Assembly (NCBI RefSeq): GCF_014646235.1
Contig: NZ_BMNB01000018.1
Location: 1-64,000 of the forward strand
Direction: 5' to 3'
DNA length: 64,000 bases
From: Micromonospora sonchi
GTDB taxonomy: Bacteria > Actinomycetota > Actinomycetes > Mycobacteriales > Micromonosporaceae
How positions within the stretch are numbered: position 1 is the stretch's first letter; each line of letters opens with the position of its first letter. The notes below the pieces were generated by a model, which did no database searches, was not told the origin of the DNA, and was given only the letters and a program-made list of their open reading frames with translations. Position numbers and translations under genes: made by a program. This document shows positions 1 through 64,000 of the stretch, piece after piece.

Positions 1-137
1 GGTCCACCAGTGCCCACCGAGACCGGCGACAACACCCCCCGGATCATGCACACGACAGGGGCAGTAAGTCATACCGGCCTCGGTGACCAGCGAGCCCTTG
101 CCTCAGGGCCACGAAAAAGGTAACGGGTGGGGGGTGG

Positions 138-1181
<1,044 letters not shown>

Positions 1182-1287
1182 CGCCTCGCTCCTCGCCCCG
1201 TGCCGGCTGCCGTTCGGGTCCCATCATGGCTGACGCTACGCCCGCCGGCCCGGCAAGCAGCGTTGGTGACCGAGCCGGAAGCGGCGA

Positions 1288-1425
1288 TCAGGCGGCCTGG
1301 GCGGCGAAGGCGAGCACGACCAGGGCACCGTTGCTCACCACATGGGCCAGGATCGGCACCCAGAGGTTCCGGTACCGGTGCAGCAGCCAGGCGAAGACCA
1401 GCCCGGCGAAGAACACGCCCGCGGA
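1288..1425 (-). pseudogene. C-terminal remnant of a CPBP family intramembrane protease
   Basis: About 43 codons in one frame read GVFFAGLVFAWLLHRY followed by NLWVPILAHVVSN and a hydrophobic end before the stop. This is the final membrane segment of CPBP (Abi/CAAX-type) metalloproteases, including the His in the last conserved motif (ILAHVVSN). Upstream of about position 1425 the frame becomes low-complexity Arg/Pro sequence and no N-terminal domain is present, so the gene is truncated. It abuts a TetR C-terminal remnant on the other strand. Non-functional as it stands. Confidence 0.65.
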
Positions 1426-1434
1426 GGGGCGGGG

Positions 1435-1607
1435 TCGCGGCCGAGATCGACCTACGGAGTGCGGCGAGCGCGTTGGCCGCCCTCCTGGACGGGTTGACCG
1501 TCCGGCTGCTCTGCAACGCGCTCGGCTCCGCCGAGGCCACCGCGCTGATCGACGCCCACCTCGCCGGCCTGTCCCGAGCCGCGGCACCCGCCGGGCCGCC
1601 GCGCTGA
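1435..1607 (+). pseudogene. C-terminal remnant of a TetR family regulator
   Basis: Reading rightward to the stop at 1605-1607, about 55 codons give AEIDLRSAASALAALLDGL then TVRLLCNALGSAEATALID and an Ala/Pro tail. The pattern 'AALLDGLxxRLL...A...ALIDAHLAGL' is the usual last helix pair of TetR-family ligand-binding domains. The DNA-binding helix-turn-helix part is missing; upstream lies the CPBP remnant on the opposite strand. This is probably one side of a deletion junction. Identification rests on pattern only. Confidence 0.5.
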
Positions 1608-1621
1608 CCGGCGGAACCGGT

Positions 1622-2197
1622 TCAGAGGTACCTGGGGGTCAGTCGGGCCACCGACAGGTTCACCGGGAACGGCTCACCGGTGTCGACGAACTTGGTCCAC
1701 CGTCCGGTCTCGGTGTAGACCTCGTGCACCGGATCGATCCGGTGCGTGTGTACGACGAGACCGGCCGGATCGGTCTCGATCCGCCAGTAGTAGGGGATGC
1801 CGGCCTGGGCGTAGAGCGCCGGCTTGAGCACCCGGTCGATCGAGCGGCTGGTCGGCGAGACGATCTCGACGGCGAGCACCACCTCGTGCGGCTCGTACCG
1901 CGCGGGCCGGCGTTCCGCCGCCGGTGCGGTGATGACCAGGACGTCCGGGATGAAGGACCGGGTGCGGTTGATCCGCACCTCGACGCCCTGGGTCACCTCG
2001 TACTCGTCCGGGCATTCCGCTTCGAGCGCGACCATGAGTCGCATGGCGATGGTCTGGTGGGCGGCGGTGGGGGAGGGGGGTACGAGCAGCACTCCATCGA
2101 GCAGTTCGCGGCGGCGGCCGTCGTCGGGCAGGGCGTCGAGGTCGTCGGTCGTCCACTCGCCCGACGGCGGTAGATCGTCGTGCAGCGCGGCGGTCAT
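1622..2197 (-). CDS. Uma2 family endonuclease-like protein (DUF820)
   Basis: A 191-aa protein of the Uma2/DUF820 family, which has a PD-(D/E)XK nuclease fold and is very abundant in actinobacteria and cyanobacteria; no physiological substrate is established. Seen: N-terminal WTTDDLDALPDDGRRRELLDG, the central FIPDVLVI (Asp of the nuclease core) and VLAVEIVSPTSRSIDR (Glu and following residues), then YAQAGIPYYWRIE. These are the standard family blocks. The start at the ATG giving MTAALHDDL is preferred over an upstream in-frame ATG because conservation begins there. It lies opposite in direction to the nuo operon, with about 185 bp between them. Confidence 0.85.
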   Translation of the reverse strand: MTAALHDDLPPSGEWTTDDLDALPDDGRRRELLDGVLLVPPSPTAAHQTIAMRLMVALEAECPDEYEVTQGVEVRINRTRSFIPDVLVITAPAAERRPARYEPHEVVLAVEIVSPTSRSIDRVLKPALYAQAGIPYYWRIETDPAGLVVHTHRIDPVHEVYTETGRWTKFVDTGEPFPVNLSVARLTPRYL

Positions 2198-2382
2198 TCG
2201 ACGGGTCCTTTCCGATGCGTCGTTCTCCCCGTGGTCACGGTACTGCCGACAGGGCCCGGGTCGTGGTCGCGCGCGCCGTGCACACAGGGCAGGATGGTCG
2301 ACATGAGCGAGCGTCAGCGAGCGAATCATCGGGTCAGCGCGGTGGTGCCTCGTGACGACACGGAGCGCAGCGGAGTGTCGGC

Positions 2383-3033
2383 ATGAGCGAACGGGGCGAG
2401 GCGGCGGGCGTGCCCGGCAGCGGCTTGGCCAAGGGGCTGGCCGTCACGTTGAAGACGATGACGAGGCGCTCGACCACCCAGCAGTACCCGGACGTTGCCC
2501 CCGATCTGCCGCCCCGCTCACGCGGGGTGATCGCGTTGCTCGAGGAGAACTGCACGGTCTGCATGCTCTGCGCCCGCGAGTGTCCGGACTGGTGCATCTA
2601 CATCGACTCGCACAAGGAGGAGGTGGCGGTGCCGGGCGCGGCCCGTCCCCGGCAGCGCAACGTGCTCGACCGGTTCGACATCGACTTCTCGCTCTGCATG
2701 TACTGCGGCATCTGCGTCGAGGTCTGCCCTTTCGACGCGCTCTACTGGTCGCCGGAGTTCGAGTACGCCGAGTACGACATCAAGGACCTGCTGCACGACA
2801 AGGATCACCTGGGCGAGTGGATGGCCACCGTACCGCCGCCGCCCGCGCACGACCGCAACGGCGAGCCGGCCAAGGAGGAGACCGCCGCCGCGCGCAAGGC
2901 CGCGCTCCCCGCCGCCCCCGCCGCCCGCCCGACCACCCCGGCGGTACGCCCCGAACGCCCCGCCCTGCGCCGAGCCGAGTCCCCTGGCGGCACGCCTGCC
3001 AGCGGCGGTGACGAGGAAGGTACGCCCGCGTGA
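2383..3033 (+). CDS. nuoI: NADH-quinone oxidoreductase subunit I (8Fe ferredoxin type)
   Basis: 216 aa. NuoI/TYKY carries two [4Fe-4S] clusters (N6a/N6b) that pass electrons to the quinone site of complex I on the cytoplasmic face. Both cluster motifs are intact: [12 protein letters not shown] at about residues 52-63 and [12 protein letters not shown] at about 105-116. The C-terminal ~70 residues are a Pro/Ala-rich extension. First gene of a nuoIJKLMN operon; its stop overlaps the GTG start of nuoJ (GTGA). No nuoH or other proximal subunit lies upstream, only the divergent Uma2 gene. The ATG at 2383 fits the start of the [10 protein letters not shown] region. Confidence 0.95.
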
Positions 3034-3572
3034 CCGGCGTGGACGCGCTGCTGCTCGCCCTCGGCGCGGTGGCCGTCGGCGCGGGCGTGCTGGTGGTGGC
3101 GACGCGGCATCTGGTCCGCGCCGGGCTCTACCTGGTGGTCTGCCTCGTCGCTCTGGCCGGCATGTATCTCGTGCTCACCGCCGAACTGGTGACCTGGGTG
3201 CAGGTGCTGATCTACGTCGGCGCGGTCGTGGTGCTGCTGCTGTTCGCCGTGATGCTGACCCGTGCGCCGATCGGCGCCTCGGACGATCTGGACCGTCCGG
3301 GTTGGCCGGCCGCCCTGATCGGCGGCGGGGTCGGACTGGGCCTGGCGGCGCTGCTGGTCGACGCGTACCGCTGGACGAGGGTGGAACTGCCCCGGGCGGG
3401 CACCGCCGAACGCATCGGTGAGCAGGTTTTCGGTGCCTGGGTGCTGCCGTTCGAACTGCTCTCGGTGCTGCTGCTGGCGGCACTGGTCGGCGCCGTCGTG
3501 CTGTCCCGCCCCGACATCGGCCAGCGCCCGGCGACGGACACCTCAAAGGGTGCGCGGGGGCCGCTGCGGTGA
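3030..3572 (+). CDS. nuoJ: NADH-quinone oxidoreductase subunit J
   Basis: 180-aa integral membrane subunit of the complex I proton-pumping arm (ND6-like). Several hydrophobic helices are visible, with the family stretch [17 protein letters not shown] followed by [16 protein letters not shown], which contains the pi-bulge helix region typical of NuoJ. GTG start inside the nuoI stop and a GTGA overlap with nuoK downstream indicate translational coupling. Confidence 0.93.
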
Positions 3573-3964
3573 GACCGGTCATCCCGTACGTCACCGCCGC
3601 CCTGCTCTTCGGCCTCGGCGTCTACGGCGTGCTGCGCCGACGCAACGCGGTGCTGGTGCTGATGGCAATCGAGCTGATGCTCAACGCGGTGAACCTCATC
3701 CTGGTCACCGCCGACACCACGGCGAAGGCGCTGCTGCCGCACGGCGGGCAGGTCTTCGCGCTCTTCGTGATCGTTCTGGCCGCCGCCGAGGTCGGGGTCG
3801 GGCTGGCGATCGTGCTTCAGCTCTACCGGATGCGGGCCAGCATCGCCGTCGACGAGGTGCCGCTGACCGAGCGCCGCGCCGACGAACCGGTCCCGGCGGT
3901 CGCCGGCGCGATCGGGGAAACCACCGTCACCGCAGTGGCCGGGCCGCCGGAGGGGGAGCGGTGA
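3569..3964 (+). CDS. nuoK: NADH-quinone oxidoreductase subunit K
   Basis: 131-aa membrane subunit (ND4L-like) that contributes Glu residues to the proton path. Seen: three hydrophobic segments, with VLVLMAIELMLNAVNLILV carrying the conserved membrane Glu and VIVLAAAEVGVGLAIVLQLYR the second Glu. Usual family length is about 100 aa; here ~30 extra hydrophilic residues follow the third helix. GTG start overlaps nuoJ and the stop overlaps the GTG of nuoL. Confidence 0.93.
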   Translation: MRPVIPYVTAALLFGLGVYGVLRRRNAVLVLMAIELMLNAVNLILVTADTTAKALLPHGGQVFALFVIVLAAAEVGVGLAIVLQLYRMRASIAVDEVPLTERRADEPVPAVAGAIGETTVTAVAGPPEGER

Positions 3965-5859
3965 ACACGACCGCGCTGTTGGGTGCGCTGCTGCCGGTCG
4001 TACCGCTGGCCGCCGCTCTGGTCGGTCTGCTGCTGCCGTTCGCCCGCCGGCGGGTCGCCATCGGTCTCGGCGTGGCCGGCGCGGCCGGTGCCCTCGCCCT
4101 GGCGGTGGCCCTGCTGGTCACCCTGGTCGACCCGGTGGAGGCGTCGACCACCTGGATCCGGTTCGGCGGGCTCACCGTCACCCTCGGGGTACGCCTCGAC
4201 GGCGCCGCCGCGCTGGTCGCGGTCGCGGTCGCCGCGGTCGCGTTGGCCGTGCAGGTCTACTCCACCGGTTACCTCGAGCGCGGCCCGCACGACGACGTGG
4301 ACGTCGACCGCCGCTACCCGCCGTACGCGGCGCAGATCAGTCTCTTCACCGCTGCGATGCTGCTGGTGGTGGTCTCCGGGGACCTGATCCTGCTGCTGGT
4401 CGGCTGGGAGGTGATGGGGATCTGCTCGTACCTGCTGATCGCCCACGACCGGCGGCTGTCGGAGGCGCCGGCCGCAGCGGTGAAGGCGTTCCTGGTGACC
4501 CGGGTCGGCGACGTCGGTTTCCTGCTCGGCATCGCGCTGCTCGGTGTCTCGGCGGGCAGTTTTCGGATCGCCGACGTGCTCGCCCACGACCACAGCATCG
4601 CCACCCGCACCGCCGCCGGCCTGCTGCTGCTGGCCGGGGTGGCCGGCAAGAGCGCCCAGTTCCCGCTGCACACCTGGCTGCCGGACGCGATGGCCGGCCC
4701 CACTCCGATCTCCGCGCTGATCCACGCTGCGACCATGGTGGCCGCCGGCGTGTACGCGGTCACCCGGCTCTGGCCGCTCTTCGCGGCGACTCCCACCGTG
4801 CTGGCGGTGCTCGGGGTGATGGCCTCGGTGTCCCTGCTGCTCGGCGCGCTCGCCGCCACCGCGCAGGACGACATCAAGCGGGTGCTCGCCTGGTCCACGG
4901 TCTCCCAGATCGGCTACATGACCGGGGCGCTCGCCGTCGGCTCCCCGCCCGCCGCGCTGTTCCACCTGCTCACCCACGCGGCCTTCAAGGCGCTGCTCTT
5001 CCTCGCCGTCGGTGCGGTGATCCACGCCGTCGGCACGGCGTCGATGTCCCGGATGGGCGGGCTGCGGCACAGCATGCCGGTCACCTTCTGGTGCATGGTG
5101 ATCGGGCTGGGCGCGCTGGCCGGCGTACCGCCGCTGTCCGGCTTCTGGAGCAAGGAGGGTGTGCTCGCCGCCGCCGAGGACGCCCTGCTCGGTGGCGGTC
5201 CGGCCCCGGCATGGGTCGGTTGGCTGGTGTTCCTCACCGGGCTGGTCGGGGTCGCGATCACCGCCTGGTACGCCACCCGGCTGCTGCTGCGTACCTTCCT
5301 CGGCGCCGCCCGCGACCCGCTGGCCACGCCGCACGATCCGCCGGGGGTGCTGCGCTGGCCGGTGCTGCTGCTCGCCGTTCCCGCCGCGCTGCTCGGCCTG
5401 GCCGGGTTCTCGCCGTGGTTCGCCGGCCGGCTGCTGTCGACTGCGGCCGGTGAGCTGGGGGCACCGAGGCTGGTGCACGTCGGGCCGCTGATGGTGCTGC
5501 CGCTGGCGCTGCTGCTGCTCGGGGCCGCACTGGCCTGGGCCGGCTGGCGGCGGGACACCGCTGCCGATCCGGCGGCGGCGCTCGGTCCGCTGCGGCCGGT
5601 CTTCGCCCGCGCGTTCCGCCTCGACGACGTCCAGCACGCCCTGGTGGTACGCCCGACCACCGCACTCGGCCGGGCGACGCGCGCCGTCGACGAGCGGGTG
5701 GTGGACGGGGCGGTGACCGGGACCGGGCGAGGTGCCCGCGCCCTCGGCGGTGGGCTCGGTGCCCTGCACCGGGCGGCGCTGCCCCGCGCCGCCGCCGCGC
5801 TGCTCGCTGGCGTCCTGCTGATCGGGCTGGCCACCGCACTGATCGGAGCCACCTCATGA
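3961..5859 (+). CDS. nuoL: NADH-quinone oxidoreductase subunit L
   Basis: 632-aa antiporter-like membrane subunit at the distal end of the complex I arm. The ND5 hallmark blocks are present: YSTGYLERG, the helix with LLLVGWEVMGICSYLLI (conserved Glu), KSAQFPLHTWLPDAMAGPTP with the conserved Lys and His, and LIHAATMVAAGVY. The GTG at 3961, giving MNTTALLGALLP, overlaps the nuoK stop and is chosen over an upstream in-frame possibility that would run through nuoK. A ~35-bp gap then precedes nuoM. Confidence 0.94.
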   Translation: MNTTALLGALLPVVPLAAALVGLLLPFARRRVAIGLGVAGAAGALALAVALLVTLVDPVEASTTWIRFGGLTVTLGVRLDGAAALVAVAVAAVALAVQVYSTGYLERGPHDDVDVDRRYPPYAAQISLFTAAMLLVVVSGDLILLLVGWEVMGICSYLLIAHDRRLSEAPAAAVKAFLVTRVGDVGFLLGIALLGVSAGSFRIADVLAHDHSIATRTAAGLLLLAGVAGKSAQFPLHTWLPDAMAGPTPISALIHAATMVAAGVYAVTRLWPLFAATPTVLAVLGVMASVSLLLGALAATAQDDIKRVLAWSTVSQIGYMTGALAVGSPPAALFHLLTHAAFKALLFLAVGAVIHAVGTASMSRMGGLRHSMPVTFWCMVIGLGALAGVPPLSGFWSKEGVLAAAEDALLGGGPAPAWVGWLVFLTGLVGVAITAWYATRLLLRTFLGAARDPLATPHDPPGVLRWPVLLLAVPAALLGLAGFSPWFAGRLLSTAAGELGAPRLVHVGPLMVLPLALLLLGAALAWAGWRRDTAADPAAALGPLRPVFARAFRLDDVQHALVVRPTTALGRATRAVDERVVDGAVTGTGRGARALGGGLGALHRAALPRAAAALLAGVLLIGLATALIGATS

Positions 5860-5899
5860 GGCACGGCAGACCGGCAGCGGGTAGGACCGGAGGGGTGGC

Positions 5900-7510
5900 A
5901 TGAGTTTCGGGCAGTTCCTGCTGGTCGCGGTGCTCGCGGTACCGGCCCTCGGTGCCCTGGCGGTGGCGGCCACGCCGCGCGACCGGGCCGCCCGGGTGAT
6001 CGGCACGGTCGCCGCCGCGCTGACCCTGGTCGCGGCGCTCGCGTTGGTCGCCGATCGGGCCGGTGCCTGGACGGCCTACGGGCCGACCCCGCCGGCCGTA
6101 CGCCCCTGGCACTCGCTCGACCTGCCCTGGGTGCCGGGGCTGGACCTGCGGTTCCACCTCGGGGTGGACGGCATCTCCTGGCCCCTGGTGGTGCTGACCG
6201 CCCTGCTCACGCTGCTCTGCTGCGGCTACAGCCTGTGGCGGGTGCCGGCCGGCGGCAGCGGTCGGGCCCTGGTGGCGCTGCTGCTGGTGGTCGAGGTCGG
6301 CATCCTCGGCACCTTCCTCGCCCTGGACCTGGTGCTCTTCTTCCTCTTCTTCGAGGTCGTCCTGCTGCCGATGTACGCGATCATCGTCGGCTGGGGCGGC
6401 GAAGGCAGCGACGCGGCGGCGGTCGACGCGCGCCGGCGGGCGGGGCGCAAGTTCGCCCTCTACACCCTCTTCGGCTCGGTGCTGCTGCTGGTCGGGGTCT
6501 ACGTCGTGGTGGCCGCCGCCGGCACCGCCGACATCGTCGCGCTGACCGGTGGCGCCGGGCTGTCCCGGGGCACCCAGCTCGCCGCGTTCGTGCTGCTCGC
6601 GCTCGCCTTCGCGGTGAAGAGCCCGCTCTGGCCGCTGCACTCCTGGCTGCCGGACGCGCACACCCAGGCCCCCACCGTCGGCAGCGTGCTGCTCGCCGGG
6701 GTGCTGCTCAAGATGGGCACGTACGGCCTGATCCGGGTCGCCGTCGGGGTGGCCCCCGCCGGTGCCCGCTGGGCGGCACCGGTGCTCGGCGTGCTCGCCG
6801 TCGCGGCCATCCTGGTCGGTTCGCTGGTCTGCCTGGCCCAGACCGAGTTGAAGCGGCTGATCGCGTACTCCAGCGTGGGGCACATGGGCTTCGTGCTGCT
6901 CGGGATCGCCACGCTGACCGCCACCGGCATCCAGGCGGCGCTGATCGGCAACGTCGCGCACGGCATCATCACCGGCCTGCTCTTCTTCCTGGCCGGTGCG
7001 ATCAAGGACCGGACCCGCACCGGCGCGCTCGGCGAGCTGTCCGGGTTGCGGGATGTCGCGCCCCGGCTGTCCGGGCTGCTCGCCTTCGCGGCGATCGCCT
7101 CGCTGGCCCTGCCCGGACTGGCCGGCTTCTGGGGTGAGGCGTTCGCCGTGGTGGCCGCCATCGAGTCCGGCGGCCCGTTCTGGACCACCCTGGCGGTGCT
7201 GGCCGCGTTCGGCGGCGCGCTGACGGCGGCGTACCTGCTCCGGCTGCTGCGTCGGGTGACCCACGGCCGGCCGAGCCCGGCCGTCGCCGCGTTGCGGCCG
7301 GGTCTGCCCGGCGACCCGGCGGTCGTCGGGCAGCCGTCGGAGTCGGCCGGACACCCGGCGGTCGTCGGGCAACGGTCGGGGCTGGCCGGCGCCGAGTTGG
7401 CCGCCTGGGCGCCGCTGGTGCTGCTCGCGCTGGCCGTCGGGCTGGCGCCGGCCCTGGTGCTCGGCGTGGCCGAGGCGCCGGTGAACGCCCTGATGGAGGT
7501 GCTGCGATGA
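5900..7510 (+). CDS. nuoM: NADH-quinone oxidoreductase subunit M
   Basis: 536-aa antiporter-like subunit (ND4 type). Seen: FHLGVDGISWPLVVLTALLT, LDLVLFFLFFEVVLLPMY with the conserved Glu, AVKSPLWPLHSWLPDAHTQAP with Lys/His, and the GHMGFVLLG helix. The hydrophilic stretch before the last helix contains a 13-residue tandem duplication (nucleotides 7310-7387). The stop overlaps the nuoN start (ATGA). Membrane protein of the proton-pumping arm. Confidence 0.94.
   Translation: MSFGQFLLVAVLAVPALGALAVAATPRDRAARVIGTVAAALTLVAALALVADRAGAWTAYGPTPPAVRPWHSLDLPWVPGLDLRFHLGVDGISWPLVVLTALLTLLCCGYSLWRVPAGGSGRALVALLLVVEVGILGTFLALDLVLFFLFFEVVLLPMYAIIVGWGGEGSDAAAVDARRRAGRKFALYTLFGSVLLLVGVYVVVAAAGTADIVALTGGAGLSRGTQLAAFVLLALAFAVKSPLWPLHSWLPDAHTQAPTVGSVLLAGVLLKMGTYGLIRVAVGVAPAGARWAAPVLGVLAVAAILVGSLVCLAQTELKRLIAYSSVGHMGFVLLGIATLTATGIQAALIGNVAHGIITGLLFFLAGAIKDRTRTGALGELSGLRDVAPRLSGLLAFAAIASLALPGLAGFWGEAFAVVAAIESGGPFWTTLAVLAAFGGALTAAYLLRLLRRVTHGRPSPAVAALRPGLPGDPAVVGQPSESAGHPAVVGQRSGLAGAELAAWAPLVLLALAVGLAPALVLGVAEAPVNALMEVLR
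7310..7387 (+). repeat. In-frame 39-bp tandem duplication inside nuoM
   Basis: Two adjacent 39-nt units encode GDPAVVGQPSESA and GHPAVVGQRSGLA. They lie in the hydrophilic linker before the last transmembrane helix of NuoM, so the frame and the membrane core are preserved. Confidence 0.8.
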
Positions 7511-8985
7511 CCGGGGTGGGCGTGAGCATGGCGCAGAGCGTCGACAGCGTGGCGCTGCTGCCGGCGTACCTGGCCGCCGGGACCGCCGTACTGGCGCTCC
7601 TGGTCGACCTGCTGCTGGCCCGGCCGGCGGCCACCGTGGCCACGGCGGCCACCGGTGCGGTCGCCACTGCGGTCGGGGCGGCGGTCGTCGGTGCCGGTGC
7701 CGAGCGCCGCACCTTTTGCGTCGGCCCCGACTGCTCGTACGTCTTCGGTGGCCGGGCGGCGCTGGTCGCCGCGTTGGTGGCGCTGCTGGCCCTCGGGGTG
7801 CTGGCGCTGTCCGGGCCGCTGCTGCGGGCCGGCAGAACCCCGGTGGGGGAGTTCTGCTTCCTGCTCGCCTGCTCGATGACCGGCGGTGTGGTGCTCGGTG
7901 CGGCCGGCGACCTGATCACCCTGATCGTGGCGCTGGAGACCCTCACCCTGCCGCTGTACATCCTGGTCGGGCTGCGCCGGGGCAGCCTGGCCAGCGCCGA
8001 GGCGGCGTTGACCTTCTTCGTGGTCAGCGTGGTGGCCACCACGCTGACCCTGCTGGGTGCCGCGCTGCTCTACGCGGTCACCGGCGGGCTGCACCTGGAT
8101 CGGCTGGGCGTGGCGCTGGCGGACCGCTCGGAACTGCTCGACCTGCCGCTGACCGGGGTCGCCGTGACGGTGCTGGTGGCGGGGCTGGCGTTCAAGGTGG
8201 CGGCGGTGCCGTTCCACGCCTGGGCCCCGGCCACGTACGACGGGGCGCCGCTGCCGGTGGCCGCGTACCTGTCGACCGCGTCGAAGCTCGGCGGCGTGGT
8301 CGCCCTGCTGGCCGTCGTACAGCTCGCGCTGCCGCAGGGGGTGACCGGGCCGGTGCTGGCCCTGGTCGCCGCGCTGACCATGACCGTGGGCAACCTGGTG
8401 GCGCTGCGCCAGCGGCGTACCGTGCGGCTGCTGGCGTGGTCCTCGGTGGCCCAGGCCGGCTACATCCTCGCCCCGCTCGGTGCCCTGGCCCTGGCCGACG
8501 CCGACGCCCGCACCGGCGCGTACGCCGCCGCCCTGGCGTACGCCGTCTTCTTCGTGCTGCTGGAGTTGGCGGCCTTCGCGGGTGTGGTGGCCCTGCGCCC
8601 GGCCGGCGCGGACGGCGGCCGCCTGGACGAGCTGCGGGGCGCCGCCCGCCGGCATCCGTGGATCGGCGCCGCCCTCGCGTTCGCGCTGGTCGGGCTGGCC
8701 GGCCTGCCGCCCGCCCTGGCCGGACTCTTCGCCAAGGTGGCGGTGGTCCGGTCGTTGCTCGACGGCGGTGCCGGCTGGCTGGCCCTGGTGGTGGCGGTGA
8801 ACGCGGTCATCGGTCTGGCCTACTACCTCCGCTTCGCCGCGCTGCTGTACGCCCCGACCGGCGACGCGGTGACCCCCCTCGCCCGGCCGGCCCGCGCGGT
8901 CGCCGGGGCGCTGGCGGTGGCCACCGTGCTGGCCGTGATCGTCGGCTTCGCGCCGCAGTTGGTGCTCGATCTTGCCGGGAGTTGA
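7507..8985 (+). CDS. nuoN: NADH-quinone oxidoreductase subunit N
   Basis: 492-aa antiporter-like subunit (ND2 type), last of the operon. Seen: LIVALETLTLPLYILVGLRR with the conserved Glu, FKVAAVPFHAWAPATYDGAP with Lys and His, and KLGGVVALLAV followed by VGNLVALRQ. ATG start within the nuoM stop. About 106 bp separate it from htpX. With nuoI-M it makes a membrane arm plus the Fe-S subunit I; the remaining subunits must come from elsewhere. Confidence 0.94.
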   Translation: MTGVGVSMAQSVDSVALLPAYLAAGTAVLALLVDLLLARPAATVATAATGAVATAVGAAVVGAGAERRTFCVGPDCSYVFGGRAALVAALVALLALGVLALSGPLLRAGRTPVGEFCFLLACSMTGGVVLGAAGDLITLIVALETLTLPLYILVGLRRGSLASAEAALTFFVVSVVATTLTLLGAALLYAVTGGLHLDRLGVALADRSELLDLPLTGVAVTVLVAGLAFKVAAVPFHAWAPATYDGAPLPVAAYLSTASKLGGVVALLAVVQLALPQGVTGPVLALVAALTMTVGNLVALRQRRTVRLLAWSSVAQAGYILAPLGALALADADARTGAYAAALAYAVFFVLLELAAFAGVVALRPAGADGGRLDELRGAARRHPWIGAALAFALVGLAGLPPALAGLFAKVAVVRSLLDGGAGWLALVVAVNAVIGLAYYLRFAALLYAPTGDAVTPLARPARAVAGALAVATVLAVIVGFAPQLVLDLAGS

Positions 8986-9091
8986 GCGACTGTCGCTCAG
9001 GTAACTCTCAGTCATGAGACGGATGGTTGACGGGTACCGGTGTGTTGTACCGGTCAGCGGATCCTGGCATCCGTGCACCGAAGGAGTGATC

Positions 9092-9964
9092 GTGCACCAC
9101 AACCGTCTCAAGACCGCCGCACTGCTCGGCCTGCTCACCTCGTTGATCCTGGCGGTGGGCTACTGGTTCGGTGGCAGTGGCGGACTGGTCATCGCCGTAC
9201 TCGTGTCGCTGGTGATGAACGGCGTCACCTACTTCTACTCCGACAAACTGGCACTTCGCGCGATGCGGGCGCAACCGGTCAGCGAGGCGCAGTTCCCCGA
9301 GCTGTACCACATGGTGCGGGAGTTGGCCGCCGAGGCCCGGCAGCCGATGCCCCGCCTCTACGTCAGCCCGACCGCCCAGCCCAACGCGTTCGCCACCGGG
9401 CGCAACCCGCAGCATGCCGCGGTCTGCGTCACCCAGGGCATCGTCGAGCTGCTCGACTACCGCGAGCTGCGGGGCGTGATCGGGCACGAGCTGTCACACG
9501 TCTACAACCGGGACATCCTCATCTCCAGCGTGGCGGCCGGTCTGGCCGGCATCATCACCATGCTGGCGAACCTCGCCCTGTTCATCCCGTTGGGCGGCGG
9601 CGACGAGGACGGCCCGAACCCGCTCGTGCTGCTGCTGACCATCATCCTGGGGCCGATCGCCGCGTCCGTCATCCAGTTGGCGATCAGCCGGAGCCGTGAG
9701 TTCCAGGCGGACGCCTCGGGCGCCGAGCTGACCCGTGACCCGCTGGCCCTGGCCAGCGCCCTGCGGAAGATCCACATGGGGGCTCAGCGCCGGCCGCTGC
9801 CGGCCGAGGGTCAGCTCACCAGCACCGCCCACCTGATGATCGCCAACCCGTTCAGGGGCGGCGGCGTGGCCGCGCTCTTCGCCACCCACCCGCCGATGGA
9901 ACAGCGCGTCGCCCGCCTGGAGCAGATGGCCCACCAGACGGGCCCGGTCCGCTACCAGCGCTAA
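9092..9964 (+). CDS. htpX: Membrane zinc metalloprotease HtpX (M48 family)
   Basis: 290-aa heat-shock-type membrane protease for quality control of inner-membrane proteins. Seen: two N-terminal hydrophobic segments, the zinc motif HELSH in [14 protein letters not shown], then two further hydrophobic segments and [17 protein letters not shown], which supplies the third zinc ligand Glu. The GTG at 9092 is chosen because AAGGAG lies five bases upstream and gives the normal [10 protein letters not shown]-like start; an in-frame ATG at 9014 would add 26 unrelated residues. It follows the nuo operon, a neighbour relationship I recall for the second nuo cluster of Streptomyces coelicolor. Confidence 0.93.
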
Positions 9965-10003
9965 CCCACCCCACCCCACCCCACCCGCCCCACCCGAGCC
10001 CGC

Positions 10004-10064
10004 GTTGATCATGAGGTTAGCGGCACTTTGAAGATCGAATACTGCCGCTAACCTCATGATCAAC
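10004..10064 (+). repeat. 61-bp dispersed palindromic element, copy 1
   Basis: Perfect 22-bp inverted repeat, arms 10004-10025 and 10043-10064, starting GTTGATCATGAGG and ending in its complement, around a 17-nt loop. A second 61-bp copy, with its loop in the reverse orientation, lies at 25049-25109. Both loops contain TTTGRAGATCGA when aligned. Both copies are preceded by CCCACCCGAGCCC (9989-10001 and 25032-25044). Intergenic between htpX and the MFS gene. Confidence 0.9.
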
Positions 10065-10130
10065 AATGCTTGTCGGGTGGGGCGTTAGGGTTCGGACAGC
10101 TCTCGCTCATTACATTTCTGGAGGTCGCTC

Positions 10131-11390
10131 GTGGCTGGGCTGCGCCGTTACCTGGCCGTCTGGCAGCTTCCGGGCGCACCGATGCTGCTGGTGACCGGCA
10201 TCATCGGCCGGCTCGGCATCGGCATGACGCCGCTGGCGCTGCTGCTCGTGGTGGAACAGGTCACCGGGCGGTATTCACTCGCCGCCCTGGCCGGTGGCGC
10301 CTACGCCCTCTCCGGAGCCGCGCTCAGCCCGGTGGCCGGCCGGATCGCCGACCGGATCGGTCCCACCCCGGTGCTGCTCGCCACCGCGGTCGCGCACCCG
10401 CTGGCCCTGGTCGGGCTGCTCTGGTCGGCGCGCTCCGACACCGCACCCTTCGCCGCCGTCCTGGTGGCCGCGGCGCTGGCCGGCGGGTCGTACCCGCCGA
10501 TGACCGCCGCGATCCGGGGCGCCTGGAACGACCTCACCAGCGTCACCTCCGGCCGGTACCACCTGCGCAACACCGCGCTCGCCGCGGAGACCACCCTGTT
10601 CGAGATCGTCTTCGTGCTCGGCCCCCTACTCGTGGCCGGGTTCGTCCTGTTCGCCGACGCCGGCGCGGCACTGATCGGCGCGGCGGTGGTGACCCTGGTC
10701 GGCACCGTGGCGGTGGCGCTCGGCCGGACCATGCGCGGGTGGCAGCCGCACCCCGGCGAGCACCGCACGCGGGGGCTGGGACCGCTGCGGGTGCCCGGCT
10801 TCTCGGCGCTGCTGCTTTGCGTGGCCAGCCTCGGCATCGCCTTCGGGGTGGCCGGGGTGACCGTCCCGGCCTTCGCCACCCGCTACACCCCGGACGACCC
10901 GGACAGCCTCGCCGGCCTGCTCCTGGCCGTCTGGGGGATCGGTAGCGCCGTCGGCGGCTTCTGGTTCGGGGTACGGCGACCGGCCCGCAACATGACCCGC
11001 CAGTTCTCCTGGCTGCTCGCCGGGCTCGCGGGCAGCTTCGCCGTCTTCGCTTTGATGCCCACGCCGGGTGCGCTCGGCGTGGCGCTGATCATCGGCGGGG
11101 CCACCATCGCCCCGGCGCTGACCCTGGAGAACACCCTGGTCGGTCGGATCTCGCCGCCCGGCATGCTGAACGAGGCGTACACCTGGGTGGTGACCATGTC
11201 GGTCGGCGCCAGCGCCGCCGGCGGCGCGACCGCCGGGCTGATCATCGATCACGGCGGTGGCGTGCCCTGGGCCTTCCTCTTCGCCGGTGCGGCGGTCGCC
11301 GTCGGGGCCGGGGTCGCTGCCCTGCCCGCCGGCCCCATCGCCCGCGCGGAGGCCGCCACCGTACGCGTCGAAGTCCCGACCCCGGTCTGA
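10131..11390 (+). CDS. MFS transporter
   Basis: 419-aa integral membrane protein with about 12 hydrophobic segments, of the major facilitator superfamily. The conserved cytoplasmic loop motif after helix 2 appears as [16 protein letters not shown], and the halves have similar length. The GTG start follows a GGAGG ribosome site about seven bases upstream. No substrate can be deduced. It resembles the actinobacterial efflux-type MFS proteins with long Ala/Gly helices. The neighbours (palindromic element upstream, 31-aa peptide downstream) give no functional clue. Confidence 0.85.
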
Positions 11391-11418
11391 CCGCGCGCCG
11401 GGCGGGTATACCGGCACG

Positions 11419-11514
11419 GTGTTCCTCTTCTTCTCGAACCGGCTGGGCTGCCTGGCCTCGATCCTGATCAGCGCGATCGCGACCGTGGTGCTCCTGCTGA
11501 TCTTCGGTCGCTGA
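11419..11514 (+). CDS. Putative 31-aa membrane peptide
   Basis: GTG start, 31 codons: MFLFFSNRLGCLASILI followed by a run of Ile/Val/Leu and a final FGR. A single transmembrane helix occupies most of it, after a short NRLGC segment. I recall similar tiny 'FLFFSNRLGCLxS' proteins in actinobacteria but cannot check. No clear ribosome site is visible, so translation is uncertain. It lies between the MFS gene and yajQ. Confidence 0.45.
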   Translation: MFLFFSNRLGCLASILISAIATVVLLLIFGR

Positions 11515-11624
11515 CCAGGGGCGCATAGCGCGTCGACGAGCGCGTCGGCGTACTCGGAGGTGAATGTTGCCCCCGCCCGGCCCGCCGCCAGCCCTTCGTG
11601 GTGGCCAGCGGCGCGGGCAGAGCC

Positions 11625-12119
11625 TTACTTGTAGTTGGTGAACTGGAGGGCGACGTCGAAGTCCTCCGCCTTGAGCAGCGCGATGACGGCCTGGAGGTCA
11701 TCCTTCTTCTTGCCGGTCACGCGCAGTTGGTCGCCCTGGATCTGGGCCTGGACGCCCTTGGGGCCCTCGTCGCGGATCTTCTTGCTGATCGCCTTGGCCT
11801 TCTCCTGGTCGATGCCCTGCACCACCTTGGCATCGATCTTGAAAATCTTGCCCGACGACCGAGGGTCGCCCGCGTCCAGCGACTTCAGCGAGATGTTGCG
11901 CTTGATCAGCTTCTCCTTGAACACCTCCAGCGCGGCCCGTACGCGCTCCTCCGTCTCGGCCTGGACGCTGATCGCCTCCTCGCCCGACCAGGAGATCTCC
12001 GCGCCGGTCCCCCGAAAGTCGAACCGCGTCGTGAGCTCCTTCTCCGCCTGACGAAGAGCGTTGTCGACCTCCTGGCGGTCGACCTTGCTCACGATGTCGA
12101 ACGACGGGTTCGCTGCCAT
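11625..12119 (-). CDS. yajQ: YajQ family c-di-GMP-binding protein
   Basis: 164-aa cytoplasmic protein of the YajQ/UPF0234 family; some members bind cyclic di-GMP and act as effectors. Seen: the N-terminal [18 protein letters not shown] block, TRFDFRGT, the central [20 protein letters not shown], and [21 protein letters not shown], covering the two ferredoxin-like halves over the full family length (~163 aa). Two ATGs occur two codons apart; the second (12119) is preferred because AGGAG is seven bases upstream of it but only one from the first. Transcribed away from tRNA-Tyr. Confidence 0.92.
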
Positions 12120-12198
12120 GCTCATGCTCCTGCTGTCCGGCTGGTTTGGGATCCTTTGCCCCTGATGACCAGGGGTACGACACCCTGACGGTACCCGG

Positions 12199-12229
12199 TT
12201 GCGACGGTGGCGGGGGAAGCCGCTATTCT
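12199..12229 (+). promoter_or_regulatory. Probable promoter of tRNA-Tyr
   Basis: TATTCT at 12224-12229 is a good -10 box about 40 bp before the tRNA. A weak -35 (TTGCGA, 12199-12204) is 19 bp upstream. Confidence 0.45.
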
Positions 12230-12267
12230 TGCTTCGCTGCCGCGCCGCCGGTGCGGTGGTACGCCCT

Positions 12268-12351
12268 GGCGGGTTGCCCGAGCGGCCAATGGGAGCGGAC
12301 TGTAAATCCGTCGCGAAAGCTACAGAGGTTCGAATCCTCTACCCGCCACCA
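12268..12351 (+). tRNA. tRNA-Tyr (GTA)
   Basis: Class II tRNA. Acceptor GGCGGGT pairs with ACCCGCC (12341-12347), followed by discriminator A and an encoded CCA (12349-12351). The anticodon GTA is at 12302-12304 in ACTGTAAATC. A long variable arm is present, and the T loop GTTCGAATC is canonical. The 3' half is repeated in degenerate form at 13035-13088. Confidence 0.95.
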
Positions 12352-12359
12352 GGTGCGAC

Positions 12360-12399
12360 AACGGCCCCTGACCAGCAGGAATGCTGATCGGGGGCCGTT
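12360..12399 (+). terminator. Hairpin terminator after tRNA-Tyr
   Basis: AACGGCCCC (12360-12368) pairs with GGGGCCGTT (12391-12399) across a 22-nt loop, followed by TCTCGTT. This is the expected end of the tRNA-Tyr transcript. Confidence 0.65.
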
Positions 12400-12459
12400 C
12401 TCGTTGATCTAGCTCGGTCCGGCTGAGTCCAGCCCGTTGCGACGCGTTGTGGGCATATC

Positions 12460-12606
12460 GCGGTGGCGGTGGTCAGCAGCAACTCGTTGGTCGGCTACGC
12501 GAATCGGCCGGCGAAGGTAGACGCCTTCCGGCTCGCCAGGACTGGCGCGGTGGTCACCAGCATGGGCGAGATAGCTACAGCGCTGATCGACCTGGTCGGC
12601 GGCTGA
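12460..12606 (+). pseudogene. Possible C-terminal remnant of a HAD-family hydrolase
   Basis: A 49-codon frame ending at the stop 12604-12606 reads SLVGYANRPAKVDAFRLA then TGAVVTSMGEIATALIDLV. The pair 'GYANxPxKxxxL..AxAVVTSMxE(I/L)xxAL' is the usual end of actinobacterial HAD-superfamily phosphatases. The catalytic N-terminal half (DxDxT) is absent, because the preceding sequence is the tRNA-Tyr terminator region. Recognition is by memory of the pattern only. Confidence 0.4.
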
Positions 12607-12617
12607 GGTCAGGTTGC

Positions 12618-12926
12618 CTACTTCACCATCCGCATCGGCTGATCCGTCAAGGCGCTGTAGCCGAGAACAACCAAGAACACGAGACCGACCGCAGCGAAAG
12701 CTACGCCAATCACCCGTTCCAGCAGGATGAAGCGTGCTGGACGCTCATTGTGCGTGACATCTGGTAGCCAGCCCCAACGCGGAACTCGCCGGAGCGCGCT
12801 CGCGGTGAACATCGACCGGTGCACGTGCCTCTCCGCCACGCCGCGAAAGTTGGTGGCGAGGGCGACGCCTACGAAGCACATAGTCACGCTCATCGCGACA
12901 CCCGCTAGGAAGCGCCAGGTCTCCAT
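12618..12926 (-). CDS. Hypothetical two-helix membrane protein
   Basis: 102 aa, not recognised. One hydrophobic segment at about residues 6-25 and another at 72-93, joined by a ~45-residue basic loop (RGVAERHVHRSMF... RRVPRWGWLP), so probably a small inner-membrane protein with a cytoplasmic or exposed loop. Base use is less GC-rich than in neighbouring core genes, as in the rest of this accessory stretch. It sits between tRNA-Tyr and the degenerate tRNA copy. A real gene is plausible because both helices and the loop are well ordered. Confidence 0.5.
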   Translation of the reverse strand: METWRFLAGVAMSVTMCFVGVALATNFRGVAERHVHRSMFTASALRRVPRWGWLPDVTHNERPARFILLERVIGVAFAAVGLVFLVVLGYSALTDQPMRMVK

Positions 12927-13034
12927 CTGACCCCCTCCCCGATGTGGTTACCGGATCTTAGTTGCCGGATCCTGGTCGCATCCGTGTCACCGTGTCGGGG
13001 CGTTTGTGCTGGTCAAAGGCCGGTGCTTGGCGCT

Positions 13035-13088
13035 CTGTAAATCCGTCGCGCGGAAGCTACACAGGTTCGAATCCTTCACCCGCCACCA
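13035..13088 (+). repeat. Degenerate 3' half of tRNA-Tyr
   Basis: CTGTAAATCCGTCGCG is identical to the functional gene at 12300-12315. The copy then differs by a 2-nt insertion and changes in the T stem (ACAGG/CCTTC no longer pair) before the final ACCCGCCACCA. Similarity continues beyond the CCA (AGTGCGA...GGCCCCT against GGTGCGA...GGCCCCT). The 5' half is not recognisable, so it cannot work as a tRNA. It may be an old att-site copy or a decayed tandem tRNA. Confidence 0.75.
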
Positions 13089-13109
13089 AGTGCGAAGAAT
13101 GGCCCCTCT

Positions 13110-13378
13110 GGGTTGGCTCGGGCTCCTGCCGATGGTGCCTGCGTTCGCGGGGAGCCTTTTGGTTGCTGTCCTGGATGGACGCCAGCATGGAAACCCGCGT
13201 CGCGCTGTTCGGGCCGATCTTCGTCGGGCTGTCCGGGCTGGTAACAGCGCCGCTGGGGCTGGCTGCTCAACAGCACCCGGACCCCCCAGGGCCGTGTCTG
13301 GCACGACCGCCACACCCTCTACAACGACCCGCTGCAGTACGCCTCCGGTCTACGCCATCCCGGCGCTCATTGAGGGGT
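13110..13378 (+). pseudogene. Frameshifted membrane-protein remnant
   Basis: No intact gene lies between 13090 and 13628. Stringing three frames gives WLGLLPMVPAFAGSLLVAVLDG, then METRVALFGPIFVGLSGL, then GWLLNSTRTPQGRVWHD ending at the stop TGA about 13378. The order of two hydrophobic segments and a polar tail looks like one small membrane protein broken by two frameshifts. The family is not recognised; the reconstruction is an inference. Confidence 0.35.
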
Positions 13379-13608
13379 TGTGGGCGCAGATCGTAAGCGG
13401 GTCGATTCTGTCCTTTGAGTGCTCCTCTGGGCTGCGTCTGCTGGTCGTTGCGACGGAGGTCGAGGGGCGGAAGGCCCACAATCTGCCCCAAATGAGGCTT
13501 TCCTCGACACGTTCGCTGAGGGCGAGGTGGCCGGGAGTGAAGAAGAGTCGTGCCGCGCCGTGACGCCGTGGTCGCTCTGACCGTTATCCCCCAGAGATGG
13601 GACTCGTT

Positions 13609-13622
13609 CTATAACGTAGGGG
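13609..13622 (+). promoter_or_regulatory. Possible -10 box of the toxin-antitoxin pair
   Basis: TATAAC in TTCTATAACGTAGGGG lies about 14-20 bp before the GTG chosen for the toxin, so the transcript would have a very short leader. No clear -35 is seen. Confidence 0.4.
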
Positions 13623-13628
13623 TTGTAC

Positions 13629-14018
13629 GTGGGCTACAGTGGGGGCGCAGGTGAGTGGCGAATCGACTTGACCGACGAGGTTGACGAGTGGCTCGTCCGC
13701 CTGGGTAAGGAAGACCAAGACTCCGCCGACCAGGTAGCTGCCGCCATCGACATCCTCGCCAGGGAAGGCCCGACCTTGGGTCGCCCTCTGGTCGACCGAG
13801 TCAAGGGTTCGGACTACAAGAACATGAAGGAGCTCCGGCCCGGCTCCTCGGGTGGCACCGAGATCCGCATCCTGTTCGCCTTCGATCCGCTCCGGACAGC
13901 CATCCTGCTGGTGGCAGGGAACAAAGCCGGCAACTGGAAGGGCTGGTATGAGACCAAGATCCTTGAGGCTGACAGTCTCTTCGCCAAACACCTTCGATCG
14001 ATGAAGGGACAACGCTGA
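13629..14018 (+). CDS. HigB/RelE-type toxin (phage Gp49-like)
   Basis: 129 aa. Toxin of the RelE/HigB superfamily, mRNA interferases that cleave ribosome-bound mRNA. Seen: ADQVAAAIDILAREGPTLG RPL in two parts, LVDRVKGSDYKNMKELRPG, TEIRILFAFDPLRTAILLVAGNK and the C-terminal WYETKILEADSLFAKHL. This is the beta-sheet core with the basic catalytic strand in the usual order and length. GTG 13629 is preferred over TTG 13623 because AGGGG lies about seven bases upstream. Its stop overlaps the antitoxin start by one base. The toxin-first order is the HigBA order. Confidence 0.82.
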   Translation: MGYSGGAGEWRIDLTDEVDEWLVRLGKEDQDSADQVAAAIDILAREGPTLGRPLVDRVKGSDYKNMKELRPGSSGGTEIRILFAFDPLRTAILLVAGNKAGNWKGWYETKILEADSLFAKHLRSMKGQR

Positions 14019-14323
14019 TGGCGCGCAGTTGGCGGGAGACCCGATCCCGCATGAACCTCGACGAGGCCAAGGTTGCCGAGCACAAGGAACGAATGCTTGC
14101 CGAGGTCCGCGCCACCCGCCTGCGTGAGATGCGCGAGCGTCGCGGTCTGACTCAGCGGGAGGTTGCTGACCGCATGCACGTGTCCCAGCCGCGGGTTGCC
14201 GCGATTGAGAAGGGTGAAGTGCCAACGACTGAGGTCGGCACCATCGAGCGGTACGTCGCTGCTCTCGGTGGCAAGCTGGAGATCATCGCCGACTTTGACG
14301 GTGACCGGCTCGCGTTGAGCTGA
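14018..14323 (+). CDS. HigA-type antitoxin, XRE helix-turn-helix
   Basis: 101 aa. Antitoxin partner that should neutralise the preceding toxin and repress the pair. N-terminal ~35 residues are a charged helix region (AKVAEHKERMLAEVRATRL). The HTH follows: MRERRGLTQREVADRMHV and SQPRVAAIEKGE, then YVAALGGKLEIIADF, the end seen in XRE antitoxins of this type. Translationally coupled to the toxin (TGATG). It converges on the phosphatase gene downstream. Confidence 0.85.
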   Translation: MARSWRETRSRMNLDEAKVAEHKERMLAEVRATRLREMRERRGLTQREVADRMHVSQPRVAAIEKGEVPTTEVGTIERYVAALGGKLEIIADFDGDRLALS

Positions 14324-14376
14324 CTGCGCCCACAAGCAGGAGGGGCGCAATGATGAAAGCCTCCTGCTCGCGCGGC

Positions 14377-15207
14377 CTACTCGTGGTGGAACTCGGTGAC
14401 TGTCAGCGTCTTGTCATCGTGACGCTTGCTGCGCGGCCATCGGTTGCCCTCAGGGTCTTCGGCTTCGGCGTCGTGGACCAGGTTCACGAGACCAGCGGGA
14501 TCGGCCAAGGCCATCTCAACGGCCGTGTTCCAGTCCGGTGGCCGGCGGTAGCGGTCTACGCCGGCAGATACGCCGTCGGTCATCATCACGGCGGCGGCCA
14601 CGTCGTCGCGCCTCCATCGGCCGCTGATCGCTTGGGCTGCTGCCTCGGGTGCCGCTTCGGCTATCCAGTACCCGCCCGGCCGGTTGCGGTGGCCGCGCTC
14701 GGCATCAACGAGGGTGCGCCACCGGTCGCGGTCGTCGAATCTGAACCCGCCGTCCGCATGCCCCGCTAGATGTTGGCGCTGGTGGCTGGCGACCTGGTGT
14801 AGTCGGTCATCGCGCACCTGGTGTAGCTCACCGTCACGAGCCAGCACGACGACGGGACTGTCGCCAAGGACCAAAACGTCGACCACCTCGTCGTTCCAGC
14901 GGGCGATGCTGACGGTGGTTGAGGGAGCCGCGCCCGGTTGCAGCTCGTATCGTTCGGCGACGGATGTGATGGCGTCGGCGAGGATTCGGCGTAGGTCGTC
15001 GTGGCGGTGGTCGAGGAGCTGAGCGAGTTCACGGCCGAGCGTGTCGGCCAGCCAGCCTCCGTTGCGCTCGCCGGCCTCTGGCTGCGATGCGCCGTCGAGC
15101 ACCACAACGGCGTTTGCGATGGTGAAGACGCGATCCTCGCTGGGGCGATCCGGGCAAGGGCGCTCTGCCGTACGGATGGTCGCTAGTCGTGCGTTCGTGG
15201 CGGGCAC
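14377..15207 (-). CDS. PP2C-family Ser/Thr protein phosphatase
   Basis: 276 aa, likely cytoplasmic, no membrane segment. Metal-dependent phosphatase of the PPM/PP2C fold. Seen in order: EDRVF (D25), VVVLDGAS (D38, normally DGxGG), STTVSIA at 96-102, VLGDSPVVV at 113-121, MMTDGVSAG (D211) and DDKTLTV (D264/D265), so the metal-binding Asp set is complete. The start overlaps the end of the HTH gene by 25 bp, indicating one transcript. The substrate is unknown. The upstream partner is the obvious candidate for regulation, but no phosphorylation site can be inferred. Confidence 0.8.
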   Translation of the reverse strand: MPATNARLATIRTAERPCPDRPSEDRVFTIANAVVVLDGASQPEAGERNGGWLADTLGRELAQLLDHRHDDLRRILADAITSVAERYELQPGAAPSTTVSIARWNDEVVDVLVLGDSPVVVLARDGELHQVRDDRLHQVASHQRQHLAGHADGGFRFDDRDRWRTLVDAERGHRNRPGGYWIAEAAPEAAAQAISGRWRRDDVAAAVMMTDGVSAGVDRYRRPPDWNTAVEMALADPAGLVNLVHDAEAEDPEGNRWPRSKRHDDKTLTVTEFHHE

Positions 15208-16022
15208 AGGAGTTGGCTCCTTGTCACCGTTTCGCCGTCGTGATCGCTGGCGACGACCATCGAGAACGGGCGTGTACCGACCTGGGCGTAGAGGTCGGGA
15301 AGGTTCTGGGCCAAATAGTCGACGGCGCCGACCGAACCGAGCGCATGGACACCTGCAATCACAAGCAAGTTCTCGCCACCGGCCGGCAGTGAAGGTCGGC
15401 CGACGTACGCCACGTCAGACCACCGCTTCGCCTTCGTGTCATCCATGGGTGACTCGTAAACCCGGCTGCCGTCACGCTCGCGGATAGTCCAGTTTCCGGA
15501 CTCGTCGGGCTCGAACGTGAGGAACGGGTCCTTGCTGATGGCTTCGGCCGCCACTGGTGAGGATTTCGGACCACAGATGGCGACGGCATCGCTGCTCGGC
15601 TGCCAGTGACCGTCAGGCGGGATGCGAAACTGCTCCACCTGGAAGGACAGGTCGGTGAGCAGCCGGGTAAGCCGCTCGGCGGCCCGGGTGTCCTCGGACG
15701 AGATGACCGGCAGCGCGCGGCCGGGGATCTCTCGCAACGGCAGCGCGACGGTTACCGGACCGACGCCGAAGAAGACTCGCTCTGCGGGTGGTGCCGTCTG
15801 CCGTATCTGGGTGATTCGGCCACGGGTGAGCCCCAACTCGGCCGCGATGGCGCTGTAGGAGATGCCGCCTTCGGACGCCGCCCGGTTGATCGCTTCCTTG
15901 CGGAGCCGTGCGAGTTCTACCGATCGCTGCTGGTACAGCGCGATGAGTTCGCTGGCGAGCTTCGCCTGGCGCAGCGGATCAGTCTCGCTGCGAACTCGTT
16001 CGAACTGGCTGGCAGGCTCCAT
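15183..16022 (-). CDS. HTH protein with an uncharacterised alpha/beta sensor-like domain
   Basis: 279 aa. N-terminal ~75 residues are helical with a sigma-like helix-turn-helix: GISYSAIAAELGLTRGRITQI at about 53-73. Residues ~88-135 look like an alternating beta/alpha start (VTVALPLREIP, VISSEDTRAAERLTRLL). A second block ~145-265 has VAICGPKSSPVAAEAI, YVGRPSLP, a glycine-rich LLVIAGVHALGSVGAVDYL and PFSMVVASDHDG. I recall similar unstudied actinobacterial proteins but know no function. The glycine-rich motif suggests ligand or nucleotide binding, which is inference. First gene of a two-gene transcript with the PP2C gene, divergent from the DUF6907-like pair. Confidence 0.65.
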   Translation of the reverse strand: MEPASQFERVRSETDPLRQAKLASELIALYQQRSVELARLRKEAINRAASEGGISYSAIAAELGLTRGRITQIRQTAPPAERVFFGVGPVTVALPLREIPGRALPVISSEDTRAAERLTRLLTDLSFQVEQFRIPPDGHWQPSSDAVAICGPKSSPVAAEAISKDPFLTFEPDESGNWTIRERDGSRVYESPMDDTKAKRWSDVAYVGRPSLPAGGENLLVIAGVHALGSVGAVDYLAQNLPDLYAQVGTRPFSMVVASDHDGETVTRSQLLCPPRTHD

Positions 16023-16029
16023 GCGGGAA

Positions 16030-16140
16030 GTTTAGGCCCCCTTGACAGTGCTGATGTGACCGCTAATCTGTTTATACCCCCTAAGCGCCTTTGTTGTCGA
16101 CTACCTCTCGCGTTTAGGGGCCTAAGCGAGGGCCTAGGCG
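16030..16140. promoter_or_regulatory. Divergent overlapping promoters with TTAGG/CCTAA operator-like repeats
   Basis: Rightward: TTGACA (16042-16047), 16 bp, TAATCT (16064-16069). Leftward: TCGACA (complement of 16095-16100), 18 bp, TATAAA (complement of 16071-16076). The two -10 boxes are one base apart, so polymerases should compete. Repeats flank them: TTTAGGCCCCC at 16031-16041, CCCCCTAAG at 16077-16085 inside the leftward spacer, and TTTAGGGGCCTAAG at 16113-16126, which is itself an inverted repeat. The HTH protein encoded next door is the natural candidate to bind them. Confidence 0.6.
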
Positions 16141-16251
16141 CGCCGAGCCCTCGAATCGGGTCGGTGGCTGACTCGTTCCCCCTGGTCGGCCACCGCCCTC
16201 GAATTTGGAGGTGCGCATGCCTGGCTGTTGGAAAACTGAGGGAGATCGGCG

Positions 16252-16587
16252 GTGGGCGCGGTGAGCACGACGAGCAAACCGGTGCATCCGGACTGGTGTG
16301 TGCCGGATCGGTGTGGGCATCTGGTGCCGCCGGTGATGGCGCACATGCGGCGGCGGCATCGGGGCGTACTGCTGAAGGTCGGTGAGGTGCGCCCGTCCGG
16401 GACGGTGTTGTCGTACCTGATCGGGTCCGATGGCCAGGCTCCGAGCGTGACGGTGCACGTGGCCTGCCGGGCGGGCGTCGCCTGGGCTGAGCTTTCGCTA
16501 CCGCAGGCCGGTCAGTTGGTCGAGCAGTTGCGGTCGTTGTTGGGGCAGGTCGGCTGCGAGGGAGGACGCGAGCATGGGGAGGGCTGA
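16252..16587 (+). CDS. DUF6907-like small protein, first of a tandem pair
   Basis: 111 aa, function unknown. Begins with a HPDWCVPDRCGH motif at about residues 12-23, then MRRRHRGVLLKVGEVRP and a beta-rich middle, ending with a helix LPQAGQLVEQLRSLL. The 'CPxWC...H...' opening and the final helix match what I recall as DUF6907 proteins of Streptomyces. GTG 16252 has GGAG seven bases upstream. It overlaps the next gene by 14 bp. Transcribed rightward from the divergent promoter at 16042-16069. Confidence 0.55.
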   Translation: MGAVSTTSKPVHPDWCVPDRCGHLVPPVMAHMRRRHRGVLLKVGEVRPSGTVLSYLIGSDGQAPSVTVHVACRAGVAWAELSLPQAGQLVEQLRSLLGQVGCEGGREHGEG

Positions 16588-16918
16588 CGAGCCGGCCGGC
16601 GCCCGGCGCGCCACGGCGGGGATCGACGCTGCCTGTCCTGACTGGTGTCGGGGCTGCGGGCCGGACGATCCGATGCATCGGGGGCTGCTCGCCACGGTCG
16701 GCACCGAGCGCGGCGGCTGGGTGAGTGTGCAACTGCTTCTGGACCGGTTCCGCCGCCGCGAACCGGTCGTCAAGGTCGACGCGACCCGCTCCGGGGCCAC
16801 CGAGTCGGTGCTGCTCTCGCCTGTTCAGCTCGACCGGCTGATCTACGAGTTGACCTACGTCCGCTGGCGGGTGATGACCAAGGGGCGACCCCTGGAGGGA
16901 CGCTACGACCGCGACTGA
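16574..16918 (+). CDS. DUF6907-like small protein, second of a tandem pair
   Basis: 114 aa. Paralogue of the preceding gene by layout: CPDWCRGCGPDDPMHRG at about residues 21-37, then GGWVSVQLLLDRF, a variable middle, and VLLSPVQLDRLIYEL as the final helix. The Cys/His cluster could bind a metal, but only the residues are seen. ATG with GGAGG about nine bases upstream, inside the end of the upstream gene, so translationally coupled. It converges on the hypothetical gene on the minus strand. Confidence 0.55.
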   Translation: MGRADEPAGARRATAGIDAACPDWCRGCGPDDPMHRGLLATVGTERGGWVSVQLLLDRFRRREPVVKVDATRSGATESVLLSPVQLDRLIYELTYVRWRVMTKGRPLEGRYDRD

Positions 16919-16925
16919 GCAGCCG

Positions 16926-17366
16926 TCACTCCTGCGGCGTGGCCTCGTGGCCGGGCAGTCCGGGGGTACGCCGCCGCTGCTTCATCTCCGCCTCGTAGAT
17001 GTGCCGCCGGCCGCCGGCCAGCTCCTCCCGGGCGTACCGCTCGATCTCCTGGAAGGCCGCGTAGTAGCCGTCGTCGAACTCCTCCACGATCTGGAAGGTC
17101 CAGCGGCCGGGTAGCACGTTGCGACCCAGCAGCTCGTGTTCGACGCGGTCGGCGACGGCGTGGTGCCCGGCCTCGCGGAGGAGCTGCACCACCCGGTCGA
17201 GGGTGAGGTCCGCACCGCCGACGAGTTGGTGCGCGGAGTAGAGGTGCCCGCGGACCCGGTGGATGGTCTCCAGGGCCTTGCTCAGTTCACCCAGTGCCTC
17301 GACCGTGGTGTCGTCGACACCGTCCGGGCGGGAGTGCTCGTCGTCCACCCTGCTGCCGTGCGCCAT
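16926..17366 (-). CDS. Conserved hypothetical protein
   Basis: 146 aa, soluble, mostly helical and acidic, family not recognised. Seen: ALGELSKALETIHRVRGHLY, DLTLDRVVQLLREAGHHAVAD, then WTFQIVEEFDDGYYAAF and a basic C-terminal tail. The pattern of helices separated by GGADL and NVLPGRW, and codon use like that of core genes, argue for a real chromosomal gene rather than island content. The start is the ATG giving MAHGSRVDDE. Confidence 0.65.
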   Translation of the reverse strand: MAHGSRVDDEHSRPDGVDDTTVEALGELSKALETIHRVRGHLYSAHQLVGGADLTLDRVVQLLREAGHHAVADRVEHELLGRNVLPGRWTFQIVEEFDDGYYAAFQEIERYAREELAGGRRHIYEAEMKQRRRTPGLPGHEATPQE

Positions 17367-17507
17367 GCCCGCTCAATACCCGCGGTCGTCCGGCGTACGC
17401 GGCTCAACCGGGTGACCGGACGCCGAGCGAGGTCGCAGCGGAGAAAACTGCGGTGTCCGCTAGATCCGCTACGGCAGGTAAGGCTGTAATGGGCAGTTGG
17501 GGTTTTC

Positions 17508-17567
17508 TTTCGGCCTGACCAGCGGCCTTTTCGGCCCGACCACCGGCTTGCTTCGGCTGACCTGCCC
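17508..17567 (+). repeat. Short imperfect direct repeats in a gene-free stretch
   Basis: TTTCGGCCTGACCAGCGGC (17508-17526) and TTTCGGCCCGACCACCGGC (17529-17547) differ at two positions. A third partial copy (CTTCGGCTGACCTGCCC) follows. The rest of 17367-17708 shows no gene that I can support. Confidence 0.55.
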
Positions 17568-17708
17568 GGACGTACACCAGTGAGCTACGTACGTGCCACG
17601 GGCGGCGACGACCGGGCCGACATCCGCCCGTGAACTTTCCACCGGCCAAGCCACTGTGGCACCATCGGGGGACCCCATACCGTTTGCGATCACCAATCAG
17701 GAGCACTT

Positions 17709-17855
17709 ATGTCTGCTCTACGTCTGGGCCGGTTGCTCGGCTCCTTTTTGCTGGTCTCCAGCCTGGTAGTCGCGGCCGGTGCCGTCGCGGAGCTCGAATT
17801 CAGGACGTCGGGCATGGACTGGGCCATCTCCGTGCTGGGCTCGCTGGTGCCCTGA
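17709..17855 (+). CDS. Putative 48-aa membrane or secreted peptide
   Basis: ATG with AGGAG six bases upstream; 48 codons: MSALRLGRLLGSFLLVSSLV continuing AAGAVAELEFRTSGMDWA to a final LVP. A basic N-terminus plus a hydrophobic stretch at about residues 9-26 looks like a signal anchor or signal peptide; the AGAVAE segment could be a cleavage region. It ends 44 bp before the GGDEF-EAL gene, so co-transcription is likely. The good ribosome site and the coding-like third positions support it. Family not recognised. Confidence 0.6.
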   Translation: MSALRLGRLLGSFLLVSSLVVAAGAVAELEFRTSGMDWAISVLGSLVP

Positions 17856-17899
17856 CGGGCGAGCCCCGCGCTCGGCCATCTGAACCGACGAGGGGAACC

Positions 17900-20434
17900 A
17901 TGACGTCTCGTCCCCGTTCCACTCATCGGCGAACGGAATACGCCTGGCTCATCACCGGGCCCTTGGCGCTCTGCGCGGTGCTCGTCTGTCTGCTGCTCGG
18001 CCTGATGGCCGATCCCGCCCTGGGAAGACTGCCGGTCACCCTGCTGCTCACCGTGGCCATGGCCGCCGCCGCCGTACCGACCATCAACGTGGTCATCCGA
18101 CGACAGGCGTTCCTGGTCTTTCCCACCGAGATCCCCCTCGTCGTCGCGTTGTTCGCGCTTCCGCCGCTGTCGGTGGTGCTGGCGTACACCGTGGCCTCGC
18201 TCGTGATCCAACTGCGGCGCAAGCTGCTGCCGGTGAAGCTCTGGTTCAACGTGGCCGGCGCCGCGGCGGCGACCTCGCTGGCCACATTGGTCTACACCGT
18301 CCTGCGGGAAAAGCCCGGGGACGTCGGACCGGGGACGTGGGGGGTCCTGCTCGCCGCCATCAGCGTCCACGCCGTGGTCCAGCTCGCGGCCATGGCCGGG
18401 GTGTTCACCGTCGTGCAGAGCTGGCAGGCCGGGCGGGAGCTGATCCGCGCCGGCGGCCCGCCGATGCTGCTCGGGGTCGTGATCAACCTCTCGATCGGCT
18501 TGCTGATCATCATCTCGCTGGACAGCACCCAGTGGGCCATCCTGATCTTCGCCGGGCTGGCTGTGGCGTTCGCGCTGGTCTACCACTCGTACGCGCAGTT
18601 CCTCCGGCAGCACCGCACGCTCAGCGAGATGTACGAGCTGACCAAGGCGATCACCGAGAGCGGGTCGGACGGGAACCTGATCGACGCGTTGCTGGTGCGG
18701 ATCCGGAGCCTGATGCAGGCGGAATCCGCCACCCTCTGGGTGCCCGCACAGGGCCGCCACCCGGAGGTGCTGTTGACCGCCCAGGAGGGTAAGCCGGGGC
18801 TGTTGGACTCCACGCCGACTCCGGCGGAGCTGCGCGAGGCCGCGTTGGTTCGGCAGGAGACGGTGGCGGTGAGTCACCGGCTCGGCGGTGACTCCGCGTT
18901 GCGCGAGGTGCTGGAGCCGACGAAGGTCAAGGACGTGATCGTGGTGCCGCTGCGCTCCGGCAAGGCGGTCATCGGCACCCTTGAGGTCGCCAACCGGCTC
19001 GGCGACACCAACTCCTTCGGCACCCCGGACGTCACGGTCTTCGAGACCGTGGCGGCGCACGCCGCGGTGGCGCTGGAGAATTCCCGCCTGGTCGACCGGC
19101 TGCGGCACGACGCGTACCACGACGGCCTCACCAAGCTGCCCAACCGGCGGCGGATCCTCGGTGCGCTGGCCGAGGCGGTCCGGATCCGCGCCCCGGGCGA
19201 GGTGGTCGCGCTGCTGCTCTTCGACGTCGACCGGCTGCGTCAGGTCAACGAGTCCCTCGGGCACGCGGCGGGGGACAAAGTCCTGGTCGAGGTCGCCGAC
19301 CGGCTGCGTGGCTGCGCACCATCGGCCGCGCTGGTCGGCCGGGTCGGCGGTGACGAGTTCCTGGTGACCCTGCGGTTGGAGAGCGTCGAGGCGGCGGTGG
19401 AGCTCGCCGGCCAGTTGCGGGAGCAGATCCGCGACGAGATGGCCTTCGACGCCCTGACGCTGGACGTGGACACCGCCGTCGGGGTCGTCGTCCACCCGGA
19501 TCACGGCAGCGACGCGGCCACCCTGCTCCAACGGGTGGACGCGGCGGCGGCTGTGGCGAAGTCGGTCCCGGGAAGCGTGCAGTTGTACAGCCCCACGCTG
19601 GAGTCCCGCTCGCTGCGCCGGCTCGGGCTCGCCGGTGATCTGCGCACCGCCTTCGACGACGGTGAGCTGGAGGTCTACTACCAGCCCAAGGTGACGTTGC
19701 GGGACCGCCGGCTGGTCGGCGTGGAGTGTCTGGCCCGCTGGGAGCATCCGACGCAGGGCGCCGTCACCCCGGAGGACTTCGTCGCAGTGGCCGAGCACAC
19801 CGGTCAGCTGGACCGGCTCACCGAGTTCGTGCTCCGGGAAGGGCTGCGGCGCAGCCGCGACTGGGCGCTCGGGGGCCACGCGCTCGCCGTCGCGGTCAAC
19901 CTCTCCGCGCGTACGCTCATCGACCCGCACTTCCCCGACCGGGTACGCGAACTGCTGAACGAGTACGACGTCCCGGCGCAGCTGCTGACGCTGGAGATCA
20001 CCGAGGCCGGGGTGCTGGACGGCACGGACCGCCCGATCCCGACCCTGCGCCGCCTGCGGGACCTCGGCGTACGGCTGTCCGTGGACGACTTCGGCACCGG
20101 CAACTCCTCCCTGGCCCACCTGCGCCGGTTGCCGGTGAACGAGGTCAAGGTCGACCGGTCGTTCGTGCAGGGCATGGCGACCGACCCGGGCGACCTGGCG
20201 ATCGTCAACGCCGTGGTCACCCTCTCCCAGCAGTTCGGTCTGGCGGTGGTGGCCGAGGGCGTGGAGAGCGAGTTGACCCTGGAACTGCTCCAGGACATCG
20301 GGTGTGAGATCGGCCAGGGGTTCCTGTTCAGCCGCCCCCTGCCGTACGAGCGGCTGGAGGCTTGGTTCGGTGCCCAGGTCGACCCCGAGACGATCTCCAA
20401 CAGCGAGCTTCCGCGCCTCCGCGTAGTGCCCTGA
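17900..20434 (+). CDS. Membrane GAF-GGDEF-EAL cyclic-di-GMP protein
   Basis: 844 aa. N-terminal ~230 residues hold about seven hydrophobic helices. A GAF domain follows at about 258-395, GGDEF at 400-560 and EAL at 575-820. GGDEF residues are intact (483-487), so cyclase activity is possible. No RxxD inhibitory site precedes it. In the EAL domain the signature reads ECLARW (E609, Cys for Ala), with NLSA, LEITEAG, SVDDFGTG and AEGVE present, so phosphodiesterase activity is plausible. Net direction of c-di-GMP turnover cannot be read. ATG at 17900 follows AGGGG. The upstream 48-aa peptide may be its partner. Confidence 0.88.
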   Translation: MTSRPRSTHRRTEYAWLITGPLALCAVLVCLLLGLMADPALGRLPVTLLLTVAMAAAAVPTINVVIRRQAFLVFPTEIPLVVALFALPPLSVVLAYTVASLVIQLRRKLLPVKLWFNVAGAAAATSLATLVYTVLREKPGDVGPGTWGVLLAAISVHAVVQLAAMAGVFTVVQSWQAGRELIRAGGPPMLLGVVINLSIGLLIIISLDSTQWAILIFAGLAVAFALVYHSYAQFLRQHRTLSEMYELTKAITESGSDGNLIDALLVRIRSLMQAESATLWVPAQGRHPEVLLTAQEGKPGLLDSTPTPAELREAALVRQETVAVSHRLGGDSALREVLEPTKVKDVIVVPLRSGKAVIGTLEVANRLGDTNSFGTPDVTVFETVAAHAAVALENSRLVDRLRHDAYHDGLTKLPNRRRILGALAEAVRIRAPGEVVALLLFDVDRLRQVNESLGHAAGDKVLVEVADRLRGCAPSAALVGRVGGDEFLVTLRLESVEAAVELAGQLREQIRDEMAFDALTLDVDTAVGVVVHPDHGSDAATLLQRVDAAAAVAKSVPGSVQLYSPTLESRSLRRLGLAGDLRTAFDDGELEVYYQPKVTLRDRRLVGVECLARWEHPTQGAVTPEDFVAVAEHTGQLDRLTEFVLREGLRRSRDWALGGHALAVAVNLSARTLIDPHFPDRVRELLNEYDVPAQLLTLEITEAGVLDGTDRPIPTLRRLRDLGVRLSVDDFGTGNSSLAHLRRLPVNEVKVDRSFVQGMATDPGDLAIVNAVVTLSQQFGLAVVAEGVESELTLELLQDIGCEIGQGFLFSRPLPYERLEAWFGAQVDPETISNSELPRLRVVP

Positions 20435-20465
20435 GCTTGGCGTACGCCGCCTCGCCGGATCCGAT

Positions 20466-20494
20466 TTCACCAGCGCGGCATGGCCGTGTACTCT
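20466..20494 (+). promoter_or_regulatory. Promoter of the tRNA-Thr/tRNA-Met unit
   Basis: TTCACC (20466-20471), 17 bp, TACTCT (20489-20494), placed 33 bp before tRNA-Thr. Confidence 0.55.
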
Positions 20495-20526
20495 TACCTC
20501 TGCGCGACCACCGAGTGATCGCACAG

Positions 20527-20599
20527 GCCCCCTTAGCTCAGTCGGCAGAGCGTCTCCATGGTAAGGAGAAGGTCTACGGTTCGATTCCGTAAGGGGGCT
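20527..20599 (+). tRNA. tRNA-Thr (GGT)
   Basis: 73 nt. Acceptor GCCCCCT pairs with AGGGGGC (20592-20598). D arm TAGCTCAGTCGGCAGAGC, anticodon GGT at 20560-20562 in loop ATGGTAA, T loop GTTCGATTC. No CCA is encoded. Confidence 0.95.
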
Positions 20600-20624
20600 C
20601 AGAGGGTCCGGCTGGGCCCACCAC

Positions 20625-20697
20625 GGCGGTGTAGCTCAGATGGCAGAGCAAGCGGCTCATAATCGCTGTGTCGCCGGTTCAAGTCCGGCCACCGCTA
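20625..20697 (+). tRNA. tRNA-Met (CAT), elongator type
   Basis: 73 nt. Acceptor GGCGGTG against CACCGCT with a terminal G-T pair. Anticodon CAT at 20658-20660 in loop CTCATAA, T loop GTTCAAGTC. The full acceptor pairing and the position beside tRNA-Thr and rpmG fit the elongator rather than the initiator. No CCA is encoded. Confidence 0.9.
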
Positions 20698-20732
20698 CTC
20701 TCCGTCCGCCGGGTTCCCGGTGGTCGTAGGAC

Positions 20733-20749
20733 GGGCGCCCCAGGCGCCC
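20733..20749 (+). terminator. Short hairpin after tRNA-Met
   Basis: GGGCGCC (20733-20739), loop CCA, GGCGCCC (20743-20749), then ACTTTG. Likely end of the tRNA transcript. Confidence 0.5.
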
Positions 20750-20752
20750 ACT

Positions 20753-20782
20753 TTGCGTGTCCGCTCAGGCGGCGCATAAGCT
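20753..20782 (+). promoter_or_regulatory. Possible promoter of rpmG
   Basis: TTGCGT (20753-20758), 18 bp, TAAGCT (20777-20782), about 44 bp before the rpmG start. Confidence 0.4.
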
Positions 20783-20825
20783 GTAGCGCCGTAGTTGTAT
20801 CCGTTAACGAGGAAGGCACTCCGCC

Positions 20826-20993
20826 GTGGCGAAGGCGACCGATGTCCGGCCGAAGATCACTTTGGCGTGTGTGGAGTGCAAGGAGCGCAACTACATCACG
20901 CGCAAGAACCGCCGCAACGACCCGGACCGCATCGAGCTGAAGAAGTTCTGCCCCCGGGACGGGCGGCACACGATTCACCGCGAGACCCGCTGA
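20826..20993 (+). CDS. rpmG: 50S ribosomal protein L33
   Basis: 55-aa L33 with GTG start and a GAGGAAGG ribosome site. The body [21 protein letters not shown] is canonical. C15, C18 and C42 of the usual CxxC...CxxC zinc ribbon are present, but the fourth Cys is replaced: FCPRDGRHT has Asp45. Binding through H48 or no zinc at all is possible. Located between tRNA-Met and hadA, the order found in mycobacteria and relatives. Confidence 0.95.
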
Positions 20994-21032
20994 CCCTGTC
21001 CGGGCCGAGTCGGCCCGGCTCCAGGCGTACCC

Positions 21033-21102
21033 ACGATCGCCGATCCGCCACGGTCGGCGCGGCCCGTTCGGGTCTGCGCTGACCGCACGGATCGGCGATC
21101 GT
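21033..21102 (+). terminator. Long near-perfect hairpin between rpmG and hadA
   Basis: Outer arms ACGATCGCCGATCCG (21033-21047) and its complement (21088-21102) pair perfectly over 15 bp. The inner part (CGGTCGGCGCGG against CTGCGCTGACCG) continues the stem with two G-T pairs and a bulge, making a ~70-nt structure. CCTTTA follows. A terminator of rpmG is the simplest reading. Confidence 0.6.
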
Positions 21103-21124
21103 CCTTTACGTGTAGGTTCGCGGC

Positions 21125-21571
21125 ATGTCCCTGGACCACTCCTTCGTCGGCCGGAGCTATCCGCCGACCGCCCCCTACCAGGTGGGCCGCGAGAAGATCC
21201 GTGAGTTCGCGACGGCGATCGGGGCCACCGATCCCGCCCACCACGACCCGGAGGCCGCCCGCGCGCTTGGGCACCCGGACGTGGTCGCGCCGCCGACCTT
21301 CCCGATGGTGCTCACCATGGCCGCCAACCGACAGCTCATCGAGGACCCGGACCTCGGGCTCGACTACAGCCGGGTCGTCCACGGCGACCAGCGGTTCGCC
21401 TACACCCGTCCGGTGGTGGCCGGCGACGAGCTGGTCTGTGTCAACACCGTCGAGGACGTCACCAGCCGCGGCGGCCATGACTTCGTGACCACCCGGACCG
21501 ACGTCAACACGACCGCCGGCGAGCCGGTGGTCACCGCCTGGATGAAGCTCGTCGTACGCGGGGAGGCCTGA
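21125..21571 (+). CDS. hadA: HadA-like (3R)-hydroxyacyl dehydratase subunit (FAS1-like hot dog fold)
   Basis: 148 aa. Non-catalytic-type partner of a (3R)-hydroxyacyl-ACP/CoA dehydratase; in mycobacteria HadAB acts in the FAS-II elongation cycle. Seen: VGREKIREFATAIGATDPAHHDP, VVAPPTFPMVLT, VVHGDQRFAYTRPVVAGDELVC in two blocks, typical of the N-terminal MaoC-like dehydratase domain. Immediately followed by hadB, and the order rpmG-hadA-hadB-trnW-secE-nusG matches mycobacteria, although no hadC is present. Its native substrate here is unknown. Confidence 0.85.
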   Translation: MSLDHSFVGRSYPPTAPYQVGREKIREFATAIGATDPAHHDPEAARALGHPDVVAPPTFPMVLTMAANRQLIEDPDLGLDYSRVVHGDQRFAYTRPVVAGDELVCVNTVEDVTSRGGHDFVTTRTDVNTTAGEPVVTAWMKLVVRGEA

Positions 21572-21572
21572 C

Positions 21573-21965
21573 GTGGAACTGCCCACCCAGACGTTTCGGG
21601 TGACCCGGGCGGACCTGGTCCGCTACGCCGGCGCCTCGGGGGACTTCAACCCGATCCACTGGAGTGACCGGTTCGCCACCAAGGTCGGCCTGCCCGGAGT
21701 GATCGCCCACGGCATGTTCACCATGGCGCTGGTCGGCCGGGCGCTCACCGCCTGGGCCGGCAGCGCCGACGCGGTGGTCGAATTCGGCGTCCGGTTCACC
21801 CGCCCGGTGGTCGTGCCCGACGACGACGAGGGCACCGAGATCGTGGTGAGTGCGGTGGTCCGCGAGGTGGCCGAGTCGGGGCTGACCAGGCTCGACATCA
21901 CCGCGACCTGCCATGGCGAGAAGGTGCTTTCGCAGGCGCGGGCCACCCTGCGAACGACACGCTGA
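21573..21965 (+). CDS. hadB: HadB-like MaoC family dehydratase, catalytic subunit
   Basis: 130 aa, hot dog fold R-specific hydratase/dehydratase. The catalytic motif is present in YAGASGDFNPIHWSD (Asp and His) at about residues 18-32, followed by LPGVIAHGMFTMALVGR, the usual second block. GTG start one base after the hadA stop, so the two subunits are translated together, as expected for a heterodimer. Confidence 0.87.
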   Translation: MELPTQTFRVTRADLVRYAGASGDFNPIHWSDRFATKVGLPGVIAHGMFTMALVGRALTAWAGSADAVVEFGVRFTRPVVVPDDDEGTEIVVSAVVREVAESGLTRLDITATCHGEKVLSQARATLRTTR

Positions 21966-21996
21966 CCGGCACCGGACGACGTGATCGGTAGACCGG

Positions 21997-22026
21997 TTGG
22001 GAAAGTCGGGTCGGTACCCGTACACT
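21997..22026 (+). promoter_or_regulatory. Promoter of tRNA-Trp/secE/nusG
   Basis: TTGGGA (21997-22002), 18 bp, TACACT (22021-22026), 66 bp before tRNA-Trp. The TACACT -10 recurs before rpoB and infA. Confidence 0.6.
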
Positions 22027-22091
22027 GGTCCGCCGTGGGGCATGTGATTCCTACCAGGCCGGGTGGCCTGGTGGGATGAGCGTTGCCGCAC

Positions 22092-22164
<73 letters not shown>

Positions 22165-22374
22165 CGCCTCAGGCCTGACCGTTCCGTGGGTCGCGCCGCC
22201 GTTTCGGTGGCGTCCGGCCCGTGGTGGTGGCATCGGCGGGGAGGTTCCGAGGCATCGGGCCTTCCGGTTGATCCGCCGGCCGCGGCCCGTCCCGGGACGG
22301 TTGGTCCGGCCGGCGTGACCAAGCGCCGCGCACGTGCACCGCGTGCGACCCGACATCCCGCGACGGAGGGCGAA

Positions 22375-22767
22375 GTGGCCGACAACAAGCGGCACGGCGA
22401 GGACGCCGACGACGACCGCCTGAATGACGAGGTCGTCAGTGACGGCGCCGACGACGAGGCCACCGACGCGGACGAGCCGGTATCCCGGGGCGGCACCGCC
22501 ACCCGTGAGCGGGCCAAGGCGGAGTCCGCCGACAGCCGGTCGAAGACGCGTACCGATGCCGACAAGGTCGGGCTGTTCGGTCGTGTCGCGCGTTTCATCC
22601 GCGAGGTCGTGGCCGAACTGCGTAAGGTCATCTGGCCGACGCGCAAGGAGCTGTTGACCTACACGACCGTGGTGATCGCGTTCGTCACGGTGATGCTGAC
22701 GATCGTGGCCGTCTTCGACTTCGCCTTCGCCAAGGGTGTGTTGTGGGTCTTCGGCAACCCCAGCTGA
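22375..22767 (+). CDS. secE: Preprotein translocase subunit SecE
   Basis: 130 aa. Small essential Sec channel subunit that clamps SecY. The conserved part is C-terminal: FIREVVAELRKVIWPTRKELL followed by a single transmembrane helix VIAFVTVMLTIVAVFDFAF. About 60 residues of acidic, low-complexity sequence precede it, longer than in enteric SecE's minimal forms but usual for actinobacteria. The GTG start has GGAGGG upstream and gives MADNKRHGED; earlier in-frame starts would translate the tRNA flank. Confidence 0.93.
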   Translation: MADNKRHGEDADDDRLNDEVVSDGADDEATDADEPVSRGGTATRERAKAESADSRSKTRTDADKVGLFGRVARFIREVVAELRKVIWPTRKELLTYTTVVIAFVTVMLTIVAVFDFAFAKGVLWVFGNPS

Positions 22768-22805
22768 CCGGCTGACTGTGCCGATAGTGACGGAAGTGAG
22801 CAAGC

Positions 22806-23528
22806 GTGCCTGAGTACGACGAGACCGCCGAGACCCCGGACGAGCAGTCCACGGTGGCGACGGCGGCTGCTGACGAGTCGGTCGAGGCCGCCAGCGAGCC
22901 GGAGTTCGCCGAGACCGAGCCAGCGCCAGACGAGGGCTTCGACCCGATCGCGGAACTGCGGCAGAAGCTGCGGTACGCGCCGGGCGACTGGTACGTGGTG
23001 CACTCGTACGCCGGCTACGAGAACAAGGTCAAGACCAACCTCGAGACCCGGATCACGTCCCTCGACATGGAGGACTACATCTACCAGGTCGAGGTGCCGA
23101 CCCGGGAAGAGGTCGAGGTCAAGAACGGCAAGCGGTCCCAGGTGCAGGCCAAGGTCTTCCCGGGCTACATCCTGGTCCGGATGGAGCTGATCCCCGAGTC
23201 CTACTCCTGCGTCCGCAACACCCCCGGAGTCACCGGCTTCGTGGGTGCCACGGACCGGGCCGACCGCCCCGCGCCGCTGAGTCTCGACGAGGTGCTCAAG
23301 TGGCTGGCGCCGACCGTGGAGTCCGAGAAGAAGAAGGCCAAGCCCGAGATCAAGGTCCTCGACTTCGAGGTCGGCGACTCGGTGACGGTCACCGACGGCG
23401 CCTTCGCCTCGCTGCCGGCGACGATCAGCGAGATCAACGCCGACCAGCAGAAGCTCAAGGTGCTCGTGTCGATCTTCGGCCGTGAGACGCCGGTGGAGCT
23501 GAACTTCAACCAGGTCGCGAAGATCTGA
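22806..23528 (+). CDS. nusG: Transcription termination/antitermination factor NusG
   Basis: 240 aa. Binds RNA polymerase and Rho or the ribosome. After an acidic ~55-residue N-terminal extension, the NGN domain follows with [18 protein letters not shown] and [11 protein letters not shown], and then the C-terminal KOW domain: [21 protein letters not shown] and [15 protein letters not shown] in two parts. GTG start 38 bp after secE; same transcript. The next gene is rplK, the standard order. Confidence 0.95.
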
Positions 23529-23632
23529 TCCACTGACCGGCTGGCGGCGGCCCGGGCCATTGCCAGCGGTGCGCTATGTCCGGTTCGTCCGTCCAGCCGG
23601 CCCTCCGTGGGCGGACGCATCCAGGGCTGCGC

Positions 23633-23690
23633 TACCCTGAAACGTCGCCGCCGCCGTCCCGCGCTGACCGTGCGCGCCCCGACGGCGGCG
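23633..23690 (+). promoter_or_regulatory. Possible rplK promoter and leader hairpin
   Basis: TACCCT (23633-23638) is a plausible -10, without a clear -35. A hairpin directly follows: CGCCGCCGTC (23649-23658) with GACGGCGGCG (23681-23690). A leader starting with this hairpin could regulate the L11-L1 operon; function is inferred from position. Confidence 0.35.
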
Positions 23691-23734
23691 TCGGCGCGAA
23701 CATTTCCCAGTTCCAAGCAGCCCCAGGAAGAGAC

Positions 23735-24169
23735 ATGCCTCCGAAGAAGAAGAAGCTCGTCAAGACGTTCACGCTTCAGCTGCCGGCGGGCCAGGCCACT
23801 CCGGCGCCGCCGGTCGGCCCCGCGCTCGGTCAGCACGGCTTGAACATCATGGAGTTCTGCAAGTCGTACAACGCGCAGACCGAGTCGCAGCGGGGCGACA
23901 TCGTCCCCGCCGAGATCAGCGTGTACGAGGACCGCACCTTCACCTTCGTGCTGAAGACCCCGCCGGCCGCCCAGTTGCTGATCAAGGCCGCCGGTGTGCA
24001 GAAGGGCTCGGGCGTCCCGCACACCGATAAGGTCGGCTCGTTGACCCGTGCCCAGCTGCGCGAGATCGCCGAGAAGAAGATGCCCGACCTCAACGCCAAC
24101 GACGTGGAGCAGGCTGAGAAGATCATCTCCGGCACCGCCCGGTCGATGGGTCTGAACATCACCGACTGA
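23735..24169 (+). CDS. rplK: 50S ribosomal protein L11
   Basis: 144 aa, full length. Part of the GTPase-associated centre and target of thiopeptides such as thiostrepton. Seen: the N-terminal [21 protein letters not shown] with the proline pair of the thiopeptide region, GLNIMEFCK, and the rRNA-binding C-terminal domain [23 protein letters not shown] at 23735 follows AGGAAGAG; the in-frame sequence upstream is leader. Confidence 0.97.
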
Positions 24170-24252
24170 CCTCGGCCAGCACCGACCCGTACGGATCGTG
24201 GGAGGGCGCGCGAGCACCGCGGCCCGCCATAGACCACAGGAGTAGACAGAAC

Positions 24253-24969
24253 ATGCAGCGCAGCAAGAGCTACCGCAAGGCCGCCGAGGTCATCGACCGG
24301 TCCAAGCTCTACAGCCCCGCCGAGGCCGTCAAGCTGGCCAAGGAGACGACCACCATCAAGTTCGACGCCACGGTCGAGGTCGCGATGCGCCTCGGCGTCG
24401 ACCCCCGCAAGGCGGACCAGATGGTCCGTGGCACGGTCAACCTGCCGCACGGCACCGGCAAGACCGCCCGCGTGATCGTCTTCGCCGCTGGCGCGAAGGC
24501 CGAGGAGGCCGTCGCCGCCGGTGCGGACGAGGTGGGCACCGACGAACTGGTCGCCCGGATCCAGGGTGGCTGGCTGGAGTTCGACGCGGCGATCGCCACG
24601 CCGGACCAGATGGCCAAGATCGGCCGGATCGCGCGGATCCTGGGCCCGCGCGGTCTCATGCCGAACCCGAAGACCGGCACGGTGACCATGGACGTCACCA
24701 AGGCGGTGTCCGACATCAAGGGCGGAAAGATCACCTTCCGGGTGGACAAGCACTCGAACCTGCACCTGATCATCGGTAAGGCCTCGTTCTCCGAGACTCA
24801 GCTGGTCGACAACTACGCGGCCGTCCTCGACGAGGTGCTCCGCGCCAAGCCGTCGGCGGCGAAGGGCAAGTACCTCAAGAAGATCACCCTCGCCACCACC
24901 ATGGGCCCGGGTGTCCCGGTCGACCCGAACATGGTGAAGAACCTCCGGGAGGCCTCGGCCGAGAGCTGA
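24253..24969 (+). CDS. rplA: 50S ribosomal protein L1
   Basis: 238 aa, full length. L1-stalk protein and, in many bacteria, repressor of its own operon. Seen: [32 protein letters not shown], and the signature [17 protein letters not shown]. An 83-bp gap after rplK with an AGGAG site. A strong hairpin terminator follows 11 bp after the stop. Confidence 0.97.
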
Positions 24970-24980
24970 GCACCCCGACC

Positions 24981-25019
24981 GTTGAGGGGCCCCGCCACAT
25001 CGTGGCGGGGCCCCTCAAC
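24981..25019 (+). terminator. Strong hairpin terminator after rplA
   Basis: Perfect 18-bp stem, 24981-24998 with 25002-25019, loop ATC. No T tract, as is common in actinobacteria. It separates rplKA from rplJL. Confidence 0.85.
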
Positions 25020-25048
25020 GCACCGCCTGCCCCCACCCGAGCCCTCCG

Positions 25049-25109
25049 GTTGATCATGAGGTTGGCGGCGCTCTCGATCTCCAAAACTGCCGCTAACCTC
25101 ATGATCGAC
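25049..25109 (-). repeat. 61-bp dispersed palindromic element, copy 2
   Basis: Arms 25049-25070 and 25088-25109 with a 17-nt loop, the same total length as the copy at 10004-10064. The arms match it except for a few changes (GGTTGGCGGCG in the left arm, ATCGAC at the right end). The loop fits copy 1 only when reversed, so the element is inverted. It sits 29 bp after the rplA terminator. Confidence 0.9.
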
Positions 25110-25214
25110 GGACTGGGTCGGTGAAGGGCAAGCGGGTCGGCGGCTGCAGGGTGACCAGGCGCACGGGGGGGGGATTTGGCGGGCTCGGGAGGGATGGCGT
25201 AATCTTTTGGCGTC

Positions 25215-25401
25215 GCACATCTTGTTGTGCGTGAAGTTTCACCCAGAGACCGCTGGTCACCGTGCCTCGGCACGGTCGAAGGTCCCGCGATGACGGGCGA
25301 CCCGCGCAGGGCGGCAAGCGAACATCGGCAGCATCCCGTGGTCCGCCGACCGTGGTGATCGCCGCCGGCCTCGCCCCGTGCGCCCTGCGCCGGGGCTTTT
25401 C
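25215..25401 (+). ncRNA. L10 leader with terminator-like hairpin
   Basis: The stretch before rplJ has the look of the autoregulatory L10 leader, where L10(L12)4 binds: CACCCAGAGACCGCTGGTCACCG, in two parts, then GGGCGACCCGCGCAGGGCGG. It ends in a hairpin GCCCCG (25373-25378) with CGGGGC (25391-25396) followed by TTTT, a possible attenuator. A -10-like TAATCT lies at 25200-25205. Exact boundaries are uncertain. Confidence 0.6.
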
Positions 25402-25482
25402 TGTTGCCGCGATTCCTCCGCTTCCGTCGCAGTCACTCGCCTGCGACGGTGACCAGCCTCGAAGCAACGAGAGAGGAGGGAC

Positions 25483-26028
25483 ATGGCGGACAAGCCGATC
25501 CGGGCCGACAAGGCCTCGGCCGTCGCCGAGCTGACCGAGAGCTTTCGCGCCGCTGGTGCCACCGTGCTGACCGAGTACCGCGGTCTGACGGTTTCCCAGC
25601 TAACCCAGCTGCGGCGCTCGCTCGGTAAGGAGACCACCTACACGGTCGCCAAGAACACGCTGGCCAAGCGTGCCGCGGTGGACGCAGGCATCTCCGGCCT
25701 CGACGAGCTGTTCACCGGTCCTACCGCGCTGACGTTCGTTTCGGGCGACGTCGTCGAGGCGGCGAAGGGGCTTCGCGACTTCGCGAAGGCCAACCCGAAG
25801 CTCGTCATCAAGGGTGGTGTCTTCGAGGGCAAGGCCATTTCCGCGGCCGAGGTCACGAAGCTCGCCGACCTGGAGTCCCGCGAGGTGCTGCTGGCCAAGC
25901 TGGCCGGTGCGATGAAGGGCAACCTGAGCAAGGCCGCGGCCCTGTTCCAGGCCCCGCTGTCGAAGACCGCCCGCCTGGCGGCCGCCCTGCAGGACAAGCG
26001 CGAGAAGGAAGGCGCCGAGGCGGCCTGA
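25483..26028 (+). CDS. rplJ: 50S ribosomal protein L10
   Basis: 181 aa. Base of the L7/L12 stalk. Seen: the N-terminal [49 protein letters not shown] and the C-terminal helix region that carries L12 dimers. ATG with GGAGGG upstream. Preceded by the L10 leader and followed by rplL after 55 bp, so stalk synthesis is regulated together. Confidence 0.97.
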
Positions 26029-26083
26029 GGCCGTACGGCGCGCCCACGTACTTAGGTAAACCTTTTAGGAAAGGACGCCAGAC

Positions 26084-26473
26084 ATGGCGAAGCTCAGCAC
26101 CGACGAGCTGCTCGACGCGTTCAAGGAGATGACGCTGATCGAGCTCTCCGAGTTCGTGAAGCAGTTCGAGGAGACCTTCGAGGTCACCGCGGCCGCGCCG
26201 GTCGCCGTGGCCGCGGGTGGCCCGGCCGCCGGTGGCGCCGCCGCCGAGGCCGAGCCGGAGAAGGACGAGTTCGACGTCGTCCTCGACGCCGACGGTGGCA
26301 AGAAGATCCAGGTCATCAAGGTCGTCCGTGAGCTGACCGGCCTGGGCCTCAAGGAGGCCAAGGACCTGGTCGAGGCGGCTCCGAAGGCGGTCCTGGAGAA
26401 GGTCAACAAGGAGACCGCGGACAAGGCCAAGGCCAAGCTGGAGGGCGAGGGCGCCAAGGTCACCCTCAAGTGA
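26084..26473 (+). CDS. rplL: 50S ribosomal protein L7/L12
   Basis: 129 aa. Stalk protein that recruits translational GTPases. N-terminal dimerisation domain [21 protein letters not shown], an Ala/Gly/Pro hinge at about residues 38-56, and the C-terminal domain with [21 protein letters not shown] and [14 protein letters not shown] with TTTAGGAAAGGA upstream. A terminator hairpin follows 54 bp after the stop and separates it partly from rpoB. Confidence 0.97.
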
Positions 26474-26527
26474 TCTGAGCCTCACCTGGCCGTCCCGGCT
26501 CACCAGAGCAGGGGCACACCGCGTCGC

Positions 26528-26565
26528 GGCGGGCGGCGATCCGACACTGGGGATCGCCGTCCGCC
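26528..26565 (+). terminator. Attenuator or terminator between rplL and rpoB
   Basis: GGCGGGCGGCGATCC (26528-26542) pairs with 26551-26565 over 15 bp with one G-T pair and an 8-nt loop. Placed as the classic partial terminator that sets the ratio of L12 to polymerase subunits; no T tract. Confidence 0.7.
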
Positions 26566-26893
26566 GTGCTCGTGGAGCTGCCGCGACTGTGCGAGCGTGG
26601 GCAGGTCCGCGAGGTCGGGCACCCGCGTGCACCGACGGGACCGACCGCGGTGCCGCCGGCGCGAAAAGCACCGGATGGCGATGCCGCCCTTGACGCGGCC
26701 CCGGGCAGCCAGGCACGCTGGCATCAGCAAGACCTTCCGCGCTTGCGACGGCCACTGCGTGGGTAGTTTCAGCGGCAGCACCACCAGCCGCGGATGCCCG
26801 AGCAGCCCGACGGGAACGTTGCGTTCCGAGCGGTCCGGTGTGACCCGTTCCAGGGTCCCGAGGCCAACTTCCGCAACGGCCTGCGGGGTGGGC

Positions 26894-26922
26894 TGGACAG
26901 CGGTTAGCCTCTCGGCTACACT
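26894..26922 (+). promoter_or_regulatory. Promoter of rpoBC
   Basis: TGGACA (26894-26899), 17 bp, TACACT (26917-26922), about 128 bp before the rpoB start. The rest of 26566-27049 shows no supportable gene and should be leader. Confidence 0.72.
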
Positions 26923-27049
26923 GCTAGTTTGCGCTGCCTTCCGACTTGACCCCTGCTCGGAAATGTCCGTTTGTGGATATTTCTGGTGGGGTCATTGGAG
27001 TGCACGCGTACCAGCCGTTCTGCAGCACCGGTCCTCGGAAGGACGCATC

Positions 27050-30481
<3,432 letters not shown>

Positions 30482-30607
30482 CGTTGGGGTTTCGGGGCGG
30501 GGCGACCCACCCGGGCGGTCAGGATTGATCCCTTCGTGGGTCGTCCCGCCCCGAAACCGAACCCGGTGAGCTGCTGGCGCAACAAGCGACGTGTGAGGGA
30601 ATCGAAC

Positions 30608-34495
<3,888 letters not shown>

Positions 34496-34512
34496 GCCAC
34501 CGGCACTGACGA

Positions 34513-34544
34513 ACAAGGCCCCCGGTATCCACCGGGGGCCTTGT
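34513..34544 (+). terminator. Terminator after rpoC
   Basis: ACAAGGCCCCCGGT (34513-34526) with its exact complement at 34531-34544, loop ATCC, followed by CGTCGG. 14-bp stem. Confidence 0.85.
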
Positions 34545-34678
34545 CGTCGGTACGGCCGTCATGGACCTGACATGTCTGAACGTCCGCTGCGTACGGTCGT
34601 CACCGTCCTCGTCAAGGTCGGCGCCCGGCACGCCGCGCTGTGCCAACCGATCCGGCTCGGGCCGGGCATGATGGGGGC

Positions 34679-35053
34679 ATGACGACCGCCGCCGGCCCCA
34701 TGCCGGTCGCTCCGCCGCCGGGGTCGCCCCGGCATCCCCTGGACCCGGATCCGGTCCGGGCCACGAAGGCGCGGGCGGTCTTCGCGCTTGGTCTGATGGG
34801 TGCGCTGACCGGTCTGTTCATCGGGGGAGTGGTGCCGGCCACGGTGGCGCTCCTGCTGGCCCGGCAGGCACGCCGCGAGGCGTACGCATCGGGGGGCTTC
34901 CTCACCGGCGCGGCCTGGCTGCGCCGGGGGGAGAGCCTGGCCTGGACGGCCCTGGTGCTGGTCGCGGTGACAGCGGTCGTCGGGATGGTGGTCGGCGTGC
35001 TCCGGCTCGCCGAGGCGCCCTACGGCCAGGATTTCGCCCCGAACGTGGACTGA
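34679..35053 (+). CDS. Small membrane protein, DUF4190-like
   Basis: 124 aa. A Pro-rich N-terminal ~35 residues, then two hydrophobic helices (VFALGLMGALTGLFIGGVVP and WTALVLVAVTAVVGMVV) separated by a basic loop ARQARREAYASGG, as in DUF4190-type actinobacterial membrane proteins. Role unknown. The ATG at 34679 is taken because the upstream in-frame stretch lacks coding character. It stands alone after the rpoC terminator. Confidence 0.6.
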   Translation: MTTAAGPMPVAPPPGSPRHPLDPDPVRATKARAVFALGLMGALTGLFIGGVVPATVALLLARQARREAYASGGFLTGAAWLRRGESLAWTALVLVAVTAVVGMVVGVLRLAEAPYGQDFAPNVD

Positions 35054-35263
35054 CCGGAGTTGCCCGACCCGCCGAGGATCGAGCCCGATGGCCGTCTGAC
35101 CTCGGGTCCTCCGACGGGGGACCGGGGGCCTCGGCCGCCAGATGCTCGGGCGCACCGGGCGCGACGTCGTCTCCCGCGCCGCACCCCGGTGAGGTGATCG
35201 GCGACGGTAGCCTGACGTTGTCCACCGCGCGGCGGGCGGACCCGGCCGATGAGGAGGATCCCT

Positions 35264-36028
35264 GTGACGGAACCGGCGCGCCCCGAGAGCGGCGAGTCCG
35301 CTCGACCCACCGCCGGGCGCCCGGAGGCCGAGACACCGGCCCCGAGCGAATGGGCAGCGCCCGGATCCGCGCCAGCCGCCTTCTCCACCGGGTACGCCCC
35401 GTCCTCGCCGCTTCCGCCCGGCTCACCGCCCCATCCGCCCGGACCGTTCCCGCCCGGATCGCCGCCGGTCGCGCCGGGCTTCGGGCCGTGGTCGGTCGCG
35501 CCGGGGCCGCCGGGCTTCGGGTCGTCGCCCGCGGCACCGCCGGCCGGGCCGGCCGGCGGGGGATCAGCACCGGGTTGGCCTGCCGGTCAGGGTTGGGGTG
35601 GTAACCGGGTGCCGCCGCCCCAGGATCGCCCACGGCCGCCGAAGCGGGTCGAACCGGTGCCCGGCACTCCGTTCGCGATGGTGCATCTCGACGTGCTGCC
35701 GGTCACCTCGGGCCTGGCGGTCGGCTCGCTGGTCGGCGGAATCATCTCAATTCTGGTGTCGTTCCTGGTCATCTGCTTCGGTGCGATCGGGGGAGGGACC
35801 AACGGCGTCTGGGCCGCCGGGGCCTTCACCGCGTTGGGGGGCCTGACCGGGGCCGGGGCCATCGTCGTGGGCCTGCTGGGCTGGCGTCAGATCCGGCGAC
35901 CGGCACGTCCGCCGGCGGTCCGGTTCACCGGCCGCGGTCTGGCCATCGCCGGGGTCAGCTGCGGTGGCGTAGGGCTGCTGCTGAGCCTGCTGGGCATGGG
36001 TCTGGCCTTCCTGCTGGCGCTGACCTGA
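35264..36028 (+). CDS. Proline-rich DUF4190-like membrane protein
   Basis: 254 aa. Residues ~1-140 are Pro/Gly/Ala-rich and disordered; the rest has three or four hydrophobic segments, [40 protein letters not shown] and [19 protein letters not shown]. The loop [10 protein letters not shown] and the 'GRGLAIAG' block fit DUF4190. The GTG at 35264 is chosen over the ATG at 35249 because GGAGGA lies five bases upstream of it. It is similar in type to the preceding gene. Function unknown. Confidence 0.62.
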
Positions 36029-36171
36029 TCCGGCGGCGACGCCGGCTCGGGGGCTCAGCGGAGCGGTTTCCGGCGGAGCCGTTACACTTGTCGCCGTAGG
36101 TGCCCATCACGGGCGGGTGGAGCGACGGGGCTTGGTTGCCACACGGTGCGAGGTCCGGCGGGCCTCCCGTT

Positions 36172-36200
36172 TTGACCTGCACGGCTGTGGTAGGTACTCT
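36172..36200 (+). promoter_or_regulatory. Promoter of the str operon (rpsL)
   Basis: TTGACC (36172-36177), 17 bp, TACTCT (36195-36200). It starts a ~300-nt leader before rpsL that carries the hairpin motif at 36370-36391. No gene is supportable in 36029-36503. Confidence 0.75.
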
Positions 36201-36369
36201 TTCCCCTTGTGCCCGGGGCTGCCCGGGCGAATCGTGCGTGCGCTGGATCCGGCTCGGTCCGGTATTCGGGCAGCGCCACGAATGAGTAGAAGATCCGGCG
36301 GGCGGCGTCCGTGTGCCGGTGACAGACCCCGGGGATTGCGCCTGAGCGCCGGAACCGGGACCGCGAGAT

Positions 36370-36391
36370 GGGCGACACGCCCGACCGCGGG
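36370..36391 (+). promoter_or_regulatory. Leader motif shared by rpsL and rpsJ, copy in rpsL
   Basis: Hairpin GGGCG-ACA-CGCCC (36370-36382) followed by GACCGCGGG. The 20-mer GCGACACGCCCGACCGCGGG (36372-36391) recurs exactly at 41185-41204 before rpsJ. It lies 132 bp before the rpsL start. Confidence 0.6.
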
Positions 36392-36503
36392 TGCCGGGAC
36401 CGCCGCGAGGTGGCCCTGGTCGGAATGTAGGGGAGCCGATCAACAGGTCGGCTACGGCAGACAGTGCGGTCGCGAGAGCGGCCGAAGGGAGCGGAAAAAC
36501 CCG

Positions 36504-36878
<375 letters not shown>

Positions 36879-36879
36879 C

Positions 36880-37350
36880 ATGCCGCGCAAGGGACCCGCT
36901 CCGCGGCGGCCGCTGGTCGCTGACCCGGTGTACAACTCACCGCTGGTCACCCAGCTGGTGAACAAGATCCTGCTGCGGGGCAAGCGCCAGCTCGCCGAGC
37001 GCATCGTGTACGAGGCCCTGGAGGGCTGCCGGGAGAAGTCCGGCACCGATCCGGTCGTCACGCTCAAGCGGGCCATGGACAACGTCAAGCCGACGCTCGA
37101 GGTGCGTAGCCGCCGGGTCGGTGGTGCGACCTACCAGGTGCCGGTCGAGGTGCGCCCCGCCCGGGCAACCACGCTGGGCCTGCGCTGGCTCGTCACCTAC
37201 TCCCGCGCCCGCCGCGAGAAGAGCATCGTCGAGCGGCTGACGAACGAGCTGCTGGACGCGAGCAACGGCCTCGGTGCCGCCGTCAAGCGGCGCGAGGACA
37301 CGCACAAGATGGCCGAGAGCAACAAGGCCTTCGCGCACTACCGCTGGTAA
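36880..37350 (+). CDS. rpsG: 30S ribosomal protein S7
   Basis: 156 aa. Primary 16S rRNA 3'-domain assembly protein. Seen: [31 protein letters not shown], the family signature region and the end [23 protein letters not shown], exact family length. ATG one base after the rpsL stop; fusA follows after 76 bp. Confidence 0.98.
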
Positions 37351-37426
37351 CACCCAGGTCCCGACGCCGTCCCGGCGTCGGGACCGCCACCAGTTGTGTC
37401 GAGACGACGACAAGTTAGGGATTGAA

Positions 37427-39523
<2,097 letters not shown>

Positions 39524-39545
39524 CGCTCGTCTGAGCTGATCCGAC

Positions 39546-39580
39546 GGTGGTCGCGGAAGACATTCCCGACCGCGACCACC
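39546..39580 (+). terminator. Hairpin after fusA
   Basis: GGTGGTCGCGG (39546-39556) with CCGCGACCACC (39570-39580), 11-bp perfect stem, 13-nt loop. Probable partial terminator before tuf. Confidence 0.65.
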
Positions 39581-39642
39581 TCGGTCGGATTGCATGAATT
39601 CCGGGCCTGTAGGCTTCATCGCCGCAGAACCCACAAAAGCTC

Positions 39643-39693
39643 TCCGGCCGTCAGGCCGGAAAGGCTGTCGACAGAGTCCTAAGCGCCTATCCT
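39643..39693 (+). promoter_or_regulatory. Hairpin and possible tuf promoter
   Basis: A hairpin TCCGGCC-GTCA-GGCCGGA (39643-39660) precedes a possible -10 TATCCT (39688-39693) with only a weak -35 (CTGTCG, 39665-39670, 17 bp). tuf begins 45 bp further on. Confidence 0.4.
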
Positions 39694-39738
39694 GGCGCGC
39701 CGGGGCGAACGAACCAAGAAGTCCACAGGAGGACACCA

Positions 39739-40932
39739 GTGGCGAAGGCGAAGTTCGAGCGGACTAAGCCGCACGTCAACATCGGCACCATTGGTCACAT
39801 CGACCACGGTAAGACGACGCTGACGGCGGCCATCACGAAGGTCCTGCACGACCAGTACCCGGAACTGAACCCGTACACGCCGTTCGACAAGATCGACAAC
39901 GCGCCGGAGGAGAAGGCGCGGGGTATCACGATCTCGATCTCGCACGTCGAGTACCAGACCGAGGCACGGCACTACGCGCACGTCGACTGCCCCGGTCACG
40001 CCGACTACATCAAGAACATGATCACCGGTGCCGCCCAGATGGACGGCGCGATCCTGGTGGTCGCCGCGACCGACGGCCCGATGCCGCAGACCCGCGAGCA
40101 CGTGCTGCTGGCCCGCCAGGTCGGCGTGCCGTACATCGTCGTGGCGCTGAACAAGAGCGACATGGTCGACGACGAGGAGCTCCTGGAGCTCGTCGAGCTC
40201 GAGGTCCGCGAGCTGCTTTCCTCGCAGGACTACCCGGGTGACGACCTGCCGGTCGTCCGGGTGTCCGCGCTGAAGGCACTCGAGGGCGACCCGGAGTGGG
40301 CCGGCCGCCTCATGGAGTTGATGAACGCCATCGACACCGCGATCCCGCAGCCGGAGCGCGAGATCGAGAAGCCGTTCCTGATGCCGATCGAGGACGTCTT
40401 CACGATCACCGGTCGGGGCACCGTCGTCACCGGTCGCGCGGAGCGCGGCGTCCTCAAGCCGAACGAGGAGGTGGAGCTCGTCGGTATCCGCGAGAAGTCG
40501 CAGCGGACGGTCTGCACCGGCATCGAGATGTTCCGCAAGCTGCTCGACGAGGCCCGCGCGGGTGAGAACGTCGGTCTGCTGCTGCGGGGCATCAAGCGCG
40601 AGGACGTCGAGCGCGGCATGGTGGTCGTCAAGCCGGGCACCACGACCCCGCACACCGAGTTCGAGGCGACGGTCTACATCCTCTCCAAGGAGGAGGGCGG
40701 CCGGCACACCCCGTTCTTCCAGAACTACCGTCCGCAGTTCTACTTCCGGACCACGGACGTCACCGGTGTCGTCACTCTCCCCGAGGGCACCGAGATGGTC
40801 ATGCCGGGCGACAACACCACGATGAACGTGAAGCTGATCCAGCCCATCGCGATGGAGGACAACCTCAAGTTCGCGATCCGGGAGGGTGGCCGCACGGTCG
40901 GCGCTGGTCGCGTCACCAAGATCATCAAGTGA
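39739..40932 (+). CDS. tuf: Elongation factor Tu
   Basis: 397 aa. Delivers aminoacyl-tRNA. GTG start with AGGAGG upstream. GTP motifs: GHIDHGKTT (G1), RGITI (G2), DCPGHADY (G3), NKSD (G4), VSALKALEG (G5). Domains 2-3 end with [15 protein letters not shown]. Full length. One of the few genes here with its own likely promoter in addition to read-through from fusA. Confidence 0.98.
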
Positions 40933-40948
40933 GCTGGGTAACCCCGAT

Positions 40949-40977
40949 TAGACCCGCCGCCGGGTGTGCGGCATACT
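40949..40977 (+). promoter_or_regulatory. Possible promoter of the S10 operon
   Basis: TAGACC (40949-40954), 17 bp, CATACT (40972-40977) in TGCGGCATACTAGTCAGGTT. A ~300-nt leader would follow before rpsJ. Confidence 0.5.
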
Positions 40978-41055
40978 AGTCAGGTTGCGCAACGACAGTT
41001 CGCCTCCCGTGTTCGGCTCACGCTGAACCTCCGGGTGGGCAGAGCAGTCGGGCGT

Positions 41056-41089
41056 AGGGTGGTTGGCGGCCCGTTCCGCCAACCACCCT
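41056..41089 (+). terminator. Strong hairpin in the rpsJ leader
   Basis: AGGGTGGTTGGCGG (41056-41069) pairs perfectly with 41076-41089 over 14 bp, loop CCCGTT. Either the tuf terminator or, since it lies downstream of the probable rpsJ promoter, a leader attenuator. No gene is supportable in 40933-41282. Confidence 0.65.
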
Positions 41090-41180
41090 CGCGCGGCGTT
41101 CAGGTCGCGGTAGTGCGATCGGCGCCTCGACCCACTGCGGTCAGGATCGCTCCGGCGTTCCCGGGCGGAGTTTGACCCAA

Positions 41181-41204
41181 GGGCGCGACACGCCCGACCG
41201 CGGG
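41181..41204 (+). promoter_or_regulatory. Leader motif shared by rpsL and rpsJ, copy in rpsJ
   Basis: Hairpin GGGCG-CGACA-CGCCC (41181-41195) followed by GACCGCGGG. The exact 20-mer also found at 36372-36391 occupies 41185-41204. It lies 98 bp before rpsJ. The stem is kept although the loop differs (ACA against CGACA). Confidence 0.6.
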
Positions 41205-41282
41205 GGTGGGCGAAAAGGGCCTGTGCCAGCCGGTACAGACACCCGCAACACAGCGGCATCGAGAGAAGGAACAGAAGCCACC

Positions 41283-41591
41283 ATGGCGGGACAGAAGATC
41301 CGCATCCGGCTCAAGGCCTATGACCACGAGGTCGTCGACTCCTCGGCTCGGAAGATCGTCGAGACGGTGACGCGTACCGGGGCGCAGGTCGCGGGGCCGG
41401 TGCCGCTGCCCACGGAGATCAACCGTTTCTGCGTAATCCGCTCGCCGCACAAATACAAGGACTCGCGCGAGCACTTCGAGATGCGTACGCACAAGCGACT
41501 GATCGACATCATCGACCCGACCCCGAAGACGGTCGACTCGCTCATGCGCCTCGACCTGCCGGCTGGCGTCGACATCGAGATCAAGCTGTAG
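41283..41591 (+). CDS. rpsJ: 30S ribosomal protein S10
   Basis: 102 aa, first gene of the S10 operon. Also known as NusE in antitermination. Seen: [39 protein letters not shown] and [23 protein letters not shown] preceded by GAGAAGGAAC. rplC follows after 11 bp. Confidence 0.98.
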
Positions 41592-41602
41592 GGACCGGAC
41601 AC

Positions 41603-42262
41603 ATGGACAGGCAAGTTAAGGGGATCCTGGGCGCGAAGCTCGGCATGACCCAGGTCTGGGACAACAACCGCGTTGTTCCGGTGACCGTGGTTCAGGCCGG
41701 CCCGTGCGTCGTCACCCAGGTTCGTGACGCCGACAAGGACGGCTACTCCGCGGTCCAGCTGGCGTACGGCACGATCGACCCGCGCAAGGTCAAGAACCCG
41801 CTTCGCGGGCACTACGCCAAGGCTGACGTGGCACCGCGCCGGCACATCGTCGAGCTGCGCACCAACGACGCCGCAGACTACTCGCTCGGCCAGGAGATCA
41901 CGGTCGAGGAGTTCCCGGCCGGCGCCTCGGTCGACGTCACCGGCAAAACCAAGGGCAAGGGCTTCGCCGGCGTGATGAAGCGGCACGGCTTCCACGGTCT
42001 GCGCGCCAGCCACGGTGTCGAGCGCAAGCACCGCTCGCCGGGCTCCATCGGCGGCTGCGCCACGCCGGGCCGTGTCTTCAAGGGCACCCGGATGGGGGGC
42101 CGCATGGGCGGCGTGCGCTACACCGTGCAGAACCTGACCGTCCAGGCGGTCGACACCGAGAACAACCTCCTGCTCGTCCGCGGTGCCATTCCCGGCCCCA
42201 AGGGCGCGCTGGTCCTGGTCCGCTCCGCGGCCAAGGTGAAGAAGGGCGGTGTGGCCAAGTGA
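41603..42262 (+). CDS. rplC: 50S ribosomal protein L3
   Basis: 219 aa. 23S assembly initiator. Seen: [51 protein letters not shown] and the central loop [10 protein letters not shown] that reaches the peptidyl transferase centre. The stop overlaps the GTG of rplD (GTGA). Confidence 0.98.
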
Positions 42263-42936
42263 CCACCGTTGACGTCCTCAACATCGAAGGTGCCAAGACC
42301 GGCTCGGTCGAGCTGCCTGCCGATGTCTTCGACGTGCAGGCCAACATCGCGCTGATGCACCAGGTCGTGGTGGCTCAGCTCGCGGCGGCCCGGCAGGGCA
42401 CCCACAAGACCAAGACCCGGGGCGAGGTCGCCGGCGGCGGCAAGAAGCCGTACAAGCAGAAGGGCACCGGACGGGCCCGGCAGGGCTCGATCCGCGCGCC
42501 GCAGTTCGCCGGCGGCGGTGTGGTGCACGGCCCGGTGCCGCGCGACTACAGCCAGCGCACCCCGAAGAAGATGAAGGCCGCCGCCCTGCGCGGTGCCCTC
42601 TCCGACCGGGCGCGTGCCGGCCAGGTGCACGTCGTCGAGGCCTTCGTCTCGGGCGACAAGCCGTCGATCAAGGCGGCGCTGGCCACCCTCGCCAAGCTGA
42701 CCGACGCCCGCCGGGTGCTGGTCGTGCTGAGCAGCACCGACGAGCTGAACTGGCTGTCGCTGCGCAACGAGCCGCGGGTGCACCTGATCGAGGCCGGCCA
42801 GCTGAACACGTACGACGTGCTGGTGGCCGACGACGTGGTCTTCACCAAGGAGGCCCTGGACGAGTTCCTGGGGCTGCCGACGGCAGTCGGCCAGGCGGTC
42901 GGGTCCGCCGAGACCACCGAGGAGGATGGCAAGTGA
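42259..42936 (+). CDS. rplD: 50S ribosomal protein L4
   Basis: 225 aa. Exit-tunnel protein and, in E. coli, regulator of the S10 operon. Tunnel loop: [20 protein letters not shown] then [18 protein letters not shown]-terminal half [22 protein letters not shown] start overlaps rplC; overlaps rplW by four bases. Confidence 0.98.
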
Positions 42937-43235
42937 GCACGATCGCCGACCCGCGCGACATCATCGTGGCGCCGGTCGTCTCGGAGAAGAGCTACAGCGA
43001 GCTGAACCGCAACTGGTACACCTTCCTGGTGCACCCGGACGCGAACAAGACCGCGATCAAGATCGCCATCGAGCAGATCTTCAACGTCCGCGTCCTGTCG
43101 GTCAACACGCTCAACCGCGAGGGCAAGCGCAAGCGGACCCGTACCGGGTTCGGTAAGCGCAAGGACACCAAGCGGGCGATGGTGAAGCTGGCTGAGGGCG
43201 ACCGCATCGACGCCTTCGGCGGCCCGGTCAGCTGA
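42933..43235 (+). CDS. rplW: 50S ribosomal protein L23
   Basis: 100 aa. Tunnel-exit docking site for trigger factor and SRP. Seen: [40 protein letters not shown] and [22 protein letters not shown] start within the rplD stop. Confidence 0.97.
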
Positions 43236-43248
43236 GGGGTTGTAGACA

Positions 43249-44088
43249 ATGGCTATCCGTAAGTACAAGCCGACGACCGCGGGCCGGCGTGGCGCGAGCG
43301 TCGCTGACTTCGCCGAGATCACCCGGTCGACGCCCGAGAAGTCGCTGCTGGCCCCGCTGCCGAAGAAAGGCGGCCGGAACGTCCACGGCCGGATCACCGT
43401 CCGGCACCAGGGTGGTGGCCACAAGCGGCAGTACCGGATCATCGACTTCAAGCGGGTCGACAAGGACGGCGTGCCGGCCAAGGTCGCGCACATCGAGTAC
43501 GACCCGAACCGCACCGCGCGCCTCGCGCTGCTGCACTACTTCGACGGCGAGAAGCGGTACATCCTCGCGCCGAAGGACCTGAAGCAGGGCGACCGCGTCG
43601 AGTCGGGTCCGAGCGCCGACATCAAGCCGGGCAACAACCTGCCGCTGCGCAACATCCCGGTCGGTACCACGATCCACAGCGTGGAGCTGCGCCCCGGCGG
43701 CGGGGCCAAGCTGGCCCGCTCGGCCGGCGTCGGCATCCAGCTGCTCGGCCGCGAGGGTGGGTACGCGACCCTGCGTATGCCGTCGGGTGAGATCCGGCGG
43801 GTCGACGTGCGCTGCCGGGCCAGCATCGGCGAGATCGGCAACGCCGACCAGTCGAACATCAACTGGGGTAAGGCCGGCCGGATGCGGTGGAAGGGCAAGC
43901 GCCCGAGCGTCCGTGGTGTCGCGATGAACCCGGTCGACCACCCGCACGGTGGTGGCGAGGGTAAGACCTCCGGTGGTCGCCACCCGGTCAACCCGCAGGG
44001 TAAGCCCGAGGGCCGCACCCGTCGTAAGGGCCAGCCGAGTGACCGGCTGATCGTCCGCCGCCGCTACGCCACGCGTAAGCGCGGCTGA
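43249..44088 (+). CDS. rplB: 50S ribosomal protein L2
   Basis: 279 aa. Stabilises subunit joining and the peptidyl transferase centre. Seen: [36 protein letters not shown], the [16 protein letters not shown] block and the invariant [17 protein letters not shown] with its functional His. ATG with GAGGGG upstream. Confidence 0.98.
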
Positions 44089-44100
44089 GGGAGATAAGAC

Positions 44101-44382
44101 ATGCCTCGCAGCCTGAAGAAGGGCCCGTTCGTCGACGACCACCTGCTCAAGAAGGTGGAAACGCAGAACGAAAAGGGCTCGAAGAACGTCATCAAGACTT
44201 GGTCGCGGCGCTCGACGATCATCCCCGACATGCTCGGGCACACGATCGCGGTACACGACGGACGTAAGCACGTCCCGGTGTTCGTGACCGAGGCGATGGT
44301 CGGGCACAAGCTCGGCGAGTTCGCGCTGACCCGCACGTTCAAGGGTCACGAGAAGGACGACCGGAAGAGCCGCCGGCGCTGA
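44101..44382 (+). CDS. rpsS: 30S ribosomal protein S19
   Basis: 93 aa. 30S head protein near the A site. Seen: [39 protein letters not shown] and [17 protein letters not shown], complete. Located 12 bp after rplB with GGGAGA upstream. Confidence 0.98.
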
Positions 44383-44422
44383 CGCCGCGGGCATACGGAT
44401 AGAGGAACAAGGGGTTACAGCG

Positions 44423-44875
44423 ATGCCAGGAAAGGGCGACGCTCCGGTGCTTCCGGGCGCGCGGGCGGTTGCGCGGTACGTGCGCATCTCGCCGATGAAG
44501 GCGCGCCGGGTGGTCAACCTCGTCCGCGGCCTGCCCGCGAAGGAGGCGCTCACGGTGCTGCAGTTCGCGCCGCAGTCTGCGAGCGAGCAGGTGTACAAGG
44601 TGCTCGCGAGCGCGATCGCCAACGCGGAGAACAACGAGCGGCTGGACCCCGACGCGCTGCTCGTCAGCGAGGCGTTCGTGGACGAGGGCCCGACCATGAA
44701 GCGGTTCCAGCCGCGGGCGCAGGGCCGGGCGTACCGGATTCGCAAGCGCACGTGCCACATCACCGTGGCGGTCGAGGCGGTTGCGCCGGCCGCGCCGAAG
44801 TCGGCGAAGAAGACGGCCCCGGCGAAGCAGACCGCGCCGGCTGAGACGCAGAGCGACACGGAGGGCGCCGAGTAA
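44423..44875 (+). CDS. rplV: 50S ribosomal protein L22
   Basis: 150 aa. Tunnel protein with a long beta hairpin: [20 protein letters not shown] then [13 protein letters not shown]-terminal [20 protein letters not shown]. About 30 extra residues of Ala/Lys/Pro/Thr form a C-terminal tail beyond the usual ~115. The stop shares a base with the rpsC ATG (TAATG). Confidence 0.97.
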
Positions 44876-45756
44876 TGGGTCAGAAGGTTCACCCGCACGG
44901 GTTCCGGCTCGGCATCTCGACCGACTGGAAGTCCCGCTGGTTCGCGGACAAGCTCTACAAGGACTACATCGGCGAGGATGTCAAAATCCGCCGGATGATG
45001 TCCAAGGGCCTGGAGCGCGCCGGCATTTCCAAGGTCGACATCGAGCGCACCCGTGACCGGGTCCGCGTCGACATCCACACCGCCCGGCCGGGCATCGTCA
45101 TCGGCCGTAAGGGCGCGGAGGCCGACCGGATCCGCGGCGAGTTGGAGAAGCTCACCGGCAAGCAGGTGCAGCTGAACATCATCGAGGTGAAGAACCCCGA
45201 GTCGGACGCGCAGCTGGTCGCCCAGGGCGTGGCCGAGCAGCTCTCCAGCCGGGTCAGCTTCCGCCGCGCGATGCGCAAGGCGATGCAGTCGGCGATGAAG
45301 AACCCGATGTGCAAGGGCATCCGGGTGCAGGTTTCGGGTCGCCTCGGCGGCGCCGAGATGAGCCGTACGGAGTTCTACCGCGAGGGTCGGGTTCCGCTGC
45401 ACACGCTGCGGGCAAACATCGAGTACGGCTTCTTCGAGGCCCGCACCACCTTCGGCCGCATCGGCGTGAAGGTCTGGATCTACAAGGGCGACGCGGTGCC
45501 GGGTCGGGAGGCCCCGACCGAGGCTCCGTCGCGCCCGCGCCGGGAGCGTGGCGACCGCCCCGAGCGGCCCCGCCGTGGTCGCTCCGGTTCGGCCGGTACG
45601 ACCTCCGGTGGCACCGAGGCCGGCCGGGCTGCCGCGACGACCGTCGGGCAGCAGGCCGAGACGCCGAGCGGCGAGCCGGTGGACGCTGGCGCTGTCGCGT
45701 CGGCCGCGTCCGCTCCGGCCGCCACTCAGCCGGCAGAAACGCAGCAGGAGGGCTGA
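44875..45756 (+). CDS. rpsC: 30S ribosomal protein S3
   Basis: 293 aa. mRNA entry-site protein. KH domain with [20 protein letters not shown], then [20 protein letters not shown] and [20 protein letters not shown], and [11 protein letters not shown]. The conserved part ends near residue 213; the last ~80 residues are Arg/Glu/Pro/Ala-rich low complexity. Coupled to rplV and rplP. Confidence 0.97.
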
Positions 45757-45760
45757 GAAG

Positions 45761-46186
45761 ATGCTGATGCCGCGCAAGCCCCCGAAGGGCTTCCGCAAGC
45801 CGCACCACCCGGACCGCAGCGGCGCGTCCAAGGGTGGCAACCGGGTGGTGTTCGGCGAGTTCGGAATCCAGGCTCTCGAGCCGGCCTACGTGACCAACCG
45901 GCAGATCGAGTCGGCGCGTATCGCGATGACCCGCCACATCAAGCGTGGCGGCAAGGTCTGGATCACGATCTTCCCGGACCAGGCTCTCACCAAGAAGCCG
46001 GCGGAAACCCGGATGGGTTCCGGTAAGGGCTCGCCCGAGTGGTGGGTCGCCAACGTCAAGCCGGGGCGGGTGCTCTTCGAGATGTCCTTCCCCAACGAGC
46101 AGATCGCGCGAGAGGCGATGCGCCGCGCGATTCACAAGCTCCCGATGAAGTGCCGCATTGTGACGCGCGAAGTGGGTGAATCCTGA
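45761..46186 (+). CDS. rplP: 50S ribosomal protein L16
   Basis: 141 aa. Sits between the A-site tRNA elbow and 5S rRNA. Seen: [40 protein letters not shown], and the loop [20 protein letters not shown] with the Arg that is hydroxylated in some bacteria. The ATG at 45761 is four bases after rpsC; upstream in-frame sequence is the rpsC tail read in another frame. Confidence 0.97.
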
Positions 46187-46422
46187 TGGCAGCGGGCGTT
46201 AAGGCCGCCGAGCTGCGTGAGCTCTCCCAGGAGGAGCTGGTCACGAAGCTGCGCGAGGCCAAGGCGGAGCTGTTCAACCTCCGGGTGCAGTCCGCAACCG
46301 GGCAGCTGGACAACAACCGGCGGCTGCAGGTCATCCGTCGGGAGATCGCCCGGATCTACACGATCATGCGTGAGCGTGAGCTGGGGCTCTCGGCCGCGCC
46401 GACTGAGGTGACTGCAGGATGA
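46186..46422 (+). CDS. rpmC: 50S ribosomal protein L29
   Basis: 78 aa, two-helix protein near the tunnel exit. Seen: [39 protein letters not shown] and [20 protein letters not shown] overlaps the rplP stop by one base; ends on ATGA with rpsQ. Confidence 0.96.
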
Positions 46423-46694
46423 GCGAGAACACCACCACCGCCACGCGGGGTCGCCGCAAGGTCCGTGAGGGCCTCGTGGTCAGCGACAAGATGGACAAGA
46501 CCGTCGTGGTCGAGGTCGAGGACCGGGTCAAGCACGCGCTGTACGGCAAGATCATGCGCCGGACCAGCAAGCTCAAGGTGCACGACGAGCAGAACTCCGC
46601 CGGCATCGGCGACCGGGTCCTGATCATGGAGACCCGGCCGCTGTCCGCCACCAAGCGGTGGCGGCTCGTGGAGATCCTCGAGAAGGCCAAGTAG
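46419..46694 (+). CDS. rpsQ: 30S ribosomal protein S17
   Basis: 91 aa, OB fold. Seen: [40 protein letters not shown] and [20 protein letters not shown] short ~12-residue Thr/Arg N-terminal lead is normal in actinobacteria. About 99 bp of non-coding sequence follows before rplN. Confidence 0.97.
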
Positions 46695-46793
46695 CGAAGG
46701 CTCGAGCTCGGCCGGGATCGGTCGGGCGCAGGTTCCGCCAGGCTCCGGCCGCCCCGGCGGCGGCCGGAGAACCGGCAGACATAGGAGATAGAC

Positions 46794-47162
46794 GTGATTC
46801 AGCAGGAGTCGCGACTGCGCGTCGCCGACAACACGGGTGCCCGGGAGATCCTGTGCATTCGGGTTCTCGGTGGCTCCGGTCGGCGCTACGCGAGCATCGG
46901 CGACGTCATCGTCGCCACCGTCAAGGACGCGATCCCGGGTGCCGGTGTGAAGAAGGGTGACGTCGTCAAGGCGGTCATCGTCCGCACCGCCAAGGAGAGG
47001 CGCCGGCCGGACGGCTCGTACATCCGCTTCGACGAGAACGCCGCCGTCATCATCAAGGACGGCGGGGACCCGCGCGGCACCCGTATCTTCGGCCCGGTCG
47101 GCCGTGAGCTGCGGGACAAGCGGTTCATGAAGATCATTTCCCTCGCGCCGGAGGTGTTGTGA
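46794..47162 (+). CDS. rplN: 50S ribosomal protein L14
   Basis: 122 aa, exact family length; forms the B8 bridge. Seen: [41 protein letters not shown] and [23 protein letters not shown] start with GGAGATAGAC upstream; GTGA overlap with rplX. Confidence 0.98.
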
Positions 47163-47479
47163 CCGTGAAGGTCAAGAAGGGCGACACGGTCGTCGTCATC
47201 GCCGGCAAGGACAAGGGTGCCAAGGGTAAGGTCATCGCGGCCTACCCGCGGCAGGACAAGGTCCTGGTCGAGGGCGTGAACCGGGTCAAGAAGCACACCC
47301 GAATCAGCACCACCCAGCGTGGCGCCAAGACCGGTGGCATCGTCACCCAGGAGGCCCCGATCCACGTGTCGAACGTGATGGTCCTGGACTCCGACGGCAA
47401 GCCGACTCGCGTCGGTTACCGGATCGACGACAACGGCCAGAAGGTCCGCATCGCGCGTAGCACCGGTAAGGACCTGTGA
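47159..47479 (+). CDS. rplX: 50S ribosomal protein L24
   Basis: 106 aa, KOW fold, early assembly protein. Seen: [38 protein letters not shown] and [22 protein letters not shown] at 47159 overlaps rplN; a second GTG two codons later is an alternative start. Confidence 0.97.
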
Positions 47480-48048
47480 TGACCACGGCTACCGAAACGA
47501 AGACCATGCCGCGCCTCAAGGAGCGGTACCGCAACGAGATCGTGGCCCAGCTGCGCGAGCAGTACAACTACGGCAACCCGATGCAGGTGCCGCGGCTGGT
47601 CAAGATCGTCGTGAACATGGGTGTCGGCGAGGCCGCTCGGGACGCCAAGCTCATCGACGGGGCGGTCCGCGACCTCGCCACGATCACCGGCCAGAAGCCG
47701 CAGGTTCGGCGGGCGAAGAAGTCCATCGCGCAGTTCAAGCTTCGCGAGGGCATGCCGATCGGCGCGAAGGTGACCCTGCGCGGCGACCGGATGTGGGAGT
47801 TCCTGGACCGGCTGCTCTCCATCGCGCTGCCGCGTATCCGTGACTTCCGCGGCCTCGACGGGCGCAAGCTCGACGGGCACGGCAACTACACGTTCGGTCT
47901 GACCGAGCAGTCGGTGTTCCACGAGATCGACCAGGACCGGATCGATCGCCAGCGGGGCATGGACATCACGGTGGTCACGACCGCCACGACCGACGACGAG
48001 GGCCGGGCGCTGCTGAAGTTCCTGGGCTTCCCGTTCAAGGAGAACTGA
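47479..48048 (+). CDS. rplE: 50S ribosomal protein L5
   Basis: 189 aa. Binds 5S rRNA and the P-site tRNA. Seen: [59 protein letters not shown] and [19 protein letters not shown]. The ATG at 47479 shares bases with the rplX stop (TGATG); a GTG one codon earlier is also possible. Confidence 0.97.
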
Positions 48049-48049
48049 G

Positions 48050-48235
48050 ATGGCCAAGAAGGCGCTGATCCTCAAGGCGGCCGCGAAGCCGAAGTTCTCG
48101 GTTCGCGCGTACACCCGCTGCCAGCGGTGCGGGCGTCCCAAGGCGGTCTACCGCAAGTTCGGGCTCTGCCGGGTGTGCATCCGGGAGATGGCTCACCGCG
48201 GTGAGCTGCCCGGCGTGTCCAAGGCTTCCTGGTAA
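48050..48235 (+). CDS. rpsN: 30S ribosomal protein S14 type Z
   Basis: 61 aa, the short zinc-binding S14 form. The full zinc site is visible: [20 protein letters not shown], followed by [18 protein letters not shown]. One base after the rplE stop. Place and size match the primary S14 of the spc operon. Confidence 0.97.
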
Positions 48236-48332
48236 TAGCCCGGCGCGCCGCGTGCGCTAGCTGGACTGTCTCTTCGCCGTAGGCCTGCGGGGCAAACCGC
48301 GGGAACCCCGGCGAGAAAGGTTGACGAGTTTC

Positions 48333-48740
48333 ATGACGATGACCGACCCGATCGCAGACATGCTCACGCGTCTGCGCAACGCCAACCAGGCGTACCACGA
48401 CCGGGTGACGATGCCCTACTCGAAGATCAAGGCGAACATCGCCGAGGTCCTCAAGGCCGAGGGCTACATCGCCACCTGGTTGGTCGAGGAGCCCGAGGAG
48501 GGTGCCGTCGGCAAGCGACTGGTCGTCGAGCTGAAGTACGGCCAGAGCCGCGAGCGGAGCCTGGCCGGTATCAAGCGTGTCTCCAAGCCCGGTCTGCGGG
48601 TGTACGCCAAGTCGGACGAGCTCCCCCGGGTGCTCGGTGGGCTGGGCGTGGCGATCATTTCGACGTCCCAGGGGCTGCTCACCGACCGGCAGGCCCGCAA
48701 GCGGAGCGTTGGCGGGGAAGTCCTCGCCTTCGTCTGGTAA
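48333..48740 (+). CDS. rpsH: 30S ribosomal protein S8
   Basis: 135 aa. Central-domain assembly protein. Seen: [39 protein letters not shown] and the C-terminal [20 protein letters not shown]. The ATG at 48333 gives the usual start; a TTG four codons earlier lies directly on the AAAGG site and is less likely. 97 bp of non-coding sequence precede it. Confidence 0.97.
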
Positions 48741-48756
48741 CGGGAGACAGGTAGAA

Positions 48757-49299
48757 ATGTCGCGTATTGGACGTAAGTCGATCCCGGTGCCTACCGGCGT
48801 CGACGTGACGATCGACGGCCGGACCGTCAAGGTCAAGGGCCCCAAGGGCGAGCTGTCGCACATCCTGGCCGAGTCGATCAGTATCGAGCGGGCCGATGAT
48901 GGGCAGCTGAGCGTCAACCGCTCGAACGACGAGCGCAAGGCCAAGGAACTGCACGGCCTGAGCCGTACCCTGGTGGCGAACATGATCGTCGGGGTCACCG
49001 AGGGCTACCGTAAGAGCCTGGAGATCGCCGGTACCGGTTACCGGGTCGCCGCCAAGGGCAAGGACCTGGAGTTCGCGCTCGGGTTCTCGCACCCGGTGGT
49101 GGTGCAGGCACCGGACGGCATCACCTTCACGGTGGAGAAGCCGACGCTGTTCCACGTGGCTGGCATCGACAAGCAGTTGGTCGGTGAGGTCGCCGCGAAC
49201 ATCCGGAAGATCCGTCCGCCGGAGCCGTACAAGGGCAAGGGCGTGAAGTACCAGGGCGAAGTGATTCGCCGCAAGGCCGGAAAGGCAGGTAAGAAGTGA
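48757..49299 (+). CDS. rplF: 50S ribosomal protein L6
   Basis: 180 aa. Two tandem L6 folds at the factor-binding site. Seen: [40 protein letters not shown] and the C-terminal motif [23 protein letters not shown] with GGGAGACAGG upstream, 16 bp after rpsH; GTGA overlap with rplR. Confidence 0.97.
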
Positions 49300-49685
49300 G
49301 CGCCACGCTGCTCAAGCGCCGCCGCGGCGTCGCCGCCAAGCGTGCCGTCGGGCGTGCGCGTCGGCACTTCCGGGTCCGCAAGAACGTCAGCGGCACCGCC
49401 GCGCGTCCGCGCCTGGTCGTCACCCGTTCGCTGCGGCACATCGTCGCCCAGATCGTGGACGACACCAAGGGTCACACCCTGGCGTCGGCCTCGTCCCTGG
49501 ACACCTCGCTGCGCGGTACGGAGGGGGACAAGAGCGCCCTGGCCGGCAAGGTCGGAGCCCTGCTCGCCGAGCGGGCCAAGGCCGCTGGCATCTCCAAGGT
49601 CGTCTTCGACCGCGGTGGCAGCCGGTACGCGGGACGGGTCGCCGCGCTTGCCGACGCCGCGCGCGAAGCCGGACTCGAGTTCTAG
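49296..49685 (+). CDS. rplR: 50S ribosomal protein L18
   Basis: 129 aa. 5S rRNA-binding protein. Seen: Arg-rich N-terminus [20 protein letters not shown], then [20 protein letters not shown] and [23 protein letters not shown] inside the rplF stop. About 71 bp then precede rpsE. Confidence 0.97.
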
Positions 49686-49756
49686 CAGCGTTCGATGCGA
49701 GTCGAACGTGGATCGCAACTGACAAACCCCGTCACGAGAGAAAAGGAAGGCTGCTG

Positions 49757-50371
49757 ATGCCTGGTCAACAGCGCCGTGGCGGCGGGTCCGGTGGCAACGA
49801 GGGTGGTCGCCGCGACAACCGCCGTGAGGGCGGCCGCGGAAACGCGCCCGCCGAGAAGACCCCGCACCTGGAGCGGGTCGTCGCAATCAACCGCGTCGCC
49901 AAGGTCGTGAAGGGCGGTCGTCGCTTCAGCTTCACCGCCCTGGTGGTCGTGGGCGACGGCGACGGCACCGTGGGCGTGGGCTACGGAAAGGCCAAGGAGG
50001 TGCCCGCGGCGATCGCCAAGGGCGTCGAGGAGGCCAAGAAGCACTTCTTCAAGGTGCCGCGGATCGCCCGCTCGATCCCGCACCCGGTGCAGGGCGAGGA
50101 CGCCGCCGGTGTGGTGCTGCTCAAGCCGGCCTCCGCCGGTACGGGCGTCATCGCCGGTGGTCCGGTCCGTGCCGTGCTGGAGTGCGCGGGCATCCTCGAC
50201 GTGCTCTCCAAGAGCCTCGGGTCGTCCAACCCGATCAACATCGTGCACGCCACGGTGGCCGCGCTGAAGGGGCTGGAGTCCCCCGAGGCTGTCGCCGCGC
50301 GTCGAGGCCTGCCGGTGGAGGACGTCGCTCCGGCCGCCATGCTGGCCTCCCGGGCGGAGGTGGCGTCCTGA
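49757..50371 (+). CDS. rpsE: 30S ribosomal protein S5
   Basis: 204 aa. Decoding-fidelity protein. N-terminal ~30 residues are Gly/Arg-rich. Core: [60 protein letters not shown] and [23 protein letters not shown] with GGAAGGCTG upstream; overlaps rpmD by one base. Confidence 0.97.
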
Positions 50372-50553
50372 TGGCACGGCTGAAGGTCACCCAGGTCCGC
50401 TCCAACATCGGGACCAAGCACAACCAGCGTGAGTCGCTGCGTTCGCTCGGTCTCAAGCGGATCAACGACGTGGTGGTCAAGGAGGACCGGCCGGAGATTC
50501 GCGGCATGATCTTCAAGGTGAGCCACCTCGTGAAGGTCGAGGAGGTCGAGTAA
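50371..50553 (+). CDS. rpmD: 50S ribosomal protein L30
   Basis: 60 aa: [20 protein letters not shown], then [19 protein letters not shown] and [11 protein letters not shown]. Complete bacterial L30. ATG shares a base with the rpsE stop; its TAA shares a base with the rplO ATG (TAATG). Confidence 0.97.
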
Positions 50554-50996
50554 TGACGATCAAGGTCCACCACCTGCGCCCGGCGCCGGGGGCCAAGACG
50601 CCGAAGACCCGGGTGGGTCGCGGTGAGGGCTCCAAGGGCAAGACCGCCGGTCGCGGTACCAAGGGTTCGAAGGCCCGGAAGAACATCCCGGCAGCGTTCG
50701 AGGGTGGGCAGATGCCCATCCACATGCGCCTGCCGAAGATGAAGGGCTTCAAGAACAAGTTCAAGGTGGTCTACCAGGTGGTCAACCTGGACCGCCTGGC
50801 CGAGCTGTTCCCCAACGGTGGGCAGGTCGGCCCGGCCGAGCTGGTCGAGGCCGGCGCGGTTCGCAAGGGCCAGCCGGTGAAGGTCCTCGGCACCGGGGAC
50901 CTCGGCGGTGTGACGCTCCAGGTTTCGGCGCAGGCGTTCAGCGCGTCGGCCAAGGAGAAGATCACGGCTGCCGGCGGCTCGGTGACCGAGCTCTGA
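50553..50996 (+). CDS. rplO: 50S ribosomal protein L15
   Basis: 147 aa. Late-assembly protein. Seen: [59 protein letters not shown] and the C-terminal ISAQAFSAS-type end ([14 protein letters not shown]). Last gene of the spc block; a hairpin follows 18 bp after the stop. Confidence 0.97.
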
Positions 50997-51014
50997 GCTG
51001 CGTGAATGTGTGGT

Positions 51015-51042
51015 GCCCGTCAGTTGATCCCAACTGACGGGC
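51015..51042 (+). terminator. Terminator after rplO
   Basis: GCCCGTCAGTTG (51015-51026), loop ATCC, CAACTGACGGGC (51031-51042). 12-bp perfect stem. Separates the S10-spc unit from secY. Confidence 0.82.
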
Positions 51043-51230
51043 GCCGTGCTCTACGTCGGGCGTGTGCGCCCGGTAACATCGGATCCGGTTTATGTAGCCG
51101 GGCAGATCTGCCAGGACCGGGATCGGGCTGTTAGAGTCCCTTCCCAGTTACGGATATTCGGGCGCTTGCCCGGCACCCACCCCGAACCGCCAGGGATGAC
51201 CGGCGGCCCGCCTCGCGCAGGAGGAAGAAG

Positions 51231-52553
<1,323 letters not shown>

Positions 52554-52554
52554 G

Positions 52555-53208
52555 ATGAGACTGGTTCTGGTTGGCCCGCCGGGGGCGGGCAAAGGCACTC
52601 AGGCAGAGTTCATCGCCGCACACCTCTCCGTGCCGAAGATCTCGACCGGCGACATCTTCCGGGCCAACGTATCGCAGGGCACGCCGCTGGGCGTAGAAGC
52701 CAAGCGCTACATGGACGCCGGCAAGCTGGTGCCGGACGAGGTCACCATCAACATGGTGCGGGATCGGCTGGCCGAGCCCGACGCCGGCGATGGTTTCCTC
52801 CTCGACGGTTTCCCGCGGACCACTCCGCAGGCGGCGGCGCTGGACAAGCTCCTCGCCGATCTGGGTACCGCGTTGGACCTCGTGCTGGAGCTGGTGGTCG
52901 ACGACGACGAGGTGATCCGGCGGCTCTCCGGCCGCCGCACCTGCCGTGGCTGCGGCAAGATCTGGCACGTCGAGTTCGACCCGACCACCCGGGAGGGCAT
53001 CTGCGACCGGTGCGGCGCCGAGCTGTTCCAGCGCGACGACGACAAGCCGGAGACCATCGCCGCCCGCCTGCGGGAGTACGCGGAGAAGACCGCGCCACTG
53101 GTGGACTACTACGGTGCCCAGGGCAAGCTGGTCGGCATCGACGCCACCGGCCCGGTCGAGGACGTCACGGTCCGCGCGATCGACGCTCTCCGATCGTACG
53201 GGGGCTGA
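52555..53208 (+). CDS. adk: Adenylate kinase
   Basis: 217 aa. Interconverts ATP + AMP and 2 ADP. Seen: P-loop [19 protein letters not shown]-binding [25 protein letters not shown], and a zinc-type LID with four Cys: [12 protein letters not shown] and CDRCG. The Cys4 LID is usual in Gram-positive enzymes. Directly after secY and before map, the standard spc-operon extension. Confidence 0.97.
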
Positions 53209-53297
53209 CGCCGGCTCGATGGCCGGCCGGATAAAGTGCGAACGGCGGGGTACGTCCGCCGTGCCTCGCTGTGTCGGCAACGAAAGGTAACGCCTCC

Positions 53298-54137
53298 ATG
53301 CGTCGTCCCCAGCTGGACATCCAGCTGAAGACCCCCGAGCAGATCGAGAAGATGAGAGCCGCCGGCCTGGTGGTCGCGGAGGCGCTGCGCCGGATGCGGG
53401 AGGCGGTCGCTCCCGGAGTGAGCACGGCTGACCTGGACGCGATCGCCGAGGCGACGATCCGCAAGGCCGGTGCCTTCCCCTCCTTCAAGGGCTACCACGG
53501 CTTCCCGGCATCGATCTGCTCGTCGGTCAATGAGCAGATCGTGCACGCCATCCCGTCCCCCACGCAGGTTCTCGCCGAGGGCGATCTGATCTCGATCGAC
53601 TGCGGGGCGGTGCTCGACGGCTGGCACGGCGACGCGGCGATCACGGTCGGCGTGGGCGAGGTCGACCCGGCCCTGCTGCGGATGGCCGAGGTCGCCGAGG
53701 ACGCGATGTGGGCCGGCATCGCCGCAGCCGCCCGTGGCGCGGCGAGCGGCAAGGGCCGGCTGACCGACATCTCCCACGCGGTCGAGAACGCGGTACGCAA
53801 GGCCGGTCGGTACGGCATCGTCGACGGCTACGGCGGGCACGGCATCGGCACCGAGATGCACCAGGACCCGCACGTGCTCAACCATGGGCGGCCGGGCAAG
53901 GGCCCCCGCCTGGTGCCGGGCATGGCGCTGGCCATCGAGCCGATGATCACCATGGGCTCGCCCCGTACCGCGGAACTCGCCGACGGCTGGACCGTGGTTA
54001 CCCGGGACGGGTCGCGGGCGGCGCACGTCGAGCACAGCATGGCGCTGCTGCCGGACGGGGTCTGGGTGCTGACCGCCCCGGACGGTGGACGGGCCCGACT
54101 CGGCGACCTGGTGACCAACCGCCAGCCGAGCAACTGA
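53298..54137 (+). CDS. map: Methionine aminopeptidase type I
   Basis: 279 aa. Removes the initiator Met co-translationally. The pita-bread core ligands are present: SIDCGAVLDGWHGDAAIT (Asp and Asp), GYGGHGIGTEMHQDP (His), MALAIEPMITMG (Glu) and HVEHSMALL (Glu region). ATG at 53298 follows GAAAGGTAAC; in-frame sequence upstream has no site. 89 bp after adk. Confidence 0.95.
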   Translation: MRRPQLDIQLKTPEQIEKMRAAGLVVAEALRRMREAVAPGVSTADLDAIAEATIRKAGAFPSFKGYHGFPASICSSVNEQIVHAIPSPTQVLAEGDLISIDCGAVLDGWHGDAAITVGVGEVDPALLRMAEVAEDAMWAGIAAAARGAASGKGRLTDISHAVENAVRKAGRYGIVDGYGGHGIGTEMHQDPHVLNHGRPGKGPRLVPGMALAIEPMITMGSPRTAELADGWTVVTRDGSRAAHVEHSMALLPDGVWVLTAPDGGRARLGDLVTNRQPSN

Positions 54138-54236
54138 CGGGTCGGACCCGAACTTTTGATCAACGCGGCACCGACTCCGTTTCGGGGGCGAGCCGCGGCT
54201 TTTCCGGTGTGGCGGCACGATGGCATGCTTGCCGGT

Positions 54237-54800
54237 ATGAACGGGCGGGACGGCATGCGGGCAGCGGATTCGGACCGGCAGGCCATTGCCGAACGGCTCC
54301 GGGCCGCCCTCGACGAGGGCCGGCTTCAGTTGCACGAGTACGACGAGCGGTTGCAGCGGGTCTACGCCGCCCGCACGTACGCCGAGTTGGACGCCCTGGT
54401 CGACGATCTGCCACCAGTGGGCGCGGTGGCGCCTGCGGCGGGCGCGGTGCCGGCCCAGCGGGAGGATGGCCGGCCGGCGCCGGGCAGCGAGCGGGGCGTG
54501 ACCGCGCGCTGGCTGGCCGAGCTCTGGCGGCCGTGGCTCACCGTGGTCGCCATGACGGTGGCGATCTGGGGGGCCACCTCGCTGGCCACCGGCGAGATGC
54601 TGTACTTCTGGCCGGGCTGGGTGGCCGGCCCCTGGGGTGCGGTGGTGCTGGTCGCCACCGTCAGCGGCCTGGCCAGCGGTGAGCCCCGACGGGCGGCGGC
54701 CAAGCAGGAACGCCGCCAGCGCCAGCAGGCGGAGAAGAAGTCGCTCAAGCAGGACCGCAAGGCTCTCCGCCAGCAGCAACTCGACGACGAGACGGCCTGA
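54237..54800 (+). CDS. DUF1707-domain membrane protein
   Basis: 187 aa. N-terminal DUF1707 (SHOCT-like) at about residues 6-60: MRAADSDRQAIAERLRAALD then LQLHEYDERLQRVYAARTYA. After a Pro/Ala linker, two hydrophobic segments (WLTVVAMTVAIWGATSLA and WGAVVLVATVSGLA), then a highly charged coiled tail rich in Lys/Arg/Gln. The ATG at 54237 is used because the domain begins there. Function unknown; such proteins are common in actinobacteria. Confidence 0.8.
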   Translation: MNGRDGMRAADSDRQAIAERLRAALDEGRLQLHEYDERLQRVYAARTYAELDALVDDLPPVGAVAPAAGAVPAQREDGRPAPGSERGVTARWLAELWRPWLTVVAMTVAIWGATSLATGEMLYFWPGWVAGPWGAVVLVATVSGLASGEPRRAAAKQERRQRQQAEKKSLKQDRKALRQQQLDDETA

Positions 54801-54844
54801 ACGTCACGTTTGTCCCGTTGTCCCGGGCTTGTTGGCCGGTCGGT

Positions 54845-54874
54845 TTGGCGACGGCATGCAGGCGGGCGTACACT
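54845..54874 (+). promoter_or_regulatory. Promoter of the infA-rpmJ-rpsM unit
   Basis: TTGGCG (54845-54850), 18 bp, TACACT (54869-54874), about 155 bp before infA. Nothing else is supportable in 54801-55029. Confidence 0.6.
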
Positions 54875-55029
54875 TTCTGATCGGCGCGCAGCGTCCACTC
54901 CGCCATGCCCACCAAGCGCTTCGGTGGGACGCGGAGCCGCGGCTGGCGCGGGCTATCTGATCTTGGTCAGGCACCCGTGTAAGACGTTGTGAGCCGTCCG
55001 GAGTAACCGACGTCAGGACAGCGGAGGAC

Positions 55030-55251
55030 ATGCCGAAAAAAGACGGAGCCATCGAGATCGAAGGTCGGGTCATCGAGCCCCTGCCGAACGCCATGTTCCG
55101 GGTGGAGCTCGCCAACGGCCACAAGGTTCTGGCTCACATCAGTGGCAAGATGCGGCAGCACTACATCCGCATCCTGCCGGAGGATCGGGTCGTCGTCGAG
55201 CTTTCGCCGTACGATCTGACCCGCGGGCGCATCGTCTACCGCTACAAGTAA
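55030..55251 (+). CDS. infA: Translation initiation factor IF-1
   Basis: 73 aa, OB fold, binds the A site during initiation. Seen: [40 protein letters not shown], and [20 protein letters not shown]. Full family length. ATG with GCGGAGGAC upstream. rpmJ follows after 91 bp. Confidence 0.98.
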
Positions 55252-55342
55252 TCCTGGCGGCGGCCGGGAACGTCCCGTGTCCGTCTTCGATGTCCGGTGT
55301 CACGCCACGTGGGTGCCGGGCCAGATGGGAAGTAAGGCAACC

Positions 55343-55456
55343 GTGAAGGTCAAGCCGAGCGTCAAGCGGATCTGCAACAAGTGCCAGGTGATCCGCCGGC
55401 ACGGCCGGGTCATCGTCATCTGCGCCGACCCGCGCCACAAGCAGCGCCAGGGCTGA
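55343..55456 (+). CDS. rpmJ: 50S ribosomal protein L36
   Basis: 37 aa: [20 protein letters not shown], then [17 protein letters not shown]. The complete zinc ribbon is seen (two Cys in CNKC, one in ICAD, His in RHKQ), so this is the zinc-binding form. GTG start. About 272 bp without a gene follow before rpsM. Confidence 0.96.
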
Positions 55457-55728
55457 GCCCGTACCGACCGGCCGGGTGATCGACGGCGGGTCGAGGCGAA
55501 GCCCGGCGGCAGATCCAGCCAACACACATTTCACATGCTCGTCCCAGCCGCGAGCGGTGCGCAGCGCGTACGCACTCGTGGTCGACCCCCGGTCGGAGGC
55601 CGGGGCCCGCTCGGGCAGCGACCGATCCTCCTCGCCGGCGCGACACCGCGCCGGACGAACGGAACGGTCGGTGGCGGGGTGGGACGGGTCCACACCTCCG
55701 GAAGAAACCACAAGGAGTACGCCCGCAC

Positions 55729-56109
55729 ATGGCACGTCTAGTCGGCGTGGATCTTCCCCGCGAGAAGCGGATGGAGATCGCGCTCACCTACATCTTCGGC
55801 GTGGGTCGCACCCGCGCCCTGGAGACGCTCGCCGCCACCGGCATCTCGCCGGACAAGCGCGCACGGGACCTCACGGACGAGGAGCTGGTCCAGCTCCGTG
55901 ACCACATCGAGGCCAACTACAAGGTTGAAGGCGACCTGCGCCGCGAGGTCGCCGCTGACATCCGCCGCAAGGTCGAGATCGGCTGCTACGCGGGCATTCG
56001 GCACCGCCGGGGCCTGCCCGTCCGTGGACAGCGGACCCGCACCAACGCCCGGACCCGCAAGGGCCCGAAGCGGACGGTCGCCGGCAAGAAGAAGGCCGGC
56101 AAGAAGTAG
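55729..56109 (+). CDS. rpsM: 30S ribosomal protein S13
   Basis: 126 aa. Contacts 50S and P-site tRNA. Seen: [59 protein letters not shown] and the basic tail [23 protein letters not shown] with AAGGAG upstream. Confidence 0.98.
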
Positions 56110-56238
56110 TTCTTAAACCGGAATTCTGGTCCTTCTCCGCCGAGGTCGGCCGGACTCCAACCGGAGCCGGTGTCTACGGAAGTAGCGGGGCGAGAGACCG
56201 GAACCCGATCGAGAACCTAATCAGGAGCGCACAGACTT

Positions 56239-56646
56239 ATGCCACAGAAGGCTCGTGCCGGAGCCGCCGCCAAGAAGGTCCGGCGCAAGGAACGCAAGAA
56301 CGTCGCCCACGGGCAGGCGCACATCAAGAGCACCTTCAACAACACCATCGTGTCCATCACGGACCCGACCGGTGCCGTGATCTCCTGGGCCTCCGCGGGC
56401 CAGGTCGGCTTCAAGGGGTCCCGCAAGTCGACCCCGTTCGCCGCGCAGATGGCCGCCGAGGCCGCCGCGCGTCGGGCCATGGAGCACGGCATGCGCAAGA
56501 TCGACGTGTTCGTCAAGGGCCCCGGCTCCGGCCGGGAGACCGCCATCCGTTCGCTGCAGGCAGTGGGCCTGGAGGTCGGTCAGATCTCCGACGTCACTCC
56601 GCAGCCGCACAACGGGTGCCGTCCGCCGAAGCGTCGCCGGGTCTGA
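56239..56646 (+). CDS. rpsK: 30S ribosomal protein S11
   Basis: 135 aa. Platform protein. Seen: [40 protein letters not shown], and [20 protein letters not shown] with the C-terminal [15 protein letters not shown] with CAGGAG upstream. rpsD follows after 14 bp. Confidence 0.98.
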
Positions 56647-56660
56647 GAGGTTAGAGAGAG

Positions 56661-57287
56661 ATGGCTCGTTACACCGGTGCTGACTGCCGCCGTTGCCGGC
56701 GGGAGAAGATGAAGCTGTTCCTCAAGGGCAGCAAGTGCGATGGCCCGAAGTGCCCGTTCGAGTCCCGGCCCTTCCCGCCCGGGCAGCACGGCCGCGGCCG
56801 CACCAAGGAGACGGAGTACCTGCTCCAGCTCCGTGAGAAGCAGAAGGCTCGCCGGGTCTACGGCGTGCTGGAGAAGCAGTTCCACGGCTACTACGTGGAG
56901 GCAGTGAGCAAGCCGGGCAAGACCGGTGAGGTCCTGCTGCAGATCCTCGAGTCGCGGCTGGACAACGTGGTCTACCGGGCCGGCTACGCCAAGTCCCGGG
57001 ACATGGCCCGTCAGCTGGTCAAGCACGGTCACTTCACGGTGAACGGCCAGAAGGTCGACATCCCGTCGTACCGGCTCAAGGAGCACGACATCATCGAGGT
57101 GCGGGCGAAGAGCAAGGAGCTCACCCCGTTCCTGGTGGCGCAGGGCGAGGCCGGTTCGCGGAGCGTCCCGGCGTGGCTGGAGGCCATCCCGAGCCAGATG
57201 AAGATCCTCGTGCACTCGCTCCCGGCCCGCCAGGTGATCGACACCCAGGTCCAGGAGCAGCTGATCGTCGAGCTCTACTCCAAGTAA
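56661..57287 (+). CDS. rpsD: 30S ribosomal protein S4
   Basis: 208 aa. Primary assembly protein. This is the Cys-containing form: CRRCRREKMKLFLKGSKC then DGPKCPFE, fitting a zinc site. S4-type RNA-binding domain: LDNVVYRAGYAKSRDMARQL then VKHGHFTVNGQKVDIPSYRL. Ends LIVELYSK. ATG with GAGAGAG upstream; rpoA follows after 96 bp. Confidence 0.97.
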   Translation: MARYTGADCRRCRREKMKLFLKGSKCDGPKCPFESRPFPPGQHGRGRTKETEYLLQLREKQKARRVYGVLEKQFHGYYVEAVSKPGKTGEVLLQILESRLDNVVYRAGYAKSRDMARQLVKHGHFTVNGQKVDIPSYRLKEHDIIEVRAKSKELTPFLVAQGEAGSRSVPAWLEAIPSQMKILVHSLPARQVIDTQVQEQLIVELYSK

Positions 57288-57383
57288 GGGCTCGTTGCGG
57301 TGGCCCGCCCGCTGGGGCGGGCCACCGGAACAGTTCGTGTCGTGGGCGTCATATGGCGGGCGCCCCGGAAGAGAAGAGAAAAC

Positions 57384-58406
57384 ATGCTCATCAGCCAGCG
57401 ACCGACCCTTTCCGAGGAGCCGGTCAACGAGACCCGGTCCCGGTTCACCATCGAGCCGTTGGAGCCCGGCTTCGGCTACACCCTGGGTAACTCGCTGCGG
57501 CGTACGCTGCTGTCGTCCATCCCGGGTGCGGCGGTCACCTCGATCAAGATCGACGGTGTGCTGCACGAGTTCACCACGATCCCCGGGGTCAAGGAGGACG
57601 TGGTCGAGCTCGTCATGAACATCAAGGAGCTCTGCGTCAGCTCCGAGCACGACGAGCCGGTCAGCATGTACCTGCGCAAGCAGGGCCCGGGCGACGTGAC
57701 CGCCGGCGACATCCAGCCTCCGGCCGGTGTCTCGGTGCACAACCCGGACCTGAAGCTCGCCACCCTCAACGGCAAGGGCCGGCTCGACATGGAGCTGACC
57801 GTCGAGCGGGGCCGGGGCTACGTCACGGCGGCGCAGAACAAGCAGGCGGGCGCGGAGATCGGCCGGATCCCGGTCGACTCGATCTACTCGCCGGTGCTCA
57901 AGGTGACGTACCGCGTCGAGGCGACCCGGGTCGAGCAGCGGACCGACTTCGACCGGCTGATCATCGACGTGGAGACCAAGCCGTCGATGGGCCCGCGTAC
58001 CGCGCTGGCCTCCGCCGGTTCGACGTTGGTGGAGCTCTTCGGCCTGGCCCGGGAACTGGACGAGACTGCGGAGGGCATCGACATCGGCCCGTCTCCGCAG
58101 GACGCGCAGCTGGCGGCGGACCTGGCCCTGCCGATCGAGGAGCTGGACCTGACCGTCCGCTCCTACAACTGCCTCAAGCGCGAGGGCATCAACTCCGTTG
58201 GTGAGCTCATCGGGCGTACCGAGGCCGACCTCCTCGACATCCGTAACTTCGGCCAGAAGTCAATAGACGAGGTCAAGATGAAGCTCGCCGGGATGGGTCT
58301 GGGGCTGAAGGACTCGGCTCCGAATTTCGACCCGGCGCATGTCGTGGACGCCTTCGGTGAGGCCGACTACGACACCGACGACTACCGCGAGACCGAGCAG
58401 CTCTAG
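57384..58406 (+). CDS. rpoA: RNA polymerase subunit alpha
   Basis: 340 aa. Dimer scaffold and promoter/activator contact. N-terminal domain: [20 protein letters not shown], then [15 protein letters not shown]-terminal domain: [20 protein letters not shown] then [20 protein letters not shown], the helix-hairpin-helix that binds UP elements. ATG at 57384 after GAAGAGAAG; the in-frame sequence upstream is leader. rplQ follows. Confidence 0.98.
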
Positions 58407-58440
58407 TCCGCGCTGCCGCCACACCTGAGGAGCACCAAGC

Positions 58441-58998
58441 ATGCCCACGCCCACCAAGGGCCCCCGCCTCGGCGGCAGCCCCGCGCACGAGCGGCTGATG
58501 CTGGCCAACCTGGCCACCTCGCTGTTCCAGCACGGCAGGATCAAGACCACCGAGACCAAGGCCCGGCGGCTGCGTCCGCTCGCCGAGCAGCTGATCACCA
58601 AGGCCAAGCGGGGCGACCTCGCCTCGCGTCGGCGGGTGCTGACCGTGGTCCGGGACAAGGACGTGGTCTACACCCTGTTCGACCAGATCGCGCCGCGGTA
58701 CGTCAACCGCAACGGCGGCTACACCCGGATCGTGAAGACCGGCCCGCGCAAGGGTGACGCCGCACCGATGGCGATCATCGAGCTGGTCGAGGAGCTTCAG
58801 GTCGCCGAGCCCACGGCGAACCGGAAGACCGCCCGCAAGGCCGCCCAGCAGGACAAGGTCGAGGCGCTGGCCCCGGCCGAGGAGACCCCGGCGTCGGAGC
58901 CGGCCGACCAGGACGCCGAGGCCCCGGTGTCGGCGTCCGGTGACACCGCCGCCGCCCGCGAGGACAGCGACCTGGCCACCGAGGAAGGCAAGGCCTGA
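58441..58998 (+). CDS. rplQ: 50S ribosomal protein L17
   Basis: 185 aa. Tunnel-exit protein. Conserved part ~1-118: [60 protein letters not shown]. The remaining ~65 residues are an acidic Ala/Glu/Pro tail, as in other actinobacteria. ATG with GAGGAGCACCA-type site. A strong terminator follows. Confidence 0.97.
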
Positions 58999-59009
58999 TC
59001 CAGGCCGTC

Positions 59010-59046
59010 GTCGGGCCCGGCACCCCATCGGGGTGCCGGGCCCGAC
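59010..59046 (+). terminator. Terminator after rplQ
   Basis: Perfect 17-bp stem, 59010-59026 with 59030-59046 (GTCGGGCCCGGCACCCC and complement), loop ATC. truA starts 33 bp later, so it may need read-through or its own promoter. Confidence 0.85.
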
Positions 59047-59078
59047 CCGTTCCTGACCCCGGCATTAGGAGGTACGAC

Positions 59079-59909
59079 GTGGACGAGCGGATCCGGCTGC
59101 GGCTGGAGGTCGCGTACGACGGCACGGGCTTCTCCGGCTGGGCCGTCCAGCCCGACCGGCGCACGGTGGCCGGGGTGCTGGTCGCGGCGCTGGATCGGAT
59201 CCTCGGCACCGGTACGGCGAGCGGGCTGACCGTCGCCGGACGTACCGACGCCGGGGTGCACGCCGCCGGGCAGGTCTGCCATCTCGACCTGCCGGGCGAG
59301 GTCTGGCAGGCGCACGAGGGCACCCTGCTGCGCCGGCTCGCCCGGTTACTCCCGCCCGACGTGCGGGTCCGGGCGATGACCGCGGTGCCGGCCACTTTCG
59401 ACGCCCGCTTCTCGGCCACCTTCCGCCGGTACGAGTACCGGGTGACCGACACGCCGTGGGGGGCGGAGCCGCTGCGTCGACACGAGATCCTGGCCTGGCC
59501 GCGGGCGCTCGACCTGGACCGGCTCGTCGCCACCGCGGCCGGGTTGGTGGGGGAGCACGACTTCGCCGCGTACTGCCGGCGCAAGGAGAACGCCACCACG
59601 CTGCGGGAGGTGACCCGGCTGGACTGGCGGCGCGACGCCGATGGTGTCCTCGTCGCCACCGTGCAGGCCGACGCGTTCTGTCAGGCGATGGTGCGCAGCC
59701 TGGTGGGTGCCATGTTGGCCGTGGGGGAGGGGCGACGGCCGGTCCAGTGGCCGGCCGGTCTGCTCACCCGGCGGGAACGCTCCAGCGAGGTGTCCGTGGC
59801 ACCGGCCCACGGACTGACGCTGGTGGCGGTGGGCTACCCGGAGGATCCCGCCGAGTACGCCCGCCGGGCCGAGATCACACGCCGGCTCCGGGTGTCGGCC
59901 GAAGCCTGA
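59079..59909 (+). CDS. truA: tRNA pseudouridine(38-40) synthase TruA
   Basis: 276 aa. Isomerises uridines 38-40 of the anticodon arm. Seen: RLRLEVAYDGTGFSGWAVQP, the catalytic block AGRTDAGVHAAGQVCHLDL (catalytic Asp), YEYRV, and FCQAMVRSLVGAMLAVGEG. GTG start with AGGAGG about six bases upstream. The place directly after rplQ is the usual one. Converges on the proline-rich gene with 14 bp between. Confidence 0.95.
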   Translation: MDERIRLRLEVAYDGTGFSGWAVQPDRRTVAGVLVAALDRILGTGTASGLTVAGRTDAGVHAAGQVCHLDLPGEVWQAHEGTLLRRLARLLPPDVRVRAMTAVPATFDARFSATFRRYEYRVTDTPWGAEPLRRHEILAWPRALDLDRLVATAAGLVGEHDFAAYCRRKENATTLREVTRLDWRRDADGVLVATVQADAFCQAMVRSLVGAMLAVGEGRRPVQWPAGLLTRRERSSEVSVAPAHGLTLVAVGYPEDPAEYARRAEITRRLRVSAEA

Positions 59910-59923
59910 CGACCGCCCGCCGT

Positions 59924-61009
59924 TCAGTCCTCGGTGGACTCGCCCTGGTTGCCGGTGCCCTCGGTGGGTTCGGCGGTCGGCTGGTTGGCGATCCCACCGG
60001 CGGCCCGCCGGTCCAGCACGCCCCGGTTCAGGTGCAGTTCGAGCAGGTCGAACAGGATCTCGCGGACCCGGGTGTCGCCCGAGCGGATCGTCGTGCCGTC
60101 GGTGCGGGCGACCACCGCGTATGCGAGGTAGTGGCCGCGTACCTGCCAGCCGACCCGGGCCGGTGCGGTGGCGATGACCTCGGTCTCGTCGCCCGCCGAC
60201 AGCCCGCGGAATCGGCCCTGCCGCTCGTCGAGGATCAGGCGGATCCGTTCCCGGGCCCGCTCGGCACTGGACCGGTCGGTCAGGTTGAACAGCCCTGCGG
60301 TGACCAGATACTCCTCGTCGGGTGCGCGCAGCGTGGCCCGGACCACCTGGTTGCAGCCGAGCCGTACCAGCAGGTCGGCCAGCTCGCCGGTGGCGGCCAC
60401 CGGGCAACTGCCGCTGGACTGGGTGCGCCGCACCTCGTACTCCGCGCGGCTTTCGCCGACCGCGATGCTGTTGCCTGGAAAGACCTCACGAGCGGTGAGC
60501 GGCGCCTGGTCGGTGTCGCGGGAGTCGAGGTCGCTCGCCGCGGTGCCCCGGGTGGTCTGCACGGTGGGGTCGGGGGCTGCCGCCGGGGCGTTCGGCTGCC
60601 GCCGGTCGAGCAGGGCGGCGGCGGTGAGACCGAAGAGTGCGAGCAGCACCAGCACGGCGGCGCCACCGATCGCCACCTGCCAGCCGCGGCCGCCACCGGC
60701 GCGCGGCGGTGGCATGGCTGCGGCCGGCGGCGGGGCGGCTGCGGCCGGCGGCGGGGCGGCCGGGGTTGGCTGAGGAGGCGACTGTGACGGCGGCGCGGAT
60801 CGCGGTGCCGGCTGAGGAGGCGACGGCGGTGGCGGTGGCGCGGCCGAGGGCAGGATCAGCTGATTGGGGCGTGGCAGCGACGGCGCGGGGAAACGCGACG
60901 GGGATGGCCCGGCCGGGGGTGGCGGGCCGGTCTCGGGCGACTGCGCGACGGGCTCGTCCTCCCGGTGCGGGACGTGTGCGTCCTCATCGGATTCGTGCCG
61001 ATAAACCAT
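59924..61009 (-). CDS. Proline-rich single-pass membrane protein
   Basis: 361 aa, family not recognised. Residues 1-109 are Pro/Ala/Ser-rich and presumably cytoplasmic. One transmembrane helix at about 111-133 (WQVAIGGAAVLVLLALFGLT) follows. The extracytoplasmic part has a folded-looking region (CPVAATGELADLLVRLGCNQ, VRATLRAPDEEYLVTAGLFN, VGWQVRGHYLAYAVVARTDG) containing two Cys that could pair. A Pro/Thr/Glu tail ends it. Many actinobacterial envelope proteins share this layout; no function is inferred. Confidence 0.75.
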   Translation of the reverse strand: MVYRHESDEDAHVPHREDEPVAQSPETGPPPPAGPSPSRFPAPSLPRPNQLILPSAAPPPPPSPPQPAPRSAPPSQSPPQPTPAAPPPAAAAPPPAAAMPPPRAGGGRGWQVAIGGAAVLVLLALFGLTAAALLDRRQPNAPAAAPDPTVQTTRGTAASDLDSRDTDQAPLTAREVFPGNSIAVGESRAEYEVRRTQSSGSCPVAATGELADLLVRLGCNQVVRATLRAPDEEYLVTAGLFNLTDRSSAERARERIRLILDERQGRFRGLSAGDETEVIATAPARVGWQVRGHYLAYAVVARTDGTTIRSGDTRVREILFDLLELHLNRGVLDRRAAGGIANQPTAEPTEGTGNQGESTED

Positions 61010-61127
61010 GCCATCCAGAGTAGGGGTAATTGTCCCTTTAGTTGGTATTTTCGGGAAATCGTGGCGGATGGTCGATGCGTCGCCCGCGGGCGCCCGTGAC
61101 GCCCGATGCTTCGGGCCCGATGCGAGA

Positions 61128-61742
61128 ATGGCCGGCGTGACCGGGGACCATTACTTCACCGCCGAACCCAGCACGCCCGCCCAACCGCGCGAGGTGCAGT
61201 TCACCGTCGCCGGTCGGGACTACGCCCTGGCCTCCTCGGCCGGGGTCTTCTCGGCGACCCGCCTCGACCCCGGCACCGCCGTGCTGCTGCGCAAGGCCGA
61301 GCTGCCGGGTCCCGCGACCACCGGCGCGCTGCTCGACCTCGGCTGCGGGTTCGGCCCGATCACCGGCGTGCTCGCGACCGTCGCGCCGGCGGCGACCGTC
61401 TGGGCGGTCGACGTCAACGAGCGGGCGCGGGAACTCACCGCGTCCAACGCGGCCCGGCTCGGCGTCGGCGACCAGGTGCGGGTGGCAGCACCCGACGAGG
61501 TACCCGCCGACCTCGAATTCGCACAGCTCTGGTCCAACCCGCCGATCCGGGTCGGCAAGGACGAACTGCACCAGTTGCTGCGGCGCTGGCTGCCCCGGCT
61601 GGCTCCGGACGGGGTGGCCTGGCTGGTGGTGGCCCGCCACCTCGGCGGCGACTCGCTGCAACGGTGGCTCGTCGAGCAGGGCTGGCAGGTCGAACGGCAT
61701 GCCAGCCAGAAGGGTTTCCGGGTGCTCCGCATTACGCGGTGA
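61128..61742 (+). CDS. RsmC/RlmG-like class I methyltransferase
   Basis: 204 aa. SAM-dependent methyltransferase of the MTS type that modifies guanine N2 in rRNA in RsmC/RlmG. Seen: N-terminal GDHYFTAEPSTP, SAM motif LLDLGCGFGPITGVLATVAP, VWAVDVNERARELTASNA (ribose-binding Asp), the catalytic-type NPP in LWSNPPIRVGK, and the end SQKGFRVLRITR. It lacks the N-terminal pseudo-methyltransferase half of E. coli RsmC, as is usual for the short actinobacterial type. The target base is not predictable. A GTG three codons later (61137) is an alternative start. Confidence 0.85.
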   Translation: MAGVTGDHYFTAEPSTPAQPREVQFTVAGRDYALASSAGVFSATRLDPGTAVLLRKAELPGPATTGALLDLGCGFGPITGVLATVAPAATVWAVDVNERARELTASNAARLGVGDQVRVAAPDEVPADLEFAQLWSNPPIRVGKDELHQLLRRWLPRLAPDGVAWLVVARHLGGDSLQRWLVEQGWQVERHASQKGFRVLRITR

Positions 61743-61799
61743 TCCGCTGGCGCGGGTAATTGGTTGGCGCGACCACCCGGCTGGCGGCAGGATGCCCGG

Positions 61800-63479
61800 G
61801 TGGGATACGTGGACGTGGCGGCGGTCGGGTACGTCCTGCCGGACGGGCGGGAACTCTTCGCCGACGTGTCGTTCCGGGTCGGCGAGGGCGCCAAGGTGGC
61901 GTTGGTCGGACCGAACGGCGCCGGCAAGACGACGCTGCTGCGGATGGTCGCCGATGACCTGCCGGTGCGCACCGGCGCGATCGCGCGCACCGGCGGGCTG
62001 GGCGTGATGCGCCAGTTCATCGGCATGATCGGCGACGAGTCGACGCTGGCCGACCTGGCGCTCTCGCTGGCCCCGCCGGCGCTGCGCGACGCCGGTCGTC
62101 GGCTGGCCGAAACCGAGACGGCCATGCGGGCGGCCGAGCTGCGCGGCAAGTACAGCACCGCCGCCGGCAAGACCCAACTGGCGTACGCGGACGCGCTGGC
62201 CGCCTGGGGAGAGTCCGGCGGGTACGACGCCGAGGTGCTCTTCGACACCGTCGCCACCATCGTCCTCGACCTGCCCTGGGACACCGCCCGGCACCGCCCG
62301 GTCCGCACCCTCTCCGGCGGGCAGCAGAAGCGCTTCGCGCTCGAGCTGCTGCTGCGCGGCCTGGAGGAGGTGCTGCTGCTCGACGAGCCGGACAACTTCC
62401 TCGACGTGCCCGGCAAGCGCTGGCTGGAGGCGCGGCTGCGGGAGTCCGGCAAATCGGTGCTCTACGTCTCGCACGACCGGGAGCTGCTGGCGCAGACCGC
62501 CGACCGGGTGGTCGCGGTGGAAGGTGGCAGCGCCTGGGTGCATCCGGGCGGCTTCGCCAGTTGGCACGCGGCCCGGGTCTCCCGCCACGCCCGCCTCGAC
62601 GAGAGACGCAAACGGTGGGACGAGGAACACGAGAAGCTGCGCGAGCTGATGCTGATGTACAAGCAGAAGGCCGCGTACAACGCCGCCATGGCCTCGCGCT
62701 ACCAGGCTGCGCAGACCCGGTTGCGCAAGTTCGAGGAGGCCGGGCCGCCGCCCGTACCGCCGAAGGAGCAGGACATCCGGATGCGGCTGACCGGCGGGCG
62801 GACCGGCAAGCGCGCGCTGATCTGCGAGCAGCTCGAGCTCGACGGCCTGACCTACCCCTTCGACCTGGAGGTCTGGTACGGCGACCGGCTGGCGGTGCTC
62901 GGTGCCAACGGCACCGGCAAGTCGCACTTCCTGCGGCTGCTGGCCCGGGGCGGCACCGACCCCGACCCGGCTAACGGCCCGGTCGACGACGCGGTGGCGC
63001 TCGCGCCGGTGGCGCACGACGGGGTGGCCCGGCTCGGCGCGCGGGTCCGGCCAGGGCACTTCTCACAGACCCACGACCGGCCGGAGTTGATGGCGAAGAC
63101 GCTGGTCGAGATCCTCTGGCGGGGTGATGAGCACCGGGCCGGCATGGACCGGCACGCGGCGATGGCCGCGCTGAGCCGGTACGAGCTGGCCGGGCAGGGC
63201 GACCAGCGCTTCGGCACCCTCTCCGGCGGGCAGCAGGCGCGTTTCCTGGTGCTGCTGCTGGAGCTGTCCGGGGCGACCCTGCTGCTGCTCGACGAACCGA
63301 CCGACAACCTCGACCTGGCTTCGGCCGAGGCGCTGGAGGCCGGGCTGGCCGCGTTCTCCGGCACGGTGGTCGCGGTGACCCACGACCGCTGGTTCACCCG
63401 GACCTTCGACCGCTTCCTGCTCTTTCGCGGCGACGGCGAAGTGGTGGAGACGGACGAGCCGGTGTGGGACGTGGCGTGA
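61800..63479 (+). CDS. ABC-F family ATPase
   Basis: 559 aa, two ABC domains and no membrane segment, so an ABC-F protein acting on ribosomes (translation factor or antibiotic protection). First domain: GPNGAGKTT, LSGGQQKRFALELLL, LLLDEPDNFLDV. Linker of ~70 residues with charged helix KRWDEEHEKLRELMLMYKQK. Second domain: GANGTGKSH at about 368-376 (His in place of the usual final Ser/Thr), LSGGQQARFLVLLLE, LLLLDEPTDNLD. GTG at 61800 is taken; a GTG three codons later and an ATG at 61764 are alternatives. The subfamily is not assigned. Confidence 0.88.
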   Translation: MGYVDVAAVGYVLPDGRELFADVSFRVGEGAKVALVGPNGAGKTTLLRMVADDLPVRTGAIARTGGLGVMRQFIGMIGDESTLADLALSLAPPALRDAGRRLAETETAMRAAELRGKYSTAAGKTQLAYADALAAWGESGGYDAEVLFDTVATIVLDLPWDTARHRPVRTLSGGQQKRFALELLLRGLEEVLLLDEPDNFLDVPGKRWLEARLRESGKSVLYVSHDRELLAQTADRVVAVEGGSAWVHPGGFASWHAARVSRHARLDERRKRWDEEHEKLRELMLMYKQKAAYNAAMASRYQAAQTRLRKFEEAGPPPVPPKEQDIRMRLTGGRTGKRALICEQLELDGLTYPFDLEVWYGDRLAVLGANGTGKSHFLRLLARGGTDPDPANGPVDDAVALAPVAHDGVARLGARVRPGHFSQTHDRPELMAKTLVEILWRGDEHRAGMDRHAAMAALSRYELAGQGDQRFGTLSGGQQARFLVLLLELSGATLLLLDEPTDNLDLASAEALEAGLAAFSGTVVAVTHDRWFTRTFDRFLLFRGDGEVVETDEPVWDVA

Positions 63480-63554
63480 TCGTCCGGCTTCCCGGCGTGC
63501 GGGCTGTGCCCGGCTCGGCGACCATGTCCGGTCCGCCGGCATATGGTGGATCTC

Positions 63555-64000
63555 GTGAGTGAGATGACCTATCGCCGGCTGGGCGACTCCGGGCTCGTGG
63601 TGTCCGTGGTGGGGATCGGCTGCAACAACTTCGGCCGCAAACTCGACCTCGACGGCACCCGCGCGGTGGTCGACGCAGCCCTCGACGTCGGGATCAACTT
63701 CTTCGACACCGCCGACATCTACGGCGAGCCGCACGGCGCGTCGGAGGCGCAGCTCGGCGCGGCCCTCAAGGGACGCCGGGACGACGTGGTGGTGGCGACC
63801 AAGTTCGGCATGTCGATGGGTGGCGACAACGGACGGGACTTCGGGGTACGCGGCTCGCGGCGATACATCGTCCGGGCGGTCGAGGCGTCGCTGCGCCGAC
63901 TGGACACCGACCACATCGACCTGTACCAGTTCCACGAGCCCGACCCGGGCACCCCGATCGACGAGACGCTGGCCGCCCTGGACGACCTGGTCCGCGCTGG
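63555..64000 (+). CDS. Aldo/keto reductase, 5' part
   Basis: At least 148 codons, running off the window end. NAD(P)H-dependent reductase with TIM-barrel fold. Seen: MTYRRLGDSGLVVSVVGIGC, INFFDTADIYGEPHGASEAQ (catalytic Asp and Tyr), VVVATKFGMSMG (catalytic Lys), and RRLDTDHIDLYQFHEPDPGT (catalytic His). Tetrad complete. Starts at GTG 63555 or ATG 63564. It resembles the beta-subunit/YghZ-like actinobacterial group. Substrate unknown. Confidence 0.92.
   Translation, partial: MSEMTYRRLGDSGLVVSVVGIGCNNFGRKLDLDGTRAVVDAALDVGINFFDTADIYGEPHGASEAQLGAALKGRRDDVVVATKFGMSMGGDNGRDFGVRGSRRYIVRAVEASLRRLDTDHIDLYQFHEPDPGTPIDETLAALDDLVRA

Follow-up and report, generated by a model that had tools for sequence, protein, structure and literature searches.

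A helix-turn-helix regulator and PP2C phosphatase gene pair, apparently an undescribed type of control for actinobacterial mobile elements

Do the four closely packed genes at 14377–16918 of the window (the whole 64,000-nucleotide stretch of Micromonospora sonchi DNA analysed here) form a single system? An initial annotation had joined them into one, and its gene coordinates and both of its gene overlaps are correct according to the open frames: the start of a PP2C-type Ser/Thr phosphatase gene (14377–15207, minus strand; 276 AAs) overlaps the HTH regulator gene (15183–16022, minus strand; 279 AAs) by 25 nt, and on the plus strand the small Cys genes C1 (16252–16587; 111 AAs) and C2 (16574–16918; 114 AAs), which are paralogues, overlap by 14 nt. 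Our analysis shows that the four genes are two modules, HTH-PP2C and C1-C2, the first of which seems to control an actinobacterial mobile element in a manner not described before.

Two gene modules at one locus

The C1-C2 module is found in 56 of 160 genomes of the genus and lies directly beside HTH-PP2C in four of them, and at all 15 of the other loci examined a GntR-UTRA regulator gene comes after it, which does not support the earlier inclusion of C1-C2 in the HTH-PP2C system. Locus L170, at the same chromosomal site, has no HTH-PP2C, and there a GntR-UTRA gene diverges from C1. The gene to the right of C2 (16926–17366, minus strand), which encodes 146 AAs and has no assigned function, also accompanies C1-C2 in AICE-like loci. 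The label "DUF6907-like" that had been given to both small genes holds weakly for C2 (17.6 bits against the Pfam profile, below the cut-off of 26) and fails for C1, which has no Pfam match. The C2 fold is Pur-alpha/PC4-like (Z 6.8, rmsd 2.3 over 70 residues), a likeness below the level that we rely on. It is very improbable that the four genes form one ligand-sensing, possibly defensive system whose effectors are the DUF6907-like genes, although all four genes do occur together in four genomes, C1-C2 lies behind a conserved putative divergent promoter (below), C1-C2 is present about 13 kb from another HTH-PP2C pair on contig 55 of genome G001 and contig 66 of G448, and a weak C2-like match (E 3.3e-4) in G499 lies some 5 kb from such a pair. 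Beyond the distribution just given, the close relatives L117 and L118 lack C1-C2, and the relatives of the HTH gene, while mostly accompanied by PP2C as the four-gene proposal implied, mostly lack DUF6907-like neighbours. We also rejected the suggested defence role; none of the four proteins matches PADLOC at E values up to 1, and the neighbourhoods are those of mobile-element transfer and replication.

HTH-PP2C, on the other hand, is real as a conserved, coupled unit, as had been proposed. In 42 of 49 full-length genome loci, and likewise in 22 of 24 plasmid records, the gene immediately after HTH is PP2C, and the two proteins have diverged together (Mantel r 0.897 between HTH and PP2C protein distances for 49 pairs, a value reached by 0 of 5000 permutations). 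The phosphatase matches PF13672 (PP2C_2; 44.4 bits, Pfam cut-off 24), and its residues D25, D38, D211, D264 and D265, which we take to be the metal-binding Asp motif of PP2C (PPM) enzymes and which had been noticed as retained in the window, are Asp in all 49 paired relatives. Because dN/dS is 0.10–0.20 for HTH (five relatives) and 0.23–0.36 for PP2C (seven relatives), the two frames are not due to chance, and the window copy is still under purifying selection. At E < 1e-80 the HTH family is present in 26 of 394 genomes of the class and in 24 plasmid records; 108 genomes with HTH matches were tallied, most of which match the N-terminal part alone. Locus L135 is frameshifted in appearance, and several public plasmid records annotate the PP2C partner as "integrase" or "UTRA", which hides the pair.

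Each gene is also found without the other. HTH can occur alone, since PP2C is absent from seven of the 49 loci (one of them at a contig end), and PP2C genes of the same kind have no adjacent HTH gene in nine of 31 plasmid records; in L132 and L133 HTH is truncated and PP2C retained. No natural HTH-PP2C fusion was noticed among the loci. The solitary PP2C genes and their retention in L132 and L133 would suit a phosphatase that targets host proteins, makes the cell ready for transfer or establishment and is under HTH control without acting on HTH, but because PP2C pairs so closely with the HTH gene and has diverged along with it we consider that reading rather unlikely.

Domains and predicted fold of the HTH protein

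Pfam sees the HTH protein only below cut-off (best 20.3 bits, cut-off 25), and its HTH matches in a PDB sequence search are weak too. Its structure model (pLDDT 93.3) has an N-terminal part (about residues 16–76) with a long helix and a sigma4/KorA-like helix-turn-helix, and an α/β C-terminal domain (about residues 79–279). A sigma factor was considered and rejected (Sigma70_r4 15.4 bits, cut-off 24.1; sigma70-ECF 12.5 bits, cut-off 42.9).

In the predicted model the C-terminal domain superimposes on GH67 (1mqq; Z 12.5, rmsd 2.2, 124 residues), BcsB (7l2z; Z 11.8, rmsd 2.7, 126 residues) and an S-layer protein (9fsa; Z 9.3, rmsd 3.1, 119 residues); Foldseek by itself is borderline (best E 3.1e-3). 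The predicted fold thus resembles the N-terminal domains of GH67/GH115 enzymes, BcsB and an S-layer protein. The N-terminal domains of GH67, GH115 and GH84 enzymes, BcsB and the S-layer anchoring domain share this fold, but they sit in enzymes or surface proteins, whereas the HTH C-terminal domain is part of a DNA-binding protein. In sequence searches, the HTH protein has no Pfam match of the GH67N, BcsB or S-layer kind up to E 1, the PDB returned one stray match to its C-terminal part (E 0.89), and the GH67N profile gave one sub-threshold match in 60 genomes, in the window's own genome and away from the HTH-PP2C locus. Matches in a viral structure library were all weak, none reaching E 0.001. 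TIR and SLOG folds are absent from the best structural matches of the C-terminal domain, an absence that does not by itself exclude families not listed there.

The initial annotation had made this domain a sensor, and such a role is plausible because it takes the position that is occupied by the UTRA effector domain in other proteins with the same HTH domain, as in L063, L064 and L094, where that HTH domain is fused to UTRA.

Element context and candidate operators

The surroundings of HTH-PP2C point to mobile elements. At least one of pra, tra, repSA and an integrase gene lies in the stretch read at 34 of 56 HTH-PP2C loci, and 22 have no backbone gene in that stretch; RepSA, FtsK and integrase were confirmed on examples by Pfam, and pra is named after one plasmid record. 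In L117 (HTH 85% identical) and L118 (76%) pra is divergent, about 0.7 kb away centre to centre, and is followed by tra, repSA and int. HTH-PP2C most likely belongs to AICE-type integrative elements, through which actinobacteria, including many antibiotic producers, exchange genes.

The window copy is a relic of such an element near tRNA-Tyr (12268–12351, plus strand), the integration site. A partial copy of the tRNA-Tyr 3' end (13030–13095, plus strand; 88.5% over 61 nt) is a decayed att scar, and in L018 the tRNA 3' end duplicate is 100% identical over 61 nt with an integrase between the copies. This partial copy bears out the earlier view that the region is accessory and linked to tRNA-Tyr. 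HTH-PP2C lies outside the visible scar, and a search of 11901–22000 for remnants of int, repSA, tra and pra gave nothing significant (best E 0.09). The tRNA-Tyr gene recognised earlier is real, and the toxin-antitoxin pair recognised with it (13623–14323, plus strand; Gp49/HigB-like toxin, Gp49 59.1 bits, and HTH antitoxin, HTH_31 49.7 bits, in Pfam) is a neighbour only. A phage origin was considered and rejected (50,697 phage records gave no match at E 1e-5, and one viral_contigs scan gave no relative). Descent from a host stress regulator that was captured in the distant past and has element genes around it by coincidence would agree with the lack of detectable element genes beside the window copy and with its purifying selection; it is improbable in view of the 34 loci with backbone genes, the 24 plasmid records and the operator-like sites before pra.

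The divergent control region suggested earlier does exist, and it carries conserved operator-like palindromes. Palindromes of the form GYTTA-N6-7-TAARC are common to the HTH-PP2C control regions of the window and five relatives. Box A, GTTTATACCCCCTAAGC (16070–16086), which appears in 0 of 100 shuffles, and box C, GTTTAGGGGCCTAAGC (16112–16127), are conserved palindromes, and operator-like box B, GTTTAGGCCCCCTTGAC (16030–16046), in which CTGTCAAGGGG and CTAA are invariant in six of six sequences, overlaps the –35 hexamer of a putative divergent promoter, TTGACA-N16-TAATCT (16042–16069, plus strand), facing C1. This promoter was read by eye in six of six sequences, and the same putative element faces pra in L117 and L118; a generic promoter and terminator scan found nothing in the control region. 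The strict motif occurs 15 times upstream of HTH genes (nine of 53 loci) and not once in the other 789,787 bp, a count to which L031, L085 and L127 alone lend independent support, the motif having been derived from the window clade. A wider motif is upstream of HTH in 27 of 53 loci, 35 have it or box B, and 18 have neither; the widest form gives 73 sites in 840 kb, and 65 of these immediately precede the start of an HTH, pra, HATPase or PP2C gene. Genome-wide, the motif is present at three places, and the 229-bp gap between HTH and C1 in the window accounts for two. Among 16 C1-C2 loci that lack HTH-PP2C (L170–L185), chance-like sites were found in four (L172, L177, L179 and L181), none within 350 nt before C1, and the motif is wholly absent from L170, L132 and L133. 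The conserved palindromes at the control regions of HTH itself and of pra are, from their sequence, candidate operators.

We think it probable that HTH-PP2C is an AICE control cassette in which HTH is an autoregulatory master regulator (probably a repressor) in KorSA's role, with a coupled phosphatase. The HTH protein would bind palindromes with GYTTA or GTCTA, N6-7, and TAARC or TAGAC, both in the control region of its operon and before pra, and would regulate (most likely repress) that operon together with the replication and transfer genes of the element, as KorSA does in pSAM2. Its C-terminal domain would occupy the effector position, and the phosphatase would tune the switch; its simplest target would be the HTH protein, or a HATPase partner at loci that have one. 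The element itself would have been lost from the window, while the cassette has stayed near tRNA-Tyr and is still selected, with the old divergent promoter now facing C1-C2, genes that the cassette may influence.

A phospho-switch, in which a kinase adds phosphate to the HTH protein (or, in one group, to a nearby HATPase), PP2C removes it, and this decides whether the element is silent, is a sharper form of the same explanation. It seems to us quite possible, if short of probable. The conserved metal Asp residues and the coupling and co-divergence of HTH with PP2C are consistent with it, as are a HATPase gene that lies upstream at 14 of 56 loci, at most about 1.1 kb away (all ten tested pass the Pfam cut-off), operator-like sites upstream of that gene in four loci, and HTH residues 66 and 254, which are Ser or Thr in all rows aligned there. 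Yet no HATPase was found near the pair in the window clade, the first 25 families listed, out of 101 neighbouring ones in the Micromonospora-like set, include no kinase, HATPase_c_2 next to XRE-DUF5753 may form a unit of its own, and the conserved Ser/Thr residues may be structural or DNA-contacting. Rather unlikely, in our estimate, is the fuller idea of a phosphatase-gated element regulator whose sensor domain, of the glycan-enzyme/surface-protein kind, would let the element read the host's cell-wall or growth state before transfer, with its own PP2C (in one group together with a HATPase partner) holding it in its active or inactive state.

Comparison with known control systems

According to PMC3218068 and PMC8584621, control of pSAM2-type AICEs works through KorSA and Pra, with XRE and GntR genes in addition, and KorSA is the GntR-family repressor of replication and transfer in pSAM2. 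The word "phosphatase" does not occur in PMC3218068, PMC8584621, PMC9513070, PMC4063739 and PMC11706625, and the phosphatase here sits where the literature searched shows none; no description of the HTH-PP2C pair was found in an open-licence library of papers. If the control reading is true, HTH-PP2C is a further, widespread type of AICE control with a defined candidate operator. It resembles KorSA/Pra in that HTH adjoins pra, operator-like sites lie at its own and the pra control region, and L170 carries, at the same chromosomal site, a GntR-UTRA gene of the KorSA kind. Unlike KorSA, the window HTH protein has no GntR or UTRA domain (no Pfam match to either up to E 1); it has a sigma4/KorA-like HTH with another effector domain, and a coupled PP2C phosphatase.

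Partner switching of the RsbW/PP2C type is a known system that is resembled by the 14 of 56 loci in which HATPase_c_2 and PP2C genes flank the sigma4-like protein. Here, however, the phosphatase matches the PP2C_2 profile and is not of the SpoIIE type, HTH itself is no sigma factor, and the HATPase is not found in the window clade.

ImmR/ImmA and SetR/SetCD each pair an element regulator with a gene able to relieve or tune it. The regulators of ICEBs1 (ImmR/ImmA) and SXT (SetR/SetCD) are named in PMC4063739. HTH-PP2C is likewise an element regulator with a partner gene, but here the partner is a phosphatase.

The regulator-phosphatase pair and its chromosomal site

The frames in the window confirm the coordinates and overlaps of all four genes in the initial annotation. 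The regulator gene (HTH, 15183-16022) and the phosphatase gene (PP2C, 14377-15207) lie on the minus strand with a 25 nt overlap, and the small Cys-rich genes C1 (16252-16587) and C2 (16574-16918) lie on the plus strand and overlap by 14 nt. The G+C content is 65.5% in HTH and 67.7% in PP2C, compared with 70.4% over the contig's initial 20 kb.

PP2C is directly 3' of HTH in 42 of 49 aligned full-length genome sequences (window included; script-made gene calls, a simple method, on a partly redundant genome set), and in each of the 42 its profile match starts no more than about 20 nt from the HTH stop. It is absent after HTH in L020, L022, L025, L030 (which is at a contig end), L083, L084 and L086. 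Among plasmids, PP2C is adjacent in 22 of the 24 HTH-bearing records when coordinates are compared by eye (exceptions NZ_LN868939 and NZ_CP109431), and 9 of 31 plasmid PP2C records have no HTH alongside. The HTH and PP2C distance matrices correlate with r 0.897 over 49 pairs (made up of 42 from genome loci, 4 from plasmids and 3 from loci with partial HTH; five genomes contribute two loci each, so the loci are non-independent), a value reached by 0 of 5000 permutations. Several Streptomyces plasmid records annotate the PP2C partner as "integrase", and three give it as "UTRA domain-containing protein" (plasmid matches H1, H2, H9, H11, H15, H18; H45, H46, H50).

The chromosomal site in the window is shared by L018 and L019 and, by the genes covered, by L017, L120, L132 and L170; it has YajQ with tRNA-Tyr on one side and the tRNA-Thr, tRNA-Met, tRNA-Trp, nusG/rplK-type stretch on the other. 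A long gene at 17630-20434, which presumably has GGDEF/EAL-like motifs, also marks the site in several relatives. The L120 HTH at this site is just 37% identical to that of the window, so different HTH-PP2C pairs have landed here. A second copy of the tRNA-Tyr 3' end lies at 13030-13095 (88.5% over 61 nt); the corresponding repeat of L018 matches exactly across 61 nt and has an integrase frame inside it. HTH-PP2C lies beyond the window's repeat scar and may therefore derive from an earlier integration event; window 11901-22000 yielded no further element genes. A toxin-antitoxin pair occupies 13623-14323, and L018 has one too. The HTH and PP2C genes are maintained, as shown by dN/dS values of 0.10-0.20 (five relatives) and 0.23-0.36 (seven relatives), respectively; those of C2 and C1 are 0.18-0.22 (four relatives) and 0.31-0.71 (three relatives).

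The putative effector domain and the C1-C2 module

The HTH protein was modelled with confidence (pLDDT 93.3, pTM 0.88), and its C-terminal domain has a fold like that of the N-terminal domains in GH67 alpha-glucuronidases (Z 12.5, rmsd 2.2, 124 residues), BcsB (Z 11.8), GH115 (9.4) and GH84 (9.2), as well as an S-layer anchoring domain (Z 9.3); with Foldseek by itself the likeness is borderline (best E 3.1e-3, nothing reaching 0.001). In a profile comparison the domain also resembles the C-terminal part of XRE-HTH proteins in L087-L091 (frames of 365-411 aa), with a probability of 92% and E 5.6e-7 over 157 columns, against a target profile of only 6 rows. L092 is a possible relative (E 3.6e-5): the protein at L092:6690-7487, by eye possibly membrane-anchored, has a perhaps related domain, and relatives occur in 15 of 148 class genomes. 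In L063, L064 and L094 a UTRA domain is joined to the same N-terminal HTH domain, which reads as a swap of the effector part, and these fusions place the C-terminal domain in the effector position.

The paralogues C1 and C2 have a Cys/His motif in common. The C2 model (pLDDT 78.8) has Pur-alpha and PC4-type single-strand nucleic-acid-binding proteins as its top structural matches (Z 6.8, rmsd 2.3, 70 residues), no more than a hint. The proposal that C1-C2 belong to the same system as the pair was not borne out. Of 160 genus genomes, 56 have relatives of C1 and 56 have relatives of C2, mostly adjacent to each other, and HTH-PP2C is directly beside them in four (G000, G036, G001, G012). On G001 contig 55 and G448 contig 66 a different HTH-PP2C pair is found roughly 13 kb away from them, and in G499 a weak C2-like match is some 5 kb from such a pair. 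We took 16 further C1-C2 places away from HTH-PP2C (L170-L185). A GntR-UTRA-like gene follows C2 in all 15 of L171-L185 (Pfam matched both domains in 4 of the 4 regulators run), and many of these have a glycosyltransferase, the 146-aa gene (in the window 16926-17366, minus strand) and FtsK- or pra-like genes nearby. L170 shares the window's chromosomal site and lacks HTH-PP2C, and a GntR-UTRA gene is divergent from C1. This gene (L170:8083-8856, in G507) is at the place of HTH-PP2C, and by eye an inverted repeat lies between it and C1. C1-C2 form a module separate from HTH-PP2C. The genome of the window, G000, has a second C1-C2 pair (G000:C17:9769-10411, L171) with an FtsK-type gene nearby.

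Operator-like sites and mobile-element neighbours

The HTH/C1 gap has three operator-like palindromes: box A (16070-16086) and box B (16030-16046), conserved ahead of HTH in the window, L017, L018, L019, L117 and L118, and box C (16112-16127), present in the same six and less strict in L018. A putative divergent promoter, TTGACA-N16-TA...T, is retained by eye in all six, its -35 within box B and its -10 touching box A. GYTTA-N6-7-TAARC is found at 3 positions genome-wide, two of which lie in this gap. All motif forms were derived from sequences within the set, the strict form from the window and its close HTH relatives and the wider ones from other clades; for the strict form, independent support therefore comes from L031, L085 and L127 only, and the fairer control is absence from the rest of these loci and of the genome. 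A search of 53 loci with the strict form gave 15 sites ahead of HTH genes, in 9 loci, and none in the 789,787 bp outside these upstream regions; the wider form has 35 upstream of HTH (27 of 53 loci) and 10 elsewhere, a 155-fold enrichment, and the box B form 24 and 10. Neither the wider form nor box B is present in 18 of the 53 loci, so some clades use something else. The widest form has 73 sites in 840 kb (56 loci), of which 65 fall within -350 to +40 relative to the start of an HTH, pra, HATPase or PP2C gene (45 HTH alone, 9 both HTH and pra, 5 pra, 1 pra plus tra, 4 HATPase and 1 PP2C); the other 8 fit no such start, three of them being about 430 nt before tra. L132 and L133, where only the 3' end of HTH is left and a full-length PP2C match is kept, were searched for operator-like sites and none remain.

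Neighbour families of the paired loci include RepSA, FtsK/SpoIIIE, integrase and XRE-DUF5753. In the stretches read, profiles from such genes found at least one of pra, tra, repSA and integrase in 34 of 56 loci (pra 14, tra 21, repSA 22, integrase 28, some integrase matches possibly being unrelated); the label pra was taken over from a single plasmid record that reads "plasmid replication, integration and excision activator". Two layouts recur. The first, in 14 loci, has XRE-DUF5753, HATPase, HTH and PP2C as consecutive genes on one strand, with pra (9 of 14), tra (12), repSA (10) and integrase (10) downstream on the same strand; Pfam recognised HATPase_c_2 in all 10 of the HATPase genes run. 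In a second layout (L065, L068, L117, L118, L121) pra, tra, repSA and int are divergent from HTH-PP2C, and in named plasmids the pair is divergent from operons that include WhiB, Lsr2, GGDEF, zinc-binding or FtsK genes. This analysis found no defence link of HTH-PP2C, and the possible defence role suggested for the locus was not supported.

Comparison with KorSA and partner switching

In the integrative element pSAM2, pra is repressed by KorSA, and its product Pra in turn switches on the repSA-xis-int operon (PMC3218068, PMC8584621). The simplest account of the sequences is that HTH-PP2C is an autoregulatory control cassette in the role of KorSA: the HTH protein would control its own operon, and it would probably repress rather than activate, because a box overlies the divergent -35. 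PP2C keeps its metal residues and is a predicted phosphatase; the metal Asp residues are retained in the L031 copy as well. The HATPase beside the pair in one group hints at partner switching; the window and its close relatives have no HATPase beside it.
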